A stretch of 64,000 nucleotides of DNA from Planctomycetaceae bacterium (GTDB lineage: Bacteria; Planctomycetota; Planctomycetia; Pirellulales; Pirellulaceae), in the NCBI GenBank assembly GCA_027487485.1, contig JAIYDN010000052.1, positions 124,001-188,000 of the forward strand, written 5' to 3'. Of the stretch, positions 1 to 64,000 are shown piece by piece. The position numbers and the translations under genes are program-made. The notes under the pieces were generated by a model. That model did no database searches. It was given only the letters and a program-made list of their open reading frames with translations, and was not told where the DNA came from. Position 1 is the first letter of the stretch. The number at the start of each line of letters is the position of its first letter.

Positions 1-2
1 TA

Positions 3-710
3 GACCTGAAGCACGCGACGACGGAGACGACGTCGCAATCCACGCTTCCTTGGGGTTTGGTTCTGGGAACGGACTGGTCCGGCCATCGGCGAACACAACC
101 CTTGCCCGACGCTTGGAATACTTTTTACTGGTATGAGCTTCATGATCGATTGTTGCCATGGATTGGCCAATTGGCACCTCTCATGGAATATTCATCCAAG
201 CAAGTTTCCTTAGAAGCGAACGCCTCGCAGGGAAGAAAACCAAGCGTTCGAGTGCAGCGCTGGATCGATTCGATGACGATCGCGAAGGGAGAACGGGCCA
301 AGCAAGGAACCAAGCCACGCTTAGCTCTGGTCGTGGTGGACCAAATGGAAACTAAGCAGCTTTGGGTCGATGCATTGGGACGCCATCAGATACAAACAGT
401 CTGTGCTGCGCCCGACCAAACTGACTTTTGGATCGAACCTGATTGGATCGTGATCGACATAGCAAAACCGCCGCTGGAGTACACCTTTGACAAGTCCACC
501 AATGGACCAGACGGTTCGTCGGTTAGCGACCGGTTCGAGAAAACTTTAATTCGGCTTACCGAACAATTTCCGCAGAGCATCAAAGTGGTGGTGGACGGAT
601 TTCCCCATTGGGACCGATGGAACGATTTGCAATCCATGGGGGCGGATCTGATGGTGGCCAAGCCTTACAACGTCGAGGGCTTAATCGACACGCTTCAGCT
701 CTTGGGCTGA
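3..710 (+). CDS. C-terminal part of a protein with a receiver-like end (partial)
   Basis: The reading frame is open from the left edge to the stop at 710, so the true start lies outside the window. The TTG at 57 has no Shine-Dalgarno-like sequence and is not a convincing start. The last ~125 residues look like a degenerate CheY-type receiver: strands 'LALVVVD', 'WIVIDI' and 'SIKVVVDG', then 'GADLMVAKPYNVEGLI', where the KP-Y/F pair matches the end of a receiver fold. The acidic pair that normally follows strand 1 is absent, so phosphorylation is doubtful. The part before this is tryptophan-rich ('YWYELHDRLLPWI') and I do not recognise it. The gene is convergent with the next one, with the two stop codons about 2 bp apart. 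Function unknown. Confidence 0.7.
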   Translation, partial: DLKHATTETTSQSTLPWGLVLGTDWSGHRRTQPLPDAWNTFYWYELHDRLLPWIGQLAPLMEYSSKQVSLEANASQGRKPSVRVQRWIDSMTIAKGERAKQGTKPRLALVVVDQMETKQLWVDALGRHQIQTVCAAPDQTDFWIEPDWIVIDIAKPPLEYTFDKSTNGPDGSSVSDRFEKTLIRLTEQFPQSIKVVVDGFPHWDRWNDLQSMGADLMVAKPYNVEGLIDTLQLLG

Positions 711-711
711 A

Positions 712-1203
712 TTAGCTAACGGAGTCTTGGAACAGCTTGCGAAGATAGTCCAGGGAGCGTTGATAGATCATGGGCTCTTTGCTCGCTCTGGGGCCGGCCA
801 CGTTGAGTCGCTTGACTTGGTGTATTTCAAGCCATTCTCGGACGCGTTGCCTACGACCTGGATGGGAAAGACGCAGCTTCAAGCAAGGTTTGCTTTGCTG
901 GATTGCGAACTGCGCGGTCAAATAGCTTCCCCCTTGGAGCTCGCCGTTGTAAAGAATCAGGGTCGCGTCCGAATCGAGAATGTTCTTTCGAGTTCGATCT
1001 GCGTAATTCGCACTGTCCAGTTCTTTCAGAAGATAGCAGGCGTCAATGCGTCCATCTTCTGCGACTCGCCCTTTCGGGCACCACCCTGCGTGCGGAATGC
1101 CAAGCTCGATCGCTAGGTCCAAGGCCGCTCGGTCCACGCCCGTCTGTCCACCTGAGACGATGCACTCAGGCCACCAAGTCGGTTTTTGGTTCGTTTCGGG
1201 CAT
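712..1203 (-). CDS. Putative molybdenum cofactor carrier protein
   Basis: This is a small Rossmann-like protein of 163 residues. The motif 'SGGQTGVDRAALD' near the N-terminus, followed by 'GWCPKGRVAEDG' and 'GGSYLTAQFA', matches the putative molybdenum carrier family (Pfam MoCo_carrier), related to the molybdopterin carrier MCP of green algae and to lysine-decarboxylase-like folds. Family knowledge suggests binding and protecting Moco in the cytoplasm; in bacteria this is an inference. I chose the ATG at 1203 because it places the conserved motif about 16 residues in, as in relatives; the frame stays open to a start at 1317, but that extension resembles no domain. No molybdoenzyme gene lies nearby. 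Confidence 0.8.
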   Translation of the reverse strand: MPETNQKPTWWPECIVSGGQTGVDRAALDLAIELGIPHAGWCPKGRVAEDGRIDACYLLKELDSANYADRTRKNILDSDATLILYNGELQGGSYLTAQFAIQQSKPCLKLRLSHPGRRQRVREWLEIHQVKRLNVAGPRASKEPMIYQRSLDYLRKLFQDSVS

Positions 1204-1452
1204 TTTTATTCGGAGATGGACGATCGTGACTGGAGCCGTGGGGTAGGCAAATCGCGGAATAGTCCAGTTCTGCTTGAACCGTCTGTAACGATCATGCGCT
1301 GACTTTGGACTCGGCAATTGGCAGCGATTATGAGATTTTCCCGCCTCGGCTGCAAGCTGTGGCTTAGGTTTCGAAGGATCGGCGTATGCAAGAGCAACGC
1401 CAGCACCCGATCAAAACGTAAGCCCGTTCCTTATATCCATCAACAAATCGCA

Positions 1453-2532
1453 ATGATTCCAATTCAGACTCAAACCGTTTCGACGATTTTAGGCAAACCA
1501 ACCAAGACTCGATTCGCGATGGCTGGAATCGGTTTAGTGGTTATTTCGCTTGCTGTAGGGATGGCGCCGAACACCTCCAACAAAGTCGATCCTCGCGATG
1601 CAAATTGGCAAGTAGCCATCGATCCACACAAAGTGATTGGCTACCAAAGCTGTGAAAAATGCCATGCCTCCGAAGTGCAGACTTGGAAGCGAACCCCGCA
1701 TCACGAAACGTTCTTAACCCTGCATCGCAAGCCAGAAGCTCAGCAAATTGCCAACAAGCTTGGCATCAGCGACTTCAAGAGCGAATCCAATTGCATCCAA
1801 TGTCATTATACGATGGACCAAGTCGACAACCGTCTTGAGGCGATTGCGGGTGTGTCGTGCGAATCATGCCATGGATCTGCTCAAGATTGGGTGGCTGTGC
1901 ACAACGACTACGGTGGACCTTCGGTGACTCGAGCCCAGGAAACACCTGAGCATCGCAATCAGCGGTTCCTGACCAGCATTCAAAATGGGATGCGAAACCC
2001 CGTTAATGTTTATTTGATCGCACAGAGCTGTTATCGATGCCATACCGTGCCCGACGAAAAGCTTGTGAATGTAGGTGGGCACAATGCAGGCAGTCTTGAT
2101 TTTGAATTTGTCAGCTGGTCGCAAGGGACAGTTCGACACAATTTTGTACGAACGGATGGCAAAGCCAATGCGGAAGAAAGTCCAGCGCGACTTCGCACGA
2201 TGTTCCTTGCTGGGATGATCGCTGATCTTGAGTTCAGTATGCGAGCCACTTCCAAGGCGACAGAGAAAGCGACATTCGGTGTTACGTCCGCGCAGCGAAC
2301 GGCGAGATCGTTGGAGCGGCTGAAGTCCGCTCAAGAAAAAGTCAATCAACCGATCCTTGCTGAAATCATTCAGATTGCTCAAGGCGTCGCACTCAAATTG
2401 AACAACCGTGAGCAACTGGAAGCAGCCGCCAACAAGATCAATGAATTAGGGGTTCGCTTTGGAGCAACCTCGCGAGGAAACGAGCTCGCTGCTATCGATT
2501 CTTTTGTTCCACCGAAGAATAAATGGAAATAG
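1453..2532 (+). CDS. Tetraheme cytochrome c (cytochrome c554-like)
   Basis: An exported electron carrier of 359 residues. An N-terminal membrane or signal segment ('FAMAGIGLVVISLAVGMA') is followed by four CxxCH heme-binding motifs: CEKCH (C67), CIQCH (C114), CESCH (C136) and CYRCH (C193). Their spacing and the 'GVSCESCHGSAQDW' context fit the cytochrome c554/c-prime multiheme family. The C-terminal third has no heme motif and looks helical. The likely place is the periplasm or membrane face. I chose the ATG at 1453 because it puts the hydrophobic segment near the N-terminus; the frame is open to a TTG at 1318 through an Arg/Lys-rich stretch with no signal character. The partner enzyme is not evident here. 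The stop overlaps the next possible gene by 10 bp. Confidence 0.85.
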   Translation: MIPIQTQTVSTILGKPTKTRFAMAGIGLVVISLAVGMAPNTSNKVDPRDANWQVAIDPHKVIGYQSCEKCHASEVQTWKRTPHHETFLTLHRKPEAQQIANKLGISDFKSESNCIQCHYTMDQVDNRLEAIAGVSCESCHGSAQDWVAVHNDYGGPSVTRAQETPEHRNQRFLTSIQNGMRNPVNVYLIAQSCYRCHTVPDEKLVNVGGHNAGSLDFEFVSWSQGTVRHNFVRTDGKANAEESPARLRTMFLAGMIADLEFSMRATSKATEKATFGVTSAQRTARSLERLKSAQEKVNQPILAEIIQIAQGVALKLNNREQLEAAANKINELGVRFGATSRGNELAAIDSFVPPKNKWK

Positions 2533-2954
2533 CGAAGCCCAAAACAATTCCGGGAGAACATGGCACTGATTCGCGATCGAGTTCCTTTGATTGCGACCCG
2601 TGTTCGATCGACGTTATTCTGGGCCGTCGCGTTGTAGGAGATCGCAATCTTCGGATGGATTCGGGCATTTCTTCAGGGCTAACGAGGCCAACCCTTCGTC
2701 CAAGCGATTCCAAGCATGTCGACATTCGCTATGCAACCAGTGGACTGCAGGAGCCGCAGACTCGCATTGTCCGAAAGCCGGCCCCCGTTTTCGAGATCAC
2801 GCAGGGGCTACGTCAGGAGCGTCTAAGTCGCCTGCTCGATCAACAGCAAGCATGGTATGATGCCCAGCAGAAGGCCGCATTGGCGGCTGAGCAATTACTG
2901 CAACTGTGCGAGCATCATCAACAGCCATGGCTTCACACCCCGAATCGAACGTAA
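2523..2954 (+). CDS. Hypothetical protein, overlapping both neighbours
   Basis: A 143-residue frame whose ATG (2523) lies inside the last codons of the cytochrome gene and whose end overlaps the start of the dehydrogenase gene by 28 bp. The N-terminal half is low in structure and Ser/Asp/Arg-rich. The C-terminal half ('ITQGLRQERLSRLLDQQQ' onward) looks like an amphipathic coiled coil rich in Gln, Leu and Ala. I recognise no family. It could be a small coupled gene filling the space between its neighbours, or a chance frame. The helical character of its second half is the main argument that it is real. Confidence 0.45.
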   Translation: MEIAKPKTIPGEHGTDSRSSSFDCDPCSIDVILGRRVVGDRNLRMDSGISSGLTRPTLRPSDSKHVDIRYATSGLQEPQTRIVRKPAPVFEITQGLRQERLSRLLDQQQAWYDAQQKAALAAEQLLQLCEHHQQPWLHTPNRT

Positions 2955-3871
2955 CGTCTCTCTCCGCAAGTAGCATCTCTTGGCAGCCCATCGAACGTGT
3001 CCTCATCGTGGGTGCGGGATGGACCGGACGCCAGATTGCGGGCCAGATGGTTGCACACGGTTTGCATGTGACCTTGATCGATAGCAACCAACACGCAACG
3101 AAGACGTCTTTAGAATGGGTCGAGTCCCAGCGGCTCAGTTTCTTCGAACAAGGTTTCTGGCCCAATCTATCATCGGATCAATTGTCGGAGCGTTTGAGTG
3201 TCGCTGCTTCCTTGGATAGTTTGCTGGAAACCAACAAGGAACCGTATGATCTTGTTTTGGAGTCCGTCAGCGAACAATTTTCGCTGAAGCGTCGCATCCT
3301 GCAGAGCTACTCCAAGCGATTGGATTCACCTACAATCATCGCTTCCAACAGTTCTTATTTTACTCCGTCCATGATGCAGCCGCATGTTGTGTCTCCTGAA
3401 CGGTTTGCCAATTTTCACTTCCATGTCCCGATATGGCGAGCAACTTTGGTGGACATCGTGCCCGGCACCGCTACCGACTCGATCACCATCGATCGATTGC
3501 GGGATTTAGCACAGCGGATAGGCCAGTCGGCTATTGTTCAAACCGTAGAGAATCCAGGTTATGTTTTTAATTGGATGTTGAAGGCACTTTTGCAATCGGC
3601 GTTGCAGTTGGTTGCCAAAGGAGTTGCGAACCCGGCCGATATCGAGATGGCTTGGAAGAAGGTCACCGGCATGCCTCTTGGTCCGTTTGGAATGATGGAC
3701 CAAATTGGTGTCGATTTGATTCATCAAACGATGTCCCATGCTCGGTTTGTGGATGGAGACCAAGTGTGGCAGCCATTGATCGACATTCTTCAGCCGCTGG
3801 TAGATGCCAACCAGCTCGGCGTAAAGACAGGCCAAGGTTTCTTCGAATACGAATCGGACAGAATTCGATAG
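2927..3871 (+). CDS. 3-hydroxyacyl-CoA dehydrogenase family protein
   Basis: An NAD-dependent oxidoreductase of 314 residues with both halves of the family. The Rossmann nucleotide-binding loop is 'VLIVGAGWTGRQIAG', with Trp-Thr where most relatives have Thr/Val-Met. It is followed by the acidic strand end 'VTLIDSN', the conserved 'IIASNSSYF' and 'ANFHFHVPIW' segments, and the C-terminal helical domain 'NPGYVFNWMLKALLQSA...GMPLGPFGMMDQIGVD'. The family oxidises 3-hydroxyacyl-CoA in fatty acid beta-oxidation or related pathways. No enoyl-CoA hydratase domain is fused and no beta-oxidation partner is adjacent, so the substrate is open. The ATG at 2927 is preferred over the GTG at 2906, which adds only seven residues. 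A repeat island follows directly. Confidence 0.85.
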   Translation: MASHPESNVTSLSASSISWQPIERVLIVGAGWTGRQIAGQMVAHGLHVTLIDSNQHATKTSLEWVESQRLSFFEQGFWPNLSSDQLSERLSVAASLDSLLETNKEPYDLVLESVSEQFSLKRRILQSYSKRLDSPTIIASNSSYFTPSMMQPHVVSPERFANFHFHVPIWRATLVDIVPGTATDSITIDRLRDLAQRIGQSAIVQTVENPGYVFNWMLKALLQSALQLVAKGVANPADIEMAWKKVTGMPLGPFGMMDQIGVDLIHQTMSHARFVDGDQVWQPLIDILQPLVDANQLGVKTGQGFFEYESDRIR

Positions 3872-3886
3872 CAAAGTTCAAAGCAT

Positions 3887-4034
3887 GTAGGCCGTAACAA
3901 GCGCTAGCGCAGTTACGGCAGTACCGTCGGAAATCCAATCGCCTTTTCGAGCGAGGCGATCCTGTCTGCCACTCTGTGCCGTAACTGCGTCCAAAGCGAC
4001 TTGTTACGGCCTACACCGACTTATTACGGCCTAC
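3887..4034. repeat. Long inverted repeat, family A copy 1
   Basis: The sequence begins GTAGGCCGTAACAAG and ends CTTGTTACGGCCTAC (to 4014), with a further TTATTACGGCCTAC to 4034. Inside, CGCAGTTACGGC near the left end pairs with GCCGTAACTGCG near the right, so the whole unit can form a long cruciform. The reverse complement closely matches the copies at 62013-62157 and 62360-62489. There is no coding frame in it. It looks like a MITE or REP-like intergenic element. Confidence 0.8.
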
Positions 4035-4052
4035 TTGATTTCGGGGTGGTGG

Positions 4053-4080
4053 CTGTCGAAAAATGTGGGGCGAAAAATAC
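4053..4080. repeat. Repeat family B, single arm
   Basis: CTGTCGAAAAATGTGGGGCG followed by AAAAATA matches one arm of the palindromes at 62266-62341 and 62767-62842. Only one arm is present here, so this copy looks truncated. It sits 18 bp after the family A copy, the same pairing of families seen near 62 kb. The rest of the gap up to 4180 shows nothing else. Confidence 0.65.
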
Positions 4081-4179
4081 TTCGTGGAAGTAGGTTCTCT
4101 CGTTTGAATGTAACATAGGACATGTATGTTTGTCCGCTAAACTCCTAACCACCTTATCACGAAAAGAACAGGAACCGAT

Positions 4180-4641
4180 TTGTTGACGACCAAGTCGATC
4201 AGGACCAATGAAGCTGCAGTGTCCGTTCAGTGGACTGCATCGGAGCGGCTAGCATTTGCTAGCGTTGCCATCATTTTGTTGGTGATGCTTGGTATGGCTT
4301 CCTGGCTGGTTCCTGATCCTGCTGGGGTAGGAACGCATCAGCAGCTCGGTCTGCCGGGGTGCACGATGCTGACGGTTTTTGGAGTGCGATGTCCAGCTTG
4401 TGGCATGACGACATCGTGGGCACACACTCTGGATGGGGATTTGGTTACCGGAATCCGGGCCAGTCTGTCGGGGGCGCTGCTGTGTTTGGCCTCCCTTTTT
4501 CTAATGCTGGCATTTGCTTGTTTTGCAATATCAGGTAAGGGCTTTCGTGGCGTTCGACTGAGCTTGTTCTTGTTGATTCTGTTGGGTTCGATAGTGTCAA
4601 TTTCCGTGGTGGAGTGGTTGATTCGTCTAGCGGTAGGCTAA
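4180..4641 (+). CDS. DUF2752 family membrane protein
   Basis: A 153-residue integral membrane protein with three hydrophobic segments (about residues 24-45, 95-118 and 125-150). The motif 'CPACGMTTSW' (residues 71-80), between the first two segments, is the signature of DUF2752, whose function is unknown. The start is a TTG at 4180 (a second TTG follows at 4183). No ATG occurs before the first membrane segment, and CAGGAA lies 5 bases upstream, which supports the TTG. The next gene begins 76 bp downstream on the same strand and also encodes an envelope protein, so co-transcription is possible. Confidence 0.8.
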   Translation: MLTTKSIRTNEAAVSVQWTASERLAFASVAIILLVMLGMASWLVPDPAGVGTHQQLGLPGCTMLTVFGVRCPACGMTTSWAHTLDGDLVTGIRASLSGALLCLASLFLMLAFACFAISGKGFRGVRLSLFLLILLGSIVSISVVEWLIRLAVG

Positions 4642-4717
4642 TTCGTTTGCTAGAAGCATGGCGGCGATGAAGCGAACGACTTCTCGTCTGTTGCACGCGA
4701 CTGGAAAGGATTCCTGA

Positions 4718-5434
4718 ATGTCGGCCACCTATCGAGCGAATGCTCGTTTGCAAAATACTGGAAATAACTCCACGAGCTGGGTACGGATGCTCGCGGTTTG
4801 CTTTCTTGCGGCGACGTTGACTGCATGCAATTCTGGTTGCGTGACGTTCATGGCGAATATGGTGAAGGTCATCAAAGGAACCGATTCACCGGCGGAGTTT
4901 GACAAGCTGAAGGAGAAGAAGGTTGCGGTCATTGTCAGCACGCCTGCAGGACTAAACAAAGACGCGTCGGGCATCATTATGTCCACCTACGTTCATACTT
5001 TGCTGGCCACGCACGTTCACAAAGTCAAGATGGTGAATCAAGACGAGGTGACTCGGATTATCAACGACTTGCCAGCAAGCCAGTCGGATCTGTCGATGAT
5101 TGGCAGCCGCCTAAATGCGGACTATGTCGTTGCAATCAACATTTCCAATCTCAAGTTGAAAGATGGTCAAACGTTATACAAAGGTAGCAGCACGACCGAC
5201 GTGTCCGTCTATGAAGTCGCGAATGGCAGTAGCCCCGTCTTTCGGAAATCATTGCCAGACTTTGTTTTTCCTCAAACGGGTGTTCCGATTACGGACACGG
5301 ACGAGGCCACTTTTCAGCGTTTTTACTTAGCCGAAGTAGCAAGGCGTCTGGCCCGAGTTTTCTATCCTTACGATCCGTCCGTGGATGTTGCAGCCGATGC
5401 TTCCAGTGCTTCCTTGGACAGTATGCAGCATTAA
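4718..5434 (+). CDS. Predicted lipoprotein, planctomycete type
   Basis: A 238-residue exported protein. The N-terminal hydrophobic stretch 'MLAVCFLAATLTAC' ends in a lipobox with the acylated Cys about residue 37. The mature part has alternating strands ('KKVAVIVSTP', 'ADYVVAINISNLKL') and the segment 'GKSSTTDVSVYEV'-like 'YKGSSTTDVSVYEV', typical of surface lipoproteins that resemble the CsgG/TolB N-terminal fold. I do not assign a function. The ATG at 4718 has a strong GGAAAGGA Shine-Dalgarno 8 bases upstream. It lies between two other envelope protein genes on the same strand. Confidence 0.75.
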   Translation: MSATYRANARLQNTGNNSTSWVRMLAVCFLAATLTACNSGCVTFMANMVKVIKGTDSPAEFDKLKEKKVAVIVSTPAGLNKDASGIIMSTYVHTLLATHVHKVKMVNQDEVTRIINDLPASQSDLSMIGSRLNADYVVAINISNLKLKDGQTLYKGSSTTDVSVYEVANGSSPVFRKSLPDFVFPQTGVPITDTDEATFQRFYLAEVARRLARVFYPYDPSVDVAADASSASLDSMQH

Positions 5435-5470
5435 ATTTCAGCCAAACGCACTTTAACCCAAGAGAACGAT

Positions 5471-6316
5471 ATGCGACCGTCGCGGTTTTTCGATTTCCTC
5501 AGCAAGCCTAAGCTTCATTGGTTCGATCGTGGAAATTCAAAGCAGATGGTTGCGTCGTTGGTAGGTCTTGTTTCCATGAGCTCCTTTGTTCTGTGCCAAT
5601 CCCCCGTTTCCGACAATCCGATTCGACTTGCAAGCGACACTTCGGTCGGAAAAGCGATGGAGATCTCGGACTTTCAAATTCGAGTCGACATTTACTCGGA
5701 TGAAAGTCGTCCACCGAACGCAACGCTTCAAACCTACTTTACCAAGCGAATGTATATCGAACTGGATGACCAGAACAATCGCTGTACAGTGGTCGACCCA
5801 GTCAAGGGGCGCGTTACCTTACTTGACACAAAACGAAAGTCACTCGTGCATCTTGAGATGATGACGATCGAAACACAACTGTCTCGCGCCCTGGAACTGA
5901 TGAGCGAACAGCAGCTAGCGATGTTTCGAGCCGATGGTCAGATTCGTCAAGAGGCCGATGGATTCTATTCCATCGGAAACAACATGATGCGATATTCGTA
6001 TCTGCCCTTGAGCACCCATGCTGACATTGCCTCAAGCTATGGTGACTTTACCAATTGGGTTTGCCGGGTTAAAGCACTCTACCCTCCCAAGATGCCACCC
6101 CAAATGCGTCTTACACTTAATGAGATGCTGATGGACCAATCGCAAATCCCTGCGGTTGTCAGGCGTCAAATCGTCTACAACGGAAAAACAGAGGAATTGG
6201 TTGCGAGGTTGATCGTGACAAAATCCCTGACGGATGTCGATCGAAGCCGAATCGCAGATGTCTTTCAATGGCTCAATCAGTATTCGGTGATCACCGATAG
6301 CGAGTTTTTTAAGTAG
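5471..6316 (+). CDS. Hypothetical secreted protein
   Basis: A 281-residue protein with a long N-region and a hydrophobic core ('MVASLVGLVSMSSFVLC') that could serve as a signal peptide, with cleavage near 'CQSPVSDN'. The mature part is mainly beta-rich at first ('RMYIELDDQNNRCTVVDPVK') and helical later. No catalytic motif is visible and I do not recognise the family. The ATG at 5471 follows AAGAGAACG. It is 36 bp from the upstream lipoprotein gene and 83 bp from the DUF1570 gene, suggesting a transcription unit of three or four envelope genes. Confidence 0.7.
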   Translation: MRPSRFFDFLSKPKLHWFDRGNSKQMVASLVGLVSMSSFVLCQSPVSDNPIRLASDTSVGKAMEISDFQIRVDIYSDESRPPNATLQTYFTKRMYIELDDQNNRCTVVDPVKGRVTLLDTKRKSLVHLEMMTIETQLSRALELMSEQQLAMFRADGQIRQEADGFYSIGNNMMRYSYLPLSTHADIASSYGDFTNWVCRVKALYPPKMPPQMRLTLNEMLMDQSQIPAVVRRQIVYNGKTEELVARLIVTKSLTDVDRSRIADVFQWLNQYSVITDSEFFK

Positions 6317-6399
6317 AGGCTTAGTCAAGGCTTTGGCATCCGTGAATGCCAGGTTGGAGTTCCGAGGCTAGGGTTGATTTCCGTAGGAGGCGATTGAAC

Positions 6400-7308
6400 T
6401 TGACGGTGCGAGTTCAAAATAAACTGCATGCATGCATTTTGGTGCTGGCCTTTCTACATCTTTTGGCGATCTCAGCTGCAGTTTGTTGTGCGCAAGAATC
6501 CGAAGTACGACTCGCAAGCAGCGTGAATGCGACTTCTGGCTTTTCCTACATCAACGCCGAAACAAAGCCCGATTCAAAATTGGCGATGCACGGCAACGAT
6601 TCTACTTGGCCGATTCGGTTCACTCAGGACCAGTTTTCTATCTACAGCACGGTTAGCCTGCTGACGCTCGAACCACATCTCGCGGCTTTGCGAACCTTGC
6701 CGAACGAGCTCCGTGAAGCCCTTCAGATTGAGGTAGCTGATAGTCCAGTTCATATCGTGGTTTTGTCGGACCGAGAATCGCTCGATCAGTACGCAAAAAA
6801 GATACTGCCAAATGCTCCGAGTCGGCAAGCGCTTTACATTCGCCATCGGGGACCTGGACTTGTGCTTACGTACTTTCACAAGAACTGGATTCGAGATGTA
6901 AGACATGAATGTACTCATGCCTTGATGGATGCAAGTGGAATGTCATTGCCTGTTTGGCAAGACGAAGGACTTGCTGAATACTTTGAGACCGTAGGTGGTA
7001 AGCCACTGCGTCATCCTTCTCATTTGAAGTCGGTGCAGCAGCAAATTCGCTTTGGCCAAATTGTTGATCTTCAGACCATTGAGACTACGGAGATTCAAGA
7101 AGGGCTTGATGGCAAAGGATACCGAGACGCATGGAGTGTCGTTGCGTTCTTGCTCAATTCTTCAGCGGAAACACGTTCCGCATACCAGCTGTACTTGAAA
7201 GAACACCAGACCAAACAAGCAGCTGGTCTGTTAAGCCATCGTGTCCGAGATGCACAGATCAATTGGCGAAGTCAATTCGCAGCGTTCTACCGCAACACCC
7301 ATTTCTAG
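6400..7308 (+). CDS. DUF1570-like putative secreted zinc peptidase
   Basis: A 302-residue exported protein. After the signal peptide ('ILVLAFLHLLAISAAVCCAQ') the body carries 'VRHECTHALMD', an HExxH zinc motif at about residues 169-173, followed by 'WQDEGLAEYFE', whose Glu fits the third ligand of gluzincins. This arrangement matches DUF1570, a planctomycete-rich group in the peptidase MA clan. Proteolysis is inferred. I chose the TTG at 6400: an AGGAGG sequence (6385-6390) lies 9 bases upstream and the signal peptide then begins at the N-terminus. The ATG at 6346 would add 18 charged residues and has no such site. The gene ends just before the palindrome at 7321. Confidence 0.75.
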   Translation: MTVRVQNKLHACILVLAFLHLLAISAAVCCAQESEVRLASSVNATSGFSYINAETKPDSKLAMHGNDSTWPIRFTQDQFSIYSTVSLLTLEPHLAALRTLPNELREALQIEVADSPVHIVVLSDRESLDQYAKKILPNAPSRQALYIRHRGPGLVLTYFHKNWIRDVRHECTHALMDASGMSLPVWQDEGLAEYFETVGGKPLRHPSHLKSVQQQIRFGQIVDLQTIETTEIQEGLDGKGYRDAWSVVAFLLNSSAETRSAYQLYLKEHQTKQAAGLLSHRVRDAQINWRSQFAAFYRNTHF

Positions 7309-7320
7309 CGGCGATTCTTG

Positions 7321-7387
7321 AACCGCAGGCGCTAGCCGCGACCACGTCACATTCACGCAAACCGTAACGCGGCTAGCGCCTGCGGCT
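7321..7387. repeat. Palindromic repeat between convergent genes, possible bidirectional terminator
   Basis: Two 20-base arms, AACCGCAGGCGCTAGCCGCG (7321-7340) and CGCGGCTAGCGCCTGCGGCT (7368-7387), are reverse complements at 19 of 20 positions, with a 27-base loop. It lies between a plus-strand and a minus-strand gene, so it could end transcription from both sides, though no T-run follows directly. The right arm contains the last codons and stop of the dockerin protein gene. Confidence 0.75.
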
Positions 7388-9700
7388 CAGTTTCTTTTCG
7401 AGATCTGAATCGAAATCATTGGCATGATAGAAACTATTATGCAACGGGACTGCGGCGACCTCGGCGGAAACTTCTTCACCCTCCCCACTTCCAAGATTGG
7501 CGTTAATGAAGTTGATGACTGCGAGAACATCGAAGGCTTCGATACTGCGATTCCCGTCAACATCATAGAACGGAGGTGACACAATGGTTGTGCCGTCTAA
7601 TGGTCTTGCCCCGTTGCGGTTGATCTCGTTGATGATGGCTAGGACATCAAGAGCGGTTACGAACCCGTCATTGTTCACGTCGTGACGGATGTTGGGATTC
7701 TGCCACGGTGGGATCGATAACGATAGTGCGAAATCATTGTGGATACTCGGCGAACCAGCCACAAACGCTGCCGTCCTCAGGCCAGTCGCGGGTTCCACTA
7801 AATCGTACTGGGAGGAGGGAGGTAAAATCTCAAGCTGGTAACTTCCAGTGGCAATCCCCTCAAATAAATAACTTCCATCAGCCCCAGTAGTGCTTTCCGG
7901 AGATGGCCCCACCGCTAAGTTATCAAGCTTGATGCTGGCGTTTCTCATTCCCTTGGCAATGACGTAAGCGATCGCGTTGGTGTCGGTTACCACTCGCATG
8001 GTTGCCGATTGTCCCGCAGCTAGGGTCGGGGTTTCGAATCGACGCAACAGGCTGCCAGACGCTGAGTACGCTTCTAGTCGAGCGACGGTGCCACTATTCA
8101 CTGCAACAACGTCTATGGAAACAAACGAAGTTGGTTGTGCCATGGTCGCACGCAATTGCTGTTGATTGCCACGGAAGTTATCGACGTACGTTCCTTGCGA
8201 GAAAGAGAACGGGCGAAACACGCGGGATCCTGTCGTGGCAGATGCATCTTCGAAAACCGAGACATTTCCCGTCGCATCTTCGCCGATGGCGTCCACCGTA
8301 ACACCATTCTGAAGTCCGACGACAGCTCCGCTCGTTAAATTGTCGGGTTCGATTTTTCGCTGCAGATTCAAGACTTGACGATTGTTATCCACCAATCGAA
8401 CACGAGCGTTGGCGATCGCCGTTTCGACCGCTTGCCAGTCTCCATCTTCATTCTGGTCGTTCCAGACGAAGCCTTGGATGCCAGGAACAGCGGGCTTATC
8501 GCGAGTCAAGCCAAGCTCCCCTTCGAAGACATTGCTCGTCAAAGGCAAAGTCGTTTCCACAGCTCGGATTTGAATGCGGCCTGTGGTGCCACTCGGGACG
8601 GGAATCACTAAGTTGATATCTGTTGAACTTAAATTGGGCGATGCAATGGTGGTCCAATTCCCCTCGTTCCACCGATACTCGATTCTTCCCACGCGGTTGA
8701 TGGAAATGTCATTCTGTTGCCCAGAGCTATTCAAGTTGGGCAGTGTCTGGACGGACGCTCGACCTTGAAAAAGATATTCCGTTCCCTGTGCGTTCAATTG
8801 TCCCAAACCTTCAAGCTTCAACGGGACATCCAACACATCAAAAATCCCATCGCTGTCCGAATCCACCCAGCCCAATTGCGCTAGAGTCGAAGCGGGGCTA
8901 ATCAGATTTTGGTAAGCACGATCCAGAGATCCTCCGCTAGACATGATGCTGTCGGCTTGAACAAAACTTGGATCGGGATTGAAATCGATGGCGTTGGTGT
9001 TTTGAGCGTTATAGTACCCGCGTCTCTGAGTAAAGTTACCCCCGCCTATGTATTCGTCCCGGGCCCAAAACATGTGGCCCGTTTCATGAGTGAACGTGGA
9101 AGCAGGACGCGTGGAAGGTACGATTTCGAACAAACCGCCGGCAAATGCGAATGCGCGATCGAAAGAACCTCCGGTCGCAAAGCTGCCGTCACTGTCATTC
9201 TGCGAATTGACCACGAATATCGTGAACGACCAGTCCGTGCCCAGCTTGACTCGCTGCGATTGATTGAAAGCCCGAATATTAGTTTCAAGCTGACCGCTTT
9301 GCGAAAAGCCAGTGTCGGTAAGAAACCGCGATACCCAATCCACATATCCATTGGACCGCTGCGAGATCGGTTCGTAAGGGGTTGGCGTCGGAGCATCTAA
9401 AAAGGTTCGGTCAATGACAAACTCAAGAGTGTGCACATTGCTCTTCGTGCGAAGCAAGTCGGTCCACCAATCCAGCCCCGTTTCAATATTGGCAAGGACT
9501 GTTGACTTTTGAAGCTCTGTCCAGTTTTCCGTATTCGGATCAATTTGCCCGTTGCTTTCCAGCAGAACCGGGGTCACTGCGATCCGCCCAAGCATGTACT
9601 CGCCGGTATCGTCGGCCGTCGCACCAAACGGAAGCGACGCGAACAATTGCCGCGATTCTAAGGATTCGATACGTAGGGATCTGGTTTTCATACGATTCAT
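7373..9700 (-). CDS. Secreted zinc metalloprotease-like protein with SdrD-B and dockerin domains
   Basis: A 775-residue surface or secreted protein. The N-terminus carries the planctomycete motif 'RIESLESRQLFA'. A metallopeptidase-like region follows, with 'THETGHMFWARDEY' giving HExxH plus a nearby Asp. Next comes an SdrD B-like beta domain ('GFVWNDQNEDGDWQ' with its Ca-binding style loop, and later 'TTGADGSYLFEGIATGSYQL'). At the C-terminus are two dockerin type I repeats ('DVNNDGFVTALDVLAIINEI' and 'DVDGNRSIEAFDVLAVINFI'). Dockerins bind cohesins elsewhere; in planctomycetes the partner is not known. The ATG at 9700 is chosen; a GTG at 9751 is in frame but overlaps its own GGAGG. The last codons and the stop lie in a palindromic repeat. 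Confidence 0.8.
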   Translation of the reverse strand: MNRMKTRSLRIESLESRQLFASLPFGATADDTGEYMLGRIAVTPVLLESNGQIDPNTENWTELQKSTVLANIETGLDWWTDLLRTKSNVHTLEFVIDRTFLDAPTPTPYEPISQRSNGYVDWVSRFLTDTGFSQSGQLETNIRAFNQSQRVKLGTDWSFTIFVVNSQNDSDGSFATGGSFDRAFAFAGGLFEIVPSTRPASTFTHETGHMFWARDEYIGGGNFTQRRGYYNAQNTNAIDFNPDPSFVQADSIMSSGGSLDRAYQNLISPASTLAQLGWVDSDSDGIFDVLDVPLKLEGLGQLNAQGTEYLFQGRASVQTLPNLNSSGQQNDISINRVGRIEYRWNEGNWTTIASPNLSSTDINLVIPVPSGTTGRIQIRAVETTLPLTSNVFEGELGLTRDKPAVPGIQGFVWNDQNEDGDWQAVETAIANARVRLVDNNRQVLNLQRKIEPDNLTSGAVVGLQNGVTVDAIGEDATGNVSVFEDASATTGSRVFRPFSFSQGTYVDNFRGNQQQLRATMAQPTSFVSIDVVAVNSGTVARLEAYSASGSLLRRFETPTLAAGQSATMRVVTDTNAIAYVIAKGMRNASIKLDNLAVGPSPESTTGADGSYLFEGIATGSYQLEILPPSSQYDLVEPATGLRTAAFVAGSPSIHNDFALSLSIPPWQNPNIRHDVNNDGFVTALDVLAIINEINRNGARPLDGTTIVSPPFYDVDGNRSIEAFDVLAVINFINANLGSGEGEEVSAEVAAVPLHNSFYHANDFDSDLEKKLSRRR

Positions 9701-9929
9701 AGGCTTCTTCGATGGCTTTTGGCGGTCAAAAGTTCCTTCGGCCGAATCCACCTCCTTGGTTGAGTCCGTACCTGATTTACCGGAAAATCAGAACGAAATG
9801 GCCAGTTTCACCTTTGGCCCATCGAAACTCGACATCACCTATCTCTTAGCCCATAATCCATGTCCTGGCCGCGAAAGCGATTTCGCTAGCTTACGAAAAG
9901 TCGCGTTCTGTTTACGGTGGGTCGATGAA

Positions 9930-12080
9930 ATGAAATTGGTAGCTGTTATTTGTCTTTCGCTGGTCTTCTCTGTCTCGGTTGCCAGCGATTGCATGTCGCA
10001 AGGGGCAGCAAAAAAACTGCAGGGAGTTTGCTTTAGTTCTGTTCGGGACAATGAAAGTCCAGCTCGGCAAATCCATTCGTTGCCATCGGCCATCGAAGCG
10101 GATGTGGCATTCGCGAGCAAGCTTGCAAATTCGATTCGGACCTACACGATCAGCAGCAGCAGTTACCTGATACCCGAGTTTTGCGAGAAGTATGGTGTCG
10201 ATTGCATCGTTGGGGTATGGATCGGACCTGCACGTTGGCAAAACGAAGCTCAGATCGAACAACTTGTTCAGCTCGCCAAACGTCCGAGCTCCCGGATTCA
10301 ATCGGTCATTATCGGAAATGAAGTACTTCATCGAGCCGATTGCTCGGAAGATCAGCTGATTGAATATGTTCGGGAAGCAAAAGCAAAAACGAACTTTCCA
10401 ATCGCATCCGCAGACACTTGGAAAGCCTGGGTAGAACATCCCCGCTTGGCCGCAGAGGTCGATATTCTCGGGGTACAGATCTACCCTTATTGGGAAGGCC
10501 GATCGGTCGATAGTGCAGCTCAGTATACGCTGCAGCGAATCAGCGAAGTGCAGTCTTTGTACCCCGAAAAACGAATTGTTCTTACGGAATTTGGTTGGCC
10601 AACCGATGGCGAATCCTTGGGCCAAGCGGTTGCTAGTCCAGAAAACGCAGCTCGTTATATGCGAGAAGTCATTCCGTTGCTCGAACAAAAGGGTATTGAG
10701 TACTACTACTTCTCGGTCTGGGACGAAAGCTGGAAGTCTGGTCCGGAAGGAGCCGTCGGAGCTCATTGGGGGCTGTTTGAATCCACAGGAGTCATCAAGC
10801 CAGCCATGAAAGACCTATTACCTAGCGATATCGTTTCGGGCTCGGACCGATCGCCTCGTTCTATTGTGTTTACGTTGAAAGAAGACGAAGGTCGAAACGC
10901 TCCCCTACAAGAACTCGCGGTAGGGAAGCCAGCATCAGAAACAGCGGACGGAGAGGCTGTTCCACGCGGTGCTGGGCTGGAAGCTTCCTCCACGCAAGTG
11001 GGTCGTTCGAGTTACGGAAGCCTCAGGCCCTTGACCGCGATGCCGAGGAAAGAGAATAAGGCCGAAGATTCGCCACAGACGGATAACGAAAACTCAGAAA
11101 AGGAAACACCAGCAAAAGCCGAGGCCTCTTCGGTGCCCAAGCGACCATCGGAACTCAAACGCTCGTCGGAGCCCAAAAGCTCTCTAGAACCCAAACGTCC
11201 GCTGGGCCCCAATGAGATGTACGGCGTTTGTCTGAGTCTGTTTCGAGATGGCGAGACACCTCACTTGGGCATCACGCCCACGCTATCTGAGTTGCGAGCC
11301 GACCTGACCTTTGCATCCGGTTTGTTTCGAGCCGTTCGCACCTACAGCGTATCCGACTCCTTCGCGTTTGTTCCTGAGATGTGTCAAGAGATTGGCGTCG
11401 ACTGCTTTCCAGGAGCGGCGTTAGGAAAGTATCCTTGGCTGAATGACCTTGAGCTGGAGATGCTGATCCGAGTGGGGCAAAGCGGAAACCCAAAAGTAAA
11501 AGCATTGATCGTCGGCAATGAAGTGCTTCATCGCGGAGACTTTTCCGTGGAACAGTACATTCAGTATGTTCGACAAGTCAAAAAGAAAGTTCAGGTCCCC
11601 GTGGCGACTGCGGAACTATTGCACAGTTGGCTAGAACATCCCGAACTTGCTGCCGAAGTGGATGTTCTAGGCGTTCAGATTTATCCCTACTGGGGCGGAC
11701 TGAACATTGAAAAAGCTGCTTTAAACACCTTGGAGAGTGTTCAGCAGTTACAAAAGACATTCCCTGACAAACAGATCATCTTGACGGAATTCGGGTGGCC
11801 TACCGATGGCGGAACAATTGGCGAAGCAGTGGCAAGTCCCGAAAATGCGGGGCGTTATCTCAAGGAAGTTATCCCGTTGTTAAACCAAAACAAAATAGAC
11901 TACTTATACTTTGCGATGACCGACGAAAAATGGAAGCAACGCGATGAAGGTGGACCTGGGCCGCATTGGGGATTGCTGACATCGGATGGCAAAGTCAAAC
12001 CAGCATTTCAAGCATTGCTCCCAGACAACTCAACGAAAGGCATGGACCGCCCAGCGAGGAAATTGAACTATGGCGAATGA
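9930..12080 (+). CDS. Secreted GH17-like beta-glucanase with two tandem catalytic domains
   Basis: A 717-residue exported glycosidase. A signal peptide ('VAVICLSLVFSVSVAS') precedes two homologous (beta/alpha)8 domains at about residues 30-300 and 428-705, joined by a Glu/Lys/Pro/Ser-rich linker. Each has the acid/base motif 'GNEVLHR' (E131, E531) and the nucleophile motif 'TEFGWPTDG' (E220, E620), along with 'VQIYPYW'. This pattern is that of glycosyl hydrolase family 17 and the related exo-beta-1,3-glucanases. Both domains keep both glutamates, so both should be active. The ATG at 9930 directly precedes the signal peptide; the frame is open further upstream without protein-like content. The stop overlaps the DoxX-like gene by 11 bp. 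Confidence 0.85.
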   Translation: MKLVAVICLSLVFSVSVASDCMSQGAAKKLQGVCFSSVRDNESPARQIHSLPSAIEADVAFASKLANSIRTYTISSSSYLIPEFCEKYGVDCIVGVWIGPARWQNEAQIEQLVQLAKRPSSRIQSVIIGNEVLHRADCSEDQLIEYVREAKAKTNFPIASADTWKAWVEHPRLAAEVDILGVQIYPYWEGRSVDSAAQYTLQRISEVQSLYPEKRIVLTEFGWPTDGESLGQAVASPENAARYMREVIPLLEQKGIEYYYFSVWDESWKSGPEGAVGAHWGLFESTGVIKPAMKDLLPSDIVSGSDRSPRSIVFTLKEDEGRNAPLQELAVGKPASETADGEAVPRGAGLEASSTQVGRSSYGSLRPLTAMPRKENKAEDSPQTDNENSEKETPAKAEASSVPKRPSELKRSSEPKSSLEPKRPLGPNEMYGVCLSLFRDGETPHLGITPTLSELRADLTFASGLFRAVRTYSVSDSFAFVPEMCQEIGVDCFPGAALGKYPWLNDLELEMLIRVGQSGNPKVKALIVGNEVLHRGDFSVEQYIQYVRQVKKKVQVPVATAELLHSWLEHPELAAEVDVLGVQIYPYWGGLNIEKAALNTLESVQQLQKTFPDKQIILTEFGWPTDGGTIGEAVASPENAGRYLKEVIPLLNQNKIDYLYFAMTDEKWKQRDEGGPGPHWGLLTSDGKVKPAFQALLPDNSTKGMDRPARKLNYGE

Positions 12081-12489
12081 GAACCAAGAAATCAGCCCTT
12101 CGTTGCATTCAGAACCGGTCAAGCTTTCCAAGTGGATTTGGGTAGGTCGCGGCATCAGTACGTTGCTTATCTTGATGCTGACCATGAGTGCGGTCATGAA
12201 GTTCGTTCAACCAGCAGGCATGGCAGAAGAGTTCACGAAGCTGGGCTACCCGATGGAGTTGGCTTTTGGGTTAGGGATGGTCGAGATCATTTGCGTTATC
12301 CTTTATGCAATTCCCCGCAGTAGTGTCCTCGGCGCGATTTTGCTAACAGGCTATCTTGGAGGTGCGATTTCGACGCATTTGCGCGTTGGGGATCCCATCA
12401 TCGCGCCAATCATCCTGGGCGTTCTGGTTTGGGTCGGTCTGTATCTTCGTGATTCGCAAGTTCGGAACTTGATTCCTATTCGGATGTAG
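12070..12489 (+). CDS. DoxX-like family membrane protein
   Basis: A 139-residue membrane protein with four hydrophobic helices (about residues 27-43, 62-82, 88-100 and 109-125). 'MSAVMKFVQPAGMAEEFTKL', followed by 'GYPMELAFGLGMVEIICVI' and 'GAILLTGYLGGAISTHLRVG', is typical of the DoxX-like family, which is found in bacterial inner membranes and whose biochemical role is mostly unknown. The ATG lies within the last 11 bp of the glucanase gene, so translation is probably coupled. The AmmeMemoRadiSam fusion gene starts 14 bp downstream, making a likely three-gene unit. Confidence 0.85.
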   Translation: MANENQEISPSLHSEPVKLSKWIWVGRGISTLLILMLTMSAVMKFVQPAGMAEEFTKLGYPMELAFGLGMVEIICVILYAIPRSSVLGAILLTGYLGGAISTHLRVGDPIIAPIILGVLVWVGLYLRDSQVRNLIPIRM

Positions 12490-12503
12490 CTGGAAGGTTC
12501 AAT

Positions 12504-15500
12504 ATGAGCGATCTCCACGTGTTGCGATCCGATTCTTATCCGGGCAAGTGGTGGCATCGCGATCTGGATTCCGGGCGGCCCGATTCCTGGCGGATTGTGT
12601 GCGATCTTTGTCCACGGCAATGTTCGATGAAGGAAGGGGATCGAGGCTTTTGTTTCGTTCGAAAAATCGAAGCGGGGCAATTGGTTCTCGACACCTACGG
12701 AAAGAGCACGGGCTTTTGCATCGATCCGATCGAAAAGAAACCACTCAATCACTTTTATCCCGGCACCAGTGTGCTGTCGTTCGGAACAGCGGGCTGCAAT
12801 CTCGGTTGCCAGTTCTGTCAAAACTGGGATATTTCGAAATCACGAGAAGTCTCGAAGCTTAGTTCTGTCGCTGAGCCTGAATTGATTGCGCATGCGGCTA
12901 AGGAACTGGGGTGCAAGAGTGTTGCATTCACTTACAACGACCCCGTCGTCTGGGCCGAATACGCAATCGATACGGCGAAGGCATGTCGGTCCCTTGGAAT
13001 CCAAAGTGTCGCGGTGACTGCGGGATATATGTCTCCGGAGGCACGGCGCGAGTTCTATGTTCACATGGATGCTGCCAACGTGGACCTTAAGGCTTTCACG
13101 GAGGATTTCTACCGCAAGATAACTTATTCGCACCTTGAACCAGTGCTCGACACGTTGCGATATCTGAAACGTGAGACCGACGTATGGTTCGAGATTACCA
13201 ATTTGATCATTCCACAGACGAATGACTCGGATGATGAACTCCAGCGTATGTGCGATTGGATTTTAAAGGAAGTCGGATGCGAAGTGCCTGTGCATTTCTC
13301 TGCATTCCATCCAGACTTTCGTATGACGGATCGACCGCGTACGCCTCACGAAACGCTACTCAAAGCGCATGCGATTGCCAAGCGATGTGGACTTCGGTAT
13401 CCCTACGTCGGGAATGTGCATGATGTTGAACATAGCTCGACCTATTGCTGGTCCTGCAATGAAATGCTCATCGAGCGCGATTGGTACCAACTTGGTAAGT
13501 ACGGGGTTCTGGGTAATCTGTGCGGTAGGTGTGGAGCGCCACAGGCAGGGCGGTTCGATACCAAGCCAGGTGACTGGGGCAGAAAACGCCAACCGGTAAA
13601 CTTGGATTCATTCCGTCCAAAGCCAACGAATTTGGTATCATTGCCGATAACTACAACGAGTGCTCGTTCAAGTGAGCCACCGTCTGATACCATCTCGGCT
13701 GGCCGACTTTTTCAAGCCAGCTTATCCGCTACGAATGCTGAGGAAGCTATGACCAGTCCAATTCTTACTGCCCCAATCAAGCTAGAGATGCTAAAGCTCG
13801 ATGAACTCAGCGAAGAACAAAAAGGGAGCATTCATAAAGCTGCGCAGATTGTGGTGATTGCGACGGCATGCAACAAACGAGTTACCAATGACTGGTTGAA
13901 TTTACTGGGTCCTTTGGCTGACTTGCATGTGATGGGAATGTTTACGACGCTAACCCGTGGCGAACAGCTTCGCGGGTGCTGCGGCTTTCTAGGCCGACCA
14001 ACCAAACTCAAAGAAGCAGTGTTGTCCTCGGCCCAGAAAACGACGAACGAAGATGCGAGGATGCCTGTCATCTCAACGATCGAGTTGCCGTATCTGAAGA
14101 TGGACGTTTCGCTGTTGTCCTCACCGATTGTAGTGATGGGGCCCGGGGCGGAAAGAATCAAGCATGTCCAAGTTGGCAAACATGGGCTCAAGATCACGTT
14201 GGGAAGCCAATCGGGATTACTGCTTCCAAGCGTGCCTGTCGACCAAAAATGGAATGAAGAAGAGTTTCTGAAAGGGGTTTGCCGCAAAGCGGGTCTGCCT
14301 GAAAACGCCTGGCAAGACGAACTCGCCGTTTTGGAAACCTTCGAGGGATTAATCATCGAGGGACAAATTGAATCCGCAAACATGCCATCCGAGATTCCCA
14401 TCAAGATGCCTCCGGGGGATATCGAAAGTCTCCAGCGATTGCGTCAAGTTGCGACTAATAATTTGATCGCGTTTGCAAGCGGTTCGACTCCCAGCTATTA
14501 CGCGCTCAATGCCATGGATGGCAACGTCCACGGGATGGTGCTTTCCGTTATCGACACGGTCAGCCGCCAGCCACTGGCTCACTGGATCAAGTCGTCTCTG
14601 CGTCAAGGCATGCCATTGCAGTCGAGCCTGTTTGATCTGTGCAAAGCAGCTGCAGATGTTCTTTCTAAAGCTAGGTTCCAAAAAGAAACGGATATCGAAC
14701 TAGCCATTACAATTCTGTTTGATCCGACCCATCACGGAAGCATTCAAGCTGAAGACTGGGACGGTGAACAGCTGAAGAGCTCGCTCAGTCGATGTGAATT
14801 GGAGGGCCTTTCGTCGAAACAACGCGCGATCGTAACAGCTTGTGGTGATTATGCCGCAGTTTCTTTCGACTCCAACAAATCCATTATCGAATTAACCACC
14901 GAAGCCGCCCTGGAAGTGCGTACCCGTCGCAACCCGGTAGGCGTTTACTCGATGGCGTGCATTTCGACCGCAACGTCTTTGCTGGCCAGCAACAGAACAA
15001 AAGCCGTCAGTGATAATGTGATTCGTCAGCCAGCGGTCGCGGAAGGATTTTATCCATCGAATCCAGAAGCAAGACGGCAGCTTGTGTCGGAATTCAAAGG
15101 GCAGGTACCCGCCGAAATTCAAGCGAAACCGGCATTGGCACTGATGACTCCTCATGCTGGTTTGCGTTTCAGCGGGCAAGTTGCCATGACGGCCTGGTGC
15201 AGTGTTGAGATTCCACCAACGCTATTGATTATCGGTCCCAAACATACCGCGCTCGGACGCGATTGGGCGATTTCCCCATCGCAAGCCTGGGAAATGCCCG
15301 GGGGGGAACATTGGGACGTGGATCTTGAACTCGCGAACAAAATCGCCAACGAAGTGGAAGGCATGGAGTTGGATTTTGCCGCCCATGCGCGTGAACATGG
15401 AACTGAAATGCAGTTGCCGATTTTAGAGGGGTGCACACACTACCAAACGAAACCGAAGATCGTGGCGATTGCAATGAGCGGCGCGACTCAAGAAGAAGTC

Positions 15501-15854
15501 GATCGCTGCGCAGAGCAACTCGCGAACGTGCTCCGGAACATGCCCGTGCGTCCTCTCATGGTGATATCGAGCGACCTCAATCACTATCTGCCTGAAGAAG
15601 AAAATCGACGACGCGACCGACTTGCAATCGACGCCATGTTGACGGGTGATCCCGCTAAGCTGATTGAAGCGTGCCAGACCCATCAAATCACGATGTGTGG
15701 TTTGATTCCTGCCGCAGTCATCATGCAAACGTTGATCAACTTGGGCGAAAAGTTTCAGGTAGAAGAAATTGTTTACAACAACAGCTCGCATCGAGGCAAC
15801 AAAGACCGCGTCGTTGGATATGCAGGCGTCGTGTTTCGCCCCGTTGCGGTCTAA
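12504..15854 (+). CDS. Three-domain fusion: radical SAM + AMMECR1 + Memo (AmmeMemoRadiSam system)
   Basis: A 1116-residue protein joining all three parts of the AmmeMemoRadiSam system. Residues ~1-360 are the radical SAM enzyme: the cluster motif 'CNLGCQFC' (C98, C102, C105), an early 'CDLCPRQC' (33-40) and a late CxxC pair (C315/C318, C340/C343) that may hold zinc. Residues ~430-625 are AMMECR1, with 'GEQLRGCCGFLGRP' and 'IELPYLKMDVSLLSS'. Residues ~640-830 are unassigned. Residues ~840-1115 are Memo, keeping H884 ('MTPHAGLRFSG'), H914 ('GPKHTALG') and C1065, the positions matching the metal ligands of human MEMO1. The system is usually encoded by separate genes and its substrate is unknown. 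The ATG at 12504 follows GAAGG. Confidence 0.9.
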   Translation: MSDLHVLRSDSYPGKWWHRDLDSGRPDSWRIVCDLCPRQCSMKEGDRGFCFVRKIEAGQLVLDTYGKSTGFCIDPIEKKPLNHFYPGTSVLSFGTAGCNLGCQFCQNWDISKSREVSKLSSVAEPELIAHAAKELGCKSVAFTYNDPVVWAEYAIDTAKACRSLGIQSVAVTAGYMSPEARREFYVHMDAANVDLKAFTEDFYRKITYSHLEPVLDTLRYLKRETDVWFEITNLIIPQTNDSDDELQRMCDWILKEVGCEVPVHFSAFHPDFRMTDRPRTPHETLLKAHAIAKRCGLRYPYVGNVHDVEHSSTYCWSCNEMLIERDWYQLGKYGVLGNLCGRCGAPQAGRFDTKPGDWGRKRQPVNLDSFRPKPTNLVSLPITTTSARSSEPPSDTISAGRLFQASLSATNAEEAMTSPILTAPIKLEMLKLDELSEEQKGSIHKAAQIVVIATACNKRVTNDWLNLLGPLADLHVMGMFTTLTRGEQLRGCCGFLGRPTKLKEAVLSSAQKTTNEDARMPVISTIELPYLKMDVSLLSSPIVVMGPGAERIKHVQVGKHGLKITLGSQSGLLLPSVPVDQKWNEEEFLKGVCRKAGLPENAWQDELAVLETFEGLIIEGQIESANMPSEIPIKMPPGDIESLQRLRQVATNNLIAFASGSTPSYYALNAMDGNVHGMVLSVIDTVSRQPLAHWIKSSLRQGMPLQSSLFDLCKAAADVLSKARFQKETDIELAITILFDPTHHGSIQAEDWDGEQLKSSLSRCELEGLSSKQRAIVTACGDYAAVSFDSNKSIIELTTEAALEVRTRRNPVGVYSMACISTATSLLASNRTKAVSDNVIRQPAVAEGFYPSNPEARRQLVSEFKGQVPAEIQAKPALALMTPHAGLRFSGQVAMTAWCSVEIPPTLLIIGPKHTALGRDWAISPSQAWEMPGGEHWDVDLELANKIANEVEGMELDFAAHAREHGTEMQLPILEGCTHYQTKPKIVAIAMSGATQEEVDRCAEQLANVLRNMPVRPLMVISSDLNHYLPEEENRRRDRLAIDAMLTGDPAKLIEACQTHQITMCGLIPAAVIMQTLINLGEKFQVEEIVYNNSSHRGNKDRVVGYAGVVFRPVAV

Positions 15855-15883
15855 CCCCCGCTTCTCTGCTTGAAATTACACCG

Positions 15884-15925
15884 ATCATCCACCCCCTTGA
15901 AGCCCACTTCAGGGGCGTGGGTGAT
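15884..15925. terminator. Hairpin between convergent genes, likely bidirectional terminator
   Basis: ATCATCCACCCCCTTGAAG pairs with CTTCAGGGGCGTGGGTGAT across a 4-base loop, with a few G-T or mismatched positions. It lies 29 bp after the stop of the fusion gene and 53 bp before the end of the minus-strand propeller gene. No clear T-run is present, so an intrinsic mechanism is not certain. Confidence 0.6.
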
Positions 15926-15978
15926 TAATGACGTCGGGGGTATTCGATAGCGTCAGCTTCAATCGCAATTCAGTTCAC

Positions 15979-17334
15979 TTAATCGCGATCGCTGAATCGC
16001 ATTAAAAATTCCTGCCGCTGATTGCCATTGTTCTTGGCGACCCGCAAAAACACTTGACCGCCGCAAATTGCAGGACTCGCAAAAGCCTCGTCGCCAATTT
16101 GGTTCTTTGATACCTCGACATACTTGGATGGGTTGGCTTCAAAAACCCACAATTGCCCCGCTTCGTTTGCCCAGTAAATCTTGCCGTCCAAGTGAACTCC
16201 AGAAGCACTCACCGGGCCAGCCAATCGCTGCTTCCATTTCTCGGCTCCTGTTTTACCATCCCAGCAAAACAACACGCCGCTGTCCGTCAAGGAATAAAGA
16301 TGACCGCCAGTCGCCACCATCGATTGCTCGTAAGCCTTCTGCTTGTTTTGCCATAGTACCTTGCCGGTCACAAGATCGATCGCAATCGTTTCGGCCTTGG
16401 GGTACCCTCCGCTGGCATACCCAATCCCGTTGTCCCAGACCATGGTCCCACAGGTAGCTAGCGTTGTCCCCGGCGTGATCCACCGCTGAGTGCCCGTCAT
16501 GGGATCATAAGCCGCAACCAAGTCACCACCGCTTATTAAAAGATAATCTTTGCCTGCATGCGAAGTGATGACTGGGGACGAGAACGAAATCGCTTCTTTG
16601 CGTTCGGTTCGCCAAACTTCCTTGCCATCTTTTCTGCTCATTGCCACCAAGGCCGATGGGCCGTCGTACTCGAACGAGAATATAACCGTATCCCCATAGA
16701 GAATTGGGGACGGCGCGTAACCATACTCATATCGAGAAGGATTGAAGGCACCTAGTTTTTTCTCCCACACCTTTTCGCCATCCAATGTTAATGCCATGGC
16801 GGAAATAGACTGATGATGAAACAGGGAGACAAACAGGTTCTGCCCATCGCATGCCAGAGTCGGGGTCGCTTCGGTATTCTTGGGATGGTTCTTCTTGGGG
16901 AACGCACCTCGATTCAGTTCGCGATTCCAAACCATCTTTCCGTCCTGACGATTAAACGCAAGCATGGAATGCACTTGCTTCCCTTCGTCTGCCGTAATCA
17001 GGTAAACACGTTCTCCGACGACGATAGGCGAGCTGTGCCCTCGCCCCGGGATGGGTGTTGACCAATCCATGTTTTTGGATTCGGAGAATGAGGTTGGGGC
17101 CTTTTGCGAAACGGCATGTCCATCACGGCTTGGACCTCGCCACCATGGCCAATCGGACTTCGCATCCAATTTAGGAAACGCTTCGAGTCCGACCTGAGCC
17201 TGCAAAGGAGTTGCCAAGAAAATAGAAGCGAAGCCTAATGCTACAAAAAAGAGCATCAAGCGTGAACGAAATGCTCGCCCTTCCCGGTACAAAAGGCGAC
17301 GATCATCATCAGAGTGATTTGCAATAAGAAGCAT
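15979..17334 (-). CDS. Secreted PQQ-like beta-propeller protein
   Basis: A 451-residue exported protein. The signal peptide ('LMLFFVALGFASIFLATPLQAQ') lies about residues 26-47, after a basic N-region. The mature protein begins with 'WPWWRGPSRDGH', a hallmark of planctomycete propellers, and holds repeated blades of the type 'HSMLAFNRQDGKMVWNREL', 'SALVAMSRKDGKEVWRTE' and 'TIAIDLVTGKVLWQNK' (PQQ/BamB-like fold). Whether it binds PQQ is unknown; no dehydrogenase residues are evident. It lies 49 bp downstream of the DUF4159 gene and appears to be last in that minus-strand unit. A paralogue is at 33061-34377. Confidence 0.85.
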   Translation of the reverse strand: MLLIANHSDDDRRLLYREGRAFRSRLMLFFVALGFASIFLATPLQAQVGLEAFPKLDAKSDWPWWRGPSRDGHAVSQKAPTSFSESKNMDWSTPIPGRGHSSPIVVGERVYLITADEGKQVHSMLAFNRQDGKMVWNRELNRGAFPKKNHPKNTEATPTLACDGQNLFVSLFHHQSISAMALTLDGEKVWEKKLGAFNPSRYEYGYAPSPILYGDTVIFSFEYDGPSALVAMSRKDGKEVWRTERKEAISFSSPVITSHAGKDYLLISGGDLVAAYDPMTGTQRWITPGTTLATCGTMVWDNGIGYASGGYPKAETIAIDLVTGKVLWQNKQKAYEQSMVATGGHLYSLTDSGVLFCWDGKTGAEKWKQRLAGPVSASGVHLDGKIYWANEAGQLWVFEANPSKYVEVSKNQIGDEAFASPAICGGQVFLRVAKNNGNQRQEFLMRFSDRD

Positions 17335-17383
17335 GGGGCATGAATCCTGTTTTGAGAATGGTTTGGGAGCGAGGGTGGGTTGC

Positions 17384-19726
17384 TTATTGCATCAACGCAT
17401 AAAGCAGCATGTTGATGCCAATCCGGAACGCATCGTCGCGAACGTAGCCCCGGCATTGTAATGAGTGTTTGCTTTCCATCGCGCAACTCAAATCATTAGG
17501 GGAAAAAAGCATGACCACACGTCCATTCCACTCTAACGAGTCCAATTCGGCTGGCCCCTCGCGCGTGGATTGCTTCAGATCCGCACCGGACGACGGATCA
17601 ATCAGACCAACATTTCCCAAGTCAAATCCGACTGGCCCATTGCGCTGCATGACCGGATGCCGAGGCTCAATCTTTCGCCATGAAGATTCCGGCAATGCGA
17701 GAGCAAACTCACGCTTTACCGATTCTGTGAAATCACTCGAAGCACAAATGGCATCCCCAACGACGAATCCACCATTTTCGATATGTTTCTTAAGCCCTTG
17801 CCGTTCGGCCTCCGTTAACGCAAATCGATTTCGCCCGTGAATGTACAAGATCGGATACTTTTCGAGATCTTCGCTCGCCAGGGAAACCATCGGGGTCTTA
17901 CCAGCAACAATCGATTGAGATTCGCGTCGAAATACTTCTAAGAGATTGGCGACTGCTTTAGGTGTGTCATCGGCACCGCCGCTGTGCATGATTTTGGGAA
18001 CCGTCAAGGAACCTCGGACAAGCGATTGGGGATCAGGCTTGGCTTGAATCACTTGAACTGCATCGAGCTTATCCTTCAATTCACGCCCTGTAGCGTATGC
18101 CGCGATGTTGACACCGATTTTGACGGCGTTCGTGATATCCGCTTCTACGGATGCAGGGCGTTTGTTGACTAGCCCGAAGGGTTTAGCAAGCTCCCATCGG
18201 CACGAAAGGCTCATGGGTGACAGCACCACGGAAGTACGGCAGCAGGAATCCAAACCATACAACCAGAAGTCTTTTGGAAGAGCAGCAGGGTTCACTTTCG
18301 CTTCTGCCGACCAAATGGGGTGCGATGGCGCTAGCTTTTGAAGAGGCTTCTCGAAGATCTTTTCCATTTCATCGCGAAACGACTGCTCGAAAGCAATTCC
18401 GTCGCAACCGTCTCCATTGCAAGCCTCAGCAAATATAAAGCCCCCTTGGTCGGTATAGTCTTTAAGAAGCTTTCGCTGTGCATCGTTCAATCGCCACTCT
18501 TTCGAACCACTGATGAACAAAACCGGTGTCTCAAGCAAGTCTGCGAGATTCGCTCGCTCCAATCGCACCGACTGCCATGCCAATTCGCGTTTCCAAACCT
18601 TTTCGATCTGTCCGGTGAGATTTTGGACGGAACGGCGATGCATGTTCCAATCGTTGCTGTTGGGTTCGCCATATTGCAAGTGCCCAATCACCACTTGGCG
18701 TTTGCCTTTGGAAAGAAACAGAAGAGCCATCGCAGACGCGGTGATAACGTCTTCGTTACCTCCGCCGCGAAATGACCCTCCGATATCTTGAGACGACAAC
18801 AGAAATTCAGCACCCTCGCGATACCAATCATGCTCGCCAATAAAACGTTGCCCCGTTAAACGACCAACACGTTCTAAGGCATAAAGATAATACAACGTGT
18901 AAGCATTGGCTCCGGGGTTATGAGTGACCGCAAAATTTCTTGCTAACCAATTGATAGGACGATCTAAACTGTTGCGTTGGTTTGCTTGTTGTCCACAGCA
19001 GCGAATTTGCTCCCCTTGGATCGACGCGTCTACGCCTTCCGACGCGTCCTGGAGAATAATCGTCGATGCGATGCCTGCGCATGTCATGCTGCCGGTGGGG
19101 CCGCTGCCTCGGTATCCCCAAGCCTCACCTGAACTTCGGTCGTTCCAGTATTCCTTTCCTCTTTGAAAGCACTTTTCAGGAATCGATACCCCAAGCTTGC
19201 TTGCCTCCCACAATGCCAGAACCGCAAACTGAGTGTTTGACTCGTCAGCATCCCCACCCGAACTCTTGAAATAGGGCCATCCTCCCCCTTCGGTTTGCAT
19301 ATCGACCAACAGCGTTACAAGTTGCTTGATCTGAGGCATATCCTTTGTTGGTTCCGCCAAACACAGAACCATAATTTTCAAAGATATCTCATAGGTCTTC
19401 TCAGGCTTCGCTCCACGGATATAGGTAAGGGCTTTGGCGATTTCGGGGGACTTGATGTCGCGCCCTGCACTCAAAAGAGCCAGCGTTACCAAACAGGTTT
19501 GGCCGCAACCGTTTCCTGGATGCCCAGCCCATGCGCCGGGCTTCGCACCACTTCCTTGGGAAGATTTTAGATAGTCAACACACTTTGCAATCGCAGCCGA
19601 TACGGCCTGGGGGGTCGCTTTGGAATTCTGACCATTCGCTTGATTGCCATGAGCAATCACGCAAACGGCTAATAGTAAAGCTGATGCAAATCGCATGGGC
19701 AAAGATCGTTCTGAGATATTTATCAC
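17384..19726 (-). CDS. Exported protein with alpha/alpha-toroid and two DUF4159 domains
   Basis: A 780-residue exported protein. After the signal peptide ('FASALLLAVCVIAHGNQANG') come repeated helical motifs like those of squalene cyclase/prenyltransferase toroids ('GGGWPYFKS', 'SMTCAGIASTIILQDAS', 'GGSFRGGGNEDVITASAMAL'), at about residues 35-365. Two DUF4159 domains follow: 'PVLFISGSKEWRLNDAQRKL...GGFIFAEACNG' and 'YPILYIHGRNRFALTEAERQ...GGFVVGDAICASS', each with the Cys-rich end typical of DUF4159. Its function is unknown; DUF4159 resembles glutamine-amidotransferase-like folds. The GTG at 19726 lies 6 bp after the mtnA stop and has GGGGGA upstream; an ATG at 19696 is an equally reasonable start. 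Confidence 0.8.
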   Translation of the reverse strand: MINISERSLPMRFASALLLAVCVIAHGNQANGQNSKATPQAVSAAIAKCVDYLKSSQGSGAKPGAWAGHPGNGCGQTCLVTLALLSAGRDIKSPEIAKALTYIRGAKPEKTYEISLKIMVLCLAEPTKDMPQIKQLVTLLVDMQTEGGGWPYFKSSGGDADESNTQFAVLALWEASKLGVSIPEKCFQRGKEYWNDRSSGEAWGYRGSGPTGSMTCAGIASTIILQDASEGVDASIQGEQIRCCGQQANQRNSLDRPINWLARNFAVTHNPGANAYTLYYLYALERVGRLTGQRFIGEHDWYREGAEFLLSSQDIGGSFRGGGNEDVITASAMALLFLSKGKRQVVIGHLQYGEPNSNDWNMHRRSVQNLTGQIEKVWKRELAWQSVRLERANLADLLETPVLFISGSKEWRLNDAQRKLLKDYTDQGGFIFAEACNGDGCDGIAFEQSFRDEMEKIFEKPLQKLAPSHPIWSAEAKVNPAALPKDFWLYGLDSCCRTSVVLSPMSLSCRWELAKPFGLVNKRPASVEADITNAVKIGVNIAAYATGRELKDKLDAVQVIQAKPDPQSLVRGSLTVPKIMHSGGADDTPKAVANLLEVFRRESQSIVAGKTPMVSLASEDLEKYPILYIHGRNRFALTEAERQGLKKHIENGGFVVGDAICASSDFTESVKREFALALPESSWRKIEPRHPVMQRNGPVGFDLGNVGLIDPSSGADLKQSTREGPAELDSLEWNGRVVMLFSPNDLSCAMESKHSLQCRGYVRDDAFRIGINMLLYALMQ

Positions 19727-19732
19727 AATGCA

Positions 19733-20818
19733 CTATCCCCCAACTACGAATCGTACATTCTCTTCAACAACCGGTGCGATAATGCCTCGTTCAGTAACGA
19801 TGGCCGTAATAAGTTCACCAGGCGTGACATCGAATGCAGGGTTGTAAACACCGATGCCAGTAGGTGCAGTTTGCTTTCCGAATCCATGGACGATCTCTTC
19901 GGCCTTGCGTTGCTCGATCGGGATATCGTCCCCACTGACGATCGACAAATCGAACGTGCTTCGCGGAGCTGCCACATAGAACGGAATATTATGAAACTTA
20001 GCGAGAACAGCTAAACCATATGTCCCAATTTTGTTGGCTGTGTCGCCACGGGCCGTAATTCGATCTGCCCCAACAATGACGGCTTGAACACGCCCTTCTC
20101 GCATCACTTGAGCGGCCATCGAATCACAAATCACGGTACAGGGGATTCCACGTTGTTGCAGTTCCCACGCAGTCAGTCGCGAGCCTTGCAGCAATGGTCG
20201 AGTCTCGTCCGCATAAACATGAATACTCTTACCTTGATCCTGCGCCGTAAATATTGCAGCCAGGGCCGTACCATACTCAGAAGTCGCAAGCCCACCCGTA
20301 TTGCAATGGGTCAAAATACCAAAGTTGTCATCAAACAATTGCGCGCCGAAATCGCCGATTGCATGACATGTCCGTCGATCATCGTCGTGAATGAGCCTGG
20401 CTTCGCGCAGCAGCGCCTTAGCGAGATCCGCCCCCGAGGCTAAGCTCGTACTGCGAGCAACCACCGCTCGCATCCGATCTAATGCCCAGAACAGATTCAC
20501 GGCTGTTGGGCGACTGGTAGCAAGATAATCACAGACCTCAATCGTTGTTGCTCGGGTGGCCTCGAAAGACATGCCGCTTGTCAGGCACTTTTGAATGCCG
20601 AGCACCACGCCATAGGCGGCTGCGATTCCGATGGCCGGTGCGCCACGGACTCGCAGCATGACAATCGCCTCAAAGACTTCGTCTAGGGAATGCAGGTCTA
20701 GCTGCTTTAGCTGAAGCGGTAAGAGCGTCTGGTCAATAAGCTGCAAGTGACCGTCAATATCGCCGGCCCAGGCAACGGAAAACACTTGGTTGGAAGCCGT
20801 GGGGTTAGCAAGACTCAT
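19733..20818 (-). CDS. mtnA: Methylthioribose-1-phosphate isomerase
   Basis: A 361-residue cytoplasmic enzyme of the methionine salvage pathway that converts 5-methylthioribose-1-phosphate to 5-methylthioribulose-1-phosphate. The family features are all visible: 'VRGAPAIGIAAAYG' near residue 58, the catalytic Cys in 'ILTHCNTGGLAT' (C172), the catalytic Asp in 'VGADRITARGDTANKIGTY' (D252), and 'ADETRPLLQGSRLTAWEL'. The spacing matches MtnA rather than eIF2B or ribose isomerases. Its ATG overlaps the stop codon of the response regulator gene (ATGA), implying coupled translation. No other methionine salvage gene lies in the window. Confidence 0.93.
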   Translation of the reverse strand: MSLANPTASNQVFSVAWAGDIDGHLQLIDQTLLPLQLKQLDLHSLDEVFEAIVMLRVRGAPAIGIAAAYGVVLGIQKCLTSGMSFEATRATTIEVCDYLATSRPTAVNLFWALDRMRAVVARSTSLASGADLAKALLREARLIHDDDRRTCHAIGDFGAQLFDDNFGILTHCNTGGLATSEYGTALAAIFTAQDQGKSIHVYADETRPLLQGSRLTAWELQQRGIPCTVICDSMAAQVMREGRVQAVIVGADRITARGDTANKIGTYGLAVLAKFHNIPFYVAAPRSTFDLSIVSGDDIPIEQRKAEEIVHGFGKQTAPTGIGVYNPAFDVTPGELITAIVTERGIIAPVVEENVRFVVGG

Positions 20819-21309
20819 TTCACTCCCCCATCGTTTTCGATACTTTCCATTCCATCGACTCCTTCGACCACATTGCCAGAAGTTTCACCGGCAACACCAC
20901 CGTCCGCAAACGGTTCTGACAATAGCCGCTTGACCGTTTCCGTTAACCGTTCCATGGCGAATGGTTTATGAATGTAGTCGTCCGCGCCAAGCATACGAGC
21001 GTACGCTTGGTGCCGTTCCCCATCGTTCCCGGTTACCATGATCACTCGAACATAGGCGTTCTTCGTTCGTCGTAGATGTTCCAGTACCAAAAAACCGCTT
21101 CGCCCTGGCATCATCATGTCCAGTACCATCAGGTCAGGGCGCACGATATCGATCGAAGACACACCTTGATTCCCATCGGGAACGTGGGTGACGGTGTAGC
21201 CCAGGTCTTCGAGCGCGTACTTCACAGGTTCGGCAACTTCGAAATCATCGTCCACGATCAAAATTCGCGGTGCACGGTTCTCAGATTGCCAGGCGGGAGC
21301 AATAGGCAT
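20815..21309 (-). CDS. Stand-alone response regulator receiver protein
   Basis: A 164-residue cytoplasmic CheY-like protein. It has the acidic triad 'IVDDDF' (D20-D22), the phospho-acceptor D64 in 'LMVLDMMMPGRSG', T93 in 'MVTGND' and K115 in 'DYIHKPF', so it should be phosphorylated. There is no output domain; the last ~35 residues are Gly/Val/Glu-rich and look disordered. No partner kinase is adjacent; the hybrid kinase at 57.7 kb is far away. It is first in the minus-strand unit and overlaps mtnA by 4 bp. Confidence 0.9.
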   Translation of the reverse strand: MPIAPAWQSENRAPRILIVDDDFEVAEPVKYALEDLGYTVTHVPDGNQGVSSIDIVRPDLMVLDMMMPGRSGFLVLEHLRRTKNAYVRVIMVTGNDGERHQAYARMLGADDYIHKPFAMERLTETVKRLLSEPFADGGVAGETSGNVVEGVDGMESIENDGGVK

Positions 21310-21519
21310 AGTTCTTGGTTCACGATAGTGTCACGGAGCCGGCTTGAACGTCCTGTTTGTGCAAGCCAACTTCGTTGTCGAAACCATCTAGTATAGCAGC
21401 CTTTGCAATCAAAGTACTATCGCTTTGCAAGCCTCTCTGCCCGCCGTGAACGCACTCAGACGAGCCTCAGGCCTCAGAGGCAACACCCAAGTTTCACCTT
21501 CCAGTTCATTCAGGCAAGT

Positions 21520-22578
21520 TCAGTCAGTACCAGGAAACGCAGGAATCTTGGTCCACCAAGGCAATTCATCTTCGCTTTTGGGGGGCGAAGAAGGAACCTC
21601 GTCAGGTCGCACTGGTTTGGGTGGATCCGGCAATGTCCAACCCTGTCCCGGAGGTGGCAAATTCAAGGCTTGATGGTACGATCGTTGTTGCTGCTCTATC
21701 CATTTCAATGTTGGGAATGTCGAATCGCCAGGCAGAAAAGTGTCCGCATGTTTGAGTCTGTCGCGTGCTAGCTGAAAATCTTCGCGGGCCACGGCTGCTA
21801 GGCTTAGATTTTTCCATGCGGCTTTATTCCATGAATGCTGGTCTGCTGCTTGCTGCCACTCCTGTTCCGCCCGATCCCAATCGCCTTGCTTTGCGTAAGC
21901 GTTTCCTTTGCGGACCAAGGAAGAGCCTGGGGAGAACCAAGGCAAATCCAGCATTGCTTCCGTGCGTTCCGTGGTCGGCGCAACAAAGCTCCATGATTGG
22001 CGAGCCGATGCAGCCAAGACGCGAGCGTCCCCGCCTTGAGCCAAAAAGGTAAGCTCAGGGTTGTCCTTGTCCGCTTGGTTACGGTCCACCGTAATAGTCT
22101 TTTCACGGATGCGCTGCCCGGACTCAACGTCAACGATCGACCAACGCACCGTAAGGGATTCCACTTTTTCTTTGGCCTTGAAAAGGCGAAACCAACGCTT
22201 CTTTGGATCAGGCGGGGGCAGATTCAATTCTTCACGGACGATATTCCCTTGCAACAAATAGTCCATTCCTCCTCGACGTGCACTCGCAAGGGTCGCCATG
22301 TCATTCGGCTGGTTGTCGAACGAGACAAGTTGGATCCCGCCGATTTGCGAAAGCTCCGTCGGGTAGACTGCAACCACCAATGGGCTTGGGTTTGGTTGAA
22401 AACGCTGCAAAGCCTCAAGCAAACGATCGCGGGTTTCGCTATTCCCCCCGATAGGAGCCACAGCAACTCGTAGAGCGCCCGCTTTAGGAACTTCGCCGGC
22501 TTTCCAAACATGCATTGGCGCAGTCATTTGGCATCCAATCGCAAACGCCAAGAACATCAGGCAACCAATTCGAATCAT
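21520..22578 (-). CDS. Predicted lipoprotein with TPR-like C-terminal part
   Basis: A 352-residue lipoprotein. The short signal 'MIRIGCLMFLAFAIGC' ends in a lipobox with Cys16. The next ~200 residues have alternating strands and helices ('GALRVAVAPIGGNSETRDRL', 'MDYLLQGNIV', 'LTVRWSIVDVESGQRI'). A helical repeat follows ('GNAYAKQGDWDRAEQEWQQA', 'AWKNLSLAAVAREDFQLARD') resembling TPR, then a Pro-rich tail. The start is the ATG at 22578, with GGAAG 6 bases upstream; the frame stays open to 22731 with several other ATGs (22602, 22638). Function unknown. It is divergent from the TolC-like gene. Confidence 0.75.
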   Translation of the reverse strand: MIRIGCLMFLAFAIGCQMTAPMHVWKAGEVPKAGALRVAVAPIGGNSETRDRLLEALQRFQPNPSPLVVAVYPTELSQIGGIQLVSFDNQPNDMATLASARRGGMDYLLQGNIVREELNLPPPDPKKRWFRLFKAKEKVESLTVRWSIVDVESGQRIREKTITVDRNQADKDNPELTFLAQGGDARVLAASARQSWSFVAPTTERTEAMLDLPWFSPGSSLVRKGNAYAKQGDWDRAEQEWQQAADQHSWNKAAWKNLSLAAVAREDFQLARDRLKHADTFLPGDSTFPTLKWIEQQQRSYHQALNLPPPGQGWTLPDPPKPVRPDEVPSSPPKSEDELPWWTKIPAFPGTD

Positions 22579-22962
22579 CTTAGGCTTCCAGCAAATGAAC
22601 ATCTTGGCAGGTCGTTCTTTCCTCAATTCGTTTTTCATGTTCAGTCGAGTCGCTCGAACTACAGACGCAAGCCAGGAAGTTCCCCGCGAATTCTTGCAAT
22701 TCGTTGAGACCACCCCGAACTCATCCCGCAAAAAAATTTCTCACCGTCGTCTTTTACCTTCTCCAAGTCTTCGCAAACAAGAGAGACTGGGCGGGCTAGA
22801 ACAACGACGCTGTACGTGGGATAGCACAGATTGCCCAATTCGTATGAGCTGCATTTGCACAGTCGGAGTTCACCAAACGGGTGCCGCCAATCGATCTAAC
22901 CAGCATAAATGTGTTCACCCGCAGCAATGCTAGCAAAGGAACGAACGGAAAAGTCAACTCTT
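22579..22962. other. Divergent intergenic region, no gene seen
   Basis: About 380 bp separate the divergent lipoprotein and TolC-like genes. Upstream extensions of both frames are open but look non-coding. The region should hold both promoters; I cannot point to a convincing -35/-10 pair or an operator. Confidence 0.4.
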
Positions 22963-24261
22963 ATGACCATGTCGGTGAAAGCAACTCGACGCATTCGCAA
23001 TCGGGGGATTCCCATCTCCCGTGCCGTCATTGCTTTCATGGTGGTCGCCTCGATCGTGGCGTTAAAGACTCATTGGGGGCAGCCAGCTTTCGCTGATGAA
23101 CCGCGATCGCCTGAACGAGTGTCCGAAGTTCCGGTGGCTTCAACGACGGGGCTGTTTTTGGTGAGTTCGTCAATTCCGCTCGAATTGCCAAGTTCGTCAT
23201 CACGGCCAAGCACGTCAATGCTAGGCCCGTCTCCGTTCGAGCCCATGAGAGCAAGTCGATCGCTCGGTGCGGACGACATTGCACAGCTCGCAATGAGCCG
23301 CTCGGGTACTGCACAGATCGTGGAGTCGGATCTTCAATCGAGATCGAGCTCCAGCGGGAAAGCTAAGCATCACGACAACAACTATGTGATGAATCGAGTC
23401 CAGAGAGCGATCGGCTATCGTTCTAGACAAGTGTCCCGATCCAATGCCCTGAAGCTCCATTTTGCGATCGCAGCCTGTGCTCGAGCCGAACAAGCTTTTG
23501 AGGCAGCAGACCAAATGCTGACGGAGCAGTCCGTGGCACAAAACAAATTAGTGGAAGCGGGGCTTCCTATCTCCGACCCACTATTCATTGATCGAGCCCG
23601 TTTGGCTATCGCCGACAAACGGGTTGCGAATCGTTCGCAACTGTATCAGTTTCGCGTTCAACTTGCCTCATTCATAGGAGCGGACGCCGCTTGCAATCAC
23701 TCTCCGTCGGAGGAAGTGGCCATCATCCCAAGCGACTCCGATGTTTGCGAACATATTCAAGAAGCGCTAAGATGTCGTTGTGATATCGCAACTTTGATCG
23801 ATCTTCAATCGCACGTCTCGGCCGACAATCTAGCTCAATGGGACAGCATCGGTGCAGCATTGAGCGGCGTCCCATTACCCGTTCGCGGAGCAGTTCCATT
23901 TTGGCTTCGAATGTTTCGTTCGACCTGCAGCAAGGATGAGCAAGCCAAGTTAGTAGCAGCTCGAAAGAAGTGGCTCTGCCACTTGATCGCGGAACGAACC
24001 AAACAGATTACCGTTGAAGTGGAACTTGCTTTCGAGAAGAAAAAAGCAGCCGCCATGCGATGGGCCCTTGAGTCCGAAAATCAAACGAATTGGGACTTGC
24101 GTCTACGGCAATTGGAAGCGATCAGCGAGGCTCACGGAAACTTGGCCGAGCAGATCAACACCAAACTGAATCAATTCGAATCCAAAGGAAAATTGATCGA
24201 ACGTTGGCTAGATTGGCATCAAGCCAACGTTGAATTGAAACTCGCTGTCGGGTGTGAGTAG
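22963..24261 (+). CDS. Exported helical protein, TolC-like (tentative)
   Basis: A 432-residue protein with an N-terminal signal or anchor ('AVIAFMVVASIVALKTHWG') and a Ser/Pro-rich spacer to about residue 130. The rest is long helices, e.g. 'NKLVEAGLPISDPLFIDRARLAIADK' in part ('LVEAGLPISDPLFIDRAR'), which resemble the paired helices of outer membrane efflux (TolC) proteins. The beta-strands expected of a TolC barrel are not obvious, so it may be a shortened relative or an unrelated coiled-coil protein. The start is uncertain: ATGs at 22909, 22927, 22963 and 22969 are in frame; 22963 gives a compact signal region with GGAAAA upstream. No efflux pump gene is adjacent. Confidence 0.6.
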   Translation: MTMSVKATRRIRNRGIPISRAVIAFMVVASIVALKTHWGQPAFADEPRSPERVSEVPVASTTGLFLVSSSIPLELPSSSSRPSTSMLGPSPFEPMRASRSLGADDIAQLAMSRSGTAQIVESDLQSRSSSSGKAKHHDNNYVMNRVQRAIGYRSRQVSRSNALKLHFAIAACARAEQAFEAADQMLTEQSVAQNKLVEAGLPISDPLFIDRARLAIADKRVANRSQLYQFRVQLASFIGADAACNHSPSEEVAIIPSDSDVCEHIQEALRCRCDIATLIDLQSHVSADNLAQWDSIGAALSGVPLPVRGAVPFWLRMFRSTCSKDEQAKLVAARKKWLCHLIAERTKQITVEVELAFEKKKAAAMRWALESENQTNWDLRLRQLEAISEAHGNLAEQINTKLNQFESKGKLIERWLDWHQANVELKLAVGCE

Positions 24262-24288
24262 ATTGCGATCTCTTTGGCCTTGCTCGGT

Positions 24289-25359
24289 TCAAACACGACG
24301 CAACTTCCAAGCCGCGACGATTTGTTCAATCGTTTCGGACAGCGATATAGAAATGTCCCATTGCGGATAATGCGATCGCATTTTTCGAAGATCGCTGTAA
24401 TAGCAAATGTGGTCACCAATCCGATTTTCATCCACGTAGCTGTAGGACATCTTTTTGCCCGTAAAGCGTTCCGCAATGGCAAAGGCTTCCAAGATAGAAC
24501 AGCTATTCGATTTGCCACCGCCCAAGTTATAAACTTCCGCCACGCGAGGGGCAGCAATGAAAGCTTCCATGAATCGCGCGACATCGAGCGAATGAATATT
24601 GTCCCGGACTTGTTTTCCTTTGTAGCCAAAGACACGATACTCGCGACCTTCAAGATTGCACTTGACCAAGTAGCTCAAGAATCCGTGCAACTCGACTCCA
24701 GAATGATTAGGCCCCGTCAGGCATCCTCCGCGCAAACAGCATGTTGGCATTCCAAAGTAGCGGCCGTACTCCTGGACTGAAATATCGGCTGACACCTTGG
24801 AGGATCCAAAAAGAGAGTGCTTGGATTGGTCGATCGAAAAATCTTCGGCGATACCGTGCTCGTACAACGCGTCGTCGAAATCCCATCGTGTTTCAAGTTC
24901 TTTCAGACGAATGGTGTTTGGGCGATCGCCGTAGACTTTGTTGGTTGACATGTGAACAAACGGGGACTCAGGACAGGCCTGCCGAGTCGCTTCCAGAAGA
25001 TTGAACGTCCCCACGGCATTGGTATCGAAGTCATCAAAGGGGATGGCCGCCGCGCGATCGTGACTTGGTTGAGCTGCTGCGTGTACGATTGCATCCGGTT
25101 TGATCTGTTGAAGCAAAGCCAGAACTTGCTCCCGGTTGCGAATGTCGACTTCGTGATGTTGGTAGTGCTGGATAAGGCCGCTGAGCCGCTCTTGATTCCA
25201 TCGCGTGTCACCGGAGGGGCCGAAAAAAACAGCCCTTTGATTGTTGTCTACTCCATGAACCTTCCACCCCAGCGAAGAAAAATGCAGGCAGACTTCCGAC
25301 CCAATCAGCCCGGACGATCCGGTAACTAGCAAAATTTTGTTGGCAGAGGCTTTATTCAC
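24289..25359 (-). CDS. NAD-dependent sugar-nucleotide epimerase, CDP-paratose 2-epimerase-like
   Basis: A 356-residue short-chain dehydrogenase/reductase of the extended type. '[13 protein letters not shown]' (GxxGxxG, residues 14-20) binds NAD; '[10 protein letters not shown]' and '[11 protein letters not shown]' are typical of nucleotide-sugar epimerases. '[19 protein letters not shown]' and '[20 protein letters not shown]' match the CDP-paratose (tyvelose) 2-epimerase-like branch. The catalytic YxxxK Tyr is Phe here (F184, K188). The GTG at 25359 places the NAD loop at residue 14. It lies 69 bp downstream of the glycosyltransferase gene on the same strand, and the pair likely serves surface polysaccharide synthesis. 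The exact substrate is inferred. Confidence 0.85.
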
Positions 25360-25428
25360 AGGAGTTTCATTCAGCGGGTTTTGCGGAAAGAGGGATAATC
25401 AATTTGTTTTGGACCTCGGAACCATCGA

Positions 25429-26235
25429 TCATCCGAATCTCATCGGCGTAGAAGGGGGTAGGTCATTGCTTGTATCGAAACGTCGCAATCCGGTCATTTG
25501 CAACGCCAGCAAAAACAAATACGCCGGATTGAGATAGAGATATCGACGCCATAGTCGTTTTGGCTCGCTGCCCAATCGAAAGAGCCATTCTAGCCCTGAC
25601 TTTTGCATCCAATGGGGCGCCTGAGGAAGCATCCCGGCGTGGAATGGAAATGCTGCCCCAACGGCAAACACCGGCATGTTCAATGCGCTTGCCATTTCAA
25701 ATGCAAACACCTCCTGACGAGGACACCCCAAACCAGCAAACAAAATCTTCGCGCCGCTTACTTTGATTCGTTGCGCAAGCCCCTCGCTCTCCAGTTGCGT
25801 GAGTTGTCGGAATTGTGAGGGTTCTGATCCAGCAACTTTCAAAGTTGGAAACCGCCCAGTCAAACTGGCTTTGAGTTTCTCGAGAGTCTGGGAGTTTGTT
25901 CCAAAAAAGAAGACCGGTAAACCTTCTTTGGCGGCCGCTTCGCACAACTTCAACATCAAGGTAGGGCCGTAAACGCGATCGGGCAAAGCACAGCCGTGAA
26001 GCAAATTCAGCCCCCACCGAACAGGCATCCCGTCGGGCACAATCATGTCAAATTGGTTGAGCCGGTATCGGTGCTGTGAATCGAGTGCACCGGTCATTAC
26101 GCCGTGAACCGCCAAAGCAGTTGTTGTAAAGCTTCTGGATTGCAGCGCAGCTTGAATCAGTCGACCGACGGCCGCATCGTAATCCACCGCATCGATTTGA
26201 ACCCCAAGGAGGCTTTTCTTGCCCAAATCAATCAT
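25429..26235 (-). CDS. WecG/TagA/CpsF family glycosyltransferase
   Basis: A 268-residue enzyme of the family that moves N-acetylmannosamine or a related sugar onto a lipid-linked acceptor in cell-surface polysaccharide synthesis, at the cytoplasmic membrane face. The conserved run is 'FDMIVPDGMPVRWG', 'DRVYGPTLMLKLCEAAAKEG', 'PVFFFGTN', 'KILFAGLGCPRQEVF' and 'VGAAFPFHAGMLPQAPHWMQ'. The ATG at 26235 gives the N-terminus 'MIDLGKKSLLGVQIDAVDYD', typical of the family; the frame is open to a TTG at 26316 through a non-family stretch. The sugar is not predictable from sequence alone. Confidence 0.9.
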   Translation of the reverse strand: MIDLGKKSLLGVQIDAVDYDAAVGRLIQAALQSRSFTTTALAVHGVMTGALDSQHRYRLNQFDMIVPDGMPVRWGLNLLHGCALPDRVYGPTLMLKLCEAAAKEGLPVFFFGTNSQTLEKLKASLTGRFPTLKVAGSEPSQFRQLTQLESEGLAQRIKVSGAKILFAGLGCPRQEVFAFEMASALNMPVFAVGAAFPFHAGMLPQAPHWMQKSGLEWLFRLGSEPKRLWRRYLYLNPAYLFLLALQMTGLRRFDTSNDLPPSTPMRFG

Positions 26236-26826
26236 CTTGCGCCAATGACGAGAGTAGTGTAAAAATCCGTTGTGCCAATCAATCCGAGGAAAAACACAGG
26301 GTGGCGACCGCGGCAACGCCAGATTGATGCAGCCACGACAACCAGTCTCCAGTGTGGTAAGTCATGTCGCAGATTCAATGGGAAGGTGATGTGGTTATCC
26401 ATCCCTCGTCGGAATATCGAATACCTTGAAGCCGCACCACCGGATTAGTCGGCACAAAGAAACCCTAACGCTTTTGCAACCTCGGGTACCCCAGGGCAGC
26501 TTCGGAGGGTTCGCGACGACTTCTGGTATTTTCAACGAGCTCCAAATAGCCAGCTAAATCCCAGACTTTTTGACAGGTCTTGCACATTTCGCCCAAAAAC
26601 ATCATTCACAAGTCACACAGCAACAACAACTTATGGCAAAAGTCACATTAACGGCACGGGACTTGCTCATGCGGGCTCCCTCCTGCCGAAGACTGCCATT
26701 TCAGGTTTCTATGTTTTTTGGCGGGGGTGAATAACGACGGAAACGGGTGCGGAACCCTGCACCTTAGTCACAGATAGATAGATTTACGTTCGTTGGTGAT
26801 AACCGACTCATTGCAAGGAGTTCAAC
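26236..26826. other. Intergenic region upstream of groEL1
   Basis: About 590 bp between the divergent glycosyltransferase and groEL1 genes. It should carry the heat-shock promoter. I looked for a CIRCE inverted repeat (TTAGCACTC-N9-GAGTGCTAA) and did not find one. TTGACA at ~26570 could be a -35 box, but no matching -10 is clear. A 33-codon frame at 26633 is listed separately. Confidence 0.4.
26633..26734 (+). CDS. Possible small protein upstream of groEL1 (33 codons)
   Basis: An ATG at 26633 opens a 33-codon frame ending in TAA at 26732-26734. The product starts 'MAKVTLTARDLLMRAPSC' and ends 'MFFGGGE'. There is no Shine-Dalgarno sequence upstream (CAACAACAACTT). It could be a leader peptide or chance; it is listed because the region is otherwise empty. 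Confidence 0.15.
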   Translation: MAKVTLTARDLLMRAPSCRRLPFQVSMFFGGGE

Positions 26827-28530
26827 GTGGCAAAACAGATGGTTTTTGATGATGAAGCGAGGCAGCCATTGCTGACCGGCGTTTCGAAGCTCGCGAGAGC
26901 GGTTCGCAGCACATTAGGTCCTCGAGGACGCAACGCTGTTCTCGACAAAGGCTGGGGATCACCGAAGATCACCAAGGACGGTGTTACAGTTGCGGAAGAA
27001 ATCGAGCTCGATGATCCGTTTGAAAATCTTGGCGCTCAGTTGGTCAAGGAAGCGGCCAGCAAGACGAATGACGTCGCTGGTGATGGTACAACCACAGCGA
27101 CCGTCTTGGCAGAAGCAATCTTCCGTGAAGGGCTCAAGATGATTGCCTCGGGTGCAGACCCTATGGCGTTGTCCCGCGGTATTGCGAAGGCTGTCGAAGC
27201 TGTTAAGGCAGAAATCGACAAGGTTGCGATTCCTATCGATGCCAAGAGCAAAAAAGAAATCAAGCAAGTAGCCACCATTGCTGGCAACAACGATCCCGCG
27301 ATTGGTGATGTTTTGGCAGAAGCGTTCTTGCGCGTTGGCAAGGATGGCGTGATTGCAGTTGAAGAAGGTCGCGGAAGCGAAACAACCGTTGAAGTGGTTG
27401 AAGGCATGCAATTTGATCGTGGCTTCTTGTCACCTCACTTTGTGACGAATCAAGACCAAGTTTCTGTGGAATTGGATGATTGCTATATCCTGATCCATGA
27501 AGAGAAGATCAGCAACAACAAGAAGCTAATTCCTTTGCTCGAAGCGATTAGCAAGGCCAAGAAGCCACTTTTGATTCTTGCAGAAGATATCGATGGCGAT
27601 GCATTGGCGACTCTAGTGATCAACAAGATGCGAGGCATCTTGAGCGTTGTCGCAGTCAAGGCGCCCGGCTACGGCGATCGCCGCAAGGCAATCCTTGGAG
27701 ACATTGCTGCTCTGACCAATGCAAAGGCGATTTTCAAGGACCTTGGAATCGATCTCGAGTCCGTCAAGTTGAGCGACTTGGGACGCTGCAAAAAGCTTCA
27801 TATCACCAGCGAAAACACCGTCATCATCGGTGGTGCTGGCAAGAAGGATGCGATCGAGGGACGTGTTGTTCAAATCCGTCGCGAAATTGAAAACACCGAC
27901 AGCGATTACGATCGTGAAAAGCTCCAAGAGCGTTTGGCAAAGCTCGCCGGTGGCGTAGCTCAAATCAACGTTGGCGCCGCAACCGAAACCGAAATGAAGG
28001 AACGTAAGGCACTGTTGGATGACGCGAAGGCTGCGACGCAAGCTGCCCTCGACGAAGGTATTGTTCCAGGCGGCGGAGTTGCCTTGATCCGATGCGAACC
28101 AGCCTTGAAGAAACTCAAGCTGGAAGGTGACGAAGCCCTGGGCGTTAAGATCATCATGAACATTCTTGACTACCCGCTTCGAGCGATCGCAAACAACGCT
28201 GGCTTGGATGGAGCTGTTGTTGTGAATCGTGTTCGTCAACAAAAGGAAAAGACCGAAGGATACGATGCCAACGCGGACAAGTATGTTGACATGATCAAGG
28301 CCGGGATTATCGATCCAGCTAAGGTCGTGAAGACAGCACTGAGCAATGCTGCATCGGTCGCCTCGCTACTTTTGACTACCGAGTCTCTCATTGTTGACAT
28401 TCCTAAGGAAGAAGAGCCTGCCGGCGGCGGACATGACCATGACCACGGAATGGGTGGCATGGGAGGAATGGGCGGCATGGGAGGTATGGGCGGCATGGGC
28501 GGCATGGGTGGAATGGGCGGCATGATGTAG
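26827..28530 (+). CDS. groEL: Chaperonin GroEL, copy 1 (long GGM tail)
   Basis: A 567-residue 60 kDa chaperonin subunit that forms the double-ring cage for ATP-driven folding in the cytoplasm. The ATP-site motif '[15 protein letters not shown]' and the Asp-containing '[17 protein letters not shown]' are present. The C-terminus is '[12 protein letters not shown]' with a long GGM repeat, as in canonical GroEL. The GTG start at 26827 has AAGGAG 6 bases upstream. The gene is followed by groES after 92 bp and by a second groEL after that, all on the plus strand. The two copies share the family core but differ at the tail; which one is housekeeping is not clear. Confidence 0.97.
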
Positions 28531-28622
28531 GTCGCTATTCGCGATCGAATGTACGTCCCTCATTGAAGTAAATACGTTTCAAACAAATCAAAAAAATCGA
28601 ATTAATCAAGGAATAATCAAAT

Positions 28623-28919
28623 ATGGCCAAAGTAAATCTACGTCCTCTCGATGACCGCGTCGTTGTTCAACCTTTGGAAGCTGAAGAAACCACCGCCGGT
28701 GGAATCGTTCTTCCAGACTCGGCTAAGGAAAAGCCACAACGAGGCAAGGTTGTAGCTGTCGGACCAGGCAAGCTGCTCGACAGTGGCGTTCGTGGTGCTC
28801 TTAGTGTTTCCGTTGGTGACGAAGTCATTTTCGGCAAGTACGGTGGAAGCGAAGTTGAAGTCGATGGAGTCGAGTACAAGATTCTTCGCGAAAGCGATGT
28901 TCTTGCAAAATTGGCTTAA
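28623..28919 (+). CDS. groES: Co-chaperonin GroES
   Basis: A 98-residue 10 kDa chaperonin that caps the GroEL ring. It has the typical '[17 protein letters not shown]' N-terminus, a mobile loop '[20 protein letters not shown]', and '[18 protein letters not shown]' near the C-terminus. The ATG at 28623 follows AAGGAATAATCAAAT. It lies between two groEL genes, so it could serve both. A hairpin lies between it and the downstream groEL. Confidence 0.97.
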
Positions 28920-28965
28920 TGCTTATCGACCGATTTCGGTATCAACCATTTCGTTGTCGACCCAT

Positions 28966-28991
28966 GCCATCGCTTGGAAGCAAGCGATGGC
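28966..28991 (+). promoter_or_regulatory. Perfect hairpin between groES and groEL2
   Basis: GCCATCGCTTG and CAAGCGATGGC form an 11-bp perfect stem with a GAAG loop, 46 bp after groES and 45 bp before the groEL2 start. No T-run follows, so it is more likely to affect mRNA processing, stability or translation than to terminate. Confidence 0.6.
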
Positions 28992-29035
28992 CACTATCGA
29001 ACTTTATCCCATTTAAAACATAAGGACTGCTAAGC

Positions 29036-30655
29036 GTGGCGAAGCAACTATTATTTGATGAACAAGCCCGAGCAAGAATGCTTCAGGGTGTAGAAAAACT
29101 GGCAAACGCGGTTGCCGTGACGATGGGCCCAACAGGTCGTAACGTCATCATTGACAAAAGCTTTGGTGGCCCAACGGTGACTAAAGACGGCGTGACTGTC
29201 GCCAAGGAAATCGAATTGGAAGACCGCTTTGAGAACATGGGCGCGAAGCTCGTGGTGGAAGTGGCTCAAAAGACTAGCGATTTGGCAGGCGACGGTACCA
29301 CGACTGCAACTGTTCTTGCACGAGCGATTTTCAAAGAAGGTCTTCGCAACATTGCTGCAGGCAGCAATCCATCCGCTATTCGTCGTGGCATCGACAAGGC
29401 CGTAGAAGCCGCGTCTGTCAAGTTGCACGAAATGGCGAAACCTGTCAGCAACCGTGAAGAAGTTGCAAACGTTGGTGCTATTTCTGCAAACAACGATATG
29501 TCGATCGGCAAGCTGCTCGCTGAATCGCTTGAGAAAGTTGGCAAGGACGGCGTGATCACTGTGGAAGAAGGCAAGACTGCCGACACTACCGTTGAATACG
29601 TTGACGGGATGCAGTTCGACAAGGGATTTGTTTCCCCGTACTTCATCAACACTCCTGCCGACATGAGCTGCACCTACGACAACGCCTTGATTCTTCTCTA
29701 TGAAAAGAAGATCAGCAACATCCGCGACTTGGTTCCTGTTCTGGAAAAGATCAGCGCAGCAAGCCAGCCATTGTTGATCATTTGCGAAGATGTCGATGCG
29801 GAAGCACTGACCCTTCTTGTTGTTAACAAGTTGCGTGGCACATTGAACGTCTGTGCCGTGAAGGCTCCTGGATTCGGCGATCGTCGCAAGGCCATGATGG
29901 GTGACATCGCGACCTTGACCGGCGGAACTTTCATCAGCGACGATCTAGGATTGCAGCTGGAAAAGGTCTCGCTTGAGCATCTCGGACGTGCGAAGAAAGT
30001 AGTTGTCGACAAGAACAACACGACCATCGTAGAAGGTGGTGGAGATCGCAAGGGCGTGGAAGCCCGTGTTGCTCAGATCCGAGCTCAAATCGAGCAAACG
30101 GATAGCGAATACGACAAGGAAAAATTCCAAGAGCGTTTGGCTAAACTTGCTGGCGGTGTTGCTGTCATCAGCGTTGGAGCCGAAACCGAAGCTGACATGA
30201 AGCAGAAGAAGGCTCGTGTTGAAGATGCTTTGCACGCTACTAGAGCTGCTGTCGAGGAAGGAATTCTGCCAGGCGGCGGAGTTGCTCTTCTGCGTTGCCG
30301 CGAAACCGTTATGGCTGTTGCCAAGAGCCTATCCGGTGACGAGAAGACTGGTGCAGAAATTATCTTGCGAGCTCTCGAAGCACCGCTTCGTCAAATCGCA
30401 GACAACGCAGGTATCGACGGCAGTGTTGTCGCTGACGAAGTTTCACAAAAGCCTTTGAACATGGGCTACGACGCCAACAAGGGTGTCTATGTGGACATGA
30501 TCAAGTCCGGCATCATCGACCCCGTTAAGGTTGTTCGCACAGCCCTGACGAATGCAGCTAGCATCTCCGGCTTGTTGCTGACCACCGAGGCGTTGGTGAC
30601 AACCTACGACAAGGACGATAAGAAAAAGCGTAAGGTTGAAGGCTCGGTCAACTAG
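29036..30655 (+). CDS. groEL: Chaperonin GroEL, copy 2 (no GGM tail)
   Basis: A 539-residue chaperonin 60 subunit, paralogous to the copy at 26827. '[15 protein letters not shown]' and '[13 protein letters not shown]' carry the ATP-site signatures. The C-terminus ends '[14 protein letters not shown]', lacking the GGM repeat, so its cavity floor would differ from copy 1. The GTG start has AAGGA 10 bases upstream. The common pattern in planctomycetes is one groEL next to groES and others elsewhere; here both flank groES. A terminator-like hairpin follows at 30692. Different substrate ranges are an inference. Confidence 0.96.
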
Positions 30656-30691
30656 TGACTAGCTCGATCAACTGATCTCGCGAATGCATTG

Positions 30692-30736
30692 GGGTCACTT
30701 GCGATGGTGTTTAACACCCCCGTAAGTGACCCTTTT
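30692..30736 (+). terminator. Intrinsic terminator after groEL2
   Basis: GGGTCACTTGCG (30692-30703) pairs with CGTAAGTGACCC (30721-30732) and is followed by a T5 run, the form of a Rho-independent terminator. Its inner loop also contains GGTGTTTAACACC, a second small stem. It separates the groE genes from dnaJ. Confidence 0.75.
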
Positions 30737-30777
30737 TCCATAGTTAGACTTCTACTCACTTTTTATTGGATGTCGGC

Positions 30778-31944
30778 GTGGCAACGAAAAAGGATTACTA
30801 CGAGATTCTTGGTGTCAAGCAATCAGCGTCTCAGGACGACATTGCCAAAGCATATCGTAAGCTCGCGATCAAGTACCACCCAGATTCGAATCAAGGTGAT
30901 ACGGATGTCGTGCACAAATTCAAGGAAGCGTCCGAAGCTTACGAAGTCTTAAGCGATTCCCAGAAACGCGCTCGCTACGATCAATATGGTCATGCTGGTG
31001 TCGAAGCAGGGGGCGGTGGTGCAGGTTTCCGGGATGTTGGCGATATCTTTGAAGCTTTTGGCGACGTCTTCGGCGGAACAATCTTCGAGGACTTTTTTGG
31101 CGGTTCCGGTGGTGGGGGGCGTGGCCGAGGTCGCGTGCGACGGGGTGCTGACCTTCGTTGCGATGTGACACTTGAACTGGAAGAAGCCGCACGAGGTGTC
31201 ACCAAAACTGTCTCGTTGACTCGGCATGCAAGTTGCGAAACCTGTTCTGGCTCCGGTGCAGCTCCTGGTTCACAACCGGAGACATGCCGAAAATGCCAAG
31301 GTCGCGGGCAAGTCATCCAAGCTTCGGGCATATTGCGAGTGCAAACGACTTGCCCGATTTGCCGAGGTAGCGGTAAAACCATTAGCCAGCCCTGTAAAAC
31401 TTGCGACGGCCAAGGTTTGAAGCCACACGAAGTGAAATTGGAAGTCAAGATTCCACCTGGGGTGGATGATGGCATGCGAGTGCGATTGCCAGGGGAAGGC
31501 CAGCCCAGTCCAGATGGTGGACCGCGAGGAGACGCGTACTGCTTCATTCATTTGAAGCAGCACTCGATTTTTCATCGCGATGGCCATAACTTGGTTTTCC
31601 AATTGCCCATTTCATTTAGTCAAGCCGCTCTCGGTACCAGCGTCGAAGTCCCAACATTGGACGGCAAACGCATGCTCGAAATTGCCAATGGAACTCAAAG
31701 CGGTACCGTATTTCGATTGCGAGGGATGGGAATGCCCGATCCTCATACCGGCGCTCGAGGGGATTTGTTGGTAGAGACTATCATTGAGGTGCCCAAGAAA
31801 TTCTCCAAGCGGCAACAAGAACTACTTCGCGAACTTGCGGAACATGATGAAAAGGAAATCACGCCGGAACGCAAGGGATTTATGGACCGCATCATGGCCT
31901 ATTTCCAAGGGGACGTACCCACCCAGACCCAAGGGCGAACATGA
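30778..31944 (+). CDS. dnaJ: Molecular chaperone DnaJ
   Basis: A 388-residue Hsp40 that stimulates DnaK ATPase and delivers substrates. In order it has the J domain with 'HPD' ('[10 protein letters not shown]'), a Gly/Phe-rich linker, four CxxCxGxG zinc motifs ('CETCSGSG', 'CRKCQGRG', 'CPICRGSG', 'CKTCDGQG') and the C-terminal substrate-binding domain, so it is full length. The GTG at 30778 gives the usual N-terminus '[13 protein letters not shown]'; a TTG at 30766 is also in frame. dnaK is not in the window. grpE follows 54 bp downstream, so the two likely share a transcript. Confidence 0.95.
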
Positions 31945-31998
31945 CTTTAAAGTCAGCGATACCAATCTGTTTTTTACTTTTGGACTCCTATAGAAATC

Positions 31999-32577
31999 AT
32001 GTCAAACGAATCTAATCCTAATCAAAACGAATCATCGGCAAGCGACTCTATCTTCGAAACTCTTGAAAGCAATGTCTTTGACGGCGCTGGCGATGAATCG
32101 CCGGAACAGGTGGTTGATCTTTTGGAACAGCAATTGGCAGATCTGAAAGACCGCGAACTCAAGGCGCAAGCTGAACTTGAGAACTTTCGCAAGCGGCTTT
32201 TACGAGACACCGAACAGCAACTGAAGTACGCTCTGCTTCCATTGGTTCGGGATTTGGTCGAAGTCGTCGACAATCTCAACCGGGCGTCTGATGCTGCGAC
32301 AAGCAGCGGCAGTACGGACGGTTTGGTTGCAGGGGTGAAATTGGTGCAACATCAGTTTCACTCGGTTCTCGCAAAGTATTCGTGCAAACCGATTGAGTCC
32401 GTGGGGCAGCCTTTTGATCCCAACTTCCATCAAGCAATCGCTCAACAGCCAAGCGATCAGTATGCATCTGGCTTGATTATGATGGAAACATCGGTTGGTT
32501 ATGTAATGCATGATCGAGTCGTTCGACCAAGCATGGTGATTGTATCGACAGGTCCCGCTGCCAACCCTGGAGTTTAA
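31999..32577 (+). CDS. grpE: Nucleotide exchange factor GrpE
   Basis: A 192-residue cytoplasmic co-chaperone that removes ADP from DnaK. An acidic, disordered N-terminus precedes a long coiled coil ('LEQQLADLKDRELKAQAELE') and the 'ENFRKRLLRDTEQQLKYA' segment. The C-terminal beta domain has the family signature 'PFDPNFHQAI' and 'GYVMHDRVVRPSMVIVS'. The ATG at 31999 has CTCCTATAG upstream, without a strong Shine-Dalgarno. The fmdB-type gene starts only 3 bp after its stop. Confidence 0.93.
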   Translation: MSNESNPNQNESSASDSIFETLESNVFDGAGDESPEQVVDLLEQQLADLKDRELKAQAELENFRKRLLRDTEQQLKYALLPLVRDLVEVVDNLNRASDAATSSGSTDGLVAGVKLVQHQFHSVLAKYSCKPIESVGQPFDPNFHQAIAQQPSDQYASGLIMMETSVGYVMHDRVVRPSMVIVSTGPAANPGV

Positions 32578-32580
32578 ACG

Positions 32581-32943
32581 ATGCCAACCTATGATTACGA
32601 ATGCGACGCTTGCGACCATCGCTTCGAGCTGTACCAATCCATTGTGGCCGAGCCCGAGAAGAAGTGTCCGAAATGCAAAAAGCTAAAGCTGCGGCGACTC
32701 ATTGGTACTGGCGCAGCCGTTGTCTTCAAGGGCTCCGGGTTTTATCAAACAGACTACCGAAGCGATTCCTACAAGAAGTCAGCTGCAGCCGATTCCAAGT
32801 CCACTAGTTCGGAAACAAAATCGGAAAGCAGCTCCTCCACGACGGATTCAAAATCGTCCGCAACACCCGCAGCGAAGGCCGATTCGAAACCAGCTGCTGC
32901 CTCCGAGCCAAAGCCAAAAGGCAAAGGAAAGAAGGCCGAATAG
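32581..32943 (+). CDS. FmdB family zinc ribbon protein
   Basis: A 120-residue protein starting with the FmdB/CxxC zinc ribbon: 'MPTYDYECDACDHRFELYQS' with Cys pairs CDAC and 'KKCPKCKK', followed by 'RRLIGTGAAVVFKGSGFYQT'. The second half is a low-complexity Ser/Lys/Ala/Pro tail, probably disordered. The family is a putative regulatory protein whose role is unclear. It starts 3 bp after grpE, so it belongs to the dnaJ-grpE unit; this coupling is common in planctomycetes and related phyla. Confidence 0.88.
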   Translation: MPTYDYECDACDHRFELYQSIVAEPEKKCPKCKKLKLRRLIGTGAAVVFKGSGFYQTDYRSDSYKKSAAADSKSTSSETKSESSSSTTDSKSSATPAAKADSKPAAASEPKPKGKGKKAE

Positions 32944-32953
32944 CCGGCAATAG

Positions 32954-33064
32954 CAGCCCAAGTGTTCTGTGAACCTACCTAGAGTGATGATCTTTGACCG
33001 TGCTCTAGCGCCCGACGAAATCGGCACGCTATTTTTCAACTTCAACGATCAACCGATTCGTTAG
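32954..33064 (+). pseudogene. Remnant of a LamG/concanavalin-like protein (C-terminal end)
   Basis: A short open stretch between a stop at 32951 and TAG at 33062-33064 encodes 'RVMIFDRALAPDEIGTLF', which matches the last strand and helix of LamG/concanavalin A-like domains ('xRIYDRALSxxEIxxLY'). Such domains end many planctomycete secreted proteins. There is no room for a full gene, as fmdB ends at 32943. It looks like a decayed C-terminus left by deletion. Its stop overlaps the end of the minus-strand propeller gene. Confidence 0.5.
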
Positions 33065-34377
33065 TTCCGGATCGCATACAAAGCTTCGTAGGAGCGAATG
33101 AACAGCGTCCCATTGGAGATCACGGCAGACGCCGTGATTGCCTCGCCCATGTCGATAGAGCTGACCATTTCAAACTCTTTTCCCGCCCGAACCACGGTGA
33201 AGTGTCCATCGTTTGACCCAAAGTAGATGTGACCGTCCGCGTACGTTGGGCTAGTGCGATGTTGCCCAGAATAGGTGCGCGAGAAATACACTTCTTTGCC
33301 GCTTTCAAGCTCCAAGCATTGCAGCCTGCCGTCTCTGTTTAAAAGATAGACCAATCCATCTACAACCAAAGGGATGGAAACGTCAGGAGTTCGCGGCGAA
33401 TTCCAACGTAGAGCTTCTTTGGACTTGGAGCTGTCACCCATCAAAGAAGAGACTCGTAAAGAGACGGTTGGTCCTTCTTTCGCGGTTGGGACAATGATCG
33501 CATCGGCGCTGGGTACCAATCCGGGCGATGCAACGAATCGAAAGGTTGGATCGGTTTGTTTTGGATTGATTTCGGTTGGTCCATTGAGCATCCCAAATCG
33601 CCAAAGTTCGGCGCCATTGTCTAAGGCGTGGCCCGTAATGCAGTCAGCACCGTGGACGACCAAGAAACGTTTCCCGGTGGAACTGTAAATGAAAGGCGAT
33701 GCATACGAATGTTTGCACTCGAATTTTGCATCGGTTGCACGATCGATCTCCCAAACAGTTTCGCCTGTGTTTTTCGTCAACTTAACGATCTTTCCTGTAC
33801 GCGTATCGTCATCCATTTTCATTTTGCCATGGATGAGTTGCAGATAAAGGTGATCGCCATCAAGCACTGGTGTGGAAGTCATGCCGAATTGAATATCCAA
33901 CCTACCGAATCGGTCCCCGACATCCATTTTCCAAATTTCCTGACCTTGGATGTCGTAACAAGCGAGGAGTCCGGTACCGAAAAACACCCAAACATGTTTT
34001 CCGTCTGTGCAAGGGGACGGGGATGCGGAATTGCCTTCGCCGGCACGAGCATCGGTATTCCCTGTACCAACCTTTTTTTGCCAAAGCACCTTTCCATCTT
34101 TGGCATCGATACAAAGCAAAGCTAAATCGTCTCCGTCGGAACTGGTCAAAAAAACACGGTCGTTCCAAACACAGGGAGTGGCTCCAGCTTGACCAGGCAA
34201 AGGTGTCCGCCAAGCGATTTTTTCTGACTTGCTCCACTGAGTCGGAATATTTTTCTCCGTAGAGATTCCGTCGTTAGAAGGGCCGCGCCACTGGGGCCAA
34301 TTATCAGCTTGAGTTGAGGATATAGCAGCAAACAGCAAACCGCCGAAGGCTAGTGACGTAACTAGATTTTTTTTCAT
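33061..34377 (-). CDS. Secreted PQQ-like beta-propeller protein
   Basis: A 438-residue exported protein. The signal peptide is 'MKKNLVTSLAFGGLLFAAIS' with cleavage near 'STQADN', followed by the planctomycete propeller opening 'WPQWRGPSNDGIS'. Blades of the PQQ/BamB type follow ('LLCIDAKDGKVLWQKK', 'LACYDIQGQEIWKMD', 'LQCLELESGKEVYFS'). It is a paralogue of the protein at 15979-17334 and shares the W-R-G-P start and the 'W-x-TPLPG' segment. I chose the ATG at 34377; the frame is open to 34497, but the signal peptide starts at 34377. Function unknown; the common guess is periplasmic binding or scaffolding. Confidence 0.85.
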   Translation of the reverse strand: MKKNLVTSLAFGGLLFAAISSTQADNWPQWRGPSNDGISTEKNIPTQWSKSEKIAWRTPLPGQAGATPCVWNDRVFLTSSDGDDLALLCIDAKDGKVLWQKKVGTGNTDARAGEGNSASPSPCTDGKHVWVFFGTGLLACYDIQGQEIWKMDVGDRFGRLDIQFGMTSTPVLDGDHLYLQLIHGKMKMDDDTRTGKIVKLTKNTGETVWEIDRATDAKFECKHSYASPFIYSSTGKRFLVVHGADCITGHALDNGAELWRFGMLNGPTEINPKQTDPTFRFVASPGLVPSADAIIVPTAKEGPTVSLRVSSLMGDSSKSKEALRWNSPRTPDVSIPLVVDGLVYLLNRDGRLQCLELESGKEVYFSRTYSGQHRTSPTYADGHIYFGSNDGHFTVVRAGKEFEMVSSIDMGEAITASAVISNGTLFIRSYEALYAIRN

Positions 34378-34534
34378 GGTGTGGAGAGGCATTCGTCGCG
34401 AGAATTCATGGACTTGATACAGGTCGCTTTTTCGCTTTCGGCCATTCCAGGGAACAACCGAGCTCAAAGACTTGTTACAAGTATACTCGACAGACAAAAG
34501 GTAGTTGTCATCCGCACCAGCTCAATCCAAGTCG

Positions 34535-35005
34535 CTAGAACTTGGGGGTTTCTTGTTTTAGCCAGTCCTGAACCGTTTCGACCTTTTGGGGTTCTTCTTT
34601 TTGGAACATCCCAGTAAACCAATTGGTTTTCTTCGAAGTCGACGACGGTTCTTCGTATCGAGGTGGTTTAGGCTCGGGGTATGGATCTAGAAACTCGGCT
34701 GTGTTTTTCCACCAAGTCTTGGTAGTCCGATTGATTTTTCCCCATGTCGTTGTTTTGGATCGATTGTAGGAACTCACTGAAGGTCCGCTTTTAGACCAGG
34801 GCATTTTGGGAGCTTTCCAGCTTGGCCACCAAGTACTTTTCGAGGAACTAACGGATTTCGAATAGAGAGGACTGGAGTCACGACTGGAGGAAGACTTGGC
34901 AAATGGGTTCCAGCTCCACGAATCGTCTGCCTGCATCGGGGAAGGTGTTGCAAAGAATATCACGCAGAATAAGAGCAAAAGCGAAATCGGATTCATTTGT
35001 TTCAT
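34535..35005 (-). CDS. Hypothetical secreted Trp/Ser/Lys-rich protein
   Basis: A 156-residue protein with a signal peptide ('ISLLLLFCVIFFATPSPMQA') and a mature part rich in Trp, Ser and Lys ('STWWPSWKAPKMPWSKS', 'TTKTWWKNTAEFLDPYPEPK'), with a Pro-rich end. It has no recognisable domain. It lies 82 bp downstream of flhB on the same strand and could be co-transcribed with the flagellar genes, but nothing in its sequence ties it to the flagellum. Confidence 0.65.
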   Translation of the reverse strand: MKQMNPISLLLLFCVIFFATPSPMQADDSWSWNPFAKSSSSRDSSPLYSKSVSSSKSTWWPSWKAPKMPWSKSGPSVSSYNRSKTTTWGKINRTTKTWWKNTAEFLDPYPEPKPPRYEEPSSTSKKTNWFTGMFQKEEPQKVETVQDWLKQETPKF

Positions 35006-35087
35006 GATTGTCTTTCCCTCGAAAATCTAGTTGCGCCAACGATTTGTTAATGCTTACGAAATCTGGAATTCTGAGTCCATAGAGGAT

Positions 35088-36179
35088 TTACTGCTTCAGT
35101 GCCTTAGTCAAATCGGCGATGGACTTACCCTGCACTTGGTAAACATATTTCAACACCTCGGCGACAGCTGCATATTCCGTAACTGGAATCGGGTGACCGA
35201 TTTCGACTTGCTTGAACAGTGCCTGCGCCAGCGGTTTGCGTTCAATGATGGGAATCCCGTTTTCCAACGCGATTTTACGGATACGAGCCGCAACCAAGCT
35301 TGCCCCTTTTGCCAAAACGATCGGAGCCTTCATTGTGAGCGGATCGTATTTGAGTGCGATCGCGAGCTCGGTGGGGTTCGTGACGACGACGTCTGCTTTA
35401 GGCACATCCGAATTCAAACGCTGGGCTGCGAGATCCCGCTGGACTTTGCGTCGACGGGATTTGATTTGCGGATCCCCCTGAGTCATCTTCATTTCTTCCC
35501 GAAGCTCTTCATCGGTCATCATTAAATCTTGTTCGTATTTCCATCGCTGGAACCCATAGTCGATAACCGATAGAACCAAGAGAGCTGCCGCTACATTGCG
35601 GCAAAGATCGATCATGGTCGTCCAAACGAATTGCCCCACCGCTTCAATATTGGTTGACCCAAGTGCCAAGATTGAATCCCAACGCGACCAAACCCCAGAC
35701 AACAGGATCCCAAATACTAGCCCGATTTTGATCATTCCAAAACCAAGTCGCGAAACGTTGACAATGGTAAAGAGCCGCTGAAATCCAGAGATTGGATTAA
35801 TACGTGAAAAGTCAATTCCAAGCTTATCAGGGAGCCAAAGAGGCCCTACCTGTGCGTAATGAACCACCAAGGAAGTTAAGAGCATTCCACCCATCAAAGG
35901 CAGGATTGCAAATCCCCCTTTTCCTGTAAGCTGAACCAATTGAATAATCGCAGAACGCGCGTCCGCACTGGGATCGAACGGTTTTTCAAGCTCGTCGCTG
36001 ACAAGATGAGCCATGATCTGGAACATCATGGGGCCCGTAAAATCCAACAAGATGACACCGATCAACAACAAGACTGCCGACGAAAGGTCCTGGCTGCGAG
36101 CGACGTTTCCATCTTCACGTGCTTTTTGCCGACGATAGTCGGTCGCCTCGTGTTTTTTATCACCAGCGCTATCCGCCAC
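35088..36179 (-). CDS. flhB: Flagellar export switch protein FlhB
   Basis: A 363-residue membrane component of the flagellar type III export gate that switches substrate class after self-cleavage. The N-terminus 'KKHEATDYRRQKAREDGNVA' is typical (ATxxKxxxARExGxVxxS), followed by four membrane helices. The cytoplasmic domain carries 'VVVTNPTELAIALKYDP'. The usual NPTH is NPTE here (268-271), so the His next to the cleavage site is lost. The C-terminal 'KGASLVAARIRKIALENGIP' is well conserved. The start overlaps the end of fliR by 11 bp. Confidence 0.92.
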   Translation of the reverse strand: MADSAGDKKHEATDYRRQKAREDGNVARSQDLSSAVLLLIGVILLDFTGPMMFQIMAHLVSDELEKPFDPSADARSAIIQLVQLTGKGGFAILPLMGGMLLTSLVVHYAQVGPLWLPDKLGIDFSRINPISGFQRLFTIVNVSRLGFGMIKIGLVFGILLSGVWSRWDSILALGSTNIEAVGQFVWTTMIDLCRNVAAALLVLSVIDYGFQRWKYEQDLMMTDEELREEMKMTQGDPQIKSRRRKVQRDLAAQRLNSDVPKADVVVTNPTELAIALKYDPLTMKAPIVLAKGASLVAARIRKIALENGIPIIERKPLAQALFKQVEIGHPIPVTEYAAVAEVLKYVYQVQGKSIADLTKALKQ

Positions 36180-37011
36180 GCGATGTCTCCTTGGAGCCTA
36201 TTTCGCTTAATGCGTCGGAGCCAGTAGGTGCGAGAAACAAGTTCGTTGTTCGCTCCACCCATTCGACCAGCTCGTTTTGAAAGACCCATCCAATACTGGC
36301 GATCGACATGGCTAGCACCAAGATCATGATGGTGACATTGAGACTGAAACCAATGGCCATGATATTCAGCTGCGGAAGTGTTCTTCCGATAAGAGCCGTC
36401 ACAAAGTTCGCCAGCAACAATGCAATGGCAGGAGGTGCGGCGGCTCGCATTCCTACCGAAACACTATGCAAGAGAAGATCGGGTAAATGGAGCAACCAGT
36501 TTTCCTCCGCCAAGATTCCACCGGCGGGATACAGCTGGAAGCTATCCAAGCAAGCCCCCAGCACAACGCGATGCCCTCCTAAAGTTAAAAACAAAGCCAT
36601 CGCAACCCACGAGAACATTTGACTGATCACGGTAACCGTCTCCTGCGTTGTCGGGTCCGCAGCTTGGGCAACGTCCATGCTGGCAAGGGAGCTGATAACT
36701 TGCCCGCCAATTTGCAAGCTGGTCACAATCATCATCACGGATGTACCATAAAGCACCCCCAGCAATAACTCTTTCGACAGCCCGATAGCCATTCCGACTA
36801 AATGGCCGGGCAGCTCCGTGGAGTTTGCCATCACCAGCGGGGTTACGGCCATAGCAATCGACAAAGCTAACAGAACCTTGACTCGGTTCGGAATGGAGGA
36901 ACCCTGAAGTGGAGGCATCATTGCCAACAACGGACCGGTTCGACTCAATACGCAAAGAAACGTCCACATGGGGCCGTAAAGAAGCGTAGCGATAGGGTCG
37001 ATATCGAACAT
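36169..37011 (-). CDS. fliR: Flagellar export protein FliR
   Basis: A 280-residue inner-membrane subunit of the flagellar export gate. Features are 'FLCVLSRTGPLLAMMPPLQG' early, the amphipathic 'GKELLLGVLYG'-like 'SKELLLGVLYGTSVMMIV', 'LQIGGQVISSLASMDVAQAA', and about six membrane helices. The C-terminus 'LGRTLPQLNIMAIGFSLN'-like 'IGRTLPQLNIMAIGFSLN' is the family signature. It lies 18 bp after fliQ and overlaps flhB by 11 bp. Confidence 0.92.
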   Translation of the reverse strand: MFDIDPIATLLYGPMWTFLCVLSRTGPLLAMMPPLQGSSIPNRVKVLLALSIAMAVTPLVMANSTELPGHLVGMAIGLSKELLLGVLYGTSVMMIVTSLQIGGQVISSLASMDVAQAADPTTQETVTVISQMFSWVAMALFLTLGGHRVVLGACLDSFQLYPAGGILAEENWLLHLPDLLLHSVSVGMRAAAPPAIALLLANFVTALIGRTLPQLNIMAIGFSLNVTIMILVLAMSIASIGWVFQNELVEWVERTTNLFLAPTGSDALSEIGSKETSRGG

Positions 37012-37029
37012 GGTCTAGCGAAGCGCCGG

Positions 37030-37305
37030 TTATCGATCTGAAAGATGAAGCGGAATCTCTTGGAGGAGATTGCTCGTGTATTCCAACATGCGGTCGGTAA
37101 GCCATGGAAGACAAACCACGATTGCCAGAGTCATCGCTACAAGCTTTGGAACCGTACTGACGGTTTGATCTTGAATTTGCGTCAGGGCTTGAATCAAGCC
37201 GATAGCAAGGCCAACCAACATTCCAATCACGAGAAGTGGGGAACCGACCACGAGCGACATCAGGATCGCATCGCGTACAAGATCAATCGCTTCATTGGGT
37301 GACAT
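37030..37305 (-). CDS. fliQ: Flagellar export protein FliQ
   Basis: A 91-residue subunit of the flagellar export gate with two membrane helices ('AILMSLVVGSPLLVIGMLVG' and 'VPKLVAMTLAIVVCLPWL') and the conserved loop 'GLIQALTQIQDQT' that lines the export channel entrance. Full length. It lies 60 bp downstream of fliP and 18 bp upstream of fliR. Confidence 0.93.
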   Translation of the reverse strand: MSPNEAIDLVRDAILMSLVVGSPLLVIGMLVGLAIGLIQALTQIQDQTVSTVPKLVAMTLAIVVCLPWLTDRMLEYTSNLLQEIPLHLSDR

Positions 37306-37365
37306 GGAATCTTCGCTTTCGCTGGTGCTTTGTTGGTTCGGAGTGAAGTTTGTTGACTTGCCAAG

Positions 37366-38316
37366 CTACGTAAAAGTTCCAAAGCTCGACAGAAGCATTT
37401 GAACGACCAGTCGCCAGCCATCTACAAGAACAAACAATAGTAGCTTGAACGGCATGGAGATCATGGCGGGCGGCAACATCATCATGCCCATCGATACGGT
37501 TACAGATGCAATCACGATGTCTAGAATCAAGAAGGGAAGATAGATCTTAAAGCCCATCAAGAATGCGGTCTTTAGCTCGCTCAACATGTACGCAGGAAGC
37601 AACACTTGAAGCGGTACCTCATCAAAGTTCTTGGGAGGCGGGCTATCGGGCGCGTACCGGCTGTAAAACAAAAATACGTCATCATGATTGTTGGCTACAT
37701 CGATCTGCTGGGACATGAATTGGCGAATAGGAACAACACCCTTTTCCCAAGCTTCCATAGCTGACATCTGACTCCCTTCCCGCGTATATGGCTCGATCGC
37801 ATCCTCGTAAACGCGATTCCAAACGGGGGTCATCACAAACATCGTAATGAACAGCGATATGGACGTGATGACCTGGCTAGGTGGCAATTGCTGAGCCCCA
37901 AGCGCTTGCTTGAGCAATCCGAAAACCACGATGATTCGAACATAGCAAGTCGTCATCAGCAAAATGGCGGGCGCTAAACTCAAAACGGTTAGCAGCAATA
38001 AAATTTGCAACGAGTTCGAAAGGCCTTTCGGACTCAGCCAAGCATCCGGCCCCTCCAATACCTTATCCACCAGTTCATTGCTCTTCGAGGAACCCTCAGT
38101 GCTTACCGCTTTCGAGTTACCAAGTGTCTGTTGCAAGTTCTGTTGGATGGCGTTCTGCAGGCGGGTTTGCGAGCCTTCTTGGGCCATAATTCTCGATTCG
38201 AATCCACCGGAACTCCACAAGAACACGCATGAAACGACGATTGCTTGCAATAACCGACAGGCTATTCTCGCGGGTTTCGCAGGCGGTAAGCCGTTTTGCG
38301 GAAATGTGGGTACCAT
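37366..38316 (-). CDS. fliP: Flagellar export protein FliP
   Basis: A 316-residue core subunit of the flagellar export gate. It has a cleavable signal peptide ('LLQAIVVSCVFLWSSGGF'), a linker, then the conserved block: 'LLLLTVLSLAPAILLMTTCY', 'RIIVVFGLLKQALGAQQLPP', 'FVMTPVWNRVYEDAIEPY', 'AYMLSELKTAFLMGFKIYLP' and 'MGMMMLPPAMISMPFKLLLF'. Full length. It is first of fliP-fliQ-fliR-flhB in transcription order; no other flagellar gene is in the window, so basal body and filament genes lie elsewhere. Confidence 0.95.
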   Translation of the reverse strand: MVPTFPQNGLPPAKPARIACRLLQAIVVSCVFLWSSGGFESRIMAQEGSQTRLQNAIQQNLQQTLGNSKAVSTEGSSKSNELVDKVLEGPDAWLSPKGLSNSLQILLLLTVLSLAPAILLMTTCYVRIIVVFGLLKQALGAQQLPPSQVITSISLFITMFVMTPVWNRVYEDAIEPYTREGSQMSAMEAWEKGVVPIRQFMSQQIDVANNHDDVFLFYSRYAPDSPPPKNFDEVPLQVLLPAYMLSELKTAFLMGFKIYLPFLILDIVIASVTVSMGMMMLPPAMISMPFKLLLFVLVDGWRLVVQMLLSSFGTFT

Positions 38317-38426
38317 GGGTCGTCAGAAAAAAGGTGAACATTTTTTGCAGATTAGCTCATGTACCTTTTTTTGAGACTGGCCGCTACCTTAGTTTTCCGA
38401 CAGCTCGACAGATCAAAATGGATTGC

Positions 38427-38457
38427 TTGCACAATGCTCCTCGACTGTGTGTACAAT
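38427..38457 (+). promoter_or_regulatory. Candidate promoter before the ABC ATPase gene
   Basis: TTGCAC (38427-38432) and TACAAT (38452-38457) resemble -35 and -10 boxes, with a 19-base spacer, 47 bases upstream of the ATG. The spacing is long. It is the best match found in the gap. Confidence 0.3.
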
Positions 38458-38503
38458 CTTCAGACGAATTGAGACTTTCGATGAAACTCGGATCTGCCCA
38501 AAC

Positions 38504-39430
38504 ATGATTGAACTGATTAACTTCGGAAAAGAGTACGGGGATTTTACCGCTGTCCAAGATGTTTCCATGAAAATCGAGGCCGGCGAGCTTTTCGGGTTCA
38601 TTGGCCCAAACGGTGCCGGGAAAAGCACATCCATTCGTTTTCTAGCGACTCTTTTGAAAGCAACTCGCGGGGATGGAATCGTCAACGGGTTCAGTGTTAC
38701 CAAGAATCCCATGGATGTTCGACGAAGTATCGGGTACATGCCGGACGATTTCGGCGTGTACGATGGAATGAAGGTTTGGGAATTTTTGGATTTCTTTGCG
38801 GTCGCCTATAAGATCGGACGGACTCAACGGAAACAGGTCATCGGCGATGTTCTTGAGTTGCTCGACTTGACTCACAAGCGGGACGACTTCGTGAACGGTC
38901 TATCACGAGGCATGAAGCAGCGGCTGTGCTTGGCCAAAACCCTTGTGCATGACCCACCCGTATTGATTTTGGATGAACCCACCAGCGGTCTCGATCCTCG
39001 AGCACGCATCGAAGTGAAGGCGCTGCTCAAAGAACTTCGCCGCATGGGTAAAACCATCCTGATCAGTAGTCACATTCTGTCGGAGTTGGCGGATTGTTGC
39101 ACATCGATCGGCATCATTGAACGCGGCCAGTTGTTGATGCACGGCCCCATCGATTCGGTCTACCGCCAAATCCGACGCAATCGAATTGTGGAGGTTAAGT
39201 TCATTGAGAATCAAGATGCCGGCGTTTCGATTCTTAGAAGCAGTCCCGCACTGCGTGGAATTGAGATCGACGGCAATCGGGCGACCGCCGAGTTAGAAAC
39301 GGACGATGCCGGTTTAGCAGACCTGATGGAGCAACTGATTAAAGGAGGCGTCAGAATGCGATCCTTCAGCGACAAGGATCCTACCTTGGAAGATGTCTTT
39401 ATGCTCGTTACCAAAGGGCTCGTCGCTTAG
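38504..39430 (+). CDS. ABC transporter ATP-binding protein (no permease adjacent)
   Basis: A 308-residue ATPase of the ABC-2 export type. Walker A 'GPNGAGKSTS', signature 'LSRGMKQRL', Walker B 'VLILDEPTSGLD' and the H-loop 'LISSHILSEL' are intact. The segment 'GYMPDDFGVYDGMKVWEFLD' closely matches the second ABC ATPase at 53828, so the two are paralogues. The ATG at 38504 gives 'MIELINFGKEYGDF'; the frame is open further upstream. A tiny frame 'MKLGSAQT' (38481-38507) ends across the start. The downstream gene is a DUF1559 protein, not a permease, so the membrane partner is elsewhere or lost. Confidence 0.9.
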   Translation: MIELINFGKEYGDFTAVQDVSMKIEAGELFGFIGPNGAGKSTSIRFLATLLKATRGDGIVNGFSVTKNPMDVRRSIGYMPDDFGVYDGMKVWEFLDFFAVAYKIGRTQRKQVIGDVLELLDLTHKRDDFVNGLSRGMKQRLCLAKTLVHDPPVLILDEPTSGLDPRARIEVKALLKELRRMGKTILISSHILSELADCCTSIGIIERGQLLMHGPIDSVYRQIRRNRIVEVKFIENQDAGVSILRSSPALRGIEIDGNRATAELETDDAGLADLMEQLIKGGVRMRSFSDKDPTLEDVFMLVTKGLVA

Positions 39431-39590
39431 GTCGATGTTTGGATTTGCTCACCATCGCGAAATAGTCCTCATCTGGAGGATTGGAAAGAGCCCAGCGCTC
39501 ACCGTCATCGCGGCACCGTATAGCTGCATGGCTATTTCTTGATTTTCAGAATTGTCATTCCTGCGACTCGAAGCAACGCTTGACTTGCGA

Positions 39591-39634
39591 TGTAGCCACA
39601 GCTACATTTGTTTGTCATTGTAGCCATTGCTACA
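39591..39634. promoter_or_regulatory. Two tandem operator-like palindromes
   Basis: TGTAGCCACAGCTACA (39591-39606) and TGTAGCCATTGCTACA (39619-39634) share the form TGTAGC-N4-GCTACA, with extra outer pairs (A/T in the first; T/A then A/T in the second). Their centres are 28 bp apart. They lie 42 bp before the DUF1559 start. The form fits a dimeric repressor, perhaps BlaI/MecI-like (TACA/TGTA half sites); the regulator is not in the window. Confidence 0.6.
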
Positions 39635-39675
39635 AATCAACCTGGCCTCAAAGACAAGATCTGGAGAATCGCATC

Positions 39676-40668
39676 GTGAAAATCCACGAACGGTTGGTGC
39701 TGCGCCAAGAGAATGCCTCCAAGGCTTTTACACTGGTAGAGCTACTGGTTGTGATCGCTATCATTGGCATGTTGGTTGGACTTCTTCTTCCGGCAGTTCA
39801 ATCCGCCCGCGAGTCCGCTCGGCGGATGCAAAGCGTCAACAATTTGAAGCAGATTGGGCTCGCCATGCAAAATTATGAAAGTGCGCTTCGCACCTTTCCA
39901 TCTGGCTATGTTTCGAATAGCCACTTGCCCGGAGCTTACGGGGCTACTTTGGATGCCGCCCCGGGGTGGGCTTGGGGGGCGTTGTTACTGCCGTACCTGG
40001 AGCAGACGACACTCCACTCACAGCTCGACTTCAATCTTCCGTGTTGGCATGCGACAAACCAATCGCTGTCGCGGGCTCGAGTTCCTGTGTACTTGAATCC
40101 GGGGGCGGCCAATTACGAAGGGGACACCGTTATCACGGACTCATCGGGTGTCGTCATGGCAAGACTCGGCCGGTCGCACTATGTTGGAAACAGCGGGCAT
40201 GACGAAGCTTGGGGGTACGATCCCCCTGTGCTTGACTGGAAGAGGATCGCGAATGGTCCGCTGTATCGCAATTCGCGGGTTCGCATGGCCGAGGTGACCG
40301 ACGGGTTGTCCAATACTGTTTTTGTAGGCGAGCATACCACCATCAGCGATAAGACATGGGTCGGCGTCGTGCCTGGAAGCTACTCCTGCCCGCTCGATCC
40401 AAGTCGATTCCCCTTCACGGAGTGCGATCATGCAGCGACTTATGTTTTATGCCATTCCGGCCCGGCGGCTGACGAACCCGGAATCGTACATGCGCCTTCG
40501 TTCCCAACGTGCCATGTCTGTCAAATGTATGCACCTTGGAGCGGTGGCGGAGGCAACGTCCTTATGGGGGACGGAAGTGTCCGATACGTGCCAACCACGA
40601 TCAACCTGAACACCTGGGCTGCGATGAATAGCTGCGCCATGGGAGAGGTGTTCTCGGATGGGGAATAA
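39676..40668 (+). CDS. DUF1559 prepilin-like protein
   Basis: A 330-residue exported protein of the planctomycete DUF1559 family. The prepilin-like N-terminus 'KAFTLVELLVVIAIIGMLVG' has the conserved Phe-Thr-Leu-x-Glu cleavage site, followed by 'LPAVQSARESARRMQSVNNL' with a long helix. The body ends with 'GGGGNVLMGDGSVRYV', the H-x9-DG-like motif, with Tyr in place of the His. The function of the family is unknown. The GTG at 39676 is the start: GGAGA lies 8 bases upstream and the leader is then short and basic; upstream in-frame sequence is unlike protein. The two palindromes at 39591 suggest regulation. Its end overlaps the next gene by 11 bp. Confidence 0.85.
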   Translation: MKIHERLVLRQENASKAFTLVELLVVIAIIGMLVGLLLPAVQSARESARRMQSVNNLKQIGLAMQNYESALRTFPSGYVSNSHLPGAYGATLDAAPGWAWGALLLPYLEQTTLHSQLDFNLPCWHATNQSLSRARVPVYLNPGAANYEGDTVITDSSGVVMARLGRSHYVGNSGHDEAWGYDPPVLDWKRIANGPLYRNSRVRMAEVTDGLSNTVFVGEHTTISDKTWVGVVPGSYSCPLDPSRFPFTECDHAATYVLCHSGPAADEPGIVHAPSFPTCHVCQMYAPWSGGGGNVLMGDGSVRYVPTTINLNTWAAMNSCAMGEVFSDGE

Positions 40669-40972
40669 CAAAAACAAAAAACGGATCGGGTTGGTCCTCT
40701 TTTTCTGCTTGTTTTTAGGATGCGGAAGTTATCCTGAAGTCACCAGTCGTGAATCGCTGGAATTGATCAAGCAGGTTTACACCGCTTGCAACACGCGAGA
40801 TGTGAAACGCCTTGAGGAATGCGAAAAGCAACTTGAAAAGTTACGCCTCTCTGGAAAAATTGGACCCAAAGAAGTGGATGCCTTTCGCAAATCATTGGAT
40901 CTTGCTAAAAACGGCGATTGGGAAGAAGCTCAAAATCAGGCGTTGAAATTCGCTCGGGATCAGATTCGGTAA
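40658..40972 (+). CDS. Small predicted lipoprotein
   Basis: A 104-residue protein. The signal 'RIGLVLFFCLFLGC' ends in a lipobox with Cys22. The mature part is mainly helical and charged ('ELIKQVYTACNTRDVKRLEE', 'VDAFRKSLDLAKNGDWEEAQ'), like a short TPR-type hairpin. No family recognised. The ATG overlaps the DUF1559 gene by 11 bp, so the two are probably translated together, a frequent layout for DUF1559 genes. Confidence 0.75.
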   Translation: MGNNKNKKRIGLVLFFCLFLGCGSYPEVTSRESLELIKQVYTACNTRDVKRLEECEKQLEKLRLSGKIGPKEVDAFRKSLDLAKNGDWEEAQNQALKFARDQIR

Positions 40973-40990
40973 AATGAGGTATGCAGTTCG

Positions 40991-41416
40991 TTGTCTAAAC
41001 TACCCTCCACCAAAGATTCGTATTCACGAACTCGCCAGGATCACTCGACCGAAACTGCTGAAGACTACGTAGAGGCAATCTTCGACACGATCGAAGCCAA
41101 AGGGGCCTGTAGAGCCGTCGATCTTGCGGAACAGTTCGGGGTTTCGCATGTTACGGTTTCAAAGATCATTTCCAGGTTAGACACCGACGGTCTCGTGGAA
41201 GCTCCCGCCTACAAACCGATTGGATTGACACCTGAAGGCAAGCTGATGGCAGCAAGGGTTCGCAAACGCCATGAACTTGTTTATTCGTTTCTTATAGCTA
41301 TCGGCGTTGACGCCAAAACGGCCGCGATCGATTCCGAGGGAATCGAGCATCATGTCAGCACCAAGACGCTGGCAAGGATGCGGGCCTTTATTGAAGAACG
41401 CTCCGCAGATCGTTAA
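40991..41416 (+). CDS. MntR/DtxR-type metal-dependent regulator
   Basis: A 141-residue DNA-binding protein. 'TAEDYVEAIFDTIEAKGACR' begins the DtxR/MntR winged helix, with the recognition helix 'SHVTVSKIISRLDTDGLV' and the wing 'YKPIGLTPEGKLMAARVRKR'. The C-terminal dimerisation helices include 'RHELVYSFLIAIGV' and 'DSEGIEHHVS', with Glu/His residues at the metal-binding positions. At this length it is MntR-like without an SH3 domain. MntR proteins repress Mn transport genes when Mn is bound; no transporter lies nearby. The start is the TTG at 40991 with GAGG 11 bases upstream; no in-frame ATG or GTG is nearer the domain. Confidence 0.85.
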   Translation: MSKLPSTKDSYSRTRQDHSTETAEDYVEAIFDTIEAKGACRAVDLAEQFGVSHVTVSKIISRLDTDGLVEAPAYKPIGLTPEGKLMAARVRKRHELVYSFLIAIGVDAKTAAIDSEGIEHHVSTKTLARMRAFIEERSADR

Positions 41417-41459
41417 CCCAATCGAAGCTCAAACCAAAGAGAAAGCCAAACCAGAACGA

Positions 41460-42383
41460 TCACTTAGCGATCGAAGCAATTTGGGTTTCAAGCGTTGCAA
41501 TTTGCGGATCGATTTGTTCGAGCTCGACCGCGTTATTCCCTTGCTCATGCTTGCGAAACAGAAATAGATAGGTTTCGTTCTGGGGTCGATAGCGATGGAA
41601 AAACCAAGCATTCTTTGCATTGATGGTGTTTCGCAGTTCTGTCAACGTGTCCGGCGATGGGATGGACGTAACCCCCAGCTGCTTGCAGATCTCCTGGGCT
41701 GCCGCCTTGTAACCCGATTCGCTCCAATACACACCGTCTAAGGTCAACGTGTCCTTGAGCTGGAACGATTCCAAGTCAACGATCGGAAAATTTTCTGCGT
41801 TGGCGATTTGTTTGGCCTGTTCGTTGTACTGCCGAAGCGCCAGGTTGTAGGCGGCCGTTCGTTCTGGTTCGACCAACGAAGTTGTTTCTCGCTGACGCGG
41901 CAGCAACACAATGACTCGAGACCCTTTTGCCTTGAGATCGTTCACAAGTCGCTGGTAGGCGTCCCGGAATGATTTCAGGCCTCGCTCGCCTTCCCAACAT
42001 TCGTTCTCACCGTAGCACACGATCGAGACGCTCGGTTTGACTAGATCCAGATCTCGCGATAGACGTGAATAGCCATCCGGTCGGGAACCGAAAACAGCCC
42101 GAGCGTCACCGTAGCAGGTATCACCACCCCAGCCCAAATTCCGGTATGTGGTTTCCGGTACAGCCTTGGTGAGAAATGCTTCTAGCCAATCATGTTGCTG
42201 CATGCGTTCGATAAATCCGCCCCCCACCAAGGCGACTCGATCGCCACTTCGAATGGGAGCTGCCGCGGTGTCAGCCGCATTCGCATGGCCGTGCCACCCT
42301 AGCACCAGGGCCATTGCGGCCGAAGCGAGTGTGAAACCGAATATCTTGAAAGGATTGGAGGGAGAGGTGTGGTGCATTTTCAT
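41460..42383 (-). CDS. SGNH/GDSL-hydrolase family protein with lost catalytic residues
   Basis: A 307-residue exported protein. After the signal peptide ('FTLASAAMALVLGWHGHANA') the SGNH blocks can be placed: block I 'RVALVGGGFIERM', block II 'NLGWGGDTCYGDARAVFG', block III 'VCYGENECWEGERG' and block V 'DGVYWSESGYKAAA'. Block I lacks the GDS serine (Gly-Gly-Gly) and block V has Tyr where the His belongs, so ester hydrolysis is unlikely. It is close to a planctomycete group of SGNH-like domains often fused to cytochrome or heme-binding modules; here it stands alone. The ATG overlaps the upstream gene's stop by 4 bp. Confidence 0.8.
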   Translation of the reverse strand: MKMHHTSPSNPFKIFGFTLASAAMALVLGWHGHANAADTAAAPIRSGDRVALVGGGFIERMQQHDWLEAFLTKAVPETTYRNLGWGGDTCYGDARAVFGSRPDGYSRLSRDLDLVKPSVSIVCYGENECWEGERGLKSFRDAYQRLVNDLKAKGSRVIVLLPRQRETTSLVEPERTAAYNLALRQYNEQAKQIANAENFPIVDLESFQLKDTLTLDGVYWSESGYKAAAQEICKQLGVTSIPSPDTLTELRNTINAKNAWFFHRYRPQNETYLFLFRKHEQGNNAVELEQIDPQIATLETQIASIAK

Positions 42384-43078
42384 TTCTCAGGTGGGAAAGA
42401 AGGCGTAAGAACGCTTCTCAAAGATTCCAATAATAGTTGTGGGAGCCCGATCCAATCAACCAAGAATTCCCCAATCTGGGTAAATCCATTCAAGGCAAAA
42501 GAAGCGATGCACCCCGCAACGAAACAATTCGCGGGTGGCAAAAACAACCAACAGAATTTTCTCCCAAGCCGGCGAAGTTCGCTGGTGCCATCTTGGCATT
42601 GAAGCAAAACTGCCGTCAGGTGGTAGCTGATTCCAAACCCTAAAATCAAGCTTCTCAGGGCCTGAAACAGGATCAGCGATACCAGCCACATCAGAATGGT
42701 TGCGGTAGGAATAAAGTACGGGGCAGCTAACATAATCCAGTTGCCTCGCCCCAACCACCGAACACGCGAGCCTTTGTTTTGGTTTTTTCCATACCCCACG
42801 ACGGGATGAAGCATGGCTAATGCCAGCACCGACTGAGTCAGATCCCGCTCCAACTCGACGAACCGACTGGCGAATGACGTTTGGGCCAAAGAAGACCTGG
42901 CCAAAAGCACAAACAGGACCACGCCGATCAAAAACATCAGCAAATAACCAGGAAAAGAGGGGGCTTTGTAGATCAACATGCCCCAGGCGTACAGGGTCAA
43001 TGGCCACGAGACTACAGCAAGGGCTGCGGCTGGCCATTTTGTCCATTCCACCAATTTGTCAATTCTTTTCGAAATCAT
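42380..43078 (-). CDS. Hypothetical membrane protein
   Basis: A 232-residue integral membrane protein with five or so hydrophobic segments, including 'WPAAALAVVSWPLTLYAWGM', 'GYLLMFLIGVVLFVLLA' and 'TATILMWLVSLILFQALRSL'. 'AVLLQCQDGTSELRRLGRKF' is a charged cytoplasmic or periplasmic loop. No enzyme motif is visible, and I do not recognise the family. Its stop overlaps the start of the SGNH-like gene (ATGA), so the two are translated together. Confidence 0.7.
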   Translation of the reverse strand: MISKRIDKLVEWTKWPAAALAVVSWPLTLYAWGMLIYKAPSFPGYLLMFLIGVVLFVLLARSSLAQTSFASRFVELERDLTQSVLALAMLHPVVGYGKNQNKGSRVRWLGRGNWIMLAAPYFIPTATILMWLVSLILFQALRSLILGFGISYHLTAVLLQCQDGTSELRRLGRKFCWLFLPPANCFVAGCIASFALNGFTQIGEFLVDWIGLPQLLLESLRSVLTPSFPPEK

Positions 43079-43252
43079 AACGGTCCTAGTGTAATCGCAA
43101 GTCGAGCCTGATCATCACAAGTCGGGCCCGATTGGTCTCCGGTTGACCTTGGAATTTGGGGTCGGGCGGGTAAGCTTTTCAGTCAGGGTCTGGGCGTTAT
43201 TCGAATACGCCTAACTTATGTTCGAAAATGAGCAAGAAAAACGAGAAAGTTC

Positions 43253-44647
43253 ATGAAGACTGTTGAGCACGATGTAGTGGTTTTGGGCGGTGGTCCTGGG
43301 GGATACGTTGCTGCAATTCGGGCAGCTCAATTGGGCATGAACGCGGCCTGCATTGACGAAAATCCGAAATTTGGCGGGACCTGCCTTCGCGTCGGGTGCA
43401 TCCCAAGCAAGGCTCTCCTGGAATCCAGCCACATTTACCATGACACCAAGAGCGGCCTTGGCAACCATGGCGTCGTCGTGTCCGGAGTTCAGCTAGATCT
43501 AGCTGCCATGATGAAACGCAAGGACCAAGTCGTCCAAACGCTTACCGGCGGTATAGATTTGCTGTTCAAGAAGAATAAAGTCACGCCGTACAAGGGGCGA
43601 GGGCAACTTCAGGACGCCCATAGTGTTTTGGTTCAGTCTGGGGATGAAACAATCCTTCTGAAAGCTAAGCACATTATTTTGGCGACTGGTTCGCGGCCGG
43701 CCAGCATGCGAGGAGTCGAAGAAGATGGCGACTTGATTGGCAACAGCAATGCCGCGATCGCTTATCCGTCGGTGCCCGAAAATTTGACCGTAATCGGCGG
43801 AGGCTACATCGGATTGGAGCTTGGCAGCGTATGGAATCGGCTGGGCAGCAAAGTCGTCGTGCTGGAAGCCATGGATCGAATGCTGCCGGGCATGGATCAA
43901 GAGCTTAGCCAATTGGCATTTCGGATTTTTAGCCGCCAAGGGATCGAGTTCCGTTTGAATTCCTGGGTCGAAAGTGCCAAAGTGGAAAACGGGAAATGCG
44001 TTGTCCGATGCAAAGGGGCCGAACCGATCGTTTGCGATCGTGTCTTGCTGGCCGCAGGTCGAGTGCCAAACTCCCAAGGGATCGGCCTGGAATCGGTTGG
44101 CATCGCAACGGACAAACGAGGCTTCTTGACGGTGGATTCGAATTACCAAACATCCGTCCCTGGCGTTTACGCCTTAGGGGATTTGATCGGTGGCGCCATG
44201 TTGGCCCACAAAGCCATGGAAGAAGCGGTAGTGTGTATGGAACGCATCGCAGGGATTCACGCGCACTTCAACTACGATTGCATCCCAGCCATCGTTTATA
44301 CCCATCCTGAAATTGCAACGGTTGGCAAGACAGAAGAGCAGCTGAAGGAAGCAGGGATCGAATACCGCAAAGGGGTGGGAGCGTACGGCGCTAACGGTCG
44401 CGCACGAACCCTTGGTGATATCGAGGGACGTGTCAAAATCCTTGCGGATGCAAAGACCGATCGAGTCTTGGGCGTTCACATCATCGGTGCTCGCGCTGGT
44501 GACCTGATCGCCGAAGCTGCTATCGCTATCGAATTTGGGGCAAGCAGCGAAGATATCGCAAGGTCCTGCCATGCACACCCAACTTTGGCAGAAACAATGC
44601 ACGAAGCAGCCCTTGCGGTCGATAACCGAGCGATCCATTCTGCTTAA
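43253..44647 (+). CDS. lpdA: Dihydrolipoyl dehydrogenase
   Basis: A 464-residue FAD flavoenzyme, the E3 component that reoxidises dihydrolipoamide in pyruvate or 2-oxoglutarate dehydrogenase complexes. It has the FAD loop 'VVLGGGPGGYVAAIRAAQLG', the redox disulfide 'GGTCLRVGCIPSKALL' (C44/C49, Arg where Asn is common), the NAD loop 'VIGGGYIGLELGSVW', 'VYALGDLIGGAMLAHKAMEE' and the C-terminal 'CHAHPTLAETMHEAAL' with the catalytic His-Glu pair. Full length. No E1 or E2 gene is adjacent. The ATG at 43253 follows GAAAG. Confidence 0.93.
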   Translation: MKTVEHDVVVLGGGPGGYVAAIRAAQLGMNAACIDENPKFGGTCLRVGCIPSKALLESSHIYHDTKSGLGNHGVVVSGVQLDLAAMMKRKDQVVQTLTGGIDLLFKKNKVTPYKGRGQLQDAHSVLVQSGDETILLKAKHIILATGSRPASMRGVEEDGDLIGNSNAAIAYPSVPENLTVIGGGYIGLELGSVWNRLGSKVVVLEAMDRMLPGMDQELSQLAFRIFSRQGIEFRLNSWVESAKVENGKCVVRCKGAEPIVCDRVLLAAGRVPNSQGIGLESVGIATDKRGFLTVDSNYQTSVPGVYALGDLIGGAMLAHKAMEEAVVCMERIAGIHAHFNYDCIPAIVYTHPEIATVGKTEEQLKEAGIEYRKGVGAYGANGRARTLGDIEGRVKILADAKTDRVLGVHIIGARAGDLIAEAAIAIEFGASSEDIARSCHAHPTLAETMHEAALAVDNRAIHSA

Positions 44648-44697
44648 TCGAATTCCATCCTTTAGCTCGTCACCACGATATTCGCACCCCATCCAAA

Positions 44698-45051
44698 ATG
44701 ACTCCATCCGAAAACGATCGTAGTATCGACTATATCGAGTTTCCCGCTCGCGATTTGTCGACAACCAAGGCGTTCTACACATCGCTTTTTGGATGGGCAT
44801 TTGAAGATTACGGACCAGACTACACATCCTTCCATGATGGACGTTTGGCGGGCGGCTTTTTCACATCGGACGACTATGTTTGTGGTGGTCCATTGGTGGT
44901 CATCTTTGCTGACGACCTCGAGTTGATGAAGGCCAATGTGCTGAAGCTCGGCGCCAAACTCACGAAAGATATCTTCGAATTCCCCGGTGGAAGACGATTT
45001 CAATTTCTCGATCCCAATGGCCATGAACTGTCCATTTGGAGCAACCCTTAA
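44698..45051 (+). CDS. VOC (glyoxalase/bleomycin resistance-like) family protein
   Basis: A 117-residue metal-fold protein of the vicinal oxygen chelate superfamily. The repeated beta-alpha-beta-beta-beta pattern is seen in '[20 protein letters not shown]' and 'GFFTSDDY'/'[20 protein letters not shown]'. It ends '[16 protein letters not shown]', the usual C-terminal strand with the Glu metal ligand. The reaction is unknown. Its end overlaps the region upstream of leuS, whose ATG lies 5 bp downstream of its stop. Confidence 0.85.
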
Positions 45052-45056
45052 AGAAT

Positions 45057-47888
45057 ATGCCACGCTACAACCCAGCTGTCGTCGAACCCAAATGGCAAAC
45101 CTATTGGGAGGGCAACAAGACCTTTCGATGTCCCGAATTTCCCGAAGGGGAAAAGGTCTATATTCTGGACATGTTCCCGTACCCAAGTGGAGCTGGCTTG
45201 CACGTCGGGCACCCCGAAGGCTACACCGCCACCGACATCCAGTCACGCTATTGGCGAATGAAGGGCAAGTCAGTTCTACACCCGATGGGCTACGATGCAT
45301 TTGGATTGCCCGCTGAAGAATATGCCATTCTTCACAATGTGCCTCCTCGCGTCAGCACGGAGAAGAACATCGGCGAATTTACGCGCCAGCTCAAGATGCT
45401 GGGATTCTCCTATGACTGGGATCGATGCTTGGCAACGACGGACCGCGAGTATTTTCGCTGGACTCAATGGATTTTCTTAGTCCTGTTTGATACCTGGTTC
45501 GACGCAGAACAGCAACGTGGCAGGCCCATTGCTGAGTTGCCTATTCCCGAGCATGTCCTTGCCAATGGGGAACGCGCTGTTGCTGCCTACCGGGATCAGC
45601 ATCGATTAGCCTACGTGGGGGAAGCCCTGGTCAACTGGTGCCCTGGACTAGGAACAGTTCTGGCCAATGAAGAAGTCATCGATGGGAAAAGCGAACGCGG
45701 TAACCACCCTGTACAACGCATGCCGTTGCGACAATGGATGTTGAAGATCACCGCCTACGGCGACAGGCTCCTGCACGACTTGGACGGCCTAGATTGGTCC
45801 CCTGGTATCAAAAAGCTTCAAGCGGACTGGATCGGCCGAAGCACCGGTGCCGAAGTTGACTTCCGTATTGCTCGCGCAACCGAACCTGCTAACCACCAAA
45901 GCAGTTCCGCCTCACAAGTCTTCCCTGAAACTCCCGACGCAAACACTCTTCGGGTCTACACGACTCGACCAGATACGCTGTTCGGGGCAACCTACATGGT
46001 GATCGCTCCGGAGCATCCACTTGTTCAAAACTTAACAACATCCGAACAATCCGAGGCTGTCGCAAAATACTGTCAGGCTGCGTCCTTCAAAAGCGATCGA
46101 GACAGAACCGAGGGTGATAAGAAAAAGTCAGGAGTCTTTACGGGATCGTATGCAATCAATCCCGTCAACCAGAAGCTCATCCCCATCTGGATCGCGGACT
46201 ACGTGCTAATCGGATACGGCACCGGAGCGATCATGGCGGTACCCGCTCACGATGATCGAGATTTTGAGTTTGCTGTTACTTACGGTTTACCCATTGTTTG
46301 CGTTGTCGAGCCTTCGGCTCAAGATTCGGAACGAGAACAGTACTTGCAAGGCGAGAAGTGCTACACAGGGCCAGGGCTGGCCATGAACAGCGAAACGCTC
46401 AATGGGCTCGGGACCGAGGATGCGAAGGGTAAGATCACCGAGATGCTTGCAGGTCGTGGATTGGCGCGTCCGGCGGTCAATTACAAATTGAGAGATTGGC
46501 TGTTCAGCCGTCAACGCTTTTGGGGTGAACCGTTCCCTATCCTGCACGAAGTGGACCAAGATGGTAAGCCAACGGGCGCGATCCGCGCTGTGGATGTGAA
46601 GGACCTGCCTGTCGATTTGCCCCAGCTGGAGGATTACAAGCCGCACGGACGGCCCGAACCACCACTTGCAAAAGCGGATGACAGCTGGCTGTTCGTGACG
46701 ATCGATGGAAAACGCTACCGCCGCGAGACCAACACCATGCCCCAATGGGCTGGATCGTGTTGGTACTATCTTCGTTTTATCGATCCCAAAAACGAACTGG
46801 CCATGATTGATCCCGCCAAGGAAAAAGCTTGGATGCCGGTCGATTTGTACGTGGGCGGTGCGGAACATGCGGTTCTGCATTTGCTTTACGCTCGATTCTG
46901 GCACAAAGTCTTGTTCGACCGTGGACATGTCTCGCATTGCGAACCATTTCAAAAGCTTGTGAACCAAGGCATGATCCTTGGCGAAGTCGAGTTTACGGGC
47001 TTTCAATCCCAAGACGGACAATGGGTCAGTGCGGCTCTTGCGGAGAAAGGTGAGGAAGGTTACGTCCATAGTAAGACCAAACTTCCTTTGTCTTACGCGG
47101 TTGTCTCTGACGCCGATGTCACCAAATCCGGTGATCAGTTTGTGCTGACGGCCGATCCTTCCATCAGGATCGATAGCCGGGCACACAAGATGTCGAAATC
47201 ACGAGGCAATGTCATCAACCCTGATACCGTGGTTCGAGAGTACGGGGCAGATTCGTTGCGGCTGTATGAAATGTTCATGGGGCCGTTGGAAGCGACGAAG
47301 CCTTGGAGCACCACCGGGGTCAACGGCGTTCGCAACTTCCTGGATCGCGTTTGGCGATTGATGATCGATACCTATGCCGAAGAAATGAAGGTGGTGGATT
47401 CCATTCAGGCCGTGGAGCCAACAGCCGACCAAAATCGCGTAATTCACGCAACGATCATGGCTGTAACACGCGATATCGAAACATTAGGCTTCAATACCGC
47501 GATCGCGAGAATGATGGAATTCGTGAACTTCTTCACGAAAGAAACCGTTCGCCCCAAACAGGCCATGGAAACGCTGGTACTGCTGCTGTCTCCTTTTGCT
47601 CCTCACATGGCGGAAGAACTGTGGCAAGCCCTTGGGCACGATACCACTTTGGCCTACCATCCCTGGCCAACATTTGATGAAGCGATGACTCGTCTGAGCG
47701 AAGTGGAAGTTCCCCTTCAAATCAATGGTAAGCTGAAGGCAAAGGTGGTTGTCGCCGCAGATTGCAACGCTCAAGACTTAGAAACTGCAGCTCGAAATCA
47801 CGAGAAGATCCATGAGCTTCTCGACGGCAAACAAATCGTGAAAGCAATCGTCATACCTGGTCGCATGGTCAATTTTGTAGTCAAGTAA
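45057..47888 (+). CDS. leuS: Leucyl-tRNA synthetase
   Basis: A 943-residue class Ia aminoacyl-tRNA synthetase that charges tRNA-Leu. HIGH-type motif '[12 protein letters not shown]' (HVGH, residues 49-52), the editing domain '[20 protein letters not shown]', the conserved '[11 protein letters not shown]' segment, 'KMSKSRGN' (711-715), and the anticodon-binding and C-terminal domains are all present. The length is slightly longer than E. coli LeuS (860). The ATG at 45057 lies 5 bp after the VOC gene. It is followed by the M24 peptidase gene after 1 bp, so they are probably co-transcribed. Confidence 0.96.
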
Positions 47889-47889
47889 C

Positions 47890-48984
47890 ATGAGCACTCA
47901 ACCCGATTATTCCAAGCGATGCGATCGCTTGTTTCGCCAGCTGCGCGAACAAAAGTTACCGAACTTGCTTGTAACCTCGCATCACAACGTCACGTACCTG
48001 ACGGGCTTCACGGGCGAAGATGCATTTCTATTCGCTCAGGACGGTGCCGTCACCATTTTGAGCGATGCAAGGTATGAAGAGCAGCTGCAACACGAGTGCC
48101 CTGACCTACCTGTCTTCATTCGAAACGCAACCACCTCGATGATCGAAGCCAGCGCTACTTGGCTCGAATCCAATCAAGCCACCTCGGTGTGCGTCGAATC
48201 GCAATCGATGACGCTGGCGCAATGGGAGATTTTGAAGGAGAAAACCAAGGGGGCCAGTCTAAGCTCCTGCAGTGGCATTGTTGAGAGACTTCGAGAACGA
48301 AAAGACGCTTTTGAGATTGAGTCGATCGAACGCGCGATTTCCATCGCAGAACGAGCGTTCGTTTCGGTGCAGGCTATGATGACCGAAGGAATGACCGAAA
48401 AAGCTGTAGCTGACGAACTGGAATATTCCATTCGCAAGCTTGGTGGAAGCGGCAGCGCCTTCAAGACGATCGTAGGGGTCGGAGCAAGAGCGGCCCTGCC
48501 GCATGGTCGTCCCTCCCTCCAACGCATGGAAGAGGCCCCCTTTGTTTTGATCGATTGGGGTGCGAAAGAAAATCTTTACTTAAGCGATTTGACTCGAGTC
48601 ATCATCACAGGCAAAACCAATTCCAAATTCCAAAAGATCTATCAAACGGTCTTGAATGCGCAAGAGGCCGCAATTCGGGCTATTCGACCAGGTGCGAAGA
48701 TGAGCGATATCGATGCCATCGCAAGAACGATCATTGAACAAGCAGGATTTGGAAAGCGGTTCACGCACTCGCTGGGGCATTCGTTTGGCTTACAAATCCA
48801 CGAGACAATTCGATTGGCCAAGGGACAAGATCGCCTTTTGGAACCAGATATGGTTGTCACCGTGGAACCAGGCATTTACATCCCTGGAGTGGCGGGGGTT
48901 CGAATCGAGGACGATGTGCTGGTCACCAAATCAGGAAATCGAGTTCTCAGTTCTTTACCGAAGCAATGGGAACAGATTGCTTAA
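47890..48984 (+). CDS. M24 family Xaa-Pro peptidase
   Basis: A 364-residue metallopeptidase of the creatinase/prolidase fold. The N-terminal domain ('LLVTSHHNVTYLTGFTGEDA') precedes the pita-bread catalytic domain, whose metal ligands are in 'LIDWGAKENLYLSDLTR' (two Asp), 'THSLGHSFGLQIHE' (His), 'VTVEPGIYIPG' (Glu) and 'VRIEDDVLV' (Glu). All five ligands are present, so it should be active on X-Pro peptides; it could be an aminopeptidase P or a prolidase. Starts 1 bp after leuS. Confidence 0.9.
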   Translation: MSTQPDYSKRCDRLFRQLREQKLPNLLVTSHHNVTYLTGFTGEDAFLFAQDGAVTILSDARYEEQLQHECPDLPVFIRNATTSMIEASATWLESNQATSVCVESQSMTLAQWEILKEKTKGASLSSCSGIVERLRERKDAFEIESIERAISIAERAFVSVQAMMTEGMTEKAVADELEYSIRKLGGSGSAFKTIVGVGARAALPHGRPSLQRMEEAPFVLIDWGAKENLYLSDLTRVIITGKTNSKFQKIYQTVLNAQEAAIRAIRPGAKMSDIDAIARTIIEQAGFGKRFTHSLGHSFGLQIHETIRLAKGQDRLLEPDMVVTVEPGIYIPGVAGVRIEDDVLVTKSGNRVLSSLPKQWEQIA

Positions 48985-49805
48985 TTTGATTTATCGATGG
49001 TTCGCAGAGCCCGCTTTACAATCGAAGCGGTGTTCTTGGTGGGCGAGATCTTCAGCCAAGAGTCGGTAACGGATCGAACCCACTTTGGCTGCGATTTGCT
49101 GGCATCATTGAGCCAATTGGCTACGGAGTCTCGGACGTATTTCGCATCGTCGGAACAAAGTGGTTCCAGGATCGACAAGCCGAGCTCTGGATTCATTTTG
49201 AGTTCGGAGATGTGTTTTGTCCACACTCCGCATGGTCTTGTGATTTCCGACGCATACCTTCGCAATCGTTCGCGCCTGCTGCCAGTCCAAGGAACAAGCG
49301 ACCGTATCGACTTCTCCACATTGCGAGCCACATCCGGTCGCAATGCCATCCAGGCCACCTCGCGTAATCCGGGATGATCATCGTCCGCAATGGGCTTGAT
49401 CCACGCTAGCTTCCGTGCAAAAGTCAGCTTCTCATCGAGACCAACCACGATAGCCGACCATTCGCGCACGATATCGCTATCGTGCGAAGTAAGCCGCTTC
49501 CAAAGATCATCGCCGACTTGGCAAACTTGTGAAAGAAACTGACTGATTGCCATCGAATGCTTCAGGGCAGACTGTCCCATAAGCTCTTCGGTCCAGATGT
49601 CGGCGGCTAAGTACTCCTTGCGAAAACCAAGCTTCTGGCTCATGCGATCCAATAATCTTGGACGATCGACCGCAAGCCATTCCGTCAGGTTTTTCGACGG
49701 CATCAAACCGTCACTCATCGCCTCCATGACATCATTCGGAATGTCGGCGATCCTTCGAGCTGGAATTCTGGACCTCAAAGAATCCACAGAATTGGTCATA
49801 CTCAC
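48981..49805 (-). CDS. DNA alkylation repair protein (AlkC/AlkD-like HEAT fold)
   Basis: A 274-residue helical protein. 'RRERLRRYASEITRPCGVW' and 'LSILEPLCSDDAKYVRDSVANWLNDASK' match the conserved core of the AlkC/AlkD family of DNA glycosylases that remove alkylated purines (3-methyladenine, 7-methylguanine). The repeated helices ('YVRDSVANWLND', 'VREWSAIVVGLD') form the HEAT-like scaffold. The glycosylase activity is inferred from the family. It overlaps the end of the convergent peptidase gene by 4 bp. No other repair gene is nearby. Confidence 0.8.
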   Translation of the reverse strand: MSMTNSVDSLRSRIPARRIADIPNDVMEAMSDGLMPSKNLTEWLAVDRPRLLDRMSQKLGFRKEYLAADIWTEELMGQSALKHSMAISQFLSQVCQVGDDLWKRLTSHDSDIVREWSAIVVGLDEKLTFARKLAWIKPIADDDHPGLREVAWMALRPDVARNVEKSIRSLVPWTGSRRERLRRYASEITRPCGVWTKHISELKMNPELGLSILEPLCSDDAKYVRDSVANWLNDASKSQPKWVRSVTDSWLKISPTKNTASIVKRALRTIDKSN

Positions 49806-49875
49806 GATTATCCTTTTTCAATTCGAGAAAAGAAGCCCAACTGGTCGACTTTCTTGCTTTGTATATCCACGGTTT

Positions 49876-50322
49876 CTAGGGATTTCCCTCGGCTTCAGCA
49901 AACTTTTTGAAATCGCGAAGGTAGACCATGCTTTGCTTGGGGAATGCAGACTTCATAAAAAAGCCCATGCATTTCATCATGAGCGTCGTAAAGCGAAATT
50001 CGTTTTCACTCTCCCATCTTGTACGATTCTGATCTATCGCAACAAAGCGGTTCTTGACCACATTGAATACCCCGGGTGCATCGTACGTCCCGTCGAATGC
50101 ATCGGGCAAGTTGTTCTTAGTGATCGTTTCGATCAATTCCATGGTTCCCTTTCCAAACTGAAAGACTAACTTGGACTTGGCACCAGGCTTTCCAGCTTCG
50201 CCGCTGAGATGCTCGAAAGAGAGTAAACCCTTTTGCCATTTGTGTAGGTTCTCGGGGTTATCGAATAGCTCGATCACTCGCGAACGAGGAAGATCAATTT
50301 CGATCTGGACGGTGTAGTGCAT
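49876..50322 (-). CDS. SRPBCC-fold protein
   Basis: A 148-residue protein of the START/polyketide-cyclase-like (SRPBCC) fold: an N-terminal strand 'MHYTVQIEIDLPRSRVIELF' with helix 1, 'NPENLHKWQKGLLSFE', central strands 'MELIETITKNN' and 'RWESENEFRFT', and a long C-terminal helix 'SMVYLRDFKKFAE'. The fold makes a cavity for small hydrophobic ligands; the ligand is unknown. It lies between the alkylation repair gene and the HEAT operon on the same strand. Confidence 0.8.
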   Translation of the reverse strand: MHYTVQIEIDLPRSRVIELFDNPENLHKWQKGLLSFEHLSGEAGKPGAKSKLVFQFGKGTMELIETITKNNLPDAFDGTYDAPGVFNVVKNRFVAIDQNRTRWESENEFRFTTLMMKCMGFFMKSAFPKQSMVYLRDFKKFAEAEGNP

Positions 50323-50431
50323 GCTGTTGCTTTTCCCTTCTTTTATTACATACGATCGTTATCTGTTTTCAATCGATCAACTATTGTTTGCAGCAAGTGC
50401 AGGTTGTTTGCCACGTCTTACATCTCGGTTG

Positions 50432-52159
50432 TTATTGTTGGGCGAGTTCCTGGAGAGCCCAATTGCAAGCTTCGTGCAACGTACTTCCAGATTGACCAAT
50501 ATACTTCGTGAGAGTTGCCGTTGCTTCTTTGTCTCGCATTCGGCCAAGTGCGATGGCAGAAACAAAACGAATTTCGAGCAACTCCGGTACGACGGGTGCC
50601 ATATCATTCACTCGATCTTCCAATTGTTTTCGAAGGTCTGCATCTAGTCGATTTGCGTAGAGCTTGCCAATCGCCCAGATCGCTGATAATCGAGTGCGGC
50701 TGGGCAAGCGTTTGACGCCGTCTGCTTTAGGAATATAAAGCCGGAGCAGCGTATCTGCGTCCAGAAACTGACGTGAGCCAAACGCTTCAAGCAAGAAAGA
50801 AATACGCTGTTCATCCGTTTCCAATCGTTGGATGGGCGATGTGGGTGACATAACTTTGTCTGTCCAAGATTGAGCATGAACTCGCATCGCTTCTAGTATG
50901 CCCTTATCTCTGGCTAAGATACTTAAGGCCCACGAGGCACGAATACTTACTTCGGGTTTAGGGTGTTCCAAAAGTTTCAGCAAATCATTCTCGCGAGACA
51001 TGTCCTTCAACTCAACGATTAAAATGACCGACTGTTCAGCAGCCTCAAACTGCGGAGCTGAGATGGCTTGCGAAATGATCTTGTCGACCAGTTTTCGAAA
51101 CTCGGGTTCTTGAGATCGTCGCAACAATTCTTTTCGTACCTGTCGACGAATGGACGGCATCTCATCGGCAAGCCGTCGTGCTAGGATCAAGAAGCTGGGC
51201 CTATCGTCAAAGCTCTCTAAAAAAGTAACAATGGTTTGACGAACCCCACTTTCAGTATCTGAGACCAGATCTGTCGCAAGTTTGCGTGCATTCTCTCTGT
51301 CTATCTTGCATAGGGTCTCGAATGCGGCTTGCTTAGCAGCGCCGTTTCCATCTTTCACAATCGACTGAAGGACCTCAGCGGCGGCGTCTCCTTGATGCTG
51401 TGTCAGAACGAGAGCTGCTAGATAGAAGCGTTGTTCGTATTTGGATTCAATCAGTTCCTTGGCAAGTTCTAGCTGCCCATCGGTCGAAAGCTTCCCAAGA
51501 GCCTTGGCGGCACACACCATCAAAGGTACACCTCCCCGCTGCTTTCTAAGGTAAGTCCGAAGGAGCTCTAAATCTGTTTCTTGACCACAAACCGACAGTC
51601 CATCAAAAGCGCGAGCAACATCGCTGGGACTCGCTAGATTCGATTCAATCACCTTTCTCCAATGTGTTAAGCCAACAGATGATTTCACGCGGATCAACGC
51701 CTCTTCGATGCATGCTCGCGATTCAGTATCTTTTTCTGCAAAGGGCCATAATCGCTGCGCGTTTCGATCATCCAGTATGGCAGCCGCTGCAGAAACCAGC
51801 ATTTGCCTAGTGCGAAGATTGCTTTCGCCCCGCTCGAGAGCAGACAAGATTTTCTCGAGTACAACAGAAGAGTTGTCCATACGCTTTGACGACAATTCCA
51901 AGGCAGTCCGGGCAGCTTCAAAACGTTTCGCAAGAACAGCGGAATCAAAATCCTCTAGATGCAATGCAGGCTTGCGAACTGGAGTTTCGGACACCCATTG
52001 AACATTTAATGGCGGGTCTGTTTCCCAGGCATGCTCCAGCTCGATAGGCTCCTGCACGAAGCCAGTGACTCCCACAACAACCCAAACAAGTAATCCCTGC
52101 AGGAGGCAACAAACATTCATGGAGGCAGTTCTGCAATAGGTCATGGTTTTAGTTTGCAT
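50432..52159 (-). CDS. Exported HEAT-repeat protein
   Basis: A 575-residue exported protein. A signal peptide ('LLQGLLVWVVVGVTGFVQ') is followed by repeated paired helices of the HEAT type: 'SDVARAFDGLSVCGQETDLE', 'CAAKALGKLSTDGQLELAKE', 'AAEVLQSIVKDGNGAAKQAA', 'ARKLATDLVSDTESGVRQTI', 'SIRRQVRKELLRRSQEPEF' and 'SIRASWALSILARDKGILEA'. It has no enzyme motif; the role is presumably binding. It begins 4 bp after the ABC permease gene and is the last of a four-gene minus-strand unit, which ties it to the transporter. Confidence 0.8.
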   Translation of the reverse strand: MQTKTMTYCRTASMNVCCLLQGLLVWVVVGVTGFVQEPIELEHAWETDPPLNVQWVSETPVRKPALHLEDFDSAVLAKRFEAARTALELSSKRMDNSSVVLEKILSALERGESNLRTRQMLVSAAAAILDDRNAQRLWPFAEKDTESRACIEEALIRVKSSVGLTHWRKVIESNLASPSDVARAFDGLSVCGQETDLELLRTYLRKQRGGVPLMVCAAKALGKLSTDGQLELAKELIESKYEQRFYLAALVLTQHQGDAAAEVLQSIVKDGNGAAKQAAFETLCKIDRENARKLATDLVSDTESGVRQTIVTFLESFDDRPSFLILARRLADEMPSIRRQVRKELLRRSQEPEFRKLVDKIISQAISAPQFEAAEQSVILIVELKDMSRENDLLKLLEHPKPEVSIRASWALSILARDKGILEAMRVHAQSWTDKVMSPTSPIQRLETDEQRISFLLEAFGSRQFLDADTLLRLYIPKADGVKRLPSRTRLSAIWAIGKLYANRLDADLRKQLEDRVNDMAPVVPELLEIRFVSAIALGRMRDKEATATLTKYIGQSGSTLHEACNWALQELAQQ

Positions 52160-52163
52160 AGGA

Positions 52164-53831
52164 TTAATCCGGACGTGAAAGGAGCCAAGTTCGAATCGTA
52201 AGTACCACCAAACAAAAACCAGAGATCGTGCCGCTTAACCACCAGCTCCAAGGGGTCAATTGATAGCTTTCAAAACCGGGTGCTTGAATTTCAGCAAGAG
52301 CTGCAGCGGCCGGGTTGAACATCAACGCTCGTTCGACAAAGATCGGTCCAAACGGTTTCCCTCTTGCTAGCCAAATCATAAGTGTACCAGCGAAGAATGC
52401 GATCAAGATTGTGTAGCTAGTGATGGTTGCGACCGCTGCACTTCTCGCAAATCCGCTTACACACGCGCTGGTGGATACTACAAACAGTGCGACAAAGAGC
52501 AAAGAGATGAGAACGTTATTCACTTGACCGACCATCACCGGAACAATGTAGCCCATCACGATATAGCCCGGTAAGGTTGCTAGTAGCAAAATAAGCATCG
52601 TCCAAACGACGCTCCATAACTTCCCGGTGAGGATTCGGATCGGACCAATCGGCGTTGTGCGCAAGATTTGCCAGCCTCCGCTTTCCACCTCGCCTGCAAT
52701 CAAGCTTGCACCGAGACTGGGCCCGAGCAACATCAGCATCCCGACTTGCAAAAGGACCATCGCAGCCGCGATCCTTTGGACACCCCAATTGACCGTGCCC
52801 GTTGCTGACACGACCGTCAACGCAAGGGATACGATGATGCAGCATGCAACGATTCGAAGTAGCCAATGAAGTCGGCCAAACTTCCTCGTTCGGAATTCCT
52901 TCACCATGACCGGATTGATCCAAAGAGGGATGCCTGCTTTCCGTTGGTTAGGGTCAATCAAAAATGCAATGCGCCGAAGCACTGCATAGGCGGTACCCTT
53001 TGGAGTGACCTTCCCGATGGGCTTCACTCGATCCATCAAAATTGGATCTAGCTTCATCATCGTCAGGGCTCCAAAAAGAATCGTTACGAAGAAGGTCGCA
53101 ACCAGAAAGTCCAACCAGCCCCGCGAAAGCCCCAAGTCGGTCACTTGAGATTGCGATTGAGTGATCTCCTGCAATGCCGAAAGAGGAGACAACGCGGTAA
53201 ATGCGTTCGCAATCCAGCCAGCTCCACCGCTGAGATTACCAACGATGGCCAACGGGCCGACCGACAAAACCGAGAGAACCAATACTACAACGTAGGTCAT
53301 TCGGAGACTTGCATCGGTAGAATGCGATCGAACGCTAACCCAAAGTCCTACGGCCGAATACTGAATTGCCATCGCCAGCAGAACCACCAACAACGGTCCG
53401 ATATGGCTTCGGAAGGTGATGCCTCCCATGGCGTAGCAGGCCGACAACGCTGGCATGCTGGCAGAGATCATAATCATCGCAAGAATCACGTTGCTCAGCC
53501 ACTTGCCAATATAAATCTGCCAAGGCCGTAAAGGCGAATTGAGCAGCAATGCCAACGTCCCCTTGCGACGTTCGTTCACTAAAGAAGTTGCGGGGAATGC
53601 CGGCACCAGAAACATCACCGCTAACGTAAGCACGTAAGCCAACGGTCGAAAGACTTCCATCGAGCTTTGACTGACCACATCCAATCGCGAATCGCTTGGC
53701 CAACGCAATTGGACCAACAAACAAGTTCCTACTGCGATGGCAAGGATCGTAAGGACCGTTTTTGGGGACCGAAGTCGATCCAGCAATTCGCGTCCAAGGA
53801 CAGGATTTTTCCAACCAAAACCATCGCTCAT
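52164..53831 (-). CDS. ABC-2 type transporter permease
   Basis: A 555-residue integral membrane protein with twelve or so hydrophobic segments, in two halves that resemble each other ('NPVLGRELLDRLRSPKTVLT' and 'NPVMVKEFRTRKFGRLHWLL' open each half, the usual start of an ABC-2 permease). 'ALLLNSPLRPWQIYIGKWLS' and 'LRTTPIGPIRILTGKLWSVV' are matched loop motifs that contact the ATPase. So this is a fused pair of permease subunits. Its start overlaps the ATPase stop (ATGA). Confidence 0.9.
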   Translation of the reverse strand: MSDGFGWKNPVLGRELLDRLRSPKTVLTILAIAVGTCLLVQLRWPSDSRLDVVSQSSMEVFRPLAYVLTLAVMFLVPAFPATSLVNERRKGTLALLLNSPLRPWQIYIGKWLSNVILAMIMISASMPALSACYAMGGITFRSHIGPLLVVLLAMAIQYSAVGLWVSVRSHSTDASLRMTYVVVLVLSVLSVGPLAIVGNLSGGAGWIANAFTALSPLSALQEITQSQSQVTDLGLSRGWLDFLVATFFVTILFGALTMMKLDPILMDRVKPIGKVTPKGTAYAVLRRIAFLIDPNQRKAGIPLWINPVMVKEFRTRKFGRLHWLLRIVACCIIVSLALTVVSATGTVNWGVQRIAAAMVLLQVGMLMLLGPSLGASLIAGEVESGGWQILRTTPIGPIRILTGKLWSVVWTMLILLLATLPGYIVMGYIVPVMVGQVNNVLISLLFVALFVVSTSACVSGFARSAAVATITSYTILIAFFAGTLMIWLARGKPFGPIFVERALMFNPAAAALAEIQAPGFESYQLTPWSWWLSGTISGFCLVVLTIRTWLLSRPD

Positions 53832-54793
53832 GAAGGCACCTTGGTTTGAGCGATTGTCAAGAAAGCGTCTTCCAAGTCGCTGGCAACTTCACGGAACTGG
53901 GTGATGGGCAAGCCACCCATGATCAGTCGCCTCAACACCTCAGAAAGATCTGCTTCCGACCTAGCAGTCGGAAAGCGAAACAGTCGTTCTGCCTGACTTG
54001 CTTCGATCGGTTCATCCGACAAAAGGAGTTCCGCGATCGAGCGTTCTGCGGTTGTAAAATCAGCGGCATCAGAAACCTGAATCTCGTAACTTCGGCGTGG
54101 ACAGATGCTTTTCATAACGTCATCCAACTTGCCAAATGCACGGAGTTTCCCCCCCGTCACAATCGCAACCGTGCTGCAAATCCGAGCTAGTTCTGGAAGG
54201 ATATGGCTGGTCACGATCAATGTCTTGCCTTGGTCCGCAAGCCGCAACAGTATTTCTCGCATTTCAATCCGTGCTTTTGGGTCCAATCCATTCGCGGGTT
54301 CATCCAGGATCAAAACTTCTGGGGCATGCAGCAGAGTTCTTGCAATACCAACACGCTGTTGCATTCCGTGACTGAGGCTTTCCACGAACTTGTCTTGCAT
54401 ATAGGTAGCGTCGGTGATATCCAACACTTCCTCCACTCTTCGTTTTCGCTTTGAAAGCGGAATGCCGAAAACGGCACCGAAGAAGTCAAGATACTCGCGC
54501 ACACGCATGTTGTCGTACGATCCAAACTTATCGGGCATGTAACCGACCAATCGCTTGATTCGCTTGCCATCTGACGAGCAATCCACCCCAGCGATTTTGG
54601 CAGACCCCGAAGTGGGTCTCGACAATCCGACGAGGATCTTGATGGTTGTTGTTTTTCCAGCGCCGTTGGGGCCGATAAAACCTAAGATCTCCCCTCGATG
54701 CACATGAATGGAAAGGCCATCCAAAGCAACAAAATCGCCGTAGCGTTTAGTAAGGTTTTGTGTTTCAACAACGGGTTCAGAGGAGGAATTCAT
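53828..54793 (-). CDS. ABC transporter ATP-binding protein
   Basis: A 321-residue ABC ATPase. Walker A 'GPNGAGKTTTIKIL', signature 'LSHGMQQRVGIA', Walker B 'VLILDEPANGLD' and H-loop 'IVTSHILPELARI' are intact. The C-terminal ~90 residues have a regulatory domain ending in 'QFREVASDLEDAFLTI'. 'GYMPDKFGSYDNMRVREYLD' shows it is a paralogue of the ATPase at 38504. The ATG at 54793 is preferred; a TTG at 54829 overlaps the upstream stop. The partner is the permease immediately downstream. Confidence 0.92.
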   Translation of the reverse strand: MNSSSEPVVETQNLTKRYGDFVALDGLSIHVHRGEILGFIGPNGAGKTTTIKILVGLSRPTSGSAKIAGVDCSSDGKRIKRLVGYMPDKFGSYDNMRVREYLDFFGAVFGIPLSKRKRRVEEVLDITDATYMQDKFVESLSHGMQQRVGIARTLLHAPEVLILDEPANGLDPKARIEMREILLRLADQGKTLIVTSHILPELARICSTVAIVTGGKLRAFGKLDDVMKSICPRRSYEIQVSDAADFTTAERSIAELLLSDEPIEASQAERLFRFPTARSEADLSEVLRRLIMGGLPITQFREVASDLEDAFLTIAQTKVPS

Positions 54794-54825
54794 TCGCTTG
54801 CTCAATCTAGAAGGACAATCATCAA

Positions 54826-57336
54826 TCAAGGATCAATTGCATTGGAGAGGACGGTCCCGTCCACGTGCACTCGAACGTATTCGATCCCCCAGTTCACCAC
54901 CTGTTCGAATTCGGCATTCGCGCCTAACCGCGACGTCACCTCTATTTGAAGATCGATGTATCCAAGATTCGGATCAGGCATGTCCGTCGCGGCAGTTAGG
55001 GTTTTGCTCCAGGGAATGGATGGACTTTCGATGCTTGCAATTTCAGAAACGACACCTTGGTTCACTCTGGAAAGAATCAACTTCCGTTGCGGAGCGTTCG
55101 CCAGGATTTCAATTGCGATCGAGGAGAACTTTAACGGAAGAACTTCGGGCGGCAAGTGATATCGAACCCGAGCTACCGAACCGATCGTGGCATCCTTCTT
55201 CCATCGCCCCGTCTTTTGATTGAAGGCCGTCGTTCGTAGTCCGGGGCCGTGCAGTGCTTCACATGCCATCAAGCTGTAAGGGACGAGAATCTTGGTGCCG
55301 ACATTGGGTCGTTGCAATTGAATTGGCAGAGACACCAACGCAGTACCGCGATGAACCAGATTGCGATCCCATGTCGGTGTATTTGGCCATAAATCCATGA
55401 AACCGTAAAGGACTCTTTTCGTGCGAGCCTCCGCTCCAAAATTTGTTTCAAAAAGGGAGCGGTAGATTTCAGCACGACGCATTTGTTCGTCGGAAATCAA
55501 GGTGCCGGTTATCCAACGCTCGCCTCCAGCGATTTGCGAAGAATGAGCAGACCATAAGCGTTCTCCCTGTGCCCCGCATAGCAACTGGCTACCTGGCGCA
55601 AAACTAATCAAAGGATCCTGCAAGGGCGAATTGAGTTCAGGCGGGGTCTCCAGCAAAATCCCATTCTCATTGAAGCTACCCTTTACTATCAGTCCTTGTG
55701 TTGCCAGTGAATATTGATGGTTCGCCCTCCAGAGTCCTGCTGGCCAATCGCTGTTTTGCCAGCTCCATTGCTGAAGATCTGTCCATTCCCAGCGACGCAC
55801 TCCAACGTCCTGATTTGAAACGGGTTCGATCCTTGACTCAAGGTTGGAAGTCATCTGCATACGGGTGGTATCGTTTAGATAGATTGCTGAGATTTCCCGA
55901 ACGTCCGCATTCGATCCATCCGACAGAACATCAACGATCTGCAACCGCCCCCAAGTCTCTGGAATCTCGTTCCGGATCCATAGCGATGCTATTACTAATG
56001 GAAGACACCCCAGAAGCGAAATCAAAGGAGCCATCCAACCAAAGCGATAGGCGCCAACCTTCCACATTTGGTATATCCCGAGCCCACACAGTACAGCGAT
56101 GAACCCGCCGAGCGACAAGCTCACTATCGACTTACTGACGACTGGATTTCCTATTTGTCGCAATGGATAATCCGATTCTGTAATGGAATTTGCAGCGGGC
56201 TTTCCGGATCTAGTTTGGAAAAACTGCATGCCAAGTTCAAAAGCCCAGGGCCTTAGCTCATAGGGAGTGCGTTTTTCTTCCGGCGTATCTGGCTGGTTGT
56301 ATCTCGGTTGTATCCATGCGCGAGGGCTAAGCGTGGTTGCCAAGATCTCGCCGCGGCCGACAGGAAACCAAATCGCCAAAGGCCAATTGTCTAACTGATG
56401 AGTGACAATGCCCCCAGTTTGGACGACTCGCTTGATTCGCAACGGAATAGAACTTGAAATCATGCGATCTCGTTCCGGCAAAGGGCTAGAGGTATTCATG
56501 ATGACGGTGCCTTGCAAAATGGATGATTCATCCATCGTTGCGATGCTTTGGTCCGCTTCTAAAAGAGTTGCAATGGAATCGCTAGGAAGTCGGTCGAGCA
56601 TGACCCAAAGGCGTCCACCTCTTTGGATCCACTTTTTCAGCATGCTTTGAGTGGCTGCGTTGGCGAGAATTCGTTCATCGGCAACGACGAAGCAATCCAC
56701 CGCATCCCACGCGAGTGCATCTGGGAGGCCCTCGTCCTCCAGTCGAATCATTCGACGGGAGTATCCCGCGCCAACCTTTGCTCCAATTACCATTTCGGCC
56801 GATTCATGCAAATCATCGTTCGGCCAATGCCAGTAAGGACTTTCGGCTGGTACTTGTTCGACCCCCATCGCGGCTACGACGGGTTCGTTGGCCATTTCGG
56901 CGGTCAGATTCAATTGGAATGGGACCCCTTCCTTTTCCAAAACGACCTCACGGCCATTCTCCATTCCCATGAGGGTGATTTGGATATGCAGAGCCGTTGC
57001 CAACTTTTTTGGAACAAGCAACGGAAGTTCGAAAGTGCGAGACTCACCGGCCCCCAGTCGAATTTCGAAAGTTGTCTCTTCCGTGGGATTCTCGGAGAAC
57101 TTGCACACAAGCTTGGCTGCTTCTTCGGATGCACCTTTGTTAGAAACATTTGCGCGGACAAAATACAAGGCACCCGGTCTCAGGCCAGCATTTGGACCGG
57201 CTGCGAATGACACAAGTTCCAAGCCACCCGCCGATTTCGGCTCCTGCGAATATCCCACTGGTAGCATCAAGAAAAGCAAGAACACCAAGGCGATGAAAAC
57301 ATCTTGAGCTAAGGCAATTCGATGCATGCGACCCAT
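54826..57336 (-). CDS. Large membrane-anchored CARDB-like protein of an ABC operon
   Basis: An 836-residue protein. A signal segment ('VFIALVFLLFLMLPVGYSQ') leads to a beta-sandwich ('LRPGALYFVRANVSNKGASE', 'FEIRLGAGESRTFELPLLVP') like CARDB. Next is an alpha/beta region ('CFVVADERILANAATQSMLK', 'RGGRLWVMLDRL') resembling the GldG/DUF4350-type or glutamine-amidotransferase-like fold. Two central membrane helices follow ('SIVSLSLGGFIAVLCGLGIY', 'APLISLLGCLPLVIASLWI'), and a long C-terminal beta-rich region. The likely role is as the accessory subunit of the transporter encoded next to it, as in gliding-motility-type ABC systems (inference). The ATG at 57336 is preferred. Confidence 0.75.
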   Translation of the reverse strand: MGRMHRIALAQDVFIALVFLLFLMLPVGYSQEPKSAGGLELVSFAAGPNAGLRPGALYFVRANVSNKGASEEAAKLVCKFSENPTEETTFEIRLGAGESRTFELPLLVPKKLATALHIQITLMGMENGREVVLEKEGVPFQLNLTAEMANEPVVAAMGVEQVPAESPYWHWPNDDLHESAEMVIGAKVGAGYSRRMIRLEDEGLPDALAWDAVDCFVVADERILANAATQSMLKKWIQRGGRLWVMLDRLPSDSIATLLEADQSIATMDESSILQGTVIMNTSSPLPERDRMISSSIPLRIKRVVQTGGIVTHQLDNWPLAIWFPVGRGEILATTLSPRAWIQPRYNQPDTPEEKRTPYELRPWAFELGMQFFQTRSGKPAANSITESDYPLRQIGNPVVSKSIVSLSLGGFIAVLCGLGIYQMWKVGAYRFGWMAPLISLLGCLPLVIASLWIRNEIPETWGRLQIVDVLSDGSNADVREISAIYLNDTTRMQMTSNLESRIEPVSNQDVGVRRWEWTDLQQWSWQNSDWPAGLWRANHQYSLATQGLIVKGSFNENGILLETPPELNSPLQDPLISFAPGSQLLCGAQGERLWSAHSSQIAGGERWITGTLISDEQMRRAEIYRSLFETNFGAEARTKRVLYGFMDLWPNTPTWDRNLVHRGTALVSLPIQLQRPNVGTKILVPYSLMACEALHGPGLRTTAFNQKTGRWKKDATIGSVARVRYHLPPEVLPLKFSSIAIEILANAPQRKLILSRVNQGVVSEIASIESPSIPWSKTLTAATDMPDPNLGYIDLQIEVTSRLGANAEFEQVVNWGIEYVRVHVDGTVLSNAIDP

Positions 57337-57724
57337 AACAAAAACAACTTGGTTGACGTTCAAAACTGCGGCTGATCAAACTCGTTTGTAGGCAAGAGTG
57401 TAGTTGGTTTTTCATAAATCCCCAGACGCGACAAGTAGGATTTGCCTTAGATGTTACAGAAAGAATTGGATTCGTTGCCTCGATTCACCAAACTGGCGAA
57501 AACCCATACGTTACTTTAACAACCGACAAATCTACGGTTTTGATCTGCCATCTGCCCGCCGATTCGGCGTACATTACAATCAAGGCACTTGCCTCCGTTT
57601 GTACCATGAACAAACGTTGGTACATTATGCATTCCGGTTTTTCGCAAAGCCATCCACAGGCAACGCTTATCTCTTCTTAGGAGCCCGAAAGCTGACGACG
57701 ATAAAAAGGCAACTCCAAGCAGCC

Positions 57725-60106
57725 ATGTCCATAGTCTCGGAGGGCATCGTCTTTCAAAACGCAGAAGGGCAAATTGTCGAATGCAACGCAGCGGCCGAGC
57801 GAATTCTGGGATTGTCTGCGGATCAAATGAAGGGCAAAACCTCCATGGATCCAGGATGGTATTCCATCAGCGAAGATGGAAGCCCTTTGCCTGGAAATGA
57901 ACATCCGGCGATGGTAACGCTGCGAACTGGAATGCCCATCCGTAACTTTGTCTTCGGAGTTGGCAGTTACGATCGCGCTCGTCGATGGATATCCGTCAAT
58001 ACGGACCCAATTTACGGCGAGTCGGGTGCGATAGAATTCGTAATCGCTTGTTTCGCAGACGTTACCGCCCAGCGCGAACAATCCCGAAGCCTTGAGGTCA
58101 TCGTCAACGCATCTCAACTTGGCACATGGGACTGGAATGTTCATTCTGGAAGGGTGAAATACAACCAGCAATGGGCAAGCATGCTCGGTTACGAACTGTC
58201 GGAAATTCAACCGAGCATCGATGCTTGGGAGCAATTGCTTAGGCCAGAGTCTCGCAGTCAGACTTGGAAATATGTTCGTGAACATCTGGAAGGCCGAACC
58301 GATGAATATCGACAGGAAATGCAATTGCTCCATCGAGACGGATCCTACCGATGGATTCTGGCGGTTGGCCGAGTTATCTCGCGAGATGTCGATAACCAAC
58401 CTCAGCGAATGGTCGGCATCCATATCGACATTTCTGAATCCAAAAAAATCGAAGCCGAACTGAGAACGTTAACTGGACGTTACGAAGCATCCATTGCGGG
58501 CGCCAGCGACGGACTTTGGGATCATGATTTCGAGCGAAAACATGAATGGTATTCAATGCGATTCTGGACTCTGCTAGGCTACCCTGACTGCGGCCCTTTC
58601 CCACCCAATTCGCACGAGAGTTTTGTAAACCACCTTCATCCAGACGACTTGAACGCCACGAAGATTGCAATTCAGAAAAGTCGTCAAGATGGTACCCCCT
58701 ACGACCATCAGTATCGCCTACGTTTGCTTGACGGATCTTACCGTTGGTTCGCAAGTCGCGGCGCCGTCCAATTCAACGATCAAGGCAAGGTCGTTCGCAT
58801 GTCTGGCACAATCCGTGATGTCCACGAACTAAAATTGGCTGAAACGGCGCTCTTAGAAGCAAACAAAGCAGCGAAAGCAGCAAACACTGCCAAGTCCGAA
58901 TTTCTTGCTAACATGAGTCATGAAATCCGGACCCCTATGACCGCAATTCTAGGTTTTGCCGACCTGCTCTCCGCAGAAGATTGGAGCTCCTCCAATACAA
59001 ACCAAAAACGCGAATACATCGAGACCATTCAACGCAACGGCGAACACCTGCTGGAGCTAATCAACGACATATTGGACATTTCCAAGATCGAAGCTGATAA
59101 AATCGTTTTGGAACGACTGGTTTTACCTTTATCGGAACTCCTTCAGAATGTTGTGACAACGCTGGCCGTAAAATCAAAATCGAAAGGTATTGAACTCAAT
59201 CTAGACATCGCACCAGACGTTCCCGCGTTCATCCAATCGGATCCTGTACGACTAAGACAAATCCTGGTGAATCTGATTGGAAACGCAATCAAGTTTACAG
59301 AACAGGGTAGCGCTACCATCCGCGTACGCATTGATCAGAGTCTTGGTCATCTTCTGATTTCGATCGTGGATACAGGCATTGGTTTAACCGACAAACAAGT
59401 TGAAAAAATGTTCGGTGCGTTTGAACAAGCCGATCCGTCGACCACGCGAAAGTACGGCGGCTCCGGTCTGGGGCTGCGGATCAGTAAACGACTCGCGGAA
59501 TTGCTCGGAGGTGATATCGTTATCGAGAGCAAGTATGGATCGGGCAGCACGTTTACTCTCCGTCTGGATAAATCGTCCTACGAGCTGACAGCATCCACCA
59601 CCGATGGTCGTGTAATCCACGCGACAAAATCTAGCCAAAATACCTTGAATCAGCCCGCGATGGCTCTGTCGGGCTTGCGCATCCTTTTAGCGGAAGACGG
59701 GCCTGATAATCAACGGCTAATCAGCTTCATTCTTCGAAAAGCGGGCGCGATCGTCGAGGTTGCGGATAACGGCAAAATCGCGATCGAAATGCTCACCTGC
59801 GATGGAACACTTGACGGCGAACTGCAATTGCCAGAACCCTATCAGCTCATCGTTAGTGATATCCAAATGCCTGAAATCGACGGGTACTCGCTGGCTAGAA
59901 TTTTGGCCGCGAAAGGATCACGTTTGCCCATCATCGCTCTAACCGCCCACGCCATGAGCGACGAGCTCCAAAACTGTTTGAACTCGGGCTTCAGTGCATA
60001 TGCATCCAAACCCATCGACAAAGATAGCTTGATTGGTTTGTGCCATACATGGGGGCGATCGGTTGCTCCTTCTCACCCGGATGCAGTTATCCCTCCAAAG
60101 CCATAG
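57725..60106 (+). CDS. Hybrid sensor histidine kinase with three PAS domains
   Basis: A 793-residue cytoplasmic sensor with no membrane helices. Three PAS domains occupy about residues 1-115 ('EGIVFQNAEGQIVECNAAAE'), 120-245 and 250-370 ('LRLLDGSYRWFASRGAVQF'). The kinase core follows: H399 in 'LANMSHEIRTPM', the N-box 'LVNLIGNAIKFTE', 'DTGIGL' and 'GSGLGLRIS'. A receiver domain ends the protein (D712 in 'IVSDIQMPEIDG', K762 in 'ASKPIDK'). No output domain. The ATG at 57725 would start in the first PAS helix; a CTG at 57692, with AGGAG 8 bases upstream, could give the full PAS. A TTG at 57404 is also in frame, through a stretch without protein character; the 360-bp gap before 57725 holds no gene. 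Confidence 0.9.
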   Translation: MSIVSEGIVFQNAEGQIVECNAAAERILGLSADQMKGKTSMDPGWYSISEDGSPLPGNEHPAMVTLRTGMPIRNFVFGVGSYDRARRWISVNTDPIYGESGAIEFVIACFADVTAQREQSRSLEVIVNASQLGTWDWNVHSGRVKYNQQWASMLGYELSEIQPSIDAWEQLLRPESRSQTWKYVREHLEGRTDEYRQEMQLLHRDGSYRWILAVGRVISRDVDNQPQRMVGIHIDISESKKIEAELRTLTGRYEASIAGASDGLWDHDFERKHEWYSMRFWTLLGYPDCGPFPPNSHESFVNHLHPDDLNATKIAIQKSRQDGTPYDHQYRLRLLDGSYRWFASRGAVQFNDQGKVVRMSGTIRDVHELKLAETALLEANKAAKAANTAKSEFLANMSHEIRTPMTAILGFADLLSAEDWSSSNTNQKREYIETIQRNGEHLLELINDILDISKIEADKIVLERLVLPLSELLQNVVTTLAVKSKSKGIELNLDIAPDVPAFIQSDPVRLRQILVNLIGNAIKFTEQGSATIRVRIDQSLGHLLISIVDTGIGLTDKQVEKMFGAFEQADPSTTRKYGGSGLGLRISKRLAELLGGDIVIESKYGSGSTFTLRLDKSSYELTASTTDGRVIHATKSSQNTLNQPAMALSGLRILLAEDGPDNQRLISFILRKAGAIVEVADNGKIAIEMLTCDGTLDGELQLPEPYQLIVSDIQMPEIDGYSLARILAAKGSRLPIIALTAHAMSDELQNCLNSGFSAYASKPIDKDSLIGLCHTWGRSVAPSHPDAVIPPKP

Positions 60107-60157
60107 ATCTTCATTGCCTTCGCGGCGGCATCCTCACTTGCACGGGCAAATTCGAAA

Positions 60158-60733
60158 TCACTGCCCCCCAGCGCGAGCCAGAAGCAATCCTAAATAACTT
60201 CGCTTTTCGACTTCACGCAATCCAAGCGATTGTGCCACCTGTTGAATCTCCGACTCCGCTTGTTCAATTTCCGACCGATGATGCAGGATTCTCTCGATTT
60301 CTGCGAACCAACCCAACTCATCAACACGATCCAGAGTAATGGTGAACGGGCGCGATGCCATTTGGTATTGAAAAACATCTCGTTGTTTGCGGACTTCCAA
60401 TGCAATCGTAAAACCCAGCGACTGCCAAATCTTGAGCCAGTCTGCCAAGGACCCCTCAACCAGCGGAAGTTCGATTTCTGGCCGGATCTTGATTGGACCG
60501 CTAAGTCGTGGACCTTTGTAGGTAATGAAGGGAGCTCCATTGATTTCGCGAATACGCAATGCTTCATCGGTGCTGCGAAAATCCCGCGACGGATGCCGCA
60601 AGTAGGTGTCGCAATGATTTTCGCGAACCAAAAACCGAGCTCCCATTTGCTCGATCGCACTTCGCGTGGCATCGTGATCTTCAACTCGGAACTTGCATTC
60701 CGCTTCCATCGGAGTGGTGATGTCTTCGCTCAT
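60158..60733 (-). CDS. CYTH domain protein (class IV adenylate cyclase-like)
   Basis: A 191-residue protein of the CYTH superfamily (CyaB/thiamine-triphosphatase type). It opens with the ExExK motif 'MEAECKFRV' (E10, E12, K14) and holds the charged strands 'DEALRIREINGAPFITYKGP' and 'IRPEIELPL', then 'ALEVRKQRDVFQY', 'TITLDRVDELGWFAEIE' and the final 'EKRSYLGLLL'. These line the triphosphate tunnel and bind two metals. It could be an adenylate cyclase, a thiamine triphosphatase or an inorganic triphosphatase; the sequence does not decide. Divergent from the NYN gene. Confidence 0.85.
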   Translation of the reverse strand: MSEDITTPMEAECKFRVEDHDATRSAIEQMGARFLVRENHCDTYLRHPSRDFRSTDEALRIREINGAPFITYKGPRLSGPIKIRPEIELPLVEGSLADWLKIWQSLGFTIALEVRKQRDVFQYQMASRPFTITLDRVDELGWFAEIERILHHRSEIEQAESEIQQVAQSLGLREVEKRSYLGLLLARAGGQ

Positions 60734-60908
60734 GGTTTAACGTCTTTCTGACTCGAATAGGCTGAGCCGAACCGGTGTCGGCGTTTCTTCGTTTCGATCT
60801 GCTTTTTGAGAATTGTAGTCTAAAGGTAGACATTCCATGGGTGGGATATCATCTGGAAGCGAGCAACATGGCACTAGCCTATTTGCAACGATTCGGTACG
60901 ATTCGAGC

Positions 60909-61997
60909 ATGGAAAATTTCGCGATCTTGATCGACTACGAAAACTTCACTTGTTCGCCCGAGGGGCTTCGCGAACTGATCCAGAACCTGTCTCAGCGCGG
61001 GACGCTGGTGGTGAAGCGAGCCTATGCCGATTGGGTAAAGCTGGCGGGCTATCGCCAGCATCTTTTGGCTTGCCAAATCGAAATGATTGAACTGGCTTGT
61101 GCCACCAAAGGAAAAAACAGCGCCGACATTCGCTTGGTGGTGGATGCCATGGAATTGCTATTCACCAAGCCTCACATCACGACCTTTGTTATCCTTTCCG
61201 CCGATTCTGATTTCCTTCCCTTGCTAAATCGTCTGCGGGAACAGAACAAACGTACGATCGTGGTTGCCAGTAGCCGAAACATTCAGCCCTACATGCGAAC
61301 TCATTGTGACGAGTTCATCAACGGCGATGTCTATTTAGGAAAGTCTAGTAAGAAAGTCGGTATTCTCGAACGAGCTCTAGTCGTCCCACCCGAGAAACGT
61401 TTGCCAACCTCCCAACAAATCCTAGCGCTGCGATTGAGCATTCTACAAGTTTGGCGGACACATGGACTTCATCTGCCCATGGGGGCATCTGAGCTCGGGG
61501 GGAGCTTGAAACGAATGCACCCAGATCTGGAATGGAAGGCTTATGGGTTCAAGTCAATGAAGCCGATGGTAGCGTTCTTCGTTTCGAATGGATTCCTTCG
61601 AATCGACTTGGCAAACCAAACGGGCGACCGAATCTATCTCGCGCATCCTGCGGACCATGTCCTGAACGAAACACCGCCGACGCACGCCGAACTTGGGCCG
61701 CTCATCGCGTCGCTGGTCCAGGGGAAAATGCGCTGGCGTAAGCTGCGTGACTTGCTGATTCAATCCGATCCAAGATGGGTCATTGAAATGCAAAGTGACG
61801 ATTCGTTCTTAAAACAATTGCAGCGGATAGACGCTCAAGGGTTTGTGGATGTCACTTACGAATCTTCTCAGAACGAATATTTTGTTTCAAAGAGTCGATC
61901 AAGCCGAGATACGCAAACGAGCGACCGAGCCGGCAAAGATTCGGTGGTTCACGCTGAAAGCGAACGCATCCGTTGGACTCAGCCAGAACTGTTCTGA
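60909..61997 (+). CDS. NYN-domain RNase-like protein with LOTUS (OST-HTH) domain(s)
   Basis: A 362-residue cytoplasmic protein. The N-terminal NYN (LabA/DUF88, PIN-like) domain keeps the acidic site: D9 in 'ILIDYENF', D73/D79 in 'NSADIRLVVDAME' and D99/D101 in 'ILSADSDFLPLL'. Such domains cut RNA with metal help. 'ASELGGSLKRMHPDLEWKAY' followed by 'GFKSMKPMVAFF' at about 220-260 is a LOTUS/OST-HTH domain, which binds RNA, and 'LIASLVQGKMRWRKLRDLLI' near 290 may be a second, weak one. The ATG at 60909 begins the domain exactly. The two domain types together suggest RNA decay or regulation. Confidence 0.88.
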   Translation: MENFAILIDYENFTCSPEGLRELIQNLSQRGTLVVKRAYADWVKLAGYRQHLLACQIEMIELACATKGKNSADIRLVVDAMELLFTKPHITTFVILSADSDFLPLLNRLREQNKRTIVVASSRNIQPYMRTHCDEFINGDVYLGKSSKKVGILERALVVPPEKRLPTSQQILALRLSILQVWRTHGLHLPMGASELGGSLKRMHPDLEWKAYGFKSMKPMVAFFVSNGFLRIDLANQTGDRIYLAHPADHVLNETPPTHAELGPLIASLVQGKMRWRKLRDLLIQSDPRWVIEMQSDDSFLKQLQRIDAQGFVDVTYESSQNEYFVSKSRSSRDTQTSDRAGKDSVVHAESERIRWTQPELF

Positions 61998-62012
61998 GCA
62001 TCCAAGGGGGCT

Positions 62013-62157
62013 GCCGTAACAAGTCGGTGTAGGCCGTAACAAGTTGCTTTGGACGCAGTTACGGCATGGAGTGATAGACAAGATGGACTCGCTCGATTGG
62101 GGCAATGGGATTCCTACGGGGCCTGCCGTAACTGCGCTAGCGCTTGTTACGGCCTAC
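62013..62157. repeat. Long inverted repeat, family A copy 2
   Basis: Contains GTAGGCCGTAACAAG, then GGACGCAGTTACGGC, and ends with GCCGTAACTGCGCTAGCG and CTTGTTACGGCCTAC. It is the reverse-complement form of the copy at 3887-4034 and near-identical to copy 3 at 62360. Non-coding. Confidence 0.85.
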
Positions 62158-62265
62158 GTGCTACTCGTAAACAGGAAACAGAAGCTGACCGCATTTGGGG
62201 GCCGCAACGTCGCTGCAATGTACGTCCACCATCGGTTCAGATCCCTTTCACTTCTTGAAGAGAGT

Positions 62266-62341
62266 CTGTCGAAAAATGTGGGTCGAAAAATTTCAAGACC
62301 ATGCTTCCGCCAACCATTTTTCGCCCCACATTTTTCGACAA
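62266..62341. repeat. Palindromic repeat, family B copy 2
   Basis: CTGTCGAAAAATGTGGGTCG on the left pairs with CGCCCCACATTTTTCGACA on the right. The ~40 bases between are unlike those in copy 3. Such an arrangement fits a REP/MITE element. Confidence 0.8.
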
Positions 62342-62359
62342 CAAACATTCTGAAATCAA

Positions 62360-62489
62360 GTAGGCCGTAACAAGTTGCTTTGGACGCAGTTACGGCGTGG
62401 GGTGATAGGTAGGACTTGACTTGTTCGATTGGGGCAATGGGATTCCTACGGGGCCTGCCGTAACTGCGCTAGCGCTTGTTACGGCCTAC
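62360..62489. repeat. Long inverted repeat, family A copy 3
   Basis: Begins GTAGGCCGTAACAAGTTGC, ends CGCTTGTTACGGCCTAC, and matches copy 2 along nearly its whole length, including the non-palindromic centre (GATTGGGGCAATGGGATTCC). The conservation of the centre shows recent duplication. Confidence 0.85.
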
Positions 62490-62560
62490 TTGCTATTCGC
62501 ACTCGGAACCAGGGGTTGACCCCATCAGGGGGCCGCGAAGGTGGGCCTCGTGCCCTCCTT

Positions 62561-62688
62561 CGCAATAGGTTTGGTGCGCTAACACGCCCACCTATTCAAA
62601 ATAAAACAGCGTTCGTGGGCCGAAGGCCCACGAACGCAATGTAGCCCCGTCCATTAGCACAGGCAATTAGCACACCAAACCTATTGCG
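62561..62688. repeat. Nested inverted repeat, MITE-like
   Basis: Outer arms CGCAATAGGTTTGGTGCGC and TAA (62561-62582) pair with the segment at 62667-62688 at 21 of 22 positions. Inside is a perfect 13-bp palindrome, GCGTTCGTGGGCC-GAA-GGCCCACGAACGC (62609-62637). No coding frame. It looks like a non-autonomous mobile element. Confidence 0.7.
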
Positions 62689-62766
62689 ACATTCGGGGCG
62701 AGCCCGAACGTCGCTGCAGAGTAGATCCGCCGCCGGTTTAGATTCCCTTCTCTTCTTGAAAAAAGT

Positions 62767-62842
62767 CTGTCGAAAAATGTGGGTCGAAAAATTTTAGAAC
62801 CTGAAGTCCGCTGACTATATTTCGCCCCACATTTTTCGACAG
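62767..62842. repeat. Palindromic repeat, family B copy 3
   Basis: CTGTCGAAAAATGTGGG on the left and CCCCACATTTTTCGACAG on the right are perfect or near-perfect inverted arms around ~40 bases. The ~70 bases before it also match those before copy 2 imperfectly, so a longer block has been duplicated. The rest of 61998-63006 holds no gene. Confidence 0.8.
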
Positions 62843-63006
62843 CAACCATTCCGCATCATTCCAATACCAAAAACCTTCAGCACCTTTCGGATCGGAGTGT
62901 GGCGGGCAAACTTCTACGCCCTGTGTTACAATCGCAAGGGCAATAGCAGACAACGGTGGAACCAGGATCGCGACGTGCGGGACGGTTCGCTTGGATACTC
63001 AATTTG

Positions 63007-63699
63007 ATGGAACCTCTCCCTATGGAATCCAAAAACTCATTTATCCTGTTTCGCCGACATTTCTTAGATCTTGTCTTGGGCGCCTTCGTAATAGCAAGTC
63101 CTTGCTCGGCCCTGGCTCAAACTACCGAAGCTGGTTTCGAAGCGCTCTTTGATGGCAAAACCATGGACGGCTGGGAAGGGAACCCAGATTGGTTTCGGAT
63201 CCAAGAGGGTGCCATCGTCGCTGGTAGCTTGGACAAACCCATTCCCCACAACGAGTTTCTTTGTACCAAAAAGCTCTACGAAAACTTCGAACTTCGACTG
63301 CAAGTGAAGCTACAAGGGCAAGGTGACAATGCTGGTATTCAATTCCGAAGCAAACGTATTCCCAACAATACGGAAGTCAGTGGGTTTCAATGCGATGTTG
63401 GGAACGCTTTTGGCCGCCCTGTTTGGGGCGCTCTCTATGATGAATCTCGTCGTAACAAAATGCTTGCAGAAGGGGATCCGAATCTCGTTCCAACTTGGCT
63501 CAAAAAAGACGACTGGAACGAACTGACGGTCCGAGCCGACAAGAACAAGATTCAGATCTTGCTGAACGGTCATGAAACAGTGCTTTACCAGGAAGATGAT
63601 CCGACAATCGCTCCATCCGGCGTCATTGGGTTGCAGATCCACTCGGGACCTCCCACCGAAGCATGGTATCGAAACATTCGAATCAAGCCGCTTCCCTAA
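63007..63699 (+). CDS. Secreted DUF1080 (3-keto-disaccharide hydrolase-like) protein
   Basis: A 230-residue exported beta-sandwich protein. The signal peptide ('LDLVLGAFVIASPCSALAQ') is followed by 'FEALFDGKTMDGWEGNPDWF', the standard opening of DUF1080, and by 'YENFELRLQVKLQGQGDNAG', 'GIQFRSKRI', 'GFQCDVG' and the closing 'GVIGLQIHSGPPTEAWYRNI'. Some family members hydrolyse 3-keto-disaccharides; the substrate here is unknown. The start is ATG at 63007; another ATG at 63022 and a GTG at 62956 are in frame. It follows the repeat island directly. Confidence 0.85.
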   Translation: MEPLPMESKNSFILFRRHFLDLVLGAFVIASPCSALAQTTEAGFEALFDGKTMDGWEGNPDWFRIQEGAIVAGSLDKPIPHNEFLCTKKLYENFELRLQVKLQGQGDNAGIQFRSKRIPNNTEVSGFQCDVGNAFGRPVWGALYDESRRNKMLAEGDPNLVPTWLKKDDWNELTVRADKNKIQILLNGHETVLYQEDDPTIAPSGVIGLQIHSGPPTEAWYRNIRIKPLP

Positions 63700-63760
63700 T
63701 ACCCATTCTTTGATCTCGCTTGAATTGAACCGCGACGCACTTCGGCAAAGGACCCAAAAC

Positions 63761-64000
63761 TTGGAACGATGGATAGCAGACTGGCAGCCCCAAATCGAAG
63801 CGTGGGTTTCCGAGCAAATGGCAAATGCAGATTCGGGGCATGGGCTCGATCATATAAAAAGAGTTGTCGAAAATGCGAAGCGCATTGGTCAGGCCGAACA
63901 AGCGGATCCTGACATTGTTCTGCCCGCCGCTTGGCTCCATGATTGTGTTTCTGTTGCCAAGAATTCACCCGAGCGATCGATGGCTTCAACCTTGGCGGCC
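63761..64000 (+). CDS. HD-domain phosphohydrolase, YedJ-like (partial at right edge)
   Basis: An open frame runs to the window edge and encodes 'LERWIADWQPQIEAWVSEQM', then 'GHGLDHIKRVVENAKRIGQ' and 'VLPAAWLHDCVSVAKNSPER', the first half of an HD-superfamily metal hydrolase of the YedJ type (H of 'GHGLDH', then 'HD'). The start is probably the TTG at 63761: AAAGGA lies 8 bases upstream, and the family's N-terminal helix then begins at once. The frame is open upstream, but without family resemblance. It lies 62 bp after the DUF1080 gene. The C-terminal metal ligands lie outside the window. Confidence 0.8.
   Translation, partial: MERWIADWQPQIEAWVSEQMANADSGHGLDHIKRVVENAKRIGQAEQADPDIVLPAAWLHDCVSVAKNSPERSMASTLAA

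Follow-up and report, generated by a model that had tools for sequence, protein, structure and literature searches.

A planctomycete radical SAM, AMMECR1 and Memo chain with a very probable second AMMECR1-like domain

The closest described counterpart of the gene presented here is the AmmeMemoRadiSam system (TIGR04335/04336/04337), whose parts occur as separate genes or with a Memo-AMMECR1 fusion. Burroughs et al. in 2019 reportedly described Memo-AMMECR1-radical SAM contexts and suggested that they modify nucleotide bases or isoprenoids. The phrase 'recently-described Memo-Ammecr1 systems' is used in PMC7159879 with a citation of Burroughs et al. 2019. Human AMMECR1 and MEMO1 are tied to disease or cancer and are presented as being of unknown molecular function in excerpts of PMC5502304 and PMC11081632. 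According to the latter, a His-His-Cys set of MEMO1 supplies its iron and copper ligands, and none of the substrates tried revealed a dioxygenase activity of the protein (PMC11081632). Searches of open-access full text turned up no experimental work on the bacterial AmmeMemoRadiSam system, no reaction assigned to it and no single paper in which AMMECR1, MEMO1 and 'radical SAM' occur together; most subscription papers and domain-architecture databases lie outside that text, and others may already have noticed the chain.

In the window, that is, the whole stretch of 64,000 nucleotides analysed from a Pirellulaceae genome (7.49 Mb, 114 contigs), one gene brings these parts together (Table 1). Its frame of 1116 codons has no internal stop and encodes, in this order, a radical SAM part (rS), an AMMECR1 domain (A), a further domain (X) and a Memo domain (B), with Pfam matches at residues 95-253 (Radical_SAM), 476-615 (AMMECR1) and 843-1110 (Memo). 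All three NCBIfam AmmeMemoRadiSam models, TIGR04337, TIGR04335 and TIGR04336, exceed their curated cut-offs, A being a narrow pass (residues 477-615, 106.4 bits against 99). The intact frame and the three models bear out an earlier note on this DNA, made from the letters alone, which had read rS, AMMECR1 and Memo as fused in that order in one chain of 1116 residues. Memo and AMMECR1 have one match each in the source genome, both in the frame of the chain. Its conserved cysteines and ligands are those of unfused members of the system, from which it differs in being a single chain, ordered rS-A-X-B and with the extra X, where those have B-A fusions or separate genes.

Table 1. Coordinates of the features in the window (positions are those of the window; aa, residues of the chain)
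Feature	Position	Strand	Remarks
DoxX-like gene	12070..12489	+	ends 15 nt upstream of the chain gene
rS-A-X-B chain gene	12504..15854	+	single frame, ATG start, 1116 aa
rS, AmmeMemoSam_rS, aa 27-367	12582..13604	+	TIGR04337, 580.5 bits (cut-off 220)
N-terminal Cys set C33/C36/C40/C50	12600..12653	+	invariant in 195/195 rows
Cluster motif CxxxCxxC, C98/C102/C105	12795..12818	+	invariant in 195/195 rows
C-terminal CxxC...CxxC set C315/C318/C340/C343	13446..13532	+	invariant in 195/195 rows
Linker rS-A, aa 373-424	13620..13775	+	pLDDT <50, predicted disordered
AMMECR1 domain A, aa ~430-620	13791..14363	+	Pfam AMMECR1; TIGR04335
RGCCG of A, aa 490-494	13971-13985	+	AMMECR1 RGCxG core
Domain X, aa ~632-834	14397..15005	+	very probable second AMMECR1-like domain; lacks RGCxG
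Memo domain B, aa 841-1111	15024..15836	+	TIGR04336, 222.5 bits (cut-off 26)
Ligand codons of B	H884 15153, H914 15243, C1065 15696	+	by alignment to MEMO1

The site residues of rS, A and B (C98/C102/C105, R490/C492/G494 and H884/H914/C1065) are invariant in all 48 aligned chains, so the radical SAM cysteines, the AMMECR1 core and the Memo ligands are kept, as had been noted for the single sequence. Within rS, all eleven cysteines of the three sets are invariant, fused or unfused alike, in rows among which some genomes are represented twice by duplicate loci. The N-terminal set may form an extra metal site, and the C-terminal one could be a zinc ribbon or an extra cluster. The closest solved folds are the pyruvate formate-lyase activating enzymes 3cb8 and 3c8f, and the rS part of the full model reaches a TM of 0.76 with 3c8f by target length. 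This is a likeness of fold: unlike these enzymes, rS scores far under the activase cut-offs (54.3 bits against 231.75 for the glycyl-radical activase model TIGR02493), carries additional cysteine sets and has no glycyl-radical partner in the 15 chain-bearing genomes tested.

Over the aligned part, domain A shares about 34% identity with archaeal AMMECR1 1vaj (TM 0.79 by target length for the A part of the full model). Its R490, C492 and G494 are kept in 67/67 chain rows, and C492 and G494 also in 47/47 non-chain rows. Similarly, H884, H914 and C1065 of B, kept in 51/51 chain rows and 59/59 others, align with H49, H81 and C244 of MEMO1 (MEMO1 numbering, with the offset counted by hand). B keeps the Memo site of two histidines and one cysteine, and metal binding is predicted on that basis. 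It also shares the fold of human MEMO1 (7kq8, 3bcz), with a TM of 0.80 by target length; MEMO1 is a stand-alone protein, whereas Memo is here one domain of a chain. The Memo fold is related to that of extradiol dioxygenases of the LigB/DesB kind (3wku; 3wku_B, E 1.3e-5), but their His-His-Glu iron site is absent from B, where the alignment to MEMO1 puts C1065 in the third position, a Cys for the Glu ligand as in MEMO1 (excerpt of PMC11081632).

The roughly 190 residues of X, between A and B, escape ordinary searches. At E<=0.001 none of 51 members matched anything in Pfam or NCBIfam; at E<=1 none of the 51 sequences matched Pfam AMMECR1, the best Pfam hit (E 0.027) being to another family. The best NCBIfam hit, from one member, was to a hydrogenase maturation protease (E 0.0027), and a sequence search of the PDB gave no match (best E 0.67). 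Comparison of profiles tells more: the X profile (61 sequences after filtering) aligned by hhalign with the A profile over 152 columns at a probability of 94.0% (E 1.5e-7, for one comparison), the control pairs giving 0.2% (X-B), 3.9% (X-rS), 0.2% (A-B), 0.3% (A-rS) and 0.4% (B-rS). An AlphaFold2 model of X (pLDDT 92.7, pTM 0.87) matched only the archaeal AMMECR1 structures 1zq7, 1vaj and 1wsc when run against the PDB with Foldseek at E<=0.001 (E 1.6e-5 to 2.3e-4), with modest TM values of 0.41-0.50 by query length. Since profile and fold comparison lead to AMMECR1 alone, X very probably represents a second, diverged AMMECR1 domain, like the archaeal proteins in fold by weaker scores, below Pfam detection and devoid of RGCxG, which occurs nowhere in the X alignment. 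Of the domains in the chain, X changes fastest, with 11/198 columns invariant in 20 chains against 164/344 in rS, 37/145 in A and 46/278 in B. It nevertheless keeps positions of its own (G40, P43 and Q86 in aligned-piece numbering, 51/51 rows) and is thus not mere debris. The earlier note had counted the parts as 1:1:1, a figure that gives way to 1:2:1 because X is a second AMMECR1-like domain, in the window and in 66 of 69 fetched chains.

Strong matches to X occur in 13/392 genomes of the phylum, all inside the class, 12 of the frames being 1062-1133 aa long and the other 705 aa; a weak additional hit in G002 (20 bits) probably arose by chance. X is absent from one rS-A-B locus (L184) and from six loci with A-B and a separate rS, and nothing similar to it was detected in the inserts of two others (L150 and L241, 192 and 193 aa). 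X is therefore not essential to the family, some working-looking arrangements being without it. Elsewhere in the phylum, all 14 fetched loci, picked for their two adjoining AMMECR1 matches, have a B-A fusion and, after it, another AMMECR1 gene that carries an RGCxG as well; two AMMECR1 units per system are thus a recurring arrangement.

By profile boundaries in 66 chains, the linkers measure 21-151 residues between rS and A (median 45.5), 14-54 between A and X (median 18) and 4-15 between X and B (median 6). None of 70 columns of the rS-A linker is invariant in 20 rows. The full-length predicted model (pLDDT 88.2, pTM 0.61, no inter-domain error output) falls under a pLDDT of 50 at residues 373-424, and our reading of the predicted layout is that a mobile rS head is attached to an A-X-B module.

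Across the class, rS was found at E<=1e-60 in 110/397 genomes, 70 of which have it in a frame of at least 900 aa, which argues that the chain is not an assembly artefact. The same order of fusion, which had been proposed for searching, thus recurs widely: the window holds the seventieth chain and the other 69 were fetched, 66 being rS-A-X-B and three rS-A-B by profiles, with rS, A and B in that order in all of them. The chains fall into families coded f1, f2, f4, f5, f115 and f116. Named public genomes, whose titles include Pirellula and Blastopirellula, contributed 19 full-length chain loci to the analysis. Clean-profile searches showed no second, divergent copy beside the chain.

Other arrangements were seen in 29 genomes fetched from the remaining 40 rS-bearing genomes of the class, those without a long frame: rS alone in the stretch (12), A-B with rS (6), A-X-B with rS (3), B with rS (3), all parts separate (2), B-A with rS (1), rS-A cut by a contig end (1) and rS followed by part of X (1). 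Where rS was unclear or unlinked (15 genomes), a search for Memo located it elsewhere in 10, in four of these within an A-X-B frame; one of the four frames (G576) is cut by a contig end. A fixed covalent link is not obligatory, given that in some relatives rS is encoded apart from A-B or A-X-B. Separate forms do exist, then, as the earlier note had it, but B-A fusions in other phyla and elsewhere in Planctomycetota mean that the parts cannot simply be called separate genes by rule.

One chain family, f115 (four genomes, frames of 1084-1109 aa), has the same order as the others with an rS of a different, deeply separate lineage. Placing its rS and the other chain rS in one clade was rejected (log-likelihood 336.6 lower, p-AU 8.3e-7). 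The larger rS tree carried a long-branch warning. In a smaller rS tree with no long rows, the chain rS formed a clade (support 100/99), and the f115 sequences fell outside it in a group (100/100) that also contains a Chloroflexota sequence and unfused rS from the class, the bootstrap being not fully settled (0.987). In the B tree the f115 sequences fall within the chain clade, and in the A+B tree a split with support 100 divides the chain forms from the separate A and B. Taken together, these results mean that one kind of A-X-B module bears either of two deeply different heads, as a result of head exchange or of two separate joining events. The two histories are not told apart, because f115 nested in the other chains or sister to them fits the A+B tree comparably (p-AU 0.316). 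The two heads on A-X-B and the hidden second AMMECR1-like domain are the new facts here.

Within the phylum (367 genomes), A and B were both found in 159/184 rS-positive genomes and 15/183 rS-negative ones. The 25 rS-positive exceptions had B only (13), A only (6) or neither (6), and draft assemblies and thresholds may explain part of these and of the 15 rS-negative genomes with both. Several near relatives are without rS, among them two genomes of the same genus, so the system is dispensable. The earlier note had concluded from the fusion that the three parts act as one enzyme: joint action is favoured by this co-occurrence and by the chain in 70/110 rS-bearing genomes, while the fusion itself did not prove obligatory.

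We tentatively favour, at somewhat below an even chance, a reading in which the tethered rS head acts on a molecule held by A-X-B and Memo is the redox partner site. The gene product would be a complete AmmeMemoRadiSam system in a single polypeptide. Its rS head would cleave SAM reductively and abstract hydrogen from the molecule bound there, for which the pocket of A around RGCxG is the likeliest place in A-X-B; X would substitute for a second AMMECR1 subunit and connect A to Memo, whose metal site would perform or complete a redox step on the same molecule. Counted for this are the clade-wide chain, the sites kept in 48/48 chains and rS tracking A and B, together with the two heads in the same order, the two-AMMECR1 loci and the lack of widely shared neighbours and, in the genomes tested, of a glycyl-radical domain. 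Counted against it are the pTM of 0.61, the lack of a context clue, the X-less forms, the 25/184 rS genomes without detected A or B, the 15 genomes with A and B but no rS, and the rS-less near relatives.

The main rival to this tethered-enzyme reading is modification of the chain itself, with co-supply next. As a maturase in cis, rS would modify its own chain, for example the Cys or Gly of RGCxG or Cys1065, and the modified A-X-B would be the working enzyme, the long flexible linker letting the head reach its targets. The nearest folds of rS do belong to enzymes that modify a protein, the pyruvate formate-lyase activating enzymes, and both the invariance of C492 and G494 in chain and other rows and the variable, predicted disordered rS-A linker would suit it; exchange of heads fits a maturase and an enzyme equally. 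We nevertheless regard it as rather unlikely, as A and B are present without rS in the 15 genomes above and we know of no rS partner of human AMMECR1. The motif is conserved there too, as LRGCIG in the accessible part of the source (PMC5502304).

Alternatively, the fusion might serve supply only, one transcript yielding equal amounts of domains that work independently or in a loose complex, as with separate genes. Relatives with a separate rS beside A-B or A-X-B, and the length and lack of conservation of the rS-A linker, are what such a role would produce. We hold it to be distinctly unlikely nonetheless, given the constant order across all six chain families, the very short X-B linkers and the joining of A-X-B with two different rS lineages at the same place. 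That rS is the activase of a separate glycyl-radical enzyme, with A and B as regulators, finds a trace in the sub-threshold TIGR02493 similarity, but is very improbable and largely refuted, as the glycyl-radical domain PF01228 is absent from all 15 chain-bearing genomes tested and the control found it in 3/14 named genomes, E. coli among them. An artefact of assembly or sequencing, or a decaying gene, could be suspected from the broken frames at two loci (L015 and L019), which may be draft errors, but is refuted for this locus with next to no probability left, since frames are intact in 70 genomes with invariant catalytic residues and 13 of the chain-bearing genomes are single-contig assemblies, which also excludes the frameshift that the earlier note had named as its refutation.

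Two of the three fused proteins have human relatives, and the chain is present in many planctomycete bacteria. One polypeptide with all parts in a fixed ratio makes the whole system testable as a single molecule: it can be expressed, severed at its linker, altered at single sites and supplied with cell extract. Two direct predictions are suggested, one by the hidden second AMMECR1 domain, that AMMECR1 functions in pairs, and one by the exchange of the radical SAM head, that rS works on A-X-B. A bolder and improbable extension of the tethered-enzyme reading is that X founds a new AMMECR1-like family, the motif-less half of an AMMECR1 pair, with the two units presenting substrate between a swinging, exchangeable rS head and the Memo site for an undescribed radical reaction, human AMMECR1 and MEMO1 then being surviving parts of that machine.

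Around 55 loci, with flanks of differing length and some of them short, no neighbour family is shared at more than 4, as expected of a self-sufficient unit, and these neighbourhoods give no hint of the substrate. PADLOC returned no match, and a promoter and terminator scan found sites no more frequent than in shuffles. Relatives of the DoxX-like and GH17 genes that lie upstream in the window occur beside just one of the 55 loci (L002), and the DoxX-like gene is probably a neighbour outside the system.

A standalone second AMMECR1 gene follows the gene for the Memo-AMMECR1 fusion in all 14 loci fetched (L259-L272) from genomes chosen because their AMMECR1 listing had two adjacent matches, and in each of the 14 the LRGCxG motif is intact in both units, fused and standalone. 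These loci represent, in order, genomes G153, G217, G122, G300, G366, G292, G088, G345, G206, G228, G039, G041, G322 and G070.

The position held in the chain by X, the second AMMECR1-like domain that lacks RGCxG, is taken by an insert of 192 or 193 residues between the AMMECR1 and Memo domains in L150 (G393) and L241 (G630). Comparison of these inserts with X and with the AMMECR1 domain detected no similarity to either; perhaps they are a further diverged X. The weak match of the X profile to a 743-aa frame in L218 (G002:C7), with 20.3 bits over 54 positions and 16.5 bits on a second search, is probably due to chance.

Split or broken arrangements were also seen. In the pair L159 and L216 (G576), the first half of an X directly follows the radical SAM part, and an AMMECR1-X-Memo frame lies on a separate contig, cut by the contig end. 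In L217 (G661) an AMMECR1-X-Memo frame of 691 aa starts 21 nt after the end piece of a radical SAM frame, which lies at a contig end; a second contig of G661 terminates within a radical SAM gene.

Among genes flanking 55 loci, the commonest shared neighbour is an upstream opposite-strand ORF in four loci, which is unrelated and probably membrane-anchored. The glycoside hydrolase 17-like frame and the DoxX-like gene just upstream of the chain in the window have counterparts at L002 alone.

Features at single loci
Locus	Position	Length	Feature
L008		1038 aa	opposite-strand upstream ORF
L009		1150 aa	opposite-strand upstream ORF
L010		cut	opposite-strand upstream ORF
L021		cut	opposite-strand upstream ORF
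window	9552-12489		frame containing two stretches that resemble glycoside hydrolase 17; it overlaps a DoxX-like gene
L159	3908-5422		radical SAM part and first half of X

As for the substrate, a RiPP recognition element survey (PMC12710340) notes that these elements are predicted to occur fused to Memo-like proteins, which could hint at peptide substrates.
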